Below are positions 1 to 44,379 of a stretch of DNA of 44,379 nt, one piece after another. Numbering within the stretch: the first letter of the stretch is position 1; every line of letters begins with the position of its first letter. The position numbers were made by a program, and so were the translations under genes. The stretch comes from Clostridiales bacterium (GTDB taxonomy: Bacteria; Bacillota; Clostridia; Christensenellales; JAISNN01): NCBI GenBank assembly GCA_031275485.1, contig JAISOS010000040.1:1-44379 (forward strand), given 5' to 3'. A model generated the notes under the pieces. The model did no database searches. It saw only the letters and a program-made list of their open reading frames with translations, and was not told the origin of the DNA.

Positions 1-610
1 CCTCCCGTTTTCGTTGCGTTTTTTTGTTCTGAGTGATATAATTTTTTTGCGTAGCTTCTTTGCTATGCGGGATAACGTTGCCTGCTTGTGCCGTTTATGA
101 AAACGCGCCTGAACTTTCGGCGTAGATTTCCGCGAGCGAAGCGCGGAAACGCGTTTCGCAAGCCTCGTTTATGTCCCCCCCTTGTCCTCCGTTTGTCCTC
201 CTTGTATAAATGAGATTAAATATTTGTGAACAGTATAAAAGGGCAGAAAAGAGCTATTATTCATATAATAGCGTCAATTTCAATTCCTATAAGTGAATAT
301 AAAAGAGAAAAAGAGTTATCAAAAGAGAATAATTGTATTCTTGGAATTGAAGAGAGGCATAAAACTGACGATAAAACCTCTTGTTTTTTGCGTATAAATC
401 ATTTATAATAAAAGTGTAAAATTCGGAATCCGCATTCATAGACGCCGGCGTGTTTTTTATTCGTGGACGAACGAAACTGCGAGAGAGTCTTTTTGCGGCG
501 CGTTCCGTCGTTGCCTCGCAATGCGGAAACCGTAGATTTTTCGCCCGGTATTTTATTAGGACAAGTACAAGCCGGATTCGGATAAAAAACAAAAAAAGCG
601 GTAAAAAACT

Positions 611-1480
611 ATGAAAGAAAAATCGCGTATAAATGGTATGCTTCGCGTTGCGGCGGCGGGACTTTTGGTCAATCTGGTTTTAAGCGGCGTAAAGCTTTAT
701 ATCGGGCTGTCCGCGAACAGCATAAGCATTTTTTCCGACGCGGTTCATAATTTTTTGGACGCGCTTTGTTTCGGTATAATAATTTTCGGCTTTTGCGTTA
801 TGAAAAAGAAACCGACGGCGCGTCTGCCTTTCGGCTACGGAAGGGTTGAATATCTCGCGGGCTTTTTGACCTCCGTAACGGTTTTCCTCGCGGGAGTATG
901 GTTTTTGTATTCGGCTTTGGAGAGGCTTTTCTATCCGTTTTTGCTGGTTTTTTCCCGGCTGAATTTCTGGCTGATAGCGGCGAGCGCGGCGGTCAAACTG
1001 CTGACTGCGTTCTATTTCCGTTATAAAAACCGTGCTCTGCGCTCTGACGTTTTGCGTTCCGCGTCCGCCGACGGTTTTTTGGATTCCGGCATAACGCTTA
1101 TGACGCTTGTCGGCTTCGGGCTTTACAGATACGCGGCGCTGAGATTGGACGCCGCGATAGGCATAGTCATAAGCATAGTCATAATAGTTGAGGGCGCGAA
1201 ACTGCTGAAAGAAAGCGCGCGGATTCTGCTCGGCGGCTCTCCCGGCGCGGCGTTTACGGAAAGGGTAAGGCTCGCGGCGACGGAATACGGCGTAACGGAG
1301 ATAAAAAACGCGCGCCTTCACGACTACGGCGCAAATTGCAAGGAATTAATTTTGGAAACCGTATTTACAAACGCGCGAACCTGTGATATAATGGAAACGG
1401 AAAAAGCCGCGCGCGGGATTTCGGAAAGGCTTTCCGAAGAATTTGGAGCGGAAATAAATGTTTATATAGCGTTGCGGTAG
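611..1480 (+). CDS. Cation diffusion facilitator (CDF) family transporter
   Basis: 289 aa ORF; multi-TM protein with SDAVHNFLDA, PFGYGRVEYLAG and SADGFLDSG motifs typical of CDF transporters. Confidence 0.9.
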   Translation: MKEKSRINGMLRVAAAGLLVNLVLSGVKLYIGLSANSISIFSDAVHNFLDALCFGIIIFGFCVMKKKPTARLPFGYGRVEYLAGFLTSVTVFLAGVWFLYSALERLFYPFLLVFSRLNFWLIAASAAVKLLTAFYFRYKNRALRSDVLRSASADGFLDSGITLMTLVGFGLYRYAALRLDAAIGIVISIVIIVEGAKLLKESARILLGGSPGAAFTERVRLAATEYGVTEIKNARLHDYGANCKELILETVFTNARTCDIMETEKAARGISERLSEEFGAEINVYIALR

Positions 1481-1605
1481 GGCTTTGCGCGCGTATACGC
1501 GTATATATTATACCGTTTATGTTCTTTAAAAAGCGGCGTATGAAAATTATGATATAAAAAATTAAACTGCGCCTCTTCTTTGGCGTTGTGAAAAAGGGGG
1601 ATTTT

Positions 1606-2808
1606 ATGAAATTGAAAACGAGACGGCGTCTAAAAAAAGCGTGGAAAATCACTGCGACGGTATTAGGCTCGCTCCTTGTTGTCGGGCTTGTTTGCGGCAT
1701 AATAGACGCGGTGGGAAACGACGCGAATATGAAGCTTGCCAAGAGCTTGAAGCCCGTCGAAAAAGCCGTCGTAATCACGCCCGAAAGGGACGATGAAACG
1801 GGATACGCGACATTTACGACGGACGGGGAATTTAAGATTTTACAGCTGACGGACGTACATATCGGCGGCGGCTTTATGTCGTTGAAAAAGGACTCTATGG
1901 CGATTAACGCCGTGGCGGATCTCGTGCATTTCGAGAAACCCGATCTCGTAATCGTTACGGGCGATATGGTCTATCCCGTACCGTTTCAGTCCGGCACGGT
2001 GGACAACCTTAAAGCTACTAAGCTTTTTGCTACGGCGATGGAAAGTCTCGGCGTGTATTGGACGGTTTCGTTCGGCAATCACGACACGGAGGTTTACAGT
2101 CTTTACGACCGCAAAGCTATCTCCGATTTTTATTCCGGCGGTAACTTAAAATACTGTCTTTACGAGGCTGGACCCGAAAGCGTAGACGGCTACGGCAACC
2201 AAATAATCAACGTGCAAAATTCGCTGGGGGTAATAACGCAATCGCTTGTAATATTCGATTCGCACGCCTACGTCAAGGGCTTTTTCCGCGATTATGACAA
2301 CATACATCAAAATCAAATAGACTGGTACGCCGCCGAAATCGCGCGTCTCGACGGGATCAACCGCGGACGCGGCGCGGTCGAGCCGTTCAAATCTCTCGCG
2401 TTTTTCCATATTCCGCTAAGGGAGCAAAAGGACGCGTGGTTTGAATACGCGGACAACGGCATGCGAGATACCGCGAACGTTAAGTTCCGCTACGGTTTCG
2501 CGGGAGAGACGGGCGTCGTCGTCTACTGCGGAATAGGCGAGGATAATCTGTTCGAGACTATGCTCGCGCTTGGCAGTACGCAGGGCGTATTCACGGGGCA
2601 CGATCACCTCAATAATTTTTCCGTAGACTACAACGGCGGTTCCGGCGAGCGGACTATCCGCCTTACCTACGGAATGAGCATCGACTATCTCGCTTATCCC
2701 GGCATCTATAAAAAAGTCGCACAGCGCGGCGGCACCGTCATTCTCATCCAACCGAACGGCGAATTCTCCTGCTTCGGCCGCCGCCTGTTCGACCACGGCG
2801 TGCTTTAA
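1606..2808 (+). CDS. Metallophosphoesterase with N-terminal membrane anchor
   Basis: LQLTDVHIGG, VTGDMVYP, FGNHDTE and FTGHDHLNNF motifs; ATG at 1606 preceded by AAAAAGGGGG. Confidence 0.88.
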   Translation: MKLKTRRRLKKAWKITATVLGSLLVVGLVCGIIDAVGNDANMKLAKSLKPVEKAVVITPERDDETGYATFTTDGEFKILQLTDVHIGGGFMSLKKDSMAINAVADLVHFEKPDLVIVTGDMVYPVPFQSGTVDNLKATKLFATAMESLGVYWTVSFGNHDTEVYSLYDRKAISDFYSGGNLKYCLYEAGPESVDGYGNQIINVQNSLGVITQSLVIFDSHAYVKGFFRDYDNIHQNQIDWYAAEIARLDGINRGRGAVEPFKSLAFFHIPLREQKDAWFEYADNGMRDTANVKFRYGFAGETGVVVYCGIGEDNLFETMLALGSTQGVFTGHDHLNNFSVDYNGGSGERTIRLTYGMSIDYLAYPGIYKKVAQRGGTVILIQPNGEFSCFGRRLFDHGVL

Positions 2809-2833
2809 TATTGCGAGGATTTTTTAAGGATTA

Positions 2834-2893
2834 CGCGGGGGAAGCCTTTTGTTTGCAAAAGGCTTCCCCCGCGTCTCTTATCCGAAAGGTTTT
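2834..2893 (-). repeat. Family-1 palindromic element, hairpin facing upstream gene
   Basis: CGCGGGGGAAGCCTTTTG TTTG CAAAAGGCTTCCCCCGCG, perfect 18-bp arms; flank CTCTTATCCGAAAGGTTTTG. Confidence 0.92.
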
Positions 2894-3380
2894 GATAAAA
2901 TTTATCGGATTTATAGGACTTATTTCTCAACCGACGTTTGATAGATTCGGCAAAGCGCGGCGATAGGTTTGGAAACGGGTCTGTCTATTACGGACGAGCG
3001 GGTACGGCGGCGCGGTTCGGGTTTTTCGGCGAGCGGGGAAATTAGCCGTTAAACTCTGAAAACCTTTCGGCAACTTCATTGATCTCGCGTTTATCGCCCG
3101 TTTATTTTTTTGCTTTATTTTGATTGCAAATTTTCCGAAAAAAGGCTATAATATTTAAAAGGCTAAGATAAATAAGGGATCGGCGGCGGTTATTTATATT
3201 TGCGGCGTTCGCTGTACGCGGGCTTTTGCCATATTCCGCGTAAAATTTAAACGCGGCGGTCGGTTTGGGCGGAATCGTTAAAATACGTTAAAGTTTTTTT
3301 GAAAATAGGCGCGTGAAAATCTTTTTTCCGCAAACTCTTGCCGCTACGGACGGTTTAAACGGCGCCGTAATAAAACGCTT

Positions 3381-3435
3381 AAAGTTTTTTGGAAAGGGTG
3401 CGGGGGTGGGGAAACCTTTTGCGAACAAAAGGTTT
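3381..3435 (+). repeat. Family-1 palindromic element upstream of aminotransferase
   Basis: AAAGTTTTTTGGAAAGGGTGCGGGGGTGGGGAAACCTTTTGCGAACAAAAGGTTTCCCCGCCGCG. Confidence 0.9.
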
Positions 3436-3474
3436 CCCCGCCGCGTAAAGCTCTTTAATAAAAAAGGAAAACCT

Positions 3475-4662
3475 ATGAATTACAATTTCAGCGACAGAAT
3501 GAACGGTTTGCAGGCGAACGCGATAAGGGAGATTTTCAAATATCTTTCCGACCCGTCGATGATTTCCTTTGCGGGCGGGATGCCGAGCGGGGACGCGTTT
3601 CCCGTAGAGATTTTGCGCGGCATATGCGAGGAGCTTTTTAAGGATAAGGACGGCATTCGCGGTATACTGCAATACGGCTCTACGGAGGGCTATGCGCCGC
3701 TTCGGGAGAGCGCGGCGGAGTTTGTAAAGAGAGTGGGGATAGCGGACGCTAGGGTCGAAAACACGCTGATAATTACGGGCGGTCAGCAGGGTATAGATCT
3801 CGCCTGCAAAATTTTTCTGAACAAGGGCGACTGCGTTCTGGTCGAGGATCCGACATATATCGCCGTATTGCATATACTGAAAACCTACGAGGCGAAAGCT
3901 TACGGCGTAAGGTCTGGACGCGACGGTATAGACACGGACGATTTGGAAGAAAAAATCAAAAAATACCGTCCGAAATTTATATATCTTGTGCCTACGTTCG
4001 GGAATCCGACGGGCAAGACCTATCCGATTGAAAAGCGCAAAAAAATTCTCGATACCGCTGTAAAGCACGGCGTAGTCGTATTCGAGGACGATCCGTACTC
4101 GCATTTGCGTTTTGGCGGTGACGCCGTGCCGTCTATTAAGAGTCTCGACTCGACGGGCGCCGTGATTTACAATACGAGCTTCAGCAAGATAATTTCGCCC
4201 GGCTTGCGTTGCGGCGCGTGCATAGCGGACGGGGAAATAATCTCCAAAATGACACTTTGCAAACAGGCGACGGACGTGCACACTCCGACGCTTTCGCAGG
4301 CGATAGCGGACGCGTTCCTGAGGGGCGGCTTTCTCGACGGACATTTAGAGAAAATTCTGCCCGTTTACCTCGGCAAAAAAAAGCTGATGCGGGCGGCGAT
4401 AGAAAAATATATGCCCGCCGATTTCAAATGTACGGACCCGAACGGCGGATTATTCATATTCGGCGAATTCGGGAGCGGGATCAACACGGCGGATTATTTT
4501 ATGAAAGCGTTGAAAAATAAGGTCGCATACGTGAACGGCGCGGACTTTTTCGCGGCGGGCGACGTATTTAGCACCGTTCGCCTTAATTTCAGCAACGGTT
4601 CCGGCGCGCAAATCGAAAGCGGAATAAAAGTCTTGGGTAAAATATTTAAGGGCGAAATATAA
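3475..4662 (+). CDS. PLP-dependent class I/II aminotransferase (2-aminoadipate/MocR-like fold)
   Basis: FAGGMPSGDAFP, TGGQQGIDLACKI, PTFGNPTGKTYP and SFSKIISPGLRCG motifs; ATG at 3475 preferred over the upstream ORF start at 3313, which runs through a repeat element. Confidence 0.88.
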   Translation: MNYNFSDRMNGLQANAIREIFKYLSDPSMISFAGGMPSGDAFPVEILRGICEELFKDKDGIRGILQYGSTEGYAPLRESAAEFVKRVGIADARVENTLIITGGQQGIDLACKIFLNKGDCVLVEDPTYIAVLHILKTYEAKAYGVRSGRDGIDTDDLEEKIKKYRPKFIYLVPTFGNPTGKTYPIEKRKKILDTAVKHGVVVFEDDPYSHLRFGGDAVPSIKSLDSTGAVIYNTSFSKIISPGLRCGACIADGEIISKMTLCKQATDVHTPTLSQAIADAFLRGGFLDGHLEKILPVYLGKKKLMRAAIEKYMPADFKCTDPNGGLFIFGEFGSGINTADYFMKALKNKVAYVNGADFFAAGDVFSTVRLNFSNGSGAQIESGIKVLGKIFKGEI

Positions 4663-4699
4663 GGCTTACGCGAGAGGAATCTTTATTTTGCGTCAAGGC

Positions 4700-4815
4700 T
4701 TACGCGGCGGAAACCTTTTGCGGACTTATCGGACGATAGGCAAAGTATTCGTTGCGGCGGAAACGCGTCTTTATTACGTATGTTCCGACAAAAAAGTCTC
4801 GCCGTAGCTTTAAGT
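4700..4815. repeat. Family-1 long form (expanded loop)
   Basis: GCGGCGGAAACCTTTTGCGGACTTATCGG...GTTCCGACAAAAAAGTCTCGCCG; matches 22748-22870 and, in part, 42703-42780. Confidence 0.6.
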
Positions 4816-4904
4816 TGCGCCCGCATTTTTTTGCTTTTACATTCGCTTGTCAAATAAATTGTTAACGCGCGTTTTGCTTGAATGACGGTCATAAAAACAC
4901 ATTT

Positions 4905-4965
4905 AAGTTTTTTGGAAAGGTGCGCGGGGGGAAGAACTTTTATAAACAAAAAGTTTTTCCCCGCG
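4905..4965 (+). repeat. Family-1 palindromic element upstream of tyrS
   Basis: AAGTTTTTTGGAAAGGTGCGCGGGGGGAAGAACTTTTATAAACAAAAAGTTTTTCCCCGCG. Confidence 0.9.
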
Positions 4966-5005
4966 AAAAAAAGTAAAAAAAACGGTAAAGGGAGAACGGA
5001 ATTTA

Positions 5006-6211
5006 ATGAACGTTATGGACACGCTGAGGGCGCGCGGATTTATAAAGCAGACGGTGTACGGAGATGATTTATACAAGCTTCTCGGCGAAGAATCCGTGAG
5101 CTTTTATATCGGCTACGACCCGACTGCGGACAGCCTGCACGTGGGGCATTATTTGACGCTTATGGCGGCGGGTTTTATGCAACGCGCGGGGCATAAACCG
5201 ATCATACTGATAGGCGGCGCGACGGCTATGGTGGGCGATCCGTCTGGCAGAACCGATATGCGCGGTATGCTGGCGAGGGAAGAACTTGAAAAAAATGTCG
5301 AACGCTTCAAAAAGCAGATGGAAAAATTCATTTCTTTCGAGGGCGAAAACGCCGCCGTAATCGTCAACAACGCCGATTGGCTTTTAAAACTGAATTTTAT
5401 GGATTTCATAAGAGATATAGGCGCGGAATTTTCCGTCAACAAAATGTTAGCCGCCGAATGCTTCAAGTCGAGAATGGAAAAGGGTCTGACGTTTTTGGAA
5501 TTTTCGTATATGTTGCTACAAAGCTACGATTTTTTCGAGCTGTTCGGGAAGTATAATTGCGTACTGCAATGCGGCGGCGACGATCAATGGTCTAATATGC
5601 TTTTCGGCGCAGATTTGATAAGAAAAAAACTGAGGAAGGACGCTTACGTTATGACCTTCGAGCTTTTGACCGCCTCCGACGGCAAAAAAATGGGCAAGAC
5701 GATGAAAGGCGCTCTCTGGTTAGACGCCGAAAAAACCGCTCCTTACGAGTTCTATCAGTATTGGCGCAACGTAGAAGACGCGAGCGTCGAAAAATGCATG
5801 AAGCTTTTGACTTTTATGGAACTCGAACGTATCGCGGAATTGACGAAATTTAAGGACGAGCGCATAAACGAGGCGAAAAAGACGCTAGCGTATGAGATAA
5901 CGAAGCTCATACACGGCGAGGAAGCGGCGCTTGACGCCGAAAAACAGGCTCTGGCGGCTTTTTCAAACGACGTCGACAATATGCCCGAGAAGTGTGTTCC
6001 TGGCGGTACGCTCAAAATTACGGACATATTATTCGCCGCTGGACTCGCGCCGTCCAAGGGCGAGGCGAGACGGCTTGTAGAAGGCGGCGGCGTCAGGGTT
6101 AACGATATAAAAATCGACGACGCGAATTACGCCGTAAGCGAGGCTCTTTTGGCGGAGGGTTTTATTCTGCATAAGGGCAAGAAGACGCATATAAGGGTCA
6201 AGGCGGAATAG
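5006..6211 (+). CDS. tyrS: Tyrosyl-tRNA synthetase
   Basis: YIGYDPTADSLHVGHYLTLM (HIGH), GGDDQWSNMLFG, KMGKTMKGALWLD (KMSKS-like), C-terminal S4 domain. Confidence 0.97.
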   Translation: MNVMDTLRARGFIKQTVYGDDLYKLLGEESVSFYIGYDPTADSLHVGHYLTLMAAGFMQRAGHKPIILIGGATAMVGDPSGRTDMRGMLAREELEKNVERFKKQMEKFISFEGENAAVIVNNADWLLKLNFMDFIRDIGAEFSVNKMLAAECFKSRMEKGLTFLEFSYMLLQSYDFFELFGKYNCVLQCGGDDQWSNMLFGADLIRKKLRKDAYVMTFELLTASDGKKMGKTMKGALWLDAEKTAPYEFYQYWRNVEDASVEKCMKLLTFMELERIAELTKFKDERINEAKKTLAYEITKLIHGEEAALDAEKQALAAFSNDVDNMPEKCVPGGTLKITDILFAAGLAPSKGEARRLVEGGGVRVNDIKIDDANYAVSEALLAEGFILHKGKKTHIRVKAE

Positions 6212-6255
6212 ATACGGAGTTAATATTCCGACTAAACCGCGAGCGGGGAGCTTTT

Positions 6256-6336
6256 GAAGAAGGCTTTACTCCGCGCGGGGATAAAAAGGCGCGCATAAAA
6301 GGTCGAGGCGGAATAGATGCGGTATAAATATTGCGG
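6256..6336 (+). pseudogene. Decayed tandem copy of the tyrS 3' end
   Basis: GCGCATAAAAGGTCGAGGCGGAATAGATGCGGTATAAATATTGCGG vs 6185-6230 ACGCATATAAGGGTCAAGGCGGAATAGATACGGAGTTAATATTCCG. Confidence 0.82.
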
Positions 6337-6638
6337 AAATCTGTGCGCGTAAATCGATAGCGCGCGTTTTCGCGTATCTTTCGCGGCTTTTCTTATGCTT
6401 TTTGACGCATACGTAAGCGAAAAAACGGCGTGTAAAAATGCGGAAACGCATATAAAAATAGAAAAACGACGCTACGCGCCGTTAAAAAATGCGCTTAATT
6501 TTTTCAGAAAAAACGCGTATCAAAGCGAAGAGAACCGCGCTGTTGCGCGCTTGCGGTAAACCGTAAAAACGGCGGTTGCGCGGCTGCGGAAAAGCGCGCG
6601 AAACGCGCCTTAAAAACGCGCGTATAAGAAAACCGAAA

Positions 6639-7256
6639 ATGAAAAATTATTTCAGCATAGAAAAGAAGACGGTTACGGAAACCGTAATCAAAAAATCGGT
6701 TTTTATAGCGGCGGCGGCGCCGATAAAGAACGCGGAGGACGCGGAGCTTTTTATAGACGCGGTACGGCGCGAACACCGCGGCGCGGCGCATAACTGTTAC
6801 GCCTATATCGTCGGCGAAAACGAGATGCGCTTTTCGGACGACGGCGAGCCGCAGGGGACGGCGGGGACGCCTATGCTTACCGTTCTGAAAAAGAAAGGTT
6901 TGGAAAAAATTGCCGTCGTCGTAACCAGATATTTCGGCGGGATAAAATTGGGTGCGCCGGGGCTGATTTCGGCATACGCGGTCGCGGTTCTGAATTGCAT
7001 CGAAGCGGCTGGCATAAAAAAATACGTACCTTTCCGCTCCGCAAGGCTACGTTTCGGTTACGCGGCGATAAGGATCGTCGACGGTGTGCTTAAAGGCTTT
7101 TCCGCCGTTATGGAAAACGCCGAGTACGGCGAGGATATACGCTATGAAACCGCCGTCGAGAACGAAAAATACGGGGCGTTCGTGAACGCGTTGAAAGAAC
7201 GCGCGGGCGGCGCCGTCGAAATAGAACACGGTTCCGTGAAACCGCGCGCAATTTGA
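6639..7256 (+). CDS. YigZ/IMPACT family protein
   Basis: EHRGAAHNCYAYIVGE, SDDGEPQGTAGTPML and VVTRYFGGIKLGAPGL motifs; ATG at 6639. Confidence 0.9.
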   Translation: MKNYFSIEKKTVTETVIKKSVFIAAAAPIKNAEDAELFIDAVRREHRGAAHNCYAYIVGENEMRFSDDGEPQGTAGTPMLTVLKKKGLEKIAVVVTRYFGGIKLGAPGLISAYAVAVLNCIEAAGIKKYVPFRSARLRFGYAAIRIVDGVLKGFSAVMENAEYGEDIRYETAVENEKYGAFVNALKERAGGAVEIEHGSVKPRAI

Positions 7257-7367
7257 GAGAGCGATAGGGAGAGGCGGGCTTATATGGGCGAAACCTTTTC
7301 CCGGAATAAAAGGGTCCCCCCCCCGCATAAAATCGGTTCGCAAAAACAAAAGGAGAATAATATCATA

Positions 7368-8420
7368 ATGGAAATCAATTTGACGAAAAATAAAAAGGTC
7401 AAGCCGGACTTCGGGAATTTGGGCTTCGGCAAATATATGAGCGACCACATGCTCATAGCGGACTATGCGGACGGAGCGTGGGGCGAGCCGAAAATCGTGC
7501 CGTACGCGCCGTTCGCGATCGATCCCGCTTCTCAGATTCTGCATTACGGGCAGGGTATTTTCGAGGGAATGAAGGCGTACAAATCCAAAAACGGCGGTAT
7601 AACGCTTTTCAGACCGCGCGATAATTTTTTGAGAATGAATAAGAGCGCGGAGCGGCTTTGTATGCCGAAAATAGACGTCGATAAGACCTTGGACTCGCTG
7701 TATGAATTGGTTCGCGCGGAAAAGGACTGGATTCCCGACGCTGACGGCACTTCGCTTTACATACGGCCGGCTATGTTTTGTTCCGACGTGTATTTGGGGG
7801 TAAAGACGGGCGCGCATTACAGATTTTTCATTATAACCTGTCCGGTCGGCGCGTATTACGCGAACGGTTTGGAGCCGACGAAAATATTTATAGAAGACTT
7901 TTACACGCGGTCAAGCATAGGAGGCACGGGCGAGGCGAAATGTATGGGCAACTACGCCGCCAGCCTTATCGGACAGGAAAAGGCGCGCGAATTGGGCTTC
8001 GATCAGGCGCTTTGGCTTGACGCCAAGGACAAAAAATACGTCGAAGAAGTCGGCTCGATGAATATATTTTTCGTGATAGACGGCGTCGTCGTTACGCCCG
8101 CGCTCTCGGGCAGTATACTCGCGGGCATAACGCGCGACAGCGCGCTTGGACTGCTTAGGAAAAACGGCTATAAGACGGAGGAGCGTAAAATCTCCGTGGA
8201 CGAGCTTTTGACCGCGCAGGAGAGCGGCAGACTGAACGAGGCGTTCGGCACGGGTACGGCGGCGGTCGTCTCGCCGGTAGGCGAGATTGTGTTCAAGGGA
8301 AAAAGCTACCTTATTAACGGCGGCAAAATGGGAAAAATTTCCGGATTTCTCTACGACACGCTTACGGGTATACAGACGGGCGCGATAAAGGACGATTACG
8401 GCTGGACGGTAAGGCTGTAA
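7368..8420 (+). CDS. ilvE: Branched-chain amino acid aminotransferase
   Basis: HYGQGIFEGMKAY, FRPRDNFLRMNKSAERLCMP, GTAAVVSPVGEI; ATG at 7368 with AAAGGAG upstream. Confidence 0.93.
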   Translation: MEINLTKNKKVKPDFGNLGFGKYMSDHMLIADYADGAWGEPKIVPYAPFAIDPASQILHYGQGIFEGMKAYKSKNGGITLFRPRDNFLRMNKSAERLCMPKIDVDKTLDSLYELVRAEKDWIPDADGTSLYIRPAMFCSDVYLGVKTGAHYRFFIITCPVGAYYANGLEPTKIFIEDFYTRSSIGGTGEAKCMGNYAASLIGQEKARELGFDQALWLDAKDKKYVEEVGSMNIFFVIDGVVVTPALSGSILAGITRDSALGLLRKNGYKTEERKISVDELLTAQESGRLNEAFGTGTAAVVSPVGEIVFKGKSYLINGGKMGKISGFLYDTLTGIQTGAIKDDYGWTVRL

Positions 8421-8435
8421 AAACATATACGCGCG

Positions 8436-8660
8436 CGGCATAAAAAGCGAAGCTTAATAAGGCGAAAAGCGTTTAGCCCGCCCGCGGAAAAAGCGACGGT
8501 ATAGCGTGGAAAAAAACGCGGGTCTATACCGTAAAGACGAGAGTATAATAAGGCGGAAAAACGCATATTCGCCGCGGCATAGAAGTCGGCGTAATAAGGC
8601 GAAAGCGCGGTTTTTTGCCGTGGAAACGAGCGTGAAATAAGACGAAAAACGCGCGTCCGC
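8436..8660 (+). repeat. Degenerate tandem array (about 4 units) between ilvE and aminotransferase
   Basis: Recurrent GCGGCATARAAG...TAATAAGGCGAAAA.CGC..TTCGCC units. Confidence 0.65.
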
Positions 8661-8765
8661 AACGCAAAAAAACGGCGGAAAGATAATGCGGAAATTAAGA
8701 TAAAAAATGAAACGGAAATATATAAAAACAATAAAAATCAACGCGCTTTGCAAAACGGAGAATAT

Positions 8766-10058
8766 ATGCGTTACGCTGAAATGTCAAAAGAGAAATTAAA
8801 AGAACGCTTGGAGGAGCAGAGGATAAAATACGGGGAATTTAAAGCCGAAAATCTCAGGCTCGATATGTCGCGGGGCAAGCCCTGCCGCGAACAGCTGGAT
8901 TTGTCCGCGCCTATGCTCGACGTTTTGAGCGGCGCGTCCGATATGAAAACCGAAAACGGTTTCGACACGAGAAATTACGCGCTCTTAGACGGTATACCCG
9001 AAATAAAAAGGCTTTACGCCGACGTGTTGAACGTCAAAGAGGGACAGATTATCGCGGGCGGGTCGAGCAGTCTGAATATGATGTACGATACCGTGCAGAG
9101 GGGAATGCAGTTCGGCTTCGGGGGCTTTACGCCGTGGAATAAGCTCGAAAAGGTGAAATTCGTTTGTCCCGCGCCGGGATATGACCGTCATTTTGCCGTA
9201 ACGGAAACTTTCGGCATAGAGATGGTCGCGGCGGAGATGACGGAGGACGGACCCGATATGGACGCCGTCGAGAAAATATGCGGGGACGACGGGAGCGTCA
9301 AGGGCATTTGGTGCGTGCCGCGTTTCAGCAATCCGACGGGCGCGGTTTATTCCGACGAAACCGTCGGGCGGCTTGCGGCAATGAAAACCGCCGCGGAGGA
9401 TTTTCGGATTTTTTGGGATAACGCGTATTCCGTTCACGCCCTGAGGGACGGCGCGAGGGAGCTTGCCGATATATTGCCCGAATGCGAAAAGGCGGGGAAT
9501 CCCGACAGAGTCTTTATTTTCGCGTCTACCTCGAAGGTAACCTTCGCGGGCGGCGGCGTCGCGTTTTTCGCGTCGTCCGGGCGTAATATAAAAGAGGCGA
9601 AAGCTATTATGTCTATGCAGACCATAGGTCCCGATAAGGTCAACCAACTGAGGCACGCGCGGTTTTTAAAGGATAAGGAGAATTTGACCGCGCATATGAA
9701 AAAACACGCCGCAATTATCAAGCCGAAATTCGACGCGGTTTTGGAGATTTTGGAGAGAGAATTGTCGGGCTTGGGTATAGCCGAGTGGACAAATCCCGAC
9801 GGCGGGTATTTTATCAGCGTGAACGCGTTTGACTTTACGGCTAAAAGAGTCGTGGAATTGGCGGGGGACGCGGGCGTAATACTGACGCCAGCGGGAGCGA
9901 CTTATCCTTACGGCAGGGATCCGCGGGACAGAAATATCAGGTTCGCGCCTACGCTGCCGCCGCTTAGCGAGCTTGTTACCGCGTCGGAAATTTTCGTCCT
10001 GTGCGTGAAAATCGCCGCCGCGGAAAGACTTTTGGAAGCTGCGGAAAGCGGTGATTAA
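8766..10058 (+). CDS. Aminotransferase class I/II, aspartate aminotransferase Ic-like
   Basis: RLDMSRGKPCREQLDLS, PRFSNPTGAVYSDETV, FWDNAYSVH, FASTSKVTFAGGGVAFF. Confidence 0.88.
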   Translation: MRYAEMSKEKLKERLEEQRIKYGEFKAENLRLDMSRGKPCREQLDLSAPMLDVLSGASDMKTENGFDTRNYALLDGIPEIKRLYADVLNVKEGQIIAGGSSSLNMMYDTVQRGMQFGFGGFTPWNKLEKVKFVCPAPGYDRHFAVTETFGIEMVAAEMTEDGPDMDAVEKICGDDGSVKGIWCVPRFSNPTGAVYSDETVGRLAAMKTAAEDFRIFWDNAYSVHALRDGARELADILPECEKAGNPDRVFIFASTSKVTFAGGGVAFFASSGRNIKEAKAIMSMQTIGPDKVNQLRHARFLKDKENLTAHMKKHAAIIKPKFDAVLEILERELSGLGIAEWTNPDGGYFISVNAFDFTAKRVVELAGDAGVILTPAGATYPYGRDPRDRNIRFAPTLPPLSELVTASEIFVLCVKIAAAERLLEAAESGD

Positions 10059-10442
10059 AAGACGTAAAAAAGCGGTTAAATGAAACGAAAACCGCAGTCC
10101 GTTGCTTTGGGAAAAGCGATAAAGCGTACGGAATAAAGGTGGCGGAAAAACATAAAAACGGTAGCTTTTTGAGAAAAAAGGCAATAAAAAGTGCGGGAAC
10201 GGCGGTTATTTTAACGTGAAAAGCACGTTAAAAATTGTGCGGGAAATTATATAAAATATGTAAAAAACGCGCGGAAAATTGTGTAAAAAACACGTAAAAC
10301 GCATGAAAGGCAAGTGAAAAACGCGCAAAAAAACATGTGGAAAAGCGTGTGAAAAATGTGAAAAAACGCATAAAAAACGGAGTGAAAAATTGCGTAAAAA
10401 ATGCGCGGAAAACGCGGTGAAAATTGCGGGGAGCGGGACGGA

Positions 10443-10796
10443 ATGAACGGGAACACGAGGCGCGAGGGCGTGGGCGGCGAGGTATTGGCGGCGGAATATC
10501 TTAAAAGCATAGGCTATAAGATTCTGGATACGAATTTTTCCGGCTGCGGGGGAGAAATCGACATAATCGCAAGGGACGGGGATTATATAGTTTTCGTCGA
10601 GGTCAAGGCTCGGCAAAGTTTGAAATTCGGACGGCCGATAGAGTCCGTTACGCCCTCGAAGACGAAAAGCATCGCGCGCGCCGCCGAGCTTTATGCCGCT
10701 TCCAAAAGCTTGTTCGGCAAGGATATGCGTTTCGATGTGATAGAGATTTTGCGCGGCGAGATTACGCATATAAAGAACGCTTTCGACGCTTGCTGA
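10443..10796 (+). CDS. YraN family (UPF0102) endonuclease-like protein
   Basis: GEVLAAEYLKSIGYKILDTNFSGCGGEIDIIARDGDYIVFVEVKAR is characteristic of UPF0102. Confidence 0.92.
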   Translation: MNGNTRREGVGGEVLAAEYLKSIGYKILDTNFSGCGGEIDIIARDGDYIVFVEVKARQSLKFGRPIESVTPSKTKSIARAAELYAASKSLFGKDMRFDVIEILRGEITHIKNAFDAC

Positions 10797-10816
10797 TTTG
10801 TTAAAGGGGATTCATT

Positions 10817-10875
10817 CGGGGGAAACCTTTTCTCGGAAGAAAAGGCTTTCCACCGCGCCCCTTTCCAAAAGACCC
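10817..10875 (-). repeat. Family-1 palindromic element downstream of yraN
   Basis: CGGGGGAAACCTTTTCTCGGAAGAAAAGGCTTTCCACCGCGCCCCTTTCCAAAAGACC. Confidence 0.88.
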
Positions 10876-11082
10876 CGATGTAATATGCAATATGTATTAT
10901 GTATATATACGCTAAGTTAATAAACCGCGCGCCGCGGCGGCTTTGCACAAAAGACGGGAAACTCTTTGGAACACGCTCCGTCCGCTAACGGGGACGCTCC
11001 TTTTTAAAGAGAGAGGCTTTGACGATACGGTACTTCGTTTGATTTGAACGTACTTAGTTGAGATAAACCGAATAAAGCGTCG

Positions 11083-11142
11083 GTTTTTTTGGAAAGTGGG
11101 GCGGGGGAAAATCTTTTGTTCACAAAAGGTTCTCCCCCCGCG
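11083..11142 (+). repeat. Family-1 palindromic element upstream of pyrK
   Basis: GTTTTTTTGGAAAGTGGGGCGGGGGAAAATCTTTTGTTCACAAAAGGTTCTCCCCCCGCG. Confidence 0.9.
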
Positions 11143-11193
11143 TAAATCCCCATTCAAAAAATAAAATAAAAAATGAAAAAAGGAGGATTTTTA

Positions 11194-11964
11194 GTGAAAG
11201 AGCTTTTTTTGAACGTCAGAGAAAACGTCGAATTGCGCAAAGGCGTAGTAAAGATGAGGCTGTTCAGCGCGGGTTTGCCGGAGTTCAAACCGGGTCAGTT
11301 CATCAACATTTCGGCGGGTAGCTTCGACGGCATACTTTTGCGGCGTCCGATAAGCGTTTTCAAGCACGACGGCGAGGCGAAAACGATTGAAATCGTGTTC
11401 GAGATCAAGGGGCGGGGCACGACGTTTTTGTCGCGCTTAAAAGGCGGCGATCTGCCCGCCTCGCTGTTCGCGGGAAACGGCTTCACGGTGCCGGACGGCG
11501 TGAAAAGCGTCGCGCTGATAGGGGGGGGCTTGGGCAGTCCGCCGCTCTATTCGGTCATTGAAAAGCACCGCGCGAAGGGCGTGAAATTCTATACTTATCT
11601 CGGTTTCGCGTCGGAGAGCAAGACGATTCTCACCGACGATTTTGCCGCCGTGTCGGAGAAACTGACGGTTACGACGGACGACGGCTCTTACGGCGCTGGC
11701 GAAAAGGGTTTTGTTACGGACGCTTTGAAAAGAGACGTTTACGCGGGCGCGGTAAAACCCGACTTGATTCTCGCGTGCGGTCCGCCGCCTATGTTCGGGG
11801 CGTTGAAGGCTCTGAAACTGAATACGCCGACCTTTATTTCCGTCGAGGCGAGGATGGGCTGCGGAATAGGTGCGTGCTACGCGTGCGCGTGCGCGACCGT
11901 GGCGGGAAACAGGCGCGTCTGTACGGACGGTCCGGTGTTTAAATTGGAGGAGGTTATATTATGA
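11194..11964 (+). CDS. pyrK: Dihydroorotate dehydrogenase electron transfer subunit
   Basis: FAD/NAD oxidoreductase with C-terminal Cys cluster MGCGIGACYACAC; immediately followed by pyrD; GTG start after AAAGGAGG. Confidence 0.92.
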   Translation: MKELFLNVRENVELRKGVVKMRLFSAGLPEFKPGQFINISAGSFDGILLRRPISVFKHDGEAKTIEIVFEIKGRGTTFLSRLKGGDLPASLFAGNGFTVPDGVKSVALIGGGLGSPPLYSVIEKHRAKGVKFYTYLGFASESKTILTDDFAAVSEKLTVTTDDGSYGAGEKGFVTDALKRDVYAGAVKPDLILACGPPPMFGALKALKLNTPTFISVEARMGCGIGACYACACATVAGNRRVCTDGPVFKLEEVIL

Positions 11965-12878
11965 CGTACAATCCTATGGAGGTCAATATTTGCGGCGTTA
12001 GTTTTAAAAATCCCGTCATCGCGGCGAGCGGCACGTTTTCCTTCGGCTTCGAATTTTCTAAGCTGTACGATATAGACAGGCTGGGCGGAATTTCCGTGAA
12101 GGGACTGACGCGCGAAAGGCGCGAGGGCAATCCGCCGCCGCGTATAGCCGAAACCTACGGCGGAGTTTTGAACGGCGTCGGGCTACAAAATCCCGGAATA
12201 GACGTGTTTATAAACAATATGATGCCGTTTTTGGAGACGAAAAGAACCGTCGTCATAGCCAATATTGCAGGAGATACCGAGGCCGACTATTGCTATATGG
12301 CGGAGCGGCTGTCGGAAACTAAGGTTTCGATTATCGAGCTGAATATATCCTGTCCGAACGTAAAGCGGGGAGGGTTAGCGTTCGGCGTAAAACCGGAGGA
12401 CGTCGGCGCGATTACGAAAGCGGTCAAAAAATACACCAAAAAGCCGCTGATGGTCAAACTGTCTCCCAACGTCGCCGATATAGCCGAAAACGCGAGAGCG
12501 GCGGAGGCGGGGGGCGCGGACGCGCTGTCCCTTATCAATACGGTGAGCGGTATGGCGGTGGACGCCGAAACGCGCCGCCCGATATTAAAAAACGTGACGG
12601 GCGGACTGTCCGGTCCCGCGATAAAGCCTATCGCGCTCGCTATGGTCTGGAAGGTCTATAACGCCGTAAAAATCCCGATAGTCGGCATGGGCGGAATTAT
12701 GAGCGCGTCGGACGCCGCGGAATTTATTTTGTGCGGCGCGTCGGCTGTGCAGGTCGGAACGGCGAATTTTGCAAACCCTTTGAGCGCGCCGCAAATAGCG
12801 GACGGACTCAGGAGATACGTAGATAAACACAAATTGAGAGATATTTCGGAATTAAAGGGCCGGCTGATCGTAGATTGA
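11961..12878 (+). CDS. pyrD: Dihydroorotate dehydrogenase B catalytic subunit
   Basis: NPVIAASGTFSFG, GLQNPGIDVFI, ELNISCPNVKRGG, GMGGIMSASDAAEFI; overlaps pyrK by 4 nt. Confidence 0.96.
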   Translation: MTYNPMEVNICGVSFKNPVIAASGTFSFGFEFSKLYDIDRLGGISVKGLTRERREGNPPPRIAETYGGVLNGVGLQNPGIDVFINNMMPFLETKRTVVIANIAGDTEADYCYMAERLSETKVSIIELNISCPNVKRGGLAFGVKPEDVGAITKAVKKYTKKPLMVKLSPNVADIAENARAAEAGGADALSLINTVSGMAVDAETRRPILKNVTGGLSGPAIKPIALAMVWKVYNAVKIPIVGMGGIMSASDAAEFILCGASAVQVGTANFANPLSAPQIADGLRRYVDKHKLRDISELKGRLIVD

Positions 12879-13140
12879 TCGGCGGGCGGTTTTCAGTTGC
12901 GGCGCAAGGGTGAAAAACGGCTTTAAAAGGCAAAATATTACCGGATAAACCGCGGTAGGTTTACTCTAAAAAACAGTCTTAAAAAAGTAAAAAAACGGGT
13001 GATTTTTTAATAAATTGTGGCGGAATATTCTTAAAAAACGGCTTTAAAAAGCCTAAAAAACAAGCCGTTATCCGTATCGAATCGGAACGTAAATCGATGA
13101 GAAAAACGGCTTGAAAAAGCCGATAAATTATCGGTTAATT

Positions 13141-13833
13141 TTACGGTACGGCGCGCCGTGAAAAACGGTCTGAAGTAAAAACGTTTTTTAATCGACCGTT
13201 ATAGCGCGTACCGTAGCCCGGATTTGTGTCGGGGCGCAGCGCGTTCGGGTATTCGATATCGGTCTGAATATCCGCGACGATTTTTTGTACGCGCTTAAAG
13301 ACCTCGTATACGTCCGTCAAATCCAAAAGCGAGTCCGCGCTCGTACGCGACTTGACGGTTATGTCGCCGACTTTGAAAAGCTTGTCTATAACGCCCACCC
13401 TAAGCTGTACGTTGGAAATTTCTTTGTAGTAAACGCTTTTGAAATTGACGCCTATAACGCCGGTGCAAATGACGATACGCGTATTCGTCAGGGCGTATTC
13501 CGTATTTCCGCACCGTCTGCCCGCCGACAGACCCATGCCTATACACAGCCGCACGGGGAACAGGTGAACCGCGAAAAATAGGACGAAGAATACGGAGAGA
13601 GTGCCGCCGAATGTATCAAAAAAGCCGGCGGAAATTATCGTATCTATGAAAAAGCCGTCAAAAATCAACCAAATCAGACCTATCGGCAGTAATGGGAGAC
13701 AAGAATTTAGGATAAAAGCCGGTTTGAGAGGCTTGCCGCGCCAAATAACCTGCTCGGTCGGCGCAAACATATCATCCATCGAGTCTGCGGGACTGCCGCC
13801 GTATCCGTCGAATCGATCTATTACTTTTTTCAT
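13141..13833 (-). CDS. PH (bPH_2-like) domain membrane protein
   Basis: EQVIWRGKPLKPAF, EYALTNTRIVICTGVIGVNFKSVYYKEISNVQLRVGVIDKLFKVGDITV; two TM segments. Confidence 0.75.
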   Translation of the reverse strand: MKKVIDRFDGYGGSPADSMDDMFAPTEQVIWRGKPLKPAFILNSCLPLLPIGLIWLIFDGFFIDTIISAGFFDTFGGTLSVFFVLFFAVHLFPVRLCIGMGLSAGRRCGNTEYALTNTRIVICTGVIGVNFKSVYYKEISNVQLRVGVIDKLFKVGDITVKSRTSADSLLDLTDVYEVFKRVQKIVADIQTDIEYPNALRPDTNPGYGTRYNGRLKNVFTSDRFSRRAVP

Positions 13834-13970
13834 ATCGCGCGCTCCTTAAAATTTACGGCGTATTTTTTATTTTATCTGTTCCGGATCATATCGTAAGCCG
13901 CTTGAAATATACAATATTTTTACGCGGACGTATGACGAGAATATTAAAAAAAATTTTCGGAGGGGAAATT

Positions 13971-14132
13971 ATGGCAAAATATATTTGTTCGGTATGCGGG
14001 TATACGCACGACGAGGCGCAGGGCGACGCCGACGCGGGAATTGCCGCCGGAACGGCTTGGGCAAAGATTTCCGACGATTACGCATGCCCCGTTTGCGGCG
14101 CGGATAAAGCGGCGTTCGAAAGGCTGGAGTAG
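13971..14132 (+). CDS. Rubredoxin
   Basis: 53 aa MAKYICSVCGYTHDEAQGD...DDYACPVCGADKAAFERLE with two CxxC pairs; RBS GGAGGGG. Confidence 0.93.
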   Translation: MAKYICSVCGYTHDEAQGDADAGIAAGTAWAKISDDYACPVCGADKAAFERLE

Positions 14133-14530
14133 CCGGAGGATTTTTTTTAGATAAAAAAATCTGCAGGTGAGATCTTTATTGCTTACGGAAGCACCCTCTC
14201 GCGCTCCTTTCCGAAAAACTTCGGCGGTGCGATAGGTTTCGTCCGCGGCTTGACGGTAAATAGCTTTCAGGCTGTTTTCGCGTAACGGCATACGTTTTTT
14301 TGACGGCGTATAATCCCCGCGTTATGCCGAAAAAACGGCGCGACGTCGCGCCGAAAGCGGCGGAAGATACCGTAGGCACGGTATGAAAGAGAATGCGTTA
14401 TGATAACGCCGTTAAAGACTCGGCAAAAAAGCGCGGCCCGCGGCGCTTGGCGTGTTTCGCTATAAAGATTTAGGCGACGCTTCGGTTTTTGAATAGAATA
14501 TTAAAAAAGAGGATGTCTTTTGAAAAAGAA

Positions 14531-14573
14531 CGCGCAAGAAAGCCTTTTCTTTATAAGAAAAGGCTTTCTTGCG
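14531..14573. repeat. Family-1-like hairpin downstream of spoVG
   Basis: CGCGCAAGAAAGCCTTTTC TTTATAA GAAAAGGCTTTCTTGCGCG, perfect arms. Confidence 0.8.
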
Positions 14574-14611
14574 CGCAATCTAAAAAACAAAAGACGTTTC
14601 CCGCGTATTTT

Positions 14612-14929
14612 TTATTCCTCAAATTGCTCCGCTTGTCCGCCGGGTTCGCGCTCGGCGAGTTCGGCGTCCTCTTGGACCGCTTGGTCATAGGCGTCGAGTA
14701 TGAGCGCGCAAAGGTATTTGCGCACTTCGGATTTGATAGGGTGAACGATGTCGCGATATTCGCCGGAAGGTCCTTTTCTGCTCGGCATAGCGACAAAACT
14801 GCCGTCGCTGCCGTCGATGATTTTTATGTCGTGTACGGCAATACTGTCGTCGATGATGACGGACGCGACGCCTTTCAGCTTGATATCGCCTTTTTTTACT
14901 AAACGTATGCGAATGTCTGTGATGTTCAT
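14612..14929 (-). CDS. spoVG: Septation protein SpoVG
   Basis: MNITDIRIRLVKKGDIKLKGVASVIIDDSIAVHDIKII...FVAMPSRKGPSGEYRDIVHPI. Confidence 0.96.
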   Translation of the reverse strand: MNITDIRIRLVKKGDIKLKGVASVIIDDSIAVHDIKIIDGSDGSFVAMPSRKGPSGEYRDIVHPIKSEVRKYLCALILDAYDQAVQEDAELAEREPGGQAEQFEE

Positions 14930-15185
14930 TTGTGAACCGCCTTATTGCTGTATATTGAAAGATTGAATTGCTTTTGTAATATTATAATACATTTCAAAGA
15001 AAATTACAATACGTTTTGAAAAAAATATAATAAAAACTTGAAAAATATAATAAAAACCCCGTAAGCTTTCATTGCGGAGGCATTTTCGCGGCGTTTACGC
15101 TTAAAAAAAACCGCGAAAACAAGAGAAAGCGCGCGGTAAAAATTATTTGTAAATTAAATCCGCGTTTTTGAATAAATTATACTGT

Positions 15186-16733
15186 ATGAAAAAGGATTAT
15201 CTAAAAAAACGGATTCATTTTATAGGCGTGGGCGGGATAAGCATGAGCGCGCTCGCCGCGTATACGCTTTCGGAATGTACGGTCAGCGGATCGGATATAC
15301 GCTTTAACGCTCTTATGAAAAAATTGCGCGGCGGCGGCGCTTACGTTTACGAGGGACGCGACGGAGATATAGCCGCTTCCGCCTCCGCCGTCGTGTACAC
15401 CTCCGCGATAAAGTCCGACGACTCCGAGCTTGCCGCCGCGAGAAACGCGGGCGTGCCGTGCGTAAAACGGAGCGAATATTTGGCGTCCGTCGCCGCCGCG
15501 CACGGAAAATGCGTCGCGGTAGGCGGAATACACGGAAAATCCACGACGACGGCGTTACTTGCCGCCGTTTTTAAGAACGCGGGTATGAGCTTCAGCGCGC
15601 ATGTGGGCGCGGAGGCGGTCGACATAGGCGGGAATTATTTCGGCGGCGGACGCGATTTGTTCGTCACGGAGGCGTGCGAATATATGGGCAGCTTTTTGAC
15701 GCTCGAGCCGGACGTCGCCGTCGTTTTGAACGTTGAAATGGACCATCCCGACTGCTACGAGAATGAAAACTGTGTTTCTTTGAATTTCCGCCGATTCGCG
15801 GAGCGTATCAAAAAGGGGGGAACTCTCGTCGTAAACGCCGACGAAAAATACGCGGGGTTGTACGCGGGCTTGGACGCGGACGTCGTAACTTTCGGCATAG
15901 AAAAGGGCGACTATTCGGCGCGGAACGTCCGACCGTCTCCCTGCAAGGGGCGTTATATGTTCGATTTTTTCATAGGCGGCGAATACGTAGGCGAGGTCGA
16001 CTGCGCGCTCTCCGGCGCGCATAATATCTACAACGCGCTGGCTTGCGCCGCCGCCGCGCTTCTGAGCGGCGCGGACAGACGTTCCGTCCTATATACCTTG
16101 GAGAATTTTCGCGGCGTAAAAAGACGTTTCGAGCGAATAGGGCGTTACGGAGGTTGCGAAATTATAAGCGATTACGCCCATCATCCCAGCGAGATCGGAG
16201 CGGTTGTAAAATCGGCGCGGGAGACGTTCGGAGGTAAGGTTTCGGTCTGCTTTCAGCCGCATACATATTCGCGCACCGCGAAGCTTTTCGAGGAATTTAA
16301 GGAGTGCTTTGCGGATGCCGACGCGCTTGTACTTTACAAGGAATATTCCGCGAGAGAAACGCCGGATTGCGGCAGGAGCGCGTACGATTTGTACGAGGCT
16401 ATGAGGGAATATTCCGTTTACGAAATTACGGGCGGCGGGAATAGCAAGGGTAATTCGGACGTGATTGCGGCGGAATATTCCGCTTGCGGGGAAAGCGGAG
16501 ACGGCGCGGACGGGATCGCGGAGGGATGCCGCTCTTGTGCAATGTCCGACGGGAGCGAGAGCGAGAATAATCCGCGCGAAACCGGGAGCGACGGAAAAAA
16601 AACGAAACCGTCCGTGCTTTACGCCGGCGAAATAAACGAATTAAGGAGTCTGATACGCGAGAGGGCAAAGGATAGTTCCTGCATACTTTTGCTTGGCGCG
16701 GGCGATATGGCGGAGGACGTCGGCGGACTGTGA
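15186..16733 (+). CDS. murC: UDP-N-acetylmuramate-L-alanine ligase
   Basis: IHFIGVGGISMSALA, GGIHGKSTTTALLAAV, SDYAHHPSEI, QPHTYSRT, GAGDMAEDV; contains an unusual low-complexity C-terminal insertion. Confidence 0.93.
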   Translation: MKKDYLKKRIHFIGVGGISMSALAAYTLSECTVSGSDIRFNALMKKLRGGGAYVYEGRDGDIAASASAVVYTSAIKSDDSELAAARNAGVPCVKRSEYLASVAAAHGKCVAVGGIHGKSTTTALLAAVFKNAGMSFSAHVGAEAVDIGGNYFGGGRDLFVTEACEYMGSFLTLEPDVAVVLNVEMDHPDCYENENCVSLNFRRFAERIKKGGTLVVNADEKYAGLYAGLDADVVTFGIEKGDYSARNVRPSPCKGRYMFDFFIGGEYVGEVDCALSGAHNIYNALACAAAALLSGADRRSVLYTLENFRGVKRRFERIGRYGGCEIISDYAHHPSEIGAVVKSARETFGGKVSVCFQPHTYSRTAKLFEEFKECFADADALVLYKEYSARETPDCGRSAYDLYEAMREYSVYEITGGGNSKGNSDVIAAEYSACGESGDGADGIAEGCRSCAMSDGSESENNPRETGSDGKKTKPSVLYAGEINELRSLIRERAKDSSCILLLGAGDMAEDVGGL

Positions 16734-16807
16734 TTATTTGCCTCTGCGGGAGAGCAAAGGGCCGCTTTCCGCGTTAAGCGCGGGCGGGACGTCGGCGAAT
16801 TGCGGTT

Positions 16808-16975
16808 ACAGCCGTTACGAATCGGCGTTTAGCCGAAAGATAAGCGTTGAATTTTTTACCGTAAGCGGTCGGAGGGTTCTTTTCAGTATTCGGGCAATAC
16901 GAAAAAAGATTCTTGTTACCGCCCGCGGCAAAAGGGATGCGTTCGGATTGCTCAACGCCGATTCGTAACGGCTGT
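16808..16975 (-). repeat. Family-2 palindromic MITE-like element, copy A
   Basis: Terminal inverted repeats ACAGCCGTTACGAATCGGCGTT / AACGCCGATTCGTAACGGCTGT; internal CGTATTCGGGCAATACG palindrome. Confidence 0.88.
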
Positions 16976-17242
16976 ATTTTGCCGCGCGCACGCGGACGCG
17001 GCCGAACGGAAGGCTCTCTTAAAAAAAGAGGCGGCTTTTTTCGTTCGCTAATGGTAAGCCGTAAAAGAATCGCCGTAAGGCGGGGCGGCTGAAAATTTTA
17101 AAAAAAAATTACGTTAGCTTACGCTAATTATTTGACGGAAGCGTTTTTTTATGGTATCATTATACGCGAATCGGGTTTAGCTTAAGCGTAAAAGGCGAAA
17201 CGCCGGAAAAACATAAGGGCGAAACGCCGCAAAGGATGAAAT

Positions 17243-17788
17243 ATGAGCGAAACGGAATTGACGGTAGGCAGGCATTGCGCCGCAGCGCTTGCCGGAATTA
17301 AGCCGGCGTGTATTGTGAATTGCGCCGTGCGCGGCGAGAAGCGTATCGCGGAAATTGCGGACGGATTCGCGAAGAAAGGCGCCGACGTGAGCTTCGAGGT
17401 GCTGAAAAAATATAAAAGCCGCTTTTTACTGATGGTATACAGAAAATCCGTTCTTGAAAAGCACCTTTTAAAGAGTGAAAACGGCGGCTTTTTGAGGACT
17501 TTCGGCTATCCGGAACGCGTTAGCGCGGACGCGTATGTCGGCGCGCTCAAAGAAAAGTTCAAAGGCGGGGATTTTCCGCACGAGATAGGCATATTTCTGG
17601 GCTATCCGCGCGAGGACGTCGAGGGTTTTATCGCCGACCCGTCGGCTTATGAGGTATGCGGACCTTGGAAGGTGTACGCCGGCGCGGAGGAAAAGAAGCG
17701 CGTATTCGAACGCTATAAAAGGTGTTCGGAAAATATCTGCGGCAGACTTCTTAACGGATGCGGCTTGAACGGTATTTTTTCGAAATGA
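17243..17788 (+). CDS. DUF3793 family protein
   Basis: RHCAAALAGIKPACIVNC, PHEIGIFLGYPREDVEGFI, CGPWKVYA; located before a flavodoxin. Confidence 0.8.
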   Translation: MSETELTVGRHCAAALAGIKPACIVNCAVRGEKRIAEIADGFAKKGADVSFEVLKKYKSRFLLMVYRKSVLEKHLLKSENGGFLRTFGYPERVSADAYVGALKEKFKGGDFPHEIGIFLGYPREDVEGFIADPSAYEVCGPWKVYAGAEEKKRVFERYKRCSENICGRLLNGCGLNGIFSK

Positions 17789-17801
17789 GATTATGCGAAA
17801 T

Positions 17802-17937
17802 ACGGCCGTTGCGAATTGAAACGCGGCGGAGATTGGGGGCGGATTTTTGCCGCAAAGCACTGAAAGATTCTTTTTCGTATTCGGGCAATAAAAAAGACGG
17901 AGCTAATCTTTTCACAATTCCGATTCATAACGACTAT
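17802..17937 (+). repeat. Family-2 element, degenerate copy D
   Basis: ACGGCCGTTGCGAATTGAAACG...GATTCTTTTTCGTATTCGGGCAATAAAAAAG...CCGATTCATAACGACTAT. Confidence 0.6.
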
Positions 17938-18109
17938 AAAAACGCGGTAGGTTACGCCCGCGGCTTGATTTGTTTCGTCTTTTTAGGCTGAAAGACAGGT
18001 ATATATTTTTTTGAAACGGGACGGCTTAATCTCCGAATTTTTAAAAACTTAAAATAACCGCAACGCATAAGCGGAGCGAAAAGAAATTTTTTTACAAGGA
18101 GTTATATAT

Positions 18110-18520
18110 ATGAAAACGGTTATAGTATTTTGGTCCGGAACGGGCAATACCGAGGCGCTCGCTCAATCGGTCGCCAAGGGCGTTCAAGCTGCGGGAGGGT
18201 CTGCGGACGTGTTCAAGGTCGGCGAAATTACTCCCGAACAGGCGGCGGCCTACGATAAAATCGCGCTGGGATGTCCGGCAATGGGCGCGGAGGAGCTGGA
18301 AGAAGCCGAGTTCGCGCCTTTTTACGACGCGCTTGAGCCGCTATTGAAAGGCAAAACGGTTGGGCTTTTCGGTTCTTACGACTGGGGCGACGGGGAATGG
18401 ATGCGGCTCTGGGAGAAGCGTGCCGCCGACGCGGGGCTGAACGTCGCCGCCACGCTTACCGTGCAGTCCGCCGAGCCCGGCGTCGGCGAATCCGTGGCGT
18501 TCGGCAAGAAACTTGCGTAA
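18110..18520 (+). CDS. Flavodoxin
   Basis: VIVFWSGTGNTEALAQSV FMN-binding P-loop; GLFGSYDWGDGEWM. Confidence 0.93.
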   Translation: MKTVIVFWSGTGNTEALAQSVAKGVQAAGGSADVFKVGEITPEQAAAYDKIALGCPAMGAEELEEAEFAPFYDALEPLLKGKTVGLFGSYDWGDGEWMRLWEKRAADAGLNVAATLTVQSAEPGVGESVAFGKKLA

Positions 18521-18543
18521 CGCCGCGCGCGGGGGGATTTTTT

Positions 18544-18602
18544 ACGGGGAGAAGCCTTTTGTTCACAAAAGGCTTCTCCCCGCGCCCCTTTCTAAAAAAC
18601 TT
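18544..18602 (-). repeat. Family-1 palindromic element downstream of flavodoxin
   Basis: ACGGGGAGAAGCCTTTTGTTCACAAAAGGCTTCTCCCCGCGCCCCTTTCTAAAAAACTT. Confidence 0.92.
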
Positions 18603-19086
18603 CGGCGTTTTAATAATTCCGTTCAAGCCTCGCGCCGCGTTTGAGAAATCGTATTAATATTTGAAAGATTGCATTAATAGCCGAAAGCGCGGAATTCGCA
18701 GGAGATTTTTACGGTCGTCGGGCGGTTTTTTGAAAGCGCGCCGGCGTTTTGCTTGCGCAAGACCGGTTCGTAACGGTCGGCGACGCAAATAAGCGCGAAA
18801 ATACAGCCGTTTAAAACTGCGGGAATAAGTTCTAAGCTTTTTGCGGAACACAAAAAGCGCCGCGCCGTTTTTTCCTTTAAAACCCTTTTTTCGACAAAGG
18901 GCTTTATTTTTTTTACCGCAAAAAATGCTATCATATCGGAGGACGCGAAAAAACCGCGGGATACGGAAGATAATAAAAAAAATAAGAAGAGGATAATCCG
19001 CGCCACGCGCGGCTTGGGCGTTCCGTAAAAAACGCGAACGCGCGCGGCGTAAAAAGCATAGTATAAAACGGAGTTGGGGTATATAG

Positions 19087-19392
19087 ATGACGGCTTACGG
19101 AGAATTTTCGGGCGGCAAGCTTATTTTTTATTTTTCAGGCGAATTGGACGAGAGCAATATACGCGTCGCGGCGGCGGAGCTCGACGGAAAAATCGCCGAA
19201 AATCCGACGGCGGTCATTTTAGATTTTTCCGAATTAAGCTTTATCGACAGTACTGGCATAGGCATGTTACTGGCGCGGTACGGGCGCCTGAAAAAAGCCG
19301 GAATTCCTCTGTACGCGAGGGGCTTAAAGGGACAGACGGAAAAGGTTTTTCGAATGAGCGGGCTTTTGGGAATCATAAACGTTTTGAGATAG
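19087..19392 (+). CDS. spoIIAA: Anti-sigma F factor antagonist (STAS domain)
   Basis: VILDFSELSFIDSTGIGMLLARY phosphorylatable Ser motif; followed by spoIIAB and sigF. Confidence 0.9.
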   Translation: MTAYGEFSGGKLIFYFSGELDESNIRVAAAELDGKIAENPTAVILDFSELSFIDSTGIGMLLARYGRLKKAGIPLYARGLKGQTEKVFRMSGLLGIINVLR

Positions 19393-19402
19393 CGGATTTT
19401 AT

Positions 19403-19457
19403 CGGAGCGTATTCGCATAAAGCGCAAACGGCGCGTTTTTTGCGCTTATTCGCTCCT
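19403..19457 (+). repeat. Inverted repeat just after spoIIAA
   Basis: GGAGCGTATTCGCATAAAGCGCAAA...TTTTTTGCGCTTATTCGCTCC. Confidence 0.7.
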
Positions 19458-19605
19458 TTCGGCTCCGTTGTTTCCCCGCGTGCCTTTAAACGCCTCGAAA
19501 AGCGTAAAAAACCTCCCGAAATCCTCCCGTTTCCGTTTGCGCGAGAACGCGTCTTAAGAATCGCGGACATTTTGGGATAGGGAATTTTTCTTGCGTTAAA
19601 GCGGC

Positions 19606-19636
19606 GGATTAAAAAACTACGGAGACTTTTTAATCC
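19606..19636 (+). repeat. Hairpin in spoIIAA-spoIIAB spacer
   Basis: GGATTAAAAA CTACGGAGAC TTTTTAATCC perfect 10-bp arms. Confidence 0.7.
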
Positions 19637-19705
19637 GGGCCGCGGAGTTAAAAGCGATAAAAGCTATGAAATAAAGTATACGGAAAAAACGGAAGGAGTT
19701 AATAT

Positions 19706-20164
19706 ATGGCGCTGTTAAACCAAATGAAAATGACCGTCCTCGCGAAATCTGGCAACGAATCCTTTATACGGAGCACCGTCGCGGCTTTTTGCGTGCCGTT
19801 GAATCCGACCTTGGAGGTCATAAACGACATAAAAACCGCCGTTTCGGAGGCTGTAACCAACGTTATCGTACACGCCTACGACGAGCCGGAAAAAAATTTT
19901 ATATTCGTCGAGACGGAATTATTCGACGGCTATGCGTCAATAATCGTCGGAGACGCGGGGCGCGGCATAAGGGACGTCGAGGAGGCTATGCGACCGATGT
20001 TTACCTCCAAGCCGGACAAGGAGCGTAGCGGTATGGGCTTCACGTTTATGCAGACATTTACCGACGAATTGATTGTGGAAAGCGCGGAGGGCGCGGGTAC
20101 AACCGTGAAAATGAAAAAATACATAACGAAAACGGAACGGTCCGCCGAAAACGGCGGACCGTGA
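19706..20164 (+). CDS. spoIIAB: Anti-sigma F factor (serine kinase)
   Basis: VSEAVTNVIVHAYD N-box and DAGRGIRDVEEAMRPMFTSKPDKERSGMGFTFM G-box. Confidence 0.94.
   Translation: MALLNQMKMTVLAKSGNESFIRSTVAAFCVPLNPTLEVINDIKTAVSEAVTNVIVHAYDEPEKNFIFVETELFDGYASIIVGDAGRGIRDVEEAMRPMFTSKPDKERSGMGFTFMQTFTDELIVESAEGAGTTVKMKKYITKTERSAENGGP
20137..20162 (+). repeat. Perfect hairpin overlapping the spoIIAB 3' end
   Basis: ACGGTCCGCCG AAAA CGGCGGACCGT reaching the stop codon. Confidence 0.85.
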
Positions 20165-20379
20165 AACGTGAAAATTACGAAAATTGCCGCGCCGCGAAAG
20201 CCGTTTAACGCTTGATAATAACGCTGAAAACGCGGACCGTTAAGCGTTTAGACCGGGAATATCGCGGCGTTACGGGAATTGAAACATTGAAAAACGGCAA
20301 GGCTGTAGAATAGCGTGAAAACGACCGGAAACGACGTGCGGAAAGGGGAATTACATATCAAGCGGGGGAACGGTGAAAT

Positions 20380-21096
20380 ATGCTTTCGCACGAGGAAACT
20401 ATGCGGCTTCTCAAACTTGCAAAGAACGGCGACGCCGACAGCAAGGCTTTGCTTGTCGAGCGGAATATGCCGCTGATAAAAAGCGTCGTCAGGCGTTACA
20501 GAAATAAGCGCGTCGAATACGACGATCTTATCCAAATAGGCGCGATAGGTATTATAAAGGCGATAAAAAATTTTAACGAGGACTATAACGTCCGATTTTC
20601 CACCTACGCCGTGCCTATGATTTCCGGCGAAATCAAGCGGTTTATACGCGACGACGGCGTCGTCAAGGTCTCGCGCTCTCTGAAAAGTCTCGCGATTAGA
20701 ATCGGCGTATTCATCGACGCGTACAAAAACGCGCACGGCAAGGATCCGGCCGTCCGCGAGCTTGCCGCCGAATTCGATATGAGCGAGGAGGACATAGTGT
20801 TCGCTCTCGACAGCTCTAAATTCCCGCTCTCGCTGTACGACAAGGCGGAAGGCGAGAACGGGCAATGCCTGATAGACAAGCTGGTCTGCGAGGACAATCA
20901 GGACGATATGATTGACAAAATGATGCTGAAAGACGTCATCGGACGGCTTCCCGAGCGCGAAAAAAAAATCATATTGTTCAGGTATTTCCGCGATAAAACG
21001 CAGAGCGAGGTCGCGGGCTTATTAGGCGTATCGCAGGTGCAAATTTCAAGGCTTGAGAACCGCATAATCGAAAAGATAAAAAAGGGCATAGTTTGA
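20380..21096 (+). CDS. sigF: RNA polymerase sporulation sigma factor SigF
   Basis: Region 2 (YDDLIQIGAIGIIKAIKNF) and region 4 (LPEREKKIILFRYFRDKTQSEVAGLLGVSQVQISRLE); downstream of spoIIAA and spoIIAB. Confidence 0.93.
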   Translation: MLSHEETMRLLKLAKNGDADSKALLVERNMPLIKSVVRRYRNKRVEYDDLIQIGAIGIIKAIKNFNEDYNVRFSTYAVPMISGEIKRFIRDDGVVKVSRSLKSLAIRIGVFIDAYKNAHGKDPAVRELAAEFDMSEEDIVFALDSSKFPLSLYDKAEGENGQCLIDKLVCEDNQDDMIDKMMLKDVIGRLPEREKKIILFRYFRDKTQSEVAGLLGVSQVQISRLENRIIEKIKKGIV

Positions 21097-21118
21097 GATC
21101 CGTAAAAACGCGTCCGCA

Positions 21119-21197
21119 GGGTCGCGGGCTTATCGGGCGCGCCGCGGATACGGATTTTAAGGCTGAGAACCGCTTAACCGGAAAGATAAAAAAGGGC
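21119..21197 (+). pseudogene. Decayed tandem copy of the sigF 3' end
   Basis: GGTCGCGGGCTTATCGGGCG...AAGGCTGAGAACCGCTTAACCGGAAAGATAAAAAAGGGC vs sigF 21009-21087. Confidence 0.85.
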
Positions 21198-21275
21198 TAC
21201 GCGGGAGAACGCTAAAAATTTCCGATCTGCGGAGGGGAGATTTCTTGGAGGCGCCCGGATAATCTAAAATTCCCT

Positions 21276-21318
21276 AAAATGAGTAAAATTACGCGTTCGT
21301 ATTTTACTCATTTTTTTT
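21276..21318 (+). terminator. Rho-independent terminator downstream of sigF
   Basis: AAAATGAGTAAAAT / ATTTTACTCATTTT perfect 14-bp stem followed by a T-run (TTTTTTTT). Confidence 0.85.
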
Positions 21319-21707
21319 GCACGCCCGTAATACATTATACCGTTCGCGCGGACGCCGCGGAGAACCCGGCGGAATACGTTTTAATACGCGTTTAGAATAT
21401 GCCCCAATCGGGCTTTCAAGCGCATTAAAAAAACGCTCGCAAACCGCCGAAAACGCGTTGAAAATGTCGGAAAGCGCGCCGTAAAACGAGATTGGCGGCG
21501 CGTGAAACACGCTTGAAAGCGCGTTTTAAAACGATTTGAAAAACGTCCGGAATTCGCCGGAAATTTATCGGATTTCGGAAGTCGGCGGCAAAAGACGCGG
21601 TCGGCGCGGTTTCGGAAAGAGTCGTATAAAAACGCGCTTGGAATTTATATTGAAAAACGCATAAAAAATGCGCTTAAAATTTACCGTAAACGGAGATAAG
21701 CCGCGGC

Positions 21708-22742
21708 GTGGAAAGGATACTTAAAACTCTTTTAAGGACGGGCGTATACGAAGCCGTATCGGGGAGCGGACGCGCGCCGGAAAGTCTGTATGAAATTCGG
21801 CTGAGAACGGGTAAGCCTTTGGTCGTCTGCGGCAAATTCGGAAGCGGAATCGTCGCGAAAGACGGGGGATTAAGCATAGCGTCTAAGAGTCGGAGCGTCT
21901 TTGAAAAAACCGTATCCGCGCGGGGCGATAACGCCGCTCAAAACGAAGCCGCGGCGAAAAACGACGGACCGGATATGACCGCCGCGAAAGATAAGAGCCT
22001 AACCGCCGCGCAAAAAACGCTAGGTTTCGAGCCGTTTATCATAAGCGCGGAGGATATAGAATATACTTTGGGAGTGGCGTCCGGACATTCGGTCTACGCC
22101 GTGTCGGACAAGCTTGTAAAAGGCTATATTTCCTTTTGCGGAATCAGGATAGGCGTGAGCGGCGAGGGCGTAACCGAGAACGGGCGGCTGACGGCGTTCA
22201 AGAATATAAACAGTCTGAACGTGCGTATTCCGCACGAGGTGAAAGGCTGCGCGGGCGGCGCTGCGCGTATCGTGGACGAAGGACCGAGAAATATACTCGT
22301 AATTTCGCCGCCCGGCGCGGGTAAGACCACGCTTTTGCGCGAGCTTACGCGGCTGTATTCCGAGCGGGCGTACTGCGTGCTACTGATCGACGAGCGCAAC
22401 GAGATAGCCGCCGTTTCGGACGGCGGAAGTCTTTTGGACGCGGGAGATTTTACGGATATTATATCGGGCGCGGAAAAACGGCTGATTTACGAGAACGTCA
22501 TACGCGCCATGCGCCCCGAAATGATAGTCGTGGACGAGCTTTTCGGCAGGGCGGACGCGGACAGCGTTTGCGACATAATCCGATCGGGCGTGCGCGTTAT
22601 GGCGTCTTTGCACGCCGACGGCTTGGACGCGTTGCGCGGCACCGAATTTGAAAAATTAAAAGACGTTTTCGATTATTTTTTGATATTGGAAAAACCCGGC
22701 GGTAAAATAGCGGTAATAAAAAAGGGGGATGCGCTTTTTTGA
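21708..22742 (+). CDS. spoIIIAA: Stage III sporulation protein AA (ATPase)
   Basis: VISPPGAGKTTLLRELTR Walker A, LLIDERNEIAAVSDG, RAMRPEMIVVDELFG; start codon GTG. Confidence 0.94.
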   Translation: MERILKTLLRTGVYEAVSGSGRAPESLYEIRLRTGKPLVVCGKFGSGIVAKDGGLSIASKSRSVFEKTVSARGDNAAQNEAAAKNDGPDMTAAKDKSLTAAQKTLGFEPFIISAEDIEYTLGVASGHSVYAVSDKLVKGYISFCGIRIGVSGEGVTENGRLTAFKNINSLNVRIPHEVKGCAGGAARIVDEGPRNILVISPPGAGKTTLLRELTRLYSERAYCVLLIDERNEIAAVSDGGSLLDAGDFTDIISGAEKRLIYENVIRAMRPEMIVVDELFGRADADSVCDIIRSGVRVMASLHADGLDALRGTEFEKLKDVFDYFLILEKPGGKIAVIKKGDALF

Positions 22743-22746
22743 GATT

Positions 22747-22980
22747 GAGCGGAAGAAACCTTTTTTGAACTTATCGGGCGCGGCGGCAAACTGTTTGCGG
22801 CGGCGGGCGCGCGCGTCCTTGTTCGCGGATGTTTTGACAAAAGGTCTCGCCGCAACGTAAGCCGCGCCTGCGTTTTTTCGCCTTTGTTTCCTTACGAAAA
22901 TCCGCCGTCTTTCCGCAAAACGCCTGTCGACCGCCGCGGTATAAAGTTTCCACGTCCCTTTCCGAAAAACCCTCCGGCGT
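22747..22980. repeat. Family-1 long form between spoIIIAA and spoIIIAB
   Basis: GCGGAAGAAACCTTTTTTGAACTTATCGG...GTTCGCGGATGTTTTGACAAAAGGTCTCGCCGC; ends CCCTTTCCGAAAAACC. Confidence 0.6.
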
Positions 22981-23180
22981 TTTATATAAAATAAAAAACC
23001 GAGGTTCCGTTCGAAACTGCGGAAACCGGTTCTATGCCTAATCGGAATTTTTTGTCCGGATAAGCGCGGAACGGACGCGTTTTTACCGCCGCGAACGCCT
23101 TTCCGCCGCATAGGGTAAAGCGGAAAAGTACTTTTCCGAACGGCTTGAAAACAAGCTCCGTTACGTAACGAAACGCCGAA

Positions 23181-23246
23181 TCTTTTGGAAAGGGCGCGTG
23201 GAGGAAGTGGAGGAAAGCTTTTTATTCTGAGAAAAAGTTTCTCGCG
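23181..23246 (+). repeat. Degenerate family-1 element upstream of spoIIIAB
   Basis: TCTTTTGGAAAGGGCGCGTGGAGGAAGTGGAGGAAAGCTTTTTATTCTGAGAAAAAGTTTCTCGCGA. Confidence 0.6.
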
Positions 23247-23291
23247 AGCGTTTTTATATTTTTACAAAAAAACAAAAAAGGCGGGTGGCGT

Positions 23292-23795
23292 ATGCTTTCG
23301 GTAATAGCCGGCGCGCTGCTGTTTTTAGGTTCTCTTTACGGCGGCGTCAGCATAAGACATTATTACAAGACGCGCGCGCGCTACTTCGAGGAATTAAATA
23401 ATCTCTGCAATCTGCTTATAGACGAAATTATCCATCTGAAAACGCCGCTCTTAAAAATTCTTAAAAATTTTACTTCTATGAAAAAGGACGAATTTTCAAA
23501 ACACACCGACGCCTTCGCCGAGCTTTTGCGGCGCGAGGTACTCGCGGACAGGGAGAGCGTGCTCAAAATTTTGGATTGCGCCTATCTGAAAAAGGATGAG
23601 AGAATCATCGTCGCCGATTTCTTTATGATACTCGGACGCAGTCATTCGGATTCGCAGGAGGCAAACATAAAACACTACCGTAACAAGTTTCTCGAAGCGG
23701 GCGGAAAAGCCGAAGAGGCGTACAGAGTTAAAGGAAATTTGGCGTATAAATTGGGCATACTTTTGGGGATCGCGCTTATGATAATCGTCGCGTGA
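23292..23795 (+). CDS. spoIIIAB: Stage III sporulation protein AB
   Basis: N- and C-terminal TM, position between spoIIIAA and spoIIIAC, LGRSHSDSQEANI motif. Confidence 0.88.
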   Translation: MLSVIAGALLFLGSLYGGVSIRHYYKTRARYFEELNNLCNLLIDEIIHLKTPLLKILKNFTSMKKDEFSKHTDAFAELLRREVLADRESVLKILDCAYLKKDERIIVADFFMILGRSHSDSQEANIKHYRNKFLEAGGKAEEAYRVKGNLAYKLGILLGIALMIIVA

Positions 23796-23916
23796 GGCGC
23801 AATCGGCGGGATATATATTTTATGCGCGGACGGGCGGCGCGTCCGTACCTTGAAAGCGGAGTACGGACCCCGAATAGGTACGGAAACGGCGCGTCCGTCC
23901 GTAAAAGGAGGACGGT

Positions 23917-24114
23917 ATGAACATAGACGTAATTCTGAAAATCGCCGGCGTGGGCATATTGACGGCGGTCATAAATATCGTGCTGAAAAAAAGCGATAAG
24001 GACGAAATCGCGACGTTTACGACGCTCGCCGGGTTAATTATAGTCATATTGATGGTTATAGATATGATCGGCGGATTGTTCGACAGCGTAAAATCTATTT
24101 TCAGGCTTTATTAA
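23917..24114 (+). CDS. spoIIIAC: Stage III sporulation protein AC
   Basis: 65 aa, NIDVILKIAGVGILTAVINIVLKKSDKDEIATFTTLAG, two TM. Confidence 0.93.
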   Translation: MNIDVILKIAGVGILTAVINIVLKKSDKDEIATFTTLAGLIIVILMVIDMIGGLFDSVKSIFRLY

Positions 24115-24322
24115 ACGCGTCGTAAATCGTGTAAAAGCCGTGATTTTGCGGTATAAAAAACAAATAAAAGCTATGGTTTTCGAAAAACGCGGTAAGGCGT
24201 AAAAATTGTTTAAGGGGTTCTAAATTTTCGTGATAAAAACGGGATACGGGCAAGGCAAAATCATCGCGAATTGTTAGAACCCGCATTGTTTGTTCAATAC
24301 GGTTTGCGCGGGGGGGCGGTTC

Positions 24323-24709
24323 ATGGATATTTTTAAGGTTGCGGGAGTGGGAGTTATCGGCGCGGTTATCGGCGTTTTTTTAAAGCACGGCAAGCCCGAA
24401 TTCGCGATTTTCGGCGTGATGGCGGCGGGGGTTATGATTTTGATTTTCGCGCTCTACTCGCTGACGGACGTGATCGGCGCGTTCGGCGCGTTAGTCGAAA
24501 AAACGAACATAGACGAACGCCTCTTTTCGGGAATTTTGAAAATCATAGGCATAGGCTATATCACCGAGTATTCCTCCGAGATTTGCAACGATATGAATTG
24601 CGGCTCAATCGCAAGTAAAATACAGCTAGCCGGTAAAATTACCGTTTTTTTAATGGCGGCGCCCGTTATGACCGCGTTTATAGATATAATTTCACGGCTG
24701 GCAATATGA
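24323..24709 (+). CDS. spoIIIAD: Stage III sporulation protein AD
   Basis: MDIFKVAGVGVIGAVIGVFLKHGKPEFAI; position after spoIIIAC. Confidence 0.92.
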   Translation: MDIFKVAGVGVIGAVIGVFLKHGKPEFAIFGVMAAGVMILIFALYSLTDVIGAFGALVEKTNIDERLFSGILKIIGIGYITEYSSEICNDMNCGSIASKIQLAGKITVFLMAAPVMTAFIDIISRLAI

Positions 24710-24746
24710 GCGCGCGGGAGGGGAGGGGATTTTAGATTTTTTAAGT

Positions 24747-24811
24747 CGCGGGAAGAGAGGGGGGCTTTCATGAAAAAAAGGTTTTTCCCCGCGTCCCTTT
24801 CTGAAAAACTT
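24747..24811 (-). repeat. Degenerate family-1 element downstream of spoIIIAD
   Basis: CGCGGGAAGAGAGGGGGGCTTTCATGAAAAAAAGGTTTTTCCCCGCGTCCCTTTCTGAAAAACTTT. Confidence 0.75.
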
Positions 24812-24829
24812 TAATATTTAGATATTAAT

Positions 24830-25001
24830 GCAGCCGTTAACGGAATATAATTTCGCGGGCTAAACGCTGCCTTTTTCACTGCAAGCGGTAAAAGGAACCG
24901 TTTTTTCATATTGTCCGAATAGAAAAAAAGAATCTTTACAACCGCTTACGGCAAAAAAATTAAACGCTTATCTTTGCCCGATACCGATTTATAACGCTAT
25001 A
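24830..25001 (+). repeat. Family-2 element, copy B
   Basis: GCAGCCGTTAACGG...CCGTTTTTTCATATTGTCCGAATAGAAAAAAAGAATCTTTACAACCGCTTACGGCAAAAAAATTAAACGCTTATC...CCGATTTATAACGCTAT. Confidence 0.8.
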
Positions 25002-25031
25002 GTTTGAATAGATCCGTTAAAACGCGCATTG

Positions 25032-25089
25032 AAGTTTTTTGGAAAGGGGCGCGGGGGAAGTCTTTTGTTCACAAAAGGTTTCCCCCGCG
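25032..25089 (+). repeat. Family-1 palindromic element upstream of spoIIIAE
   Basis: AAGTTTTTTGGAAAGGGGCGCGGGGGAAGTCTTTTGTTCACAAAAGGTTTCCCCCGCG. Confidence 0.93.
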
Positions 25090-25121
25090 AAAACTTTAAC
25101 AAAAAAAGTTTAGGTGATTGC

Positions 25122-26318
25122 ATGAATAAAAAACGCGGCGTAATTTTATTCCTTATTTTTCTCGCGGTTTTTACGTTCTTTACGTTTTCCGCAGTGCATG
25201 CCGCCGATTCGGATTCCGAAAAGAGCGCGGAGGAAATACGCGGGGAATTGGAAAAAAACGTGGGAAAACAGCTTGACGGCTTGGATCTTAGCGAATTGGA
25301 GGACTTTGTCAATTCTATTGACGGCGAGGGCGTCATAAGCGGCGGCGTTAAGGAATACATAAAAAAAATAATCGGCGGCGATTTGAGCGTCGGACCGGAG
25401 CCGTTTTTTGAAATCGCGGCGGATTTGGCGTTGCGCGATTTGGCCGCGATCGTGCCGATGATAGCCGCCGTAATCATAATCTGTCTGTTAAACGGATTCG
25501 TGTCGGGTATAACCTCGAATTTCCTGAAAAAGTCTACGCGCGAGACCGTGTTTTTTGTCTGCTACGCGCTGATAATCGTGATTTTATTGACGCGGGTCGT
25601 GAAATACGTCGAGTCCGTGGAAACGTTGCTGAACGATCTTTCGCGGCTTATGAATATAGTCTTTCCCGTGCTAATGACGCTTATGAGCGCGCTGGGCGGT
25701 AGCGTGGGAGCGGCGGCGTATCAGCCGCTTATGGCGGCGCTAGCCGTCGGCATAATATCGATAATCGACGCCGTGATAATGCCTTGCTTTATGGCGACTA
25801 TCATATTCTCGGTAGTCGGCAATATTTCGGAGACCGTGAAATTGGAGAGCTTCGGGAGCTTTTTTAAGAGCGCGGCGAATTGGTTGCTCGGGAGCGTTTT
25901 CGCGCTGTTTACGTTGTTCGTGACGGTCAAAGGCATAACGGGCGCGGCGATAGATTCGGTAACGGTTAACGCGGTCAAATTTGCCGTGTCGGGATACGTG
26001 CCCATACTCGGCGGTTATCTTTCGGACGGCTTCGATTTGATGTTGGGCAGTCTTGTGCTGATAAAGAACGCGGTGGGGCTTACGGGCGTGATCGTCATGC
26101 TCTCGACGGTACTCGCGCCTATCGTCAAAATAGCCGTATTCGCGCTCGCGCTGAAACTTACGGCGGCGATCGCCGAGCCTATCGCCGACAAGCGCGTTTC
26201 GCGTATGCTCTCGGGGCTGGCGTCGAATATGCGGTTGCTCGTCGCGGCGGTGGCGGGCACGGGCTTTATGTTTTTTCTGACGGTTATGCTGGTGATTATG
26301 ACTGCGAATATATTTTGA
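25122..26318 (+). CDS. spoIIIAE: Stage III sporulation protein AE
   Basis: Signal peptide and polytopic protein; position and length fit; true start at 25122 rather than the repeat-derived ORF start at 25029. Confidence 0.92.
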   Translation: MNKKRGVILFLIFLAVFTFFTFSAVHAADSDSEKSAEEIRGELEKNVGKQLDGLDLSELEDFVNSIDGEGVISGGVKEYIKKIIGGDLSVGPEPFFEIAADLALRDLAAIVPMIAAVIIICLLNGFVSGITSNFLKKSTRETVFFVCYALIIVILLTRVVKYVESVETLLNDLSRLMNIVFPVLMTLMSALGGSVGAAAYQPLMAALAVGIISIIDAVIMPCFMATIIFSVVGNISETVKLESFGSFFKSAANWLLGSVFALFTLFVTVKGITGAAIDSVTVNAVKFAVSGYVPILGGYLSDGFDLMLGSLVLIKNAVGLTGVIVMLSTVLAPIVKIAVFALALKLTAAIAEPIADKRVSRMLSGLASNMRLLVAAVAGTGFMFFLTVMLVIMTANIF

Positions 26319-26347
26319 TTATTTCGACGCGCCTCGTAATATTACCG

Positions 26348-26527
26348 AAGTTTTTTGAAAGGGAATACGGGGGCAAAACTTTTATTCAAAAAGATTTGCC
26401 CGCAACATAAGTTAAAAAGAAGGCGGCGGCGTTTCTCCGAAGGCCGGCGGACGCGCCTCTTTTGTTCGCGGCGGGAGGAATACGGTTCGCCGGAAGTTTT
26501 TGAAAAAAGGCTTTTCCCCCGCGTAAG
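26348..26527 (+). repeat. Family-1 long/compound form between spoIIIAE and spoIIIAF
   Basis: AAGTTTTTTGAAAGGGAATACGGGGGCAAAACTTTTATTCAAAAAGATTTGCCCGC...GGAAGTTTTTGAAAAAAGGCTTTTCCCCCGCGTAAG. Confidence 0.65.
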
Positions 26528-26564
26528 CCAAAATAAATAAGTTGAAACAAAAAGGAGCGGGTAT

Positions 26565-27050
26565 ATGATCGCTTGGATAATTTCCGTCGCGGGAGTCTCG
26601 GTTTTAACCGTGCTTCTCGATATAATTCTTCCCGAAGGACAGATGAATAAATACGTAAAGGGTGTGCTTTCGGTCGTCGTCACCGTAGTGATAATTTCAC
26701 CCGCCGCCGGGCTTTTAAAGGACGGTTTGGATTTTGAAAGGCTGTTCGGCTTTGCGCGGAACGTTTACGCCGTAGATCAAAATTACGTGTACGCCGTCTA
26801 TGCGGACGCTTACGGCGCGGAGGAGGCGCGCATGAAAAGCCTCCTTAGCGGCGCCGGCATAAAAATCGAGAGTGCGGACATAGTTTTCGATCCCGCGAAT
26901 AAAAGAAAAATTTTGTATGTCAATATTTTTTTAAGACAATCCGTCATTGACGGAGATTCCGCGCATATAAATATTAGCGACGGAATCAAGAAATTGATTT
27001 CGGAGAAATACGCGTTAAATAGGAATGACGTCAGAGTTCTGATAATTTAA
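26565..27050 (+). CDS. spoIIIAF: Stage III sporulation protein AF
   Basis: LTVLLDIILPEGQMNKYVKGVLSVVVTVVIISP; position. Confidence 0.92.
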   Translation: MIAWIISVAGVSVLTVLLDIILPEGQMNKYVKGVLSVVVTVVIISPAAGLLKDGLDFERLFGFARNVYAVDQNYVYAVYADAYGAEEARMKSLLSGAGIKIESADIVFDPANKRKILYVNIFLRQSVIDGDSAHINISDGIKKLISEKYALNRNDVRVLII

Positions 27051-27139
27051 AGGCGGTTTGACGGTAAAGGATAATTCGGTAACGTCTGATAGAGCAAACG
27101 CGGTAAACGTCATAATATTATTCGATCGGCGGTTTTAGT

Positions 27140-27745
27140 ATGGTCAATCAGCTTGTGGGAAAAAAAGAGGGAGAATCCGCCGCGGCAAATCCGTCCGCGG
27201 TTTCGATCGGATTGCGCGAGGCTTTTAATAAAATTAAGTCGCTCAAATACTTCAAAATTATAGCGGCTTCGGTTTTGCTCGCCGCCGCGATTTTGATTTT
27301 CGCCGCCGTCTATCAGGGCTACGGCGGAAAAACGGTTGCGGCTACGGCGGCGGATCCGTTGAGGGATTTGGAAACGAGATTGGCGTCTATCCTGTCGGAC
27401 ATAGAGGGCGCGGGAAAAGTGAACGTCATGATAATGTATGACGGAGGAATGGAAATCGTTACGGCGGAGTCCAAAAGCATCACGACAAACAAAACTACCG
27501 ACACGAGCGGCGGCGCGGACAGAATAACCGAAAGCGCCACGGAGACGGGCACGCCGATTATAATCAACGAAGGCGGCGTTTCCAAGCCGATTATACTGAA
27601 AGAGGTGATGCCCGAGATTTTGGGCGTTATGATCGTGGCGGAGGGCGCGGGCAGCGTAACCGTCCGAACCGAGCTTGTCAAAGCCGCGTCGAAAATTCTG
27701 AACGTTAATCCCTCGTTGATCGAGATATTCACGATGAAAAAATAA
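27140..27745 (+). CDS. spoIIIAG: Stage III sporulation protein AG
   Basis: Single TM; LETRLASILSDIEGAGKVNVMIMYDGG...ILNVNPSLIEIFTMKK. Confidence 0.93.
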   Translation: MVNQLVGKKEGESAAANPSAVSIGLREAFNKIKSLKYFKIIAASVLLAAAILIFAAVYQGYGGKTVAATAADPLRDLETRLASILSDIEGAGKVNVMIMYDGGMEIVTAESKSITTNKTTDTSGGADRITESATETGTPIIINEGGVSKPIILKEVMPEILGVMIVAEGAGSVTVRTELVKAASKILNVNPSLIEIFTMKK

Positions 27746-28004
27746 AAAACGCCGGACCTTAGCGCGGCGGAGATATTCGCGGCGCGGGAACGGAAAGCTC
27801 GGGTAATTCCGTAATTTAGATATTTAAAAAATCGAACGGGGAGACGCGGCGCGGAAATAGAAAAAAGAAAAATTTCAAGTCGGATATTCGCGGCTCGGGA
27901 TAAAAATAAAGCGGAAATAAAAACGTCGAGCCTTTCGTGAGCGCGGTACCCAAAATTCAAAAAACAATAAATAAAAAAATAAAAGGAGTTATAAAAAGAT
28001 AATT

Positions 28005-28484
28005 ATGGCAGCCAATAAGAAAAAAATCATTATTTTGTGCACAATGGTGGTATTGCTGATAGCGTCCGGCTATCTCAACTACGTTTTGACCCAAAAATCG
28101 CCCGCGGATACGGGCGGCGCCGAAACGGCGGTTTCGTCGTACTTCGCGGCGGCGAAAGCCGAACGCCAAACCACAAGAAATCAGGAGATTGTTTATTACG
28201 ACGCCATAATAGCCTCGTCGTCGTCCTCCGCGACCGAAAAAGAAGCCGCGACAACCGCGAAAATGAAAATACTCGCCTTTATGGAGAACGAGAACGGCAT
28301 CGAAACCTTTCTTTTCGGAAAGGGCTACGCCGCGTCGATAGCGTCTTGCAGCGACGGCGGTATATACGTTACCGTCGCCGACAACGACCTCTCCGCCGTT
28401 AAAGTCGCGGAAATCAAGAACTTCATAATCGAGCATACCGATTATGTGCTGGGGCAAATCAACATAAGGTCTTATCCCGTATAA
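28005..28484 (+). CDS. spoIIIAH: Stage III sporulation protein AH
   Basis: N-terminal TM, last gene of the spoIIIA cluster, SpoIIIAH-like C-terminus. Confidence 0.9.
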   Translation: MAANKKKIIILCTMVVLLIASGYLNYVLTQKSPADTGGAETAVSSYFAAAKAERQTTRNQEIVYYDAIIASSSSSATEKEAATTAKMKILAFMENENGIETFLFGKGYAASIASCSDGGIYVTVADNDLSAVKVAEIKNFIIEHTDYVLGQINIRSYPV

Positions 28485-28524
28485 CGTCTTATTGGGAATG
28501 GGGGCGGATGCGCGTTGAAAACGT

Positions 28525-28585
28525 GACGGGGGCGAAATCTTTTGAGAACGAAGGGTTTCGCCCCCGCGCCTTTTCAAAAAAACTT
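28525..28585 (-). repeat. Family-1 palindromic element downstream of spoIIIAH
   Basis: ACGGGGGCGAAATCTTTTGAGAACGAAGGGTTTCGCCCCCGCGCCTTTTCAAAAAAACTT. Confidence 0.88.
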
Positions 28586-28821
28586 GGACGATTGTTTTCT
28601 AATACGCCGCGCGGCGAAAAATAAATTTCAGCTTCATTTTGATAGATTTATTTTTCAAAAAGCGTTATAATTAAAGCCGTAATCGGGACGGCGTCTAAGA
28701 AACGGCTTTATTCGGAAAATAAGAAATAAAAAGCGGGGCGTTCGCGCTCCGTATCGCTTTACGGACTCCGCGCCGAAAAGAGGGTAAAATTTGACGGAAA
28801 TATTAAATCGTTAAATCTTTA

Positions 28822-28891
28822 AAGTTTTTCGTAAAGGCGCGCGCGGGGGGCTTTTGTTTGCTCGCAAAAGGTTCCAAAAGGTTCGGCGCGG
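28822..28891 (+). repeat. Degenerate family-1 element upstream of yqzL-like gene
   Basis: AAGTTTTTCGTAAAGGCGCGCGCGGGGGGCTTTTGTTTGCTCGCAAAAGGTTCC. Confidence 0.65.
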
Positions 28892-29081
28892 AGTAAATCT
28901 TAACGCGAAAGGGTTTTCCCCGCGCAAGTTTTTAAAAGAATACGCGAATATTTTTCGGTTTCCGGCACATTCTATTAGTGAACCGATAACGGCGCGATTG
29001 TTTTTGGGAACGCCTTTTAAGGACGGACCTAAAAGTAAAAGGGTCTTTGAAGGTTCGTCTAATAAAGGCGGGCAGTTTTTT

Positions 29082-29204
29082 ATGGGAAACGAAAAAAAGC
29101 TTTGGGACATTTTTGCGGCGACGGGAAATCCGTGCGTGTACAGGCTCTATAAGGCGGTGAATAACGCCGGAATGCCGACGCGTAGAAGATTAAAAGAAAA
29201 GTAA
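29082..29204 (+). CDS. YqzL-like small protein
   Basis: 40 aa MGNEKKLWDIFAATGNPCVYRLYKAVNNAG...; similar to YqzL (LW..F..TG....Y..YK); located upstream of recO as in other Firmicutes. Confidence 0.7.
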   Translation: MGNEKKLWDIFAATGNPCVYRLYKAVNNAGMPTRRRLKEK

Positions 29205-29705
29205 AACGGGTTTTTTACCGCCCTTACCCCGCGCGACGGCGCGGAGCCGCGGCGGGGTAAGGAAAAAGGCGGTCTAACGTATGTGCCGACGCGTAAAAAA
29301 AGCGGGCAACCGCCGCGCGATTCAGTTCGCGGCGATCGCCAGAGAAAAAATTAAACGTATTTTTACCGCCCGTATCGCGGCATTGCGCCGCTATGCGATA
29401 AGGAAAAGGCGGTTCCGTCGAACGCGGACCGTTAAAAACGGCGAGGCGCGAAAACGCGGAGCGGGGATTAAGCCCGTTCGCGGCGACAGGCTTAACAGCG
29501 GCGGCGCCGACGCCTTTCGTTTCGGCGGTTCGGCGGTTTGAGATAGATGACGGTCGGCGGCAAACGGAAAAAAGATATTGCGCCGGAGCGGTCCCAAACG
29601 GAAAAACCTTGCGGAAATTACGGCGGTAACGGCCGCTCGTGAAATTTACGGCGGCGACGGCCGCCGCTCTAAAATTCGCATGGAATAAAAATACGGAGAA
29701 TTATA

Positions 29706-30506
29706 ATGGACGGAATTAAACTGAACGCGCTTTGCGTAAGGGCTGTCGATTATAAGGACAACAAGACGCTGCTCACCTTGTGCACGGCGGAGAAGGGTAA
29801 AATCAACGCTTCGATAAGAGGAGTCAAATCCGAAAAGTCAAAGCTGAGATTCGCCGCTTCTCTTTTGTGCTTCGGCGAATATATTCTGAACGAAAAAAAC
29901 GGCTATTATACCGTCGTAAATTGCACTCCGATAGACGGTTTTTACGAGGTAAGGAAGGACGTCGAGAGGCTTTACGCCGCGCTCGCCGCGATTGAAATTC
30001 TAGACAAAATTACGGAGGAAAATTCGGACGTTTCCGGGCTTTTGTTTTCCTGCTTAAACGCCTTGAAGGAAATCGCTTACGGAACGCCGCCGCTCCGCGC
30101 GCTTTTGGAATATACGCTGAAAACCGCCGCCGAATGCGGCTACGCCCTCAATTTGAAAATTTGTCCGAACTGCGGCGCGCCCGTCTCGCGCGAATATTTC
30201 GACGCGGAAAACGGCGGCGGAACATGCGCGGGATGCCGATCGCGGAACGCCGCGCCTATCTCGCGCGGGGCTTACGGATTGTTATACCGTATCGTATACG
30301 GCGTGAACGGAGAAGATAGCGGCGAAAATTTAAGCGGCGGGAATATTAACGGCTTAAAGGATAAAAGCGACGATGAAACGAAAAAGAATCAAGCGGATGC
30401 GGAGGAAAAATATACGCGGGAGGGGCTTAAATTAATGCATAAATATTTTTCCGTCTGCGCCGACGCGAGAATCAATGCGCTCGGTCAGCTTTTGACTCTG
30501 TATTGA
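29706..30506 (+). CDS. recO: DNA repair protein RecO
   Basis: LNALCVRAVDYKDNKTLLTLCTAEKGKINASIRGVKSEKSKL; CPNCGAP...CAGC zinc motif. Confidence 0.92.
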   Translation: MDGIKLNALCVRAVDYKDNKTLLTLCTAEKGKINASIRGVKSEKSKLRFAASLLCFGEYILNEKNGYYTVVNCTPIDGFYEVRKDVERLYAALAAIEILDKITEENSDVSGLLFSCLNALKEIAYGTPPLRALLEYTLKTAAECGYALNLKICPNCGAPVSREYFDAENGGGTCAGCRSRNAAPISRGAYGLLYRIVYGVNGEDSGENLSGGNINGLKDKSDDETKKNQADAEEKYTREGLKLMHKYFSVCADARINALGQLLTLY

Positions 30507-30636
30507 CGCGTAATTTTACCGTAAATCCGACGCGGGGTCAGCCGTAATTCCAACCGTTATTTTATTGCGGACTTACGGCGCGGAGGCACAATTTTACCGT
30601 AGGGTTACGCTGAAGTTCACGAATTTTTAATTATCA

Positions 30637-30694
30637 AAGTTTTTCGGCAAGGGGCGCGGGGAAAACCTTTTGTTCACAAAAGGTTTTCCCCGCA
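30637..30694 (+). repeat. Family-1 palindromic element at 3' side of murG
   Basis: AAGTTTTTCGGCAAGGGGCGCGGGGAAAACCTTTTGTTCACAAAAGGTTTTCCCCGC. Confidence 0.93.
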
Positions 30695-30728
30695 TAATTT
30701 TTAAGAAGAAAAAAAGAAAAAATAAAAA

Positions 30729-31844
30729 TCATACCTCCCGTTTATCCGCGATTCGGTATAAGAGCGAGGCGATTTTTTTGTTCGGATTTTCAAAGGCGGC
30801 GATCGGTTTCGGTTCGGGACGGGCGAGTAGCTCGGCGGCGTATCGGGGAAGGGTTTTTTCGTTCATATTTTCCTGCGGGAGAACCGCCGCGCCGTATTTT
30901 TTTGAGTAATATTCGGCGTTCAGGATTTGATCGCCCCGCGAGACGGTTTTTGGCAGGGGAATGAAAAGCGTTTTTTTGTTCAGCGCGAACAATTCCGCCG
31001 CCGTCGCCGCGCCCGCCCGCGAAATAACCGCGTCCGCCGCCGCGAAAAACAGTCCGATTTCGTCTACATAGCCGAATTGCCGGTAGTTCGCGCCGGTTAT
31101 GCCGGGGTTGCCGGTTTTTCCCGTCAGATGCAGAACATAGGCGAGGGAGGCGAGTGCGCCGAGACATTTGTAAACGCATTCGTTTATACTTTGCGCGCCC
31201 GAACTCCCGCCCGTAATAAGCAGCGCGCGCATGCCGTCCGGGATTCCGAGAGCGCGGCGGGCCGCTCCCTTTTCGTAACGGAAAAGCTCCTCTCTGACGG
31301 GCGCGCCCGTATGGATATATTTGCGGTTCGCGGCGTATTTTTCATTCTCGAAGCTCAAAAAAATCCGTTTGCAGAAGGGCGCGCAGAGTTTGTTCGCTGC
31401 GCCGAGCGTCATGTCCGATTCGTGAGCCACTACGGGAATCCTTAAGGCGCCCGCGGCAAGCGCGGACGGCAAGGCCGCGTAGCCGCCCTTCGAATACAAA
31501 ACGTCGGGCCGCAATTCCTTTAAAATCCGCGCGGCTTCCGCGACGGCGCGGGGCAATACGACCGGGATTTTGAGATTTTTCAAGGGTTTTGCCCTGTCGA
31601 ATTTGACCGCCGCCGTCGGATAAAACGGAACGCCGTACTTTTTGGCGAACGATTTTTCAAGCCCGCCGCTTTTTTCGTAAAAGCCGTCTCCCACGCTTTC
31701 GCTTTCGTCTCCCGTCTCCTTTCCGCTTTTGATCCCGCCGCCGATATAGTAGATTTTACCGAATAGTTTTCTTAATTCCGGGAGGAGAGAAATATTCGGC
31801 GTGATATGTCCGGCGGTTCCCCCGCCCGTCAATACTATCGTCAT
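30729..31844 (-). CDS. murG: UDP-N-acetylglucosamine-N-acetylmuramyl-(pentapeptide) pyrophosphoryl-undecaprenol GlcNAc transferase
   Basis: MTIVLTGGGTAGHITPNISLLPEL, GGYAALPSALAA, HESDMTLGAANK, SRAGAATAAELFA; ATG at 31844 with GAAAGGAG RBS; the upstream ORF extension is repeat-derived. Confidence 0.95.
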   Translation of the reverse strand: MTIVLTGGGTAGHITPNISLLPELRKLFGKIYYIGGGIKSGKETGDESESVGDGFYEKSGGLEKSFAKKYGVPFYPTAAVKFDRAKPLKNLKIPVVLPRAVAEAARILKELRPDVLYSKGGYAALPSALAAGALRIPVVAHESDMTLGAANKLCAPFCKRIFLSFENEKYAANRKYIHTGAPVREELFRYEKGAARRALGIPDGMRALLITGGSSGAQSINECVYKCLGALASLAYVLHLTGKTGNPGITGANYRQFGYVDEIGLFFAAADAVISRAGAATAAELFALNKKTLFIPLPKTVSRGDQILNAEYYSKKYGAAVLPQENMNEKTLPRYAAELLARPEPKPIAAFENPNKKIASLLYRIADKREV

Positions 31845-31885
31845 GAAAGATACTCCTTTCGGAGATTTTTTGAAAACGGGATTTA

Positions 31886-31947
31886 TGCGGGGAAAACCTT
31901 TTCTTGGGAAAAAAGGTTTTCCCCGCGCGCCCTTCCAAAAGACCCCT
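31886..31947 (-). repeat. Family-1 palindromic element at 5' side of murG
   Basis: TGCGGGGAAAACCTTTTCTTGGGAAAAAAGGTTTTCCCCGCGCGCCCTTCCAAAAGACCCC. Confidence 0.92.
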
Positions 31948-32508
31948 GTCATTTTTTATACTCAAATTGCGCGGCTGACGTAAAAAGCGTTGTTTGCCGT
32001 CGTAATCCGCGTCATAGATAGACGTTAAGCGCCGCCGCCGGAAAGTATACCTGCCCGGCAAAAATTTTTGTTTACGGAATTTTGAACGGCTTTAAAAGCT
32101 AAAAACCGTAGGAAAAGCGAACCTTGCGGCGTCGCCGCGCGGGGAACGTTTTCGATTGCTTTAAATCCTAAAAGCCGTCAAAATTCCGTAAACGGACACG
32201 GCTGAACGGTATTTAACCGCGAGGGAAACGTTTCGTCAATTTTGACGCGAAAACCGCGAAAGCCGCGAAAATCGCAAAAAAACCCGCGCCGTTTAATTTT
32301 TAACGTTGTTTTTGTTGCCATATTTTCGCCTTTGTGATATACTTTAATGCGTTATATATTCGGCGTGCTTTGATACGCTTAATTTGCCCTTAACTATATA
32401 ATTTTATTCCTTTTACAAGCGATATGTTACGGTTGCGGACGCGATACTTTGCCGAAATATATCACGGTACCGTAAAGCTTAACGGGTGTGAAGCGAATGT
32501 CGCGTATT

Positions 32509-32660
32509 ATAGCCGTTGTTAAATATAAATAAAGACGCAATCCGCGCGCCGCATTTTTCGAGGCGGACGGCAAAAAAAACCGTTTTTTCGTATTATCCGA
32601 ATTCCGAAATACGGAAAAGAACCTTTTCGTACCTTACGGCAAAAAATTCGACGGTTGTCT
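32509..32660 (+). repeat. Family-2 element, copy C
   Basis: ATAGCCGTTGTT...AAACCGTTTTTTCGTATTATCCGAAT...GAAAAGAACCTTTTCGTACCTTACGGCAAAAAATTCGACGG. Confidence 0.7.
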
Positions 32661-32725
32661 TCGCGCAATTCAAATTATCCGACAAATCAATTCAATATAA
32701 TTAAACATGAACAGGAGTGTGTTTT

Positions 32726-33913
32726 ATGAACAAAAAAACCGTTAAAGACGTAAACGTAAAGGGAAAGACCGTTTTGGTAAGAGTCGATTTCAACGTACCG
32801 ATAAAAGACGGCGTAATCACGGACGCCACCCGAATAGAGGGAGCAGTTCCGACGATTCGATATCTCTCGAATAACGGAGCGAGGGTCGTGCTTTGCTCGC
32901 ATCTCGGGAGACCGAAGGGCGAATTCAATCCGAAATATACTTTGAAGCCCGCCGCCGAAAAGCTGAGCGAATATCTGGGCAAAAAAGTCGGGTTCGCCGC
33001 CGACGTTATAGGCGCGGAGGCGAAAGCCGCGAAGGCGGCTTTGAAGGACGGCGACATAGTTCTTCTTGAGAACCTGCGTTTCCACAAAGAGGAGGAGGCG
33101 AACGACAAGGATTTCTGCAAGGCGCTCTCGGAGGGTATAGACATGTATGTCAACGATGCTTTCGGCACCGCGCACCGGGCTCACGCGTCTACGGCGGGGG
33201 TGTCGCAGTACGGCTTTGTAAAGACCGCCGTCGCGGGTTTTTTGATTGAAAAGGAATTGGCTGTCATGGGGGGCGCGCTCGAGACTCCTAAGCGTCCTTT
33301 CGTCGCGATTTTGGGCGGCGCGAAGGTTTCCGACAAAATAGGTGTCATAAACAACCTTTTGGAAAAGGTGGACGCGCTGATAATCGGCGGCGCGATGGCG
33401 TACACCTTTATGAAAGCGCAGGGCAGGAGCGTGGGTTCGTCGCTTTGTGAAAACGACAAAATAGAGCTTGCGGCCGAGCTTATCAAAAAGGCGGAAATCA
33501 AAAAAGTCAAATTTCTGCTTCCCGTCGATAACAAAATCGCCGACGCTTTCGCGAACGACGCTAACCAAAAAATCGCCGAAGGCAATATCCCCGACGGCTG
33601 GCAGGGCTTGGACATAGGACCGAAAAGCGTAAAGCTTTTTTCCGACGCTATAAAGGACGCGAAAACCGTGATTTGGAACGGACCGATGGGCGTTTTCGAG
33701 TTCGAGAACTTCGCGGCGGGCACAAAGGCGGTCGCGGAGGCGCTGAGCAAGACCGACGCGGTTACGATTATAGGCGGCGGAGACAGCGCGGCGGCGGTTA
33801 CGCAGCTGGGGTATGCGGGCAAGATGACGCATATCTCGACGGGCGGCGGCGCGAGTCTGGAGTTTCTGGAAGGGCTGGAACTGCCGGGCGTGGCTTGTCT
33901 TAACGACAAGTAG
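32726..33913 (+). CDS. pgk: Phosphoglycerate kinase
   Basis: [51 protein letters not shown] at 32726. Confidence 0.98.
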
Positions 33914-33938
33914 AATATCAAGAATCAAGAAGACATTA

Positions 33939-33997
33939 AAGTTTTTTGGAGATGGGCGCGGGAGGAACCTTTTTGTTCGCAAAAGGTTCCTTTCCGA
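33939..33997 (+). repeat. Family-1 palindromic element after pgk
   Basis: AAGTTTTTTGGAGATGGGCGCGGGAGGAACCTTTTTGTTCGCAAAAGGTTCCTTTCCG. Confidence 0.88.
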
Positions 33998-34040
33998 ATA
34001 GGTCTTTAGGAAATTAGAATTTTTTGAACAATGAACTAGA

Positions 34041-34186
34041 CGGCGGCGCGGGTGCGGAATTTCCGGAAGGACCGGAATTGCCGGGCGCCGCTTGCCTGAA
34101 CGACAAGTAAAATATCAAGAAGACATTAGAGTTTTTGGATAGGGGCGCGGGGGGAACCTTTTTGTTTGCAAAAGGTTTCCCCCGCG
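34041..34186 (+). pseudogene. Decayed tandem copy of the pgk 3' end plus adjoining family-1 hairpin
   Basis: Encodes GGAGAEFPEGPELPGAACLNDK*, matching the pgk C-terminus [22 protein letters not shown], followed by a shared AATATCAAGAAGACATTARAGTTTTTGGA. Confidence 0.88.
34127..34186 (+). repeat. Family-1 palindromic element upstream of tpiA
   Basis: AGAGTTTTTGGATAGGGGCGCGGGGGGAACCTTTTTGTTTGCAAAAGGTTTCCCCCGCG. Confidence 0.92.
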
Positions 34187-34220
34187 TAAACTTAAAAAAA
34201 TTTAAAAAGGAGTTTATCTA

Positions 34221-34976
34221 ATGAGCAGATTACCTATTATTGCGGGCAACTGGAAAATGAACAATACCGTCAAGGAAACGAAGGCGCTTTTGACCGAATT
34301 GCTGCCTCTTGTGAAAGACGCGGCGTGCGAGATCGTGATTTGCGTTCCTTACACCTCTATCGCGGCGGCGAAAAAGCTGATGCGGGGGACGAACGTCAAG
34401 CTCGGCGCGGAAAACGTCCATTGGGCGGAGAAGGGCGCGTTTACGGGCGAGATTTCGGCGGATATGCTGAAAGAATTGAAAGTGGCTTACGTCATAATCG
34501 GGCACAGCGAAAGACGGCAGTATTTCGGCGAAACGGACGAAACCGTAAATAAACGCGTCAAGGCGGCGCTCAGCCGCAAATTGAAGCCGATTATTTGCGT
34601 GGGCGAAACGCTCGCGGAAAGGGAGAGCGGCAGAACCGACGAGGTCGTAATCGGACAGACTAAGGGCGCGTTCGACGGAATCGCGAAAAGAGAGCTTAAA
34701 AATATCGTCATAGCCTACGAACCCGTCTGGGCTATCGGCACGGGCAGAACGGCGACGGCGGACGACGCGGACAACACGATCGCGGTCATCAGAAAGGCGG
34801 TAAAAAAGCTGTACGGGAGCGCGGCTGCGGAGGATATCAGAATTCAGTACGGCGGCTCGATGAACGCGAAAAACGCGGACGAGCTTATGGCGAAGCCGAA
34901 TATAGACGGCGGGCTTATCGGCGGTGCGAGTCTGAAAGCCGTGGATTTCGCAAAGATAGTTTCGGCCGCGAAATAG
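34221..34976 (+). CDS. tpiA: Triosephosphate isomerase
   Basis: AGNWKMN, VIIGHSERRQYFGE, AYEPVWAIGTGRTAT, YGGSMNAKN. Confidence 0.98.
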   Translation: MSRLPIIAGNWKMNNTVKETKALLTELLPLVKDAACEIVICVPYTSIAAAKKLMRGTNVKLGAENVHWAEKGAFTGEISADMLKELKVAYVIIGHSERRQYFGETDETVNKRVKAALSRKLKPIICVGETLAERESGRTDEVVIGQTKGAFDGIAKRELKNIVIAYEPVWAIGTGRTATADDADNTIAVIRKAVKKLYGSAAAEDIRIQYGGSMNAKNADELMAKPNIDGGLIGGASLKAVDFAKIVSAAK

Positions 34977-34983
34977 CGTATTA

Positions 34984-35076
34984 TGCACGGCGGAAAAAGC
35001 GGGTATTTTACGGTGAGAAATATTTTACGGCGAAAAGACGGGGGTATTATACGGCGGAAAAACGCGGGTAAAATAC
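34984..35076 (+). repeat. Degenerate tandem array between tpiA and gpmI
   Basis: ACGGCGGAAAAAGCGGGTATTTT / ACGGTGAGAAATATTTT / ACGGCGAAAAGACGGGGGTATTAT / ACGGCGGAAAAACGCGGGTAAAATAC. Confidence 0.75.
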
Positions 35077-35222
35077 TTTGAAAAACGGAGCGCCGCGCCG
35101 AAGAAAACTCCCGGTTGTTTTATGGAAAAAACGGGATGCGATACCGACGGAATAGTCGCTTTGCGGAATGTTTCCGCGTACGGGGCACGGCGTTTAAATT
35201 CGGAAAAAAGGGGAAATATATT

Positions 35223-36761
35223 ATGAAAAAAATTACGGCATTGTTGATTTTGGACGGGCTCGGCTATACGAAAGACGTTCGCGGAAACGCCGTCCGCGAG
35301 AGCGGTATCCCGTTTATTTCCGCTTTAAAAAGAGAATATCCCCACACCTATATAAAATGCGGCGGCGAGGCGGTGGGACTGCCGAAGGGGCAGATGGGCA
35401 ACAGCGAGGTAGGGCATACGAATATCGGCGCGGGCAGAATCGTGTTTCAGGAACTGGTAAAGATTTCCCTAGCGATAGAGAACGGCGAATTTTTTAAAAA
35501 CGCCGAGATTAAAGCCGCCTTAACCGCCGCGAAAAACGGAGGCAAAAATCTCCACCTTATGGGTCTGCTCAGCGACGGCGGAGTGCACAGCCATATGGAA
35601 CATTTGTTCGCGCTTTTGAAATTCGCGAAAAGAGAGGGCGTGAAAAACGCGTTCGTGCATTGCTTTTTGGACGGGCGCGACGTGCCGCCGAGTTCGGGCA
35701 GAGAGTATATCGTCAAGCTTGAAAATTTTCTTAAAGAGATAAATTACGGCAAAATCGCCTCGGTCATGGGCAGGTATTACGCTATGGATAGGGACAACCG
35801 CTGGGAGCGCGTCGAAAAAGCCTACAAGGCTATCGCGGACGGTGACGGATTGTTCACCGAAACGGCGGAAAACGCGGTCGCTTTGGGAACCGCTACGGAC
35901 GAATTCGTCGTGCCCGCCGTAATCGTCGGAGACGGCGCGCCCGTAGGGAAGGTGGAGTCCGGCGACATCGTGATATTCTATAATTTCCGTCCCGACAGAG
36001 CGCGCGAGCTTACGCGGGCGTTCGCCGAAAAGGATTTTCCGGGATTTGTCAGGGCGCGGGGATATTTGGGCGTGAAATACGTCTGTTTCACGCAGTACGA
36101 TGCGAGATTTTACGAGTTTGAAAATTTATCCGTCGCCTTTAAGCCGCAGAGTATGTCAAACCTTTTGGGGCAGGTCGTGAGCCGGAACGGGCTTACTCAG
36201 CTCCGTATCGCGGAGACCGAAAAGTATGCGCACGTAACCTTCTTTTTTAACGGCGGGGTCGAGGAACCGTTCGCGGGGCAGGACAACGTTTTAATTCCGT
36301 CGCCCAAGGTCGAGACCTACGACTTAAAGCCCGAAATGAGCGCATACGAGGTCGCTGACAAGGCGGCGGGTCTTATCGATTCGGGAAAGTACGATTTTAT
36401 GGTGCTGAATTTCGCCAATTGCGATATGGTCGGGCATACGGGGGTGATGAGCGCGGCGGTCGCCGCCGTTACGGCGGTCGATAAATGCGCGGAGAAGGTT
36501 GTGAACGCGGTTTTGAAAAACGGCGGGCAAGCGATAATCACGGCGGACCACGGCAACGCAGAACAGATGTACGACGAGAACGGGGAGCCGTATACGGCGC
36601 ACACGGTATTTAATCCCGTGCCGCTGATTGTCGTCGGCGTGAACAAAAATATTAAGCTTCGCGGCGACGGTACGCTCGCCGACGTCGCGCCTACGCTTTT
36701 GGAGATGATGGGCATAGAGCAGCCTGCGGAAATGACGGGAAAAACGTTATTTGAAAAATAA
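35223..36761 (+). CDS. gpmI: 2,3-bisphosphoglycerate-independent phosphoglycerate mutase
   Basis: LLILDGLGYT, GQMGNSEVGHTNIGAGR, GGVHSHMEH, DGRDVPPSS, DHGNAEQM; ATG at 35223. Confidence 0.97.
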   Translation: MKKITALLILDGLGYTKDVRGNAVRESGIPFISALKREYPHTYIKCGGEAVGLPKGQMGNSEVGHTNIGAGRIVFQELVKISLAIENGEFFKNAEIKAALTAAKNGGKNLHLMGLLSDGGVHSHMEHLFALLKFAKREGVKNAFVHCFLDGRDVPPSSGREYIVKLENFLKEINYGKIASVMGRYYAMDRDNRWERVEKAYKAIADGDGLFTETAENAVALGTATDEFVVPAVIVGDGAPVGKVESGDIVIFYNFRPDRARELTRAFAEKDFPGFVRARGYLGVKYVCFTQYDARFYEFENLSVAFKPQSMSNLLGQVVSRNGLTQLRIAETEKYAHVTFFFNGGVEEPFAGQDNVLIPSPKVETYDLKPEMSAYEVADKAAGLIDSGKYDFMVLNFANCDMVGHTGVMSAAVAAVTAVDKCAEKVVNAVLKNGGQAIITADHGNAEQMYDENGEPYTAHTVFNPVPLIVVGVNKNIKLRGDGTLADVAPTLLEMMGIEQPAEMTGKTLFEK

Positions 36762-36791
36762 AAAAAGCGGATTTTTTTATTTTAAAAATTT

Positions 36792-36842
36792 TTGCGTGGA
36801 ATGAACAAAAGGTCCCCCCCGCGTCACTTTCCCAAAACCTCG
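36792..36842 (-). repeat. Partial family-1 element downstream of gpmI
   Basis: AATGAACAAAAGGTCCCCCCCGCGTCACTTTCCCAAAACCTCGG; left arm missing. Confidence 0.6.
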
Positions 36843-37177
36843 GTATTTTTATGCTTGCGTAAATAGGCATTGTGAGAGTAAAGTGAAAGCCTTTGGAAAA
36901 CGGGGTTGAAAACCGTTGAAAAAATGCGACGGGAAACCGTTGAAAAAGCGGTTTAAAATGTGAGAAAACGAGGTCGAAAGCGCAGAACACAGGATAAAAA
37001 CCGCTAAAAATGAGGTGAAAATTACTGAAAACGCGGCTTAGAAACGCAAAAAATATGTTTTCACATTGTGAAAACGCGGGAAAAACGGCGAAACGACAAG
37101 GTCGAGAACCGCCGAAAACGCGCTTTTGTATTGCGTAAAGCGTAGCTCGTTACGTTGAAGGATAAAAACGAAATAAA

Positions 37178-37684
37178 ATGCGGTACGATACAAATATAAT
37201 TAATATAGTTCTGTACGAACCGGAAATTCCGCAGAATACGGGAAATATCGTGCGTACCGCCGTTGCGACGGGCGGCGCGGTGCATCTTATAAAGCCGCTC
37301 GGTTTCGAGATTTCCGACAAACGTTTAAAGCGCGCGGGTTTGGACTACTGGAAAGACGCGAAAATCTTTCTTTACGAGGATTTCGCCGATTTTAAGTCGA
37401 AAAATCACGGACGCTGTTTTTTTGCGTCCACAAAGGCGGCGAAGCGCTACGACGCGGTTAGATACGAGAACGGCGATTGTATTATATTCGGTCCCGAATC
37501 ACGGGGCTTAGACGAGAAATTGCTACGGGAGAACTACGCCGCCGCCGTCCGCATACCTATGGTTAAAAATAACCGCTCGCTCAATCTTAGCAACAGCGTC
37601 GCCGTCATCGTCTACGAGGCGCTGAGACAATGGAATTTTTTGGGGCTGGAAACGGAGAGCGGTTTTTTTAAGAAGGATTTTTAA
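37178..37684 (+). CDS. trmL: tRNA (cytidine(34)-2'-O)-methyltransferase
   Basis: NIVLYEPEIPQNTGNIVRTA, IIFGPESRGLDEKLL, NRSLNLSNSVAVIVYEALRQ; SPOUT family. Confidence 0.93.
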   Translation: MRYDTNIINIVLYEPEIPQNTGNIVRTAVATGGAVHLIKPLGFEISDKRLKRAGLDYWKDAKIFLYEDFADFKSKNHGRCFFASTKAAKRYDAVRYENGDCIIFGPESRGLDEKLLRENYAAAVRIPMVKNNRSLNLSNSVAVIVYEALRQWNFLGLETESGFFKKDF

Positions 37685-37690
37685 AAGATA

Positions 37691-37749
37691 CGCGGCGGAA
37701 ACCCTTTGTTTACAAAAAGTTTCCGCCCGCGTTCCTTTCAAAAAATTTC
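37691..37749 (-). repeat. Family-1 palindromic element downstream of trmL
   Basis: CGCGGCGGAAACCCTTTGTTTACAAAAAGTTTCCGCCCGCGTTCCTTTCAAAAAATTTC. Confidence 0.88.
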
Positions 37750-38164
37750 AAATTTTAACGATTTTGTTTAAAATGCGGCGCGAATAAACGGGTCTTTCTT
37801 GTGAAAAATCAGGTTTTTGCCGTGTTCAAAAGGGCAGGTTTCGCCGCGTTCTAGTTTAAAGGAGGCGGCGAATAAGGGAATAAGGCGAGATTTTCTTTCA
37901 AACAGGGGAATTTTTGCCGCGAACGGTACTGCGGTTAGTTCGATATACGCGCGCCGAAAAAGTCCTCCGGTCGGATTTGTGGATAAAACGCCGTGAAAAA
38001 TTCGGAGTAAAGATCCGAAAAATCAAAAAAGTTGAAAAATACGCCAGAAATCGCTTGACATAGACGACGACGTATAATAGAAAAGCTCTATTAATAGGGG
38101 AATAATTGGGGAAATATCCTTATCGCAACCCCGCCTTAAAAAAAGAAACGACAGGAAAAAAACT

Positions 38165-38899
38165 ATGAGAGATAATGCGGATTTGGTGGCGTTTGACAGG
38201 GAATATCTGAAAAGGGCGCGCGAATTAATTTTTTGCGGCATAGACAAGTCGGAGCGCGAATTGTCAATGGACGGCATAGACGGGGCGGAGCGCGGGTCAA
38301 GATTGCGCGTCGGCGGGGACGAAGTCGGGTGCGGGTTATTAGTCGGCGGTATGGACGAGGCGGGGCGCGGACCTCTTGCGGGACCTGTGGCGTGCGCGGT
38401 TGCGGTGATGCCGTTGGACGACGGGCTTATTGTCGGCGGCGCGGACGACAGCAAGAAAATTCCCGAAAAAAAACGCGAAATACTCTATGAGGCGATTGTA
38501 AAAAACGCCCTTTATTACAATATTCAATTTGTTTGGCAGGACGAAATCGACGGGATAAATATACTTAACGCTACTAAAAAGGGTATGCGCGCCTGCTTCG
38601 ACGCGTTGCCCGTAAAGCCCGACATATTGTTGATAGACGCCGTTAATCTCGATATAGCGGGCGGCGTCGCCATAATAAAGGGCGACGCCAAAAGCTATAA
38701 TATCGCCTGTGCCTCGATACTCGCCAAGGTCGAAAGAGACCGCCTTATGCGCCGGTACGACGCGGAATATCCGGGTTACGGCTTCGCGAGGCATAAGGGC
38801 TACGGCGTAACCGCGCATTACGAGGCGATTGCGCGGCTCGGAATAACGCCGCTGCACAGAAAGACGTTTTTATCGGGATTTAAGAACCTTTTTTTATGA
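38165..38899 (+). CDS. rnhB: Ribonuclease HII with tandemly duplicated N-terminal motif
   Basis: GGMDEAGRGPLAGPVACAVAV, DDSKKIPEKKRE, GDAKSYNIACASILAKVERDRLM, YGFARHKGYG. Confidence 0.95.
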   Translation: MRDNADLVAFDREYLKRARELIFCGIDKSERELSMDGIDGAERGSRLRVGGDEVGCGLLVGGMDEAGRGPLAGPVACAVAVMPLDDGLIVGGADDSKKIPEKKREILYEAIVKNALYYNIQFVWQDEIDGINILNATKKGMRACFDALPVKPDILLIDAVNLDIAGGVAIIKGDAKSYNIACASILAKVERDRLMRRYDAEYPGYGFARHKGYGVTAHYEAIARLGITPLHRKTFLSGFKNLFL

Positions 38900-39165
38900 A
38901 TTGAAACGCGCGTCTTTCGCACCCTTGCGGGTTCTTTCGCGTCTTTCACCTTTGTTCCCCTTGTTAACGGTCTTGCCGTTAATTGCGGAAAACGTCTTTA
39001 AAACCGCAAAAGCCTTTCGCAAATCCGACGTCTTAACTCATGAAAACGGGTTTAAAAAAATAAAACGGCGCGAAACGGGAATAAAAACGCGTAACGATGA
39101 ATGCGGACGTGTCGGATCTGGTCTGAAAACGGCGCGTCGGCATACTAAGAGCTTTCGGAACAGAC

Positions 39166-39200
39166 GCGGATAAGCCTTTTCGCCGAAAAGGCTTATCCGC
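39166..39200. repeat. Family-1-like hairpin upstream of MFS gene
   Basis: GCGGATAAGCCTTTTC GCC GAAAAGGCTTATCCGC, perfect arms. Confidence 0.8.
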
Positions 39201-39249
39201 CAAGGCTTTGACAAGGCGAAACGGGAATAAAAACGGGGAGAGATAAACG

Positions 39250-40638
39250 ATGAACGAACGGGACTTGCGCTCGGACAAAGCATCCGAAAAAACGGGCGGA
39301 ACGTTTGAGGAAACACACAAAGAGACGGGAGCGGAAAACGCCTCTTTTTCGGAATCGGACAATGCGTCCGAAGGAGCGGGAAAAATATCCGAAAAGATCG
39401 GCGGGTCTTCCGAAAAGGCGGGCGCGGGCGCGCGCGGGCGTCGGAACGCCGCGCTGTTTTTGGGCGGGCAGGGAGTGTCGATGTTAGGCTCTATGCTCGT
39501 GCATTACGCGATAATGTGGAATCTTACGTTGGAAACGCGGTCCGGCTCGGTGATGATGCTGTTCGCCGTCGCCGCGCTCCTTCCCATAGTTTTTATATCG
39601 CCGTTCGCGGGCGTTTGGGCGGACAGGTACAACAAAAAATATCTGATAAACATTTCGGATTCGTGCATAGCTGCGGTCACGCTTCTTATGTCCGCGCTGT
39701 TTTTTTTCGGGATACGCGATATTTGGCTCTTGTTCGCCTGCGCGGTCATGAGGAGTTTGGGTCAGGGCGTGCAGGCGCCGTCCGTCGGCGCGCTCCTCAC
39801 CGAAATCGCGCCCGTCGATAGACTAAAAAAGCTCAACGCCGCGAACGCGGGAATACAAGCGCTCTGCAGTTTTGCCGCGCCTATGCTGTCGGGCGTAATC
39901 CTCTCTTTTATGAGAATAGAGGCGGTTATGGCGCTAGACGTGGCGACCGCCGCGATAGGCGTAAGCGTGGTGTTTTTCTTTGTCAAAACGCCGAAAAAAA
40001 CGCCGAAAAAATCAGGCAAAGACGTCGCCGGATATTTCCGCGAGATGAAAGAGGGAGCTCTGTACGTCGTAAAACATAAGTTTTTACTCAAGTTTATGGC
40101 TTTCGCCCTGCTTTTCAACCTCATACTTTCGCCCGCCACTGTGCTTGTACCCCTTCAAGTCGCGCGCAACTTCGGCGCGGAGGTGTGGCGGCTGACGGTT
40201 ACCGAGAGCGCGTGGTCGGCGGGGATGGTATTGGGCGGCGTAATTTTAAGTATTTGGAAGGGCTTTAAAAATCATACGTTCTCGATTTCCGTCGCGGCGG
40301 CGGTGTTCGGAACGGGGCTTGTTTGGCTTGGAATCGTCCGTGATATGTGGATTTATGCCGCCGTAAACGCCGTTATGGGTCTGTCTGCGCCGATGTTCCA
40401 GACGGCGACGGTCACGTTGCTCCAAACTAAAACCGACGCGGAATATGTCGGGCGCGTGTTCGGCGTTTTCACGATGATATCGAGCGCGGCGATACCGCTC
40501 GGAATGGTGCTGTTCGGTCCGCTTGGCGATGCAATTTCTATAGATTATATCTTTATCGCGACGGGCGCGCTTATGCTATTGTCGGGACTGCTATTAAATT
40601 TCAGTAAAACTATGAGAAAAGCGGGAGAACCGATTTGA
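39250..40638 (+). CDS. MFS transporter with low-complexity N-terminal extension
   Basis: 12-TM-like; PFAGVWADRYNKKYLINISD, GVQAPSVGALLTEIAP; repetitive hydrophilic N-terminus. Confidence 0.88.
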   Translation: MNERDLRSDKASEKTGGTFEETHKETGAENASFSESDNASEGAGKISEKIGGSSEKAGAGARGRRNAALFLGGQGVSMLGSMLVHYAIMWNLTLETRSGSVMMLFAVAALLPIVFISPFAGVWADRYNKKYLINISDSCIAAVTLLMSALFFFGIRDIWLLFACAVMRSLGQGVQAPSVGALLTEIAPVDRLKKLNAANAGIQALCSFAAPMLSGVILSFMRIEAVMALDVATAAIGVSVVFFFVKTPKKTPKKSGKDVAGYFREMKEGALYVVKHKFLLKFMAFALLFNLILSPATVLVPLQVARNFGAEVWRLTVTESAWSAGMVLGGVILSIWKGFKNHTFSISVAAAVFGTGLVWLGIVRDMWIYAAVNAVMGLSAPMFQTATVTLLQTKTDAEYVGRVFGVFTMISSAAIPLGMVLFGPLGDAISIDYIFIATGALMLLSGLLLNFSKTMRKAGEPI

Positions 40639-40670
40639 GTTTTTTAGGGGGAGGGGAAGCGATGTTTATA

Positions 40671-40730
40671 CGTGGGGAAACCTTTTGCGTGCAAAAGGTT
40701 TCCCCACGCGCGCCCTTTCCCAAAAAACTC
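40671..40730 (-). repeat. Family-1 palindromic element downstream of MFS gene
   Basis: CGTGGGGAAACCTTTTGCGTGCAAAAGGTTTCCCCACGCGCGCCCTTTCCCAAAAAACT. Confidence 0.92.
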
Positions 40731-40807
40731 CGTCTTTATTATTATATTTATTACGCTTTCAAACGCGGCGTTGCCGGGCTTCGAACGCCGTTAAAAAAAA
40801 AGAACGG

Positions 40808-40830
40808 CGCGGACGGTAAAACCGTCCGCG
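40808..40830. repeat. Short perfect hairpin upstream of bioY
   Basis: CGCGGACGGT AAA ACCGTCCGCG. Confidence 0.75.
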
Positions 40831-40996
40831 TAAGCGTTGCGCTTTATAAACGGAAGCTGAATTCGGCGTAAATTTGGCGTCGATTAAAATCGCAATTTTC
40901 AAATAAAAATTATCCGACGGGAGCGTGAACGAGGTTGACATTTACGCTTTTTTCTTTTATAATCTAAGTTATGAATACTGATACGGATACGGAGTT

Positions 40997-41674
40997 ATGA
41001 ATATGGACACGGATATGAACGAGGGCGCGAATGTGAACGAGGACGCGGATATGAATATGAATGAAAATAAGACTGCGGATACGAATCGGCGCGGCTTGAC
41101 GGGGAAAAAAAATACGGGCGGCGGACGAGAAATAGCGTTTTGCGCGCTGTTCGCGGCGTTGATAAGCGTCGGGTCGTACATTAAGATACCGCTTCCAGGC
41201 GTGCCCGTGACGCTGCAATTTTTATTTACCAACCTTGCGGGAATAATGCTCGGCAAAAAATACGGCGCGGTTTCCGTGGGGGCGTTCGTCGCGCTGGGGC
41301 TTATCGGTTTGCCCGTTTTTTCGGGCGGCGGCGGCATAGGCTATGTCGTAATGCCGTCGTTCGGCTACATTTTGGGCTATTTGGCGGGCGCGTATTTGGC
41401 CGGACTGATTACGGAAAGGTTTAAAAGCCTTTCTTTAAAGTCGATTCTTACCGCGAGTTTCGCAAACCTCGCCGTGGTTTATCTGTTCGGCGTAACGTAT
41501 TTTTATTTCATTTCCGAGTTTTATATCGGGAACGCGGCGGACGCGAAAACCCTGCTCGTAAATTGTTTCCTTATATTCCTTCCGGGCGATATATTGAAAA
41601 TTCTTTTGAGCGCGCTCATTTTGAAAAAGGGAGGAGCTTTTTTTAAAAAAAATATACGGGGAAAATTTTTTTGA
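40997..41674 (+). CDS. bioY: Biotin transporter BioY with repetitive N-terminal extension
   Basis: IAFCALFAALISVGSYIKIPLPGVPVTLQFLFTNLAGIMLGKKYGAVSVGAFVALGLIGLPVFSGGGGIGYVVMPSFGYILGY. Confidence 0.93.
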   Translation: MNMDTDMNEGANVNEDADMNMNENKTADTNRRGLTGKKNTGGGREIAFCALFAALISVGSYIKIPLPGVPVTLQFLFTNLAGIMLGKKYGAVSVGAFVALGLIGLPVFSGGGGIGYVVMPSFGYILGYLAGAYLAGLITERFKSLSLKSILTASFANLAVVYLFGVTYFYFISEFYIGNAADAKTLLVNCFLIFLPGDILKILLSALILKKGGAFFKKNIRGKFF

Positions 41675-41712
41675 TGAAAAGATTTTTTCCAACACTCCTT
41701 TCCGAAAGGCTT
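41656..41712 (-). repeat. Degenerate family-1 element overlapping the bioY 3' end
   Basis: ACGGGGAAAATTTTTTTGATGAAAAGATTTTTTCCAACACTCCTTTCCGAAAGGCTTTG. Confidence 0.6.
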
Positions 41713-41967
41713 TGTTAATAGGAGCGCGCGCGGCGGCAAGCCGGCGTTGGGCAGCGGGCGACGAAACGGACGGCGCGAAGCCGAAAAACGCGGGCATAGC
41801 GCTTGATTTGAGCGGAACGATCGCTTATAATAACGACGTCCGTTTTTTTCGCGCCGCCGTCATGATCGCTAAAAACCGCTAATTTTTTGTAAAGGAGCGG
41901 CGGGAGGAGAGGGATGCCGTCGTCTCCGCATAAATTTTAAAAAACCTTAAATAGGAAGAAAAATTAT

Positions 41968-42672
41968 ATGAAAATAGACGTATTAACGCTTTTTCCGGAG
42001 CAGTTCGGAATTTTGAGCGGCGGAATAATAGGCAAGGCGATTAAAGAAAAGCGGTTTGAGGTGAACGTCGTAAACATCCGTGATTTTTCGCCGGATAAGC
42101 GCAGGCGGTGCGACGACGCGCCCTTTGGCGGCGGGTCGGGAATGGTTATGACGCCGCAACCGGTACGCGACGCGATAGGCGCGGCGGATCCGTCGCACGA
42201 GGCTTTGAGAATTTATATGTCGCCTTGCGGCGCGGTATTGACGCAGGAAAAGGTGAAAAAATTAGCCGAACGGGAACCGAAGCGGCTTTTGTTGCTTTGC
42301 GGTAGCTATGAGGGCGTGGACAGACGCGTCATAGACCTCGACACGGACGAGGAGATCTCGATAGGAGATTATATACTGACTAGCGGCGAGCTACCCGCGC
42401 TGGTGCTGATAAACGCCGTCGCGAGATATATTCCGGGCGTACTCGGCAACTCGGAATCGCTGACGGAGGAATCCTTTTCGGACGGGCTCCTGGAATATCC
42501 GCAATATACCCGTCCTCGAGTGTTCGGAGGAATTAGCGTTCCCGAAACGCTCCTTAACGGCAATCATAAGGAAATCGCCGAATTTAGGCGCGCGCGCCAG
42601 CTTGAAATAACGCGCAGAAACCGCAAAGACCTATACCGCAAATATTTAAAAAAAACGGGAGATAAGAGTTAA
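41968..42672 (+). CDS. trmD: tRNA (guanine(37)-N1)-methyltransferase
   Basis: MKIDVLTLFPEQFG, DDAPFGGGSGMVM, LCGSYEGVDRRVID, ISIGDYILTSGELPA. Confidence 0.97.
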   Translation: MKIDVLTLFPEQFGILSGGIIGKAIKEKRFEVNVVNIRDFSPDKRRRCDDAPFGGGSGMVMTPQPVRDAIGAADPSHEALRIYMSPCGAVLTQEKVKKLAEREPKRLLLLCGSYEGVDRRVIDLDTDEEISIGDYILTSGELPALVLINAVARYIPGVLGNSESLTEESFSDGLLEYPQYTRPRVFGGISVPETLLNGNHKEIAEFRRARQLEITRRNRKDLYRKYLKKTGDKS

Positions 42673-42796
42673 TAGGAATGGGAATTTCTTTAATTTTTGC
42701 GAAGGAAATCTTTTGCGGATTTATCGGAGGATGCGGCAGAACGTTCGCGGCGGCGCGTCTTTAGCTTTAATCTTTTGATAGTTCTAAGTTTGCGTT

Positions 42797-43102
42797 ATGA
42801 TTTTGCTTGACCGGTATGACTTTTTATCACACAGATTTAGAACTGTATATTATTTAACGCGAAAAATAAGCGGAGTGCAAAACCAAAAAATATACGGGGA
42901 GCTTATCGACACGGGCTGGGAAATAGAAATTATACCGCTTAACAACAAAATTTATATAGTTCCGGTTAATTATACCTCGACTGAAATAAAACAGTTCGAC
43001 CCGCAATATGAGGGTTGGGCGATAGCCGACACGGACGGAAATTTGTATCTCGCAAGCAATCGCAAAAACTTTTATAATATAGCGATTTATTTTAAGCGGT
43101 AA
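42797..43102 (+). CDS. Hypothetical protein
   Basis: 101 aa ORF in a lower-GC patch; no family recognised; no clear SD. Confidence 0.45.
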   Translation: MILLDRYDFLSHRFRTVYYLTRKISGVQNQKIYGELIDTGWEIEIIPLNNKIYIVPVNYTSTEIKQFDPQYEGWAIADTDGNLYLASNRKNFYNIAIYFKR

Positions 43103-43354
43103 TTATTTTAGCAATCTGTACTTAGCGGCTTGAAATTCCTCATCTGAAAGTTTGCCCTCATTGTGCAATTTTGAAGGGTTTTCTATTTCGGAGGATAAAT
43201 TATATCGTGGTTTTGGTTTAGCGGTTTTGGGCTTTTTTGATATAGAAAATATGTCAAGTAGAATTAAAATAGTTGTTAATATGACAAGCAAAATAATATA
43301 TTCAGTTGAAAGATTGCCATTATACAATAGAAGTCTATTTTTTAAAACTCGCAA
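43103..43354 (-). CDS. Small membrane protein with C-terminal SHOCT-like motif
   Basis: One TM and C-terminal KLHNEGKLSDEEFQAAKYRLLK; listed start codon is TTG, so the 5' end is uncertain. Confidence 0.6.
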   Translation of the reverse strand: MRVLKNRLLLYNGNLSTEYIILLVILTTILILLDIFSISKKPKTAKPKPRYNLSSEIENPSKLHNEGKLSDEEFQAAKYRLLK

Positions 43355-43425
43355 AATTGCATCAGATATAAAAATTAAAAAATATAATAATTTTAAAACA
43401 AAGTATATTAGTGTTTTTTTGCGCT

Positions 43426-43686
43426 TTATTTTTTTTCGATTAATAAAATTATAATTGTTATGATTATAAAAAAAAGAAACACAAGTGAAATAAGTGTTAA
43501 AAAAATCGTTTCATAAAATATAGAATATGTATCATTAGGATATTGATTTGTTAAAACAGTAATTTTGAACATATTCCCTGTAAAAAATATCACGGTAGCG
43601 GCAACACAAAGCAAGATAATAATAACCTTGGGAAGATACTGTTTAACGCGTTCATTTTTAAAAAACGCAAGTAATTTATCTTTCAT
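43426..43686 (-). CDS. Small two-TM hypothetical protein
   Basis: 86 aa, AT-rich; AAGAGG-like RBS upstream of ATG. Confidence 0.5.
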   Translation of the reverse strand: MKDKLLAFFKNERVKQYLPKVIIILLCVAATVIFFTGNMFKITVLTNQYPNDTYSIFYETIFLTLISLVFLFFIIITIIILLIEKK

Positions 43687-43743
43687 AAAAAACCTCTTTT
43701 TTTAAGTATAGCACTTAATTTTGCGGAGGTCAATAGAAAAATG

Positions 43744-43772
43744 CAAAAAAACGTCCGGGCGGGGCGTTTTTA
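43744..43772 (+). terminator. Hairpin with T-rich tail, terminator-like
   Basis: AAAAAAACG TCCGGGCGGGG CGTTTTT followed by AATATTT. Confidence 0.5.
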
Positions 43773-43795
43773 ATATTTAAAAGGAGCGAAAAGCG

Positions 43796-44379
43796 ATGAT
43801 AATCACATTTAAGCAAGACGGGAGCGCGGTATTTTTACGCGGCGAGGCTCTGTACAAGGGCAGTAACGGCGTTAATAACGTCGTTGTGCGTTGGGAGGAC
43901 GGCGCGTCCCCCGGGGTTGAAAGCTTGGTCGTCGAAGTCGAAACGGCGCGTGCGGACGGTCAGGCGAGCGGGTTTGTGCCGTGTACGGTCAATTCGCAGG
44001 CGGAGGGTCTCGAATACTACCGCCGTCTTACGGGATGGGAGCTTGCCATCGAGGGCGAATTACGCGTGACGGCGCGGTGGTATCACTCCGACAATCCGAG
44101 CGTACAAGCGGCGGCGGCGGTTTTGGCGTACGTCAACAACGGCAGGATTTCAAATATCGCCTTGCCGGACGGCGGCGGTTATGATAATTATATCGAACAG
44201 CTGAAAGCCGCGCTCGAACAGGCGAACGACGCGGTGCAAAAAGCCGTCGCGCAGACGGCACAGACCTATGTCGATACGTTAAAGGCGCAGGGCGTGTTCG
44301 ACGCGGATGCGCAAAAAGCCGCGCTCGAACAGGCGCTATCAGCCGCGCAATCGAGTATATCCGCCGACGCTAAAACAAT
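43796..44379 (+). CDS. Partial CDS, phage tail/baseplate-like or coiled-coil surface protein (truncated by window end)
   Basis: Open frame from ATG 43796 (RBS AAAGGAG) to the window end: MIITFKQDGSAVFLRGEALYKGSNGVNNVVVRWEDGASPGVESL...YDNYIEQLKAALEQANDAVQKAV...DAQKAALEQALSAAQSSISADAK; not in the supplied ORF track because no stop is present. Confidence 0.65.
   Translation, partial: MIITFKQDGSAVFLRGEALYKGSNGVNNVVVRWEDGASPGVESLVVEVETARADGQASGFVPCTVNSQAEGLEYYRRLTGWELAIEGELRVTARWYHSDNPSVQAAAAVLAYVNNGRISNIALPDGGGYDNYIEQLKAALEQANDAVQKAVAQTAQTYVDTLKAQGVFDADAQKAALEQALSAAQSSISADAKT

Follow-up and report, generated by a model that had tools for sequence, protein, structure and literature searches.

Copies of a repeat, termed Family 1, lie on both sides of a murG-like gene in a Clostridiales bacterium, and the hairpin of each copy faces the gene. 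Is this bracket a unit built around murG, or does every copy obey a placement rule by itself? The window analyzed was the whole stretch of 44,379 nucleotides (JAISOS010000040.1), one of the 92 contigs of a draft genome of 2.03 Mb that is ~91% complete.

Family-1 copies around murG

The initial annotation had listed sixteen copies, all of which were present in the window. A profile built from them found 25 copies, the main ones of which are given in Table 1. The initial annotation had also claimed that copies next to genes turn their hairpins toward the gene and that murG obeys this rule at both ends. For murG this was correct, with both hairpins inward and both flanks outward; it was the only gene in the window with copies at both ends. 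For the window at large, the rule held for the listed copies. Two exceptions to it and one copy near no gene had been left out of the list. The murG orthologues of the same genus carried no convincing Family-1 copies. No Rfam match in the window exceeded the gathering score, and sub-threshold matches in 24700-31990 were at chance level.

Table 1. Positions of Family-1 copies and of the murG-like gene in the window. '<' denotes a copy with the hairpin left and the flank right, and '>' its mirror image.
Feature	Positions	Strand	Remark
Family-1 copy 3' of gene ending 2808	2820-2898	-	
Family-1 copy near no gene	3281-3334		omitted from the initial list
Family-1 copy 5' of gene starting 3475	3372-3458	+	
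Family-1 copy 5' of tyrS (start 5006)	4896-4968	+	
Family-1 copy 3' of gene ending 10796	10808-10884	-	'<>' pair with 11075-11150
Family-1 copy 5' of dihydroorotate dehydrogenase electron-transfer subunit gene (start 11194)	11075-11150	+	
Family-1 copy 3' of gene ending 18520	18538-18613	-	
Family-1 copy 5' of gene starting 23292	23171-23255	+	
Family-1 copy 3' of gene 24323-24709	24765-24819	-	'<>' pair with 25027-25103
Family-1 copy 5' of spoIIIAE-like gene (start 25122)	25027-25103	+	top score in window
Family-1 copy, exception	26339-26405	+	flank toward upstream stop codon at 26318
Family-1 copy 3' of gene ending 28484	28518-28593	-	
Family-1 copy 3' of murG	30629-30707	+	flank 30637-30654, hairpin 30655-30694, hairpin toward murG stop
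murG-like gene, 371 aa	30729-31844	-	best NCBIfam profiles are murG equivalogs, under the curated cut-off
Family-1 copy 5' of murG	31879-31954	-	hairpin ~31886-31927, flank ~31928-31945 pointing away from murG
Family-1 copy, exception	33930-34008	+	flank toward pgk stop 33913; inside tandem duplication of pgk 3' end
Family-1 copy 5' of tpiA-like gene (start 34221)	34120-34200	+	
Family-1 copy 3' of phosphoglycerate mutase gene ending 36761	36780-36851	-	
Family-1 copy 3' of gene ending 37684	37678-37751	-	
Family-1 copy 3' of efflux transporter gene ending 40638	40665-40739	-	

Two other repeat structures were seen in the window. In a tandem duplication at 33844-34121, the 3' end of pgk (33844-33924) recurs at 34041-34121 (84% identity), and a Family-1 element follows each of the two repeats. 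An intergenic, A/T-rich, irregular tandem array of AAAAACGCGCAAAAAA-like units occupies 10230-10440.

Structure, polarity and turnover of Family 1

The listed copies were aligned to make a profile, which was iterated on 960 kb, and the sample was extended to 1.32 Mb of the home genome. Genes were called with a purpose-written hexamer-based caller, whose calls of small genes and of individual start codons are approximate. The sample contained 424 copies, two of them inside called genes; extrapolation gives about 650 copies per genome. The strand was ambiguous for only 12 copies.

The element is about 86 nt long. Its flank (AAGTTTTTTGGAAAGGGG) is conserved and is followed by a hairpin of ~18 bp and then by a tail rich in A. 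Conservation begins and ends abruptly over this span. From flank to tail, the consensus is ATAAAAACGTTGAAG TTTTTTGGAAAGGGG CGCGGGGGAAAACCTTTTG TTCA CAAAAGGTTTCCCCCGCG TAAATTTTAAAAAA, and it was identical for 5' and 3' copies. The flank is conserved in sequence. The stem is variable, and its changes partly compensate each other: double changes occurred in 8 of 10 modelled pairs, with 30 double-changed cells against 12.2 after shuffling, a value reached in none of 500 shuffles. The copies have A/T-rich ends and are highly diverged. Best-partner identity had a median of 69%, with a few pairs at 92%, and there was no near-identical set among the home-genome copies compared, so that recent movement was not visible. 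G-U pairs in the stem showed a sense-strand excess (293:219, permutation p = 0.002). This was rejected as a sign of RNA-level selection because the unpaired flank showed a similar strand bias. An element-borne promoter was also rejected, as TATAA enrichment was common to 5' and 3' copies alike.

A genome-wide tally of orientation had been proposed in the initial annotation, and over 1.32 Mb it upheld the rule. Of 410 classifiable copies, 349 turned the hairpin and 61 the flank to the closest gene (p = 4e-50). The hairpin:flank ratio was 167:14 at 5' ends and 182:47 at 3' ends; by neighborhood, it was 143:41 (tandem 3'), 141:6 (tandem 5'), 39:6 (convergent 3') and 26:8 (divergent 5'). Within 60 nt of a gene, hairpin-side copies numbered 162 at 3' ends and 128 at 5' ends, and flank-side copies 38 and 8, respectively. 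Intergenic regions of at least 250 nt gave 307:36. Those shorter than 150 nt gave 12:16, but gaps of this size are filled by one copy, which leaves the rule undefined. Where an intergenic region held exactly two copies, 56 were arranged as '<>', 13 as '<<' or '>>', and none as '><'. The orientation rule is genuine and far above chance, and the idea of an element directed to gene boundaries stands together with it.

The stem foot was mostly 20-50 nt before the start codon or 10-40 nt after the stop codon, which is just beyond ribosome cover. Family-1 copies occurred at 425 of 1628 ends of protein genes (about a quarter) and at 1 of 32 free tRNA ends (p = 0.0016). The polarity at both starts and stops and the near absence at tRNA genes imply that something discriminates the coding side from the outer side, be it an insertion machine or selection acting on the ends of mRNAs.

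A pattern scan detected the Family-1 motif in other Clostridia assemblies, and model searches of those assemblies gave from 9 to at least 150 copies per genome. The strict pattern was found in 0 of 290 other genomes of the class, and a low-sensitivity model search gave one or two matches in 2 of 146 other genomes of the class. The family is thus rare across the class yet abundant in several Clostridia, indicating a patchy distribution. The rule recurred in these genomes. In the congener G004, which has a diverged version of the element, the hairpin:flank ratio was 50:13, and the ratios in the unrelated gut Clostridia G044, G046 and G042 were 53:0, 27:4 and 19:3, respectively. Another congener, G003, had no copies in 290 kb, and a further one, G001, is likewise free of the element.

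Copy positions turn over between species. Among 104 orthologue pairs of the home genome and G004, copy-bearing ends were shared at one 5' end and four 3' ends, which is the chance level. Compared with the copy-free G003, the median intergenic excess was 212 nt with one copy, 331 nt with two copies and 48 nt with none. Coding density was 0.72 in the home genome and 0.86 in G003. Junctions of a few tens of nucleotides in G003 were hundreds of nucleotides long in the home genome, and a lesser expansion was also seen without a Family-1 copy.

In G044, four 5' copies with a promoter-like match sit 35-43 nt downstream of the -10 box, which would place those copies within the 5' UTR. The number of promoter-like matches in G044 was near the shuffled expectation of 2.7, and the other genomes were likewise near theirs. 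In intergenic regions of G044, including 12347-12760 of locus L122, short and nearly perfect hairpins formed chains, and small hairpins were inserted where the flank meets the main hairpin. At loci L118-L124, the flank is bordered on its outer side, nearer the center of the intergenic region, by a second inverted-repeat family (GACAAAGTGTGCAGATTTGAA) that resembles a terminator in places.

Possible causes of the polarity

The arrangement at murG might suggest that the two copies work as a pair. The initial annotation had proposed that the 5' and 3' flanks of one mRNA anneal into a panhandle, circularizing or protecting the transcript. The consensus flanks are indeed complementary across 18 nt, and the own flanks of murG give about -25 kcal/mol. 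However, genes with copies at both ends numbered 37 against 29.5 expected (p = 0.10), bracketing of transcription units was likewise not significantly above chance, and own-gene flanks paired no more strongly than random ones (means of -18.4 and -19.9 kcal/mol, respectively). The murG bracket is what chance predicts, and pairing of this kind is highly improbable. An excess was found elsewhere: 47 tandem intergenic regions of at least 180 nt held both copies, versus 29.7 expected (p = 6e-5), which ties the association to the intergenic region rather than to the gene. This enrichment of '<>' pairs and the longer two-copy junctions would suit a composite MITE, in which the two copies form the terminal inverted repeats of a single insertion, making gene-facing hairpins trivial. 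Against it, most copies are single, '<>' spacers range mostly from ~50 to 440 nt, and neither a shared core nor two matching ends forming one unit were found. Copies sharing a gene or an intergenic region were no more alike than random ones (0.33 vs 0.35 for intergenic pairs), although the arms of a master element, if they diverged long ago, could give the same picture. We consider a composite MITE quite unlikely. Chance-level bracketing, unlike pairs and the unexceptional pairing of own flanks together argue that each copy is an independent unit. In the home genome, 28 of 60 '<>' spacers contained sequence repeated elsewhere in the genome, pointing to other repeat families between the copies.

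Single copies could also act as one-way boundaries. The hairpin and the C-rich outward flank would halt RNA polymerase leaving the gene, or bind a polar roadblock protein. This would block sense transcription leaving at 3' ends as well as antisense transcription leaving at 5' ends. One rule would then cover the same outward polarity at both ends, and wrong orientation was rarest at 5' ends (14/181, vs 47/229 at 3' ends), at which a stop of the outward type would shut the gene off. Yet the U-tract of a rho-independent terminator was absent after the hairpin in both directions, and the lack of terminators beside 3' copies was not significant, either in the home genome (18/117 with and 27/120 without a 3' copy, p = 0.19) or in a second genome (4/18 vs 15/31, p = 0.13). 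An ordinary terminator was rejected on these two grounds, and a one-way boundary seems improbable. A stronger case can be made for insertion directed to gene edges, in which an enzyme places the hairpin end toward translated DNA, so that polarity is set on arrival and no functional selection is needed. Polarity was similar across profile-score classes (80:21 in the lowest quarter and 88:16 in the highest), positions turn over between congeners, junctions of 24-60 nt in the copy-free congener are expanded, and the family is patchy, with many copies in several distant Clostridia and none under the strict pattern in the 290 genomes. Counting against such insertion, the copies show no sign of recent movement, the home genome has no REP-type transposase (Y1_Tnp), and we know of no mechanism that reads gene edges at both ends. 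On balance we find it rather unlikely.

The most probable reading of Family 1 is a REP-like repeat, a hairpin with a tag, that builds up in the UTRs of mRNAs and owes its polarity to selection or to insertion at gene edges. A fuller version of this reading, to which we give a probability of roughly 0.4 as a whole, takes the hairpin as an exonuclease block retained by selection. Each copy, an asymmetric tag plus a hairpin, would act independently. Copies would be gained and lost between species, settle in the untranslated DNA edging protein-coding genes, and be retained only where the hairpin adjoins the ribosome-covered region with the flank outward. A transcribed hairpin in the UTR would then stop exonucleases just outside the coding sequence, 3'-to-5' exonucleases at the 3' side and RNase J at the 5' side. 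The polarity in five genomes, the stem covariation, the consensus shared by 5' and 3' copies and the longer copy-bearing junctions support it. The stem-foot distances, the near absence at tRNA genes and the -10 spacing in G044 also fit UTR hairpins, without proving transcription. Two results speak against it: polarity was not sharper in diverged, older copies, contrary to progressive purging, and copy-bearing gene ends were not common to congeners.

The flank and the hairpin may have different roles. RNAs from 5' and 3' copies are complementary, not identical, and a single-stranded flank motif therefore cannot act alike at both ends. This leaves three options for the flank: a role as double-stranded DNA in insertion or protein binding, a role as an RNA-RNA duplex, or a distinct role at each end. 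The duplex was not supported, and the flank is possibly insertion-related. The hairpin alone can act alike at both ends, which favors it as the retained function.

Comparison with known repeat families

Small intergenic repeats are usually regarded as orientation-neutral debris or as terminators. No description of the polarity rule was found in the literature, which is weak evidence of novelty since subscription papers were thinly covered. We tentatively entertain an as yet undescribed class of small repeats that would be inserted or retained by reading the borders of translated sequence at both gene ends, giving a strict inward polarity recurring in distant Clostridia.

Pneumococcal BOX, RUP and SPRITE are likewise small structured repeats dispersed over a Gram-positive genome; BOX is modular and RUP has terminal inverted repeats, and the available part of the source describes no inward-facing rule (PMC3049150). 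Correia/NEMIS repeats of Neisseria resemble Family 1 as mobile intergenic repeats that fold into stem-loops near genes. They are defined by the terminal inverted repeats of a single element, with RNase III processing proposed (PMC2229807), whereas Family 1 consists of independent one-hairpin units. The enterobacterial ERIC/IRU and YPAL repeats are intergenic, structured and co-transcribed, and their orientation can decide mRNA effects; they are longer and differ in sequence, and the available part of that review describes no two-ended polarity rule of this kind (PMC2229807).

The closest likeness is to REPs, which are small intergenic palindromes with an asymmetric tag at one end and hundreds of copies, frequently in opposite-orientation pairs and close to coding regions (PMC3733652). 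Family 1 is likewise an asymmetrically tagged, high-copy intergenic palindrome, as are REPs and REPINs. REPs carry GTAG or CGTC tags, and their reported locations are chiefly downstream of genes and between genes in tandem or convergent arrangement (PMC3733652). The Family-1 tag is instead ~18 nt long (AAGTTTTTTGGAAAGGGG), within a unit of ~86 nt that has a gene-facing polarity at 5' and 3' ends. No match to the REP transposase Y1_Tnp (PF01797) was found in the home genome (~91% complete), G004, G044 or G046. As it has neither the RAYT-REP tag sequence nor the Y1 transposase, Family 1 is a REP-like variant, not a REP, and its polarity rule offers a clean and testable entry point to the placement and retention of REP-like repeats.
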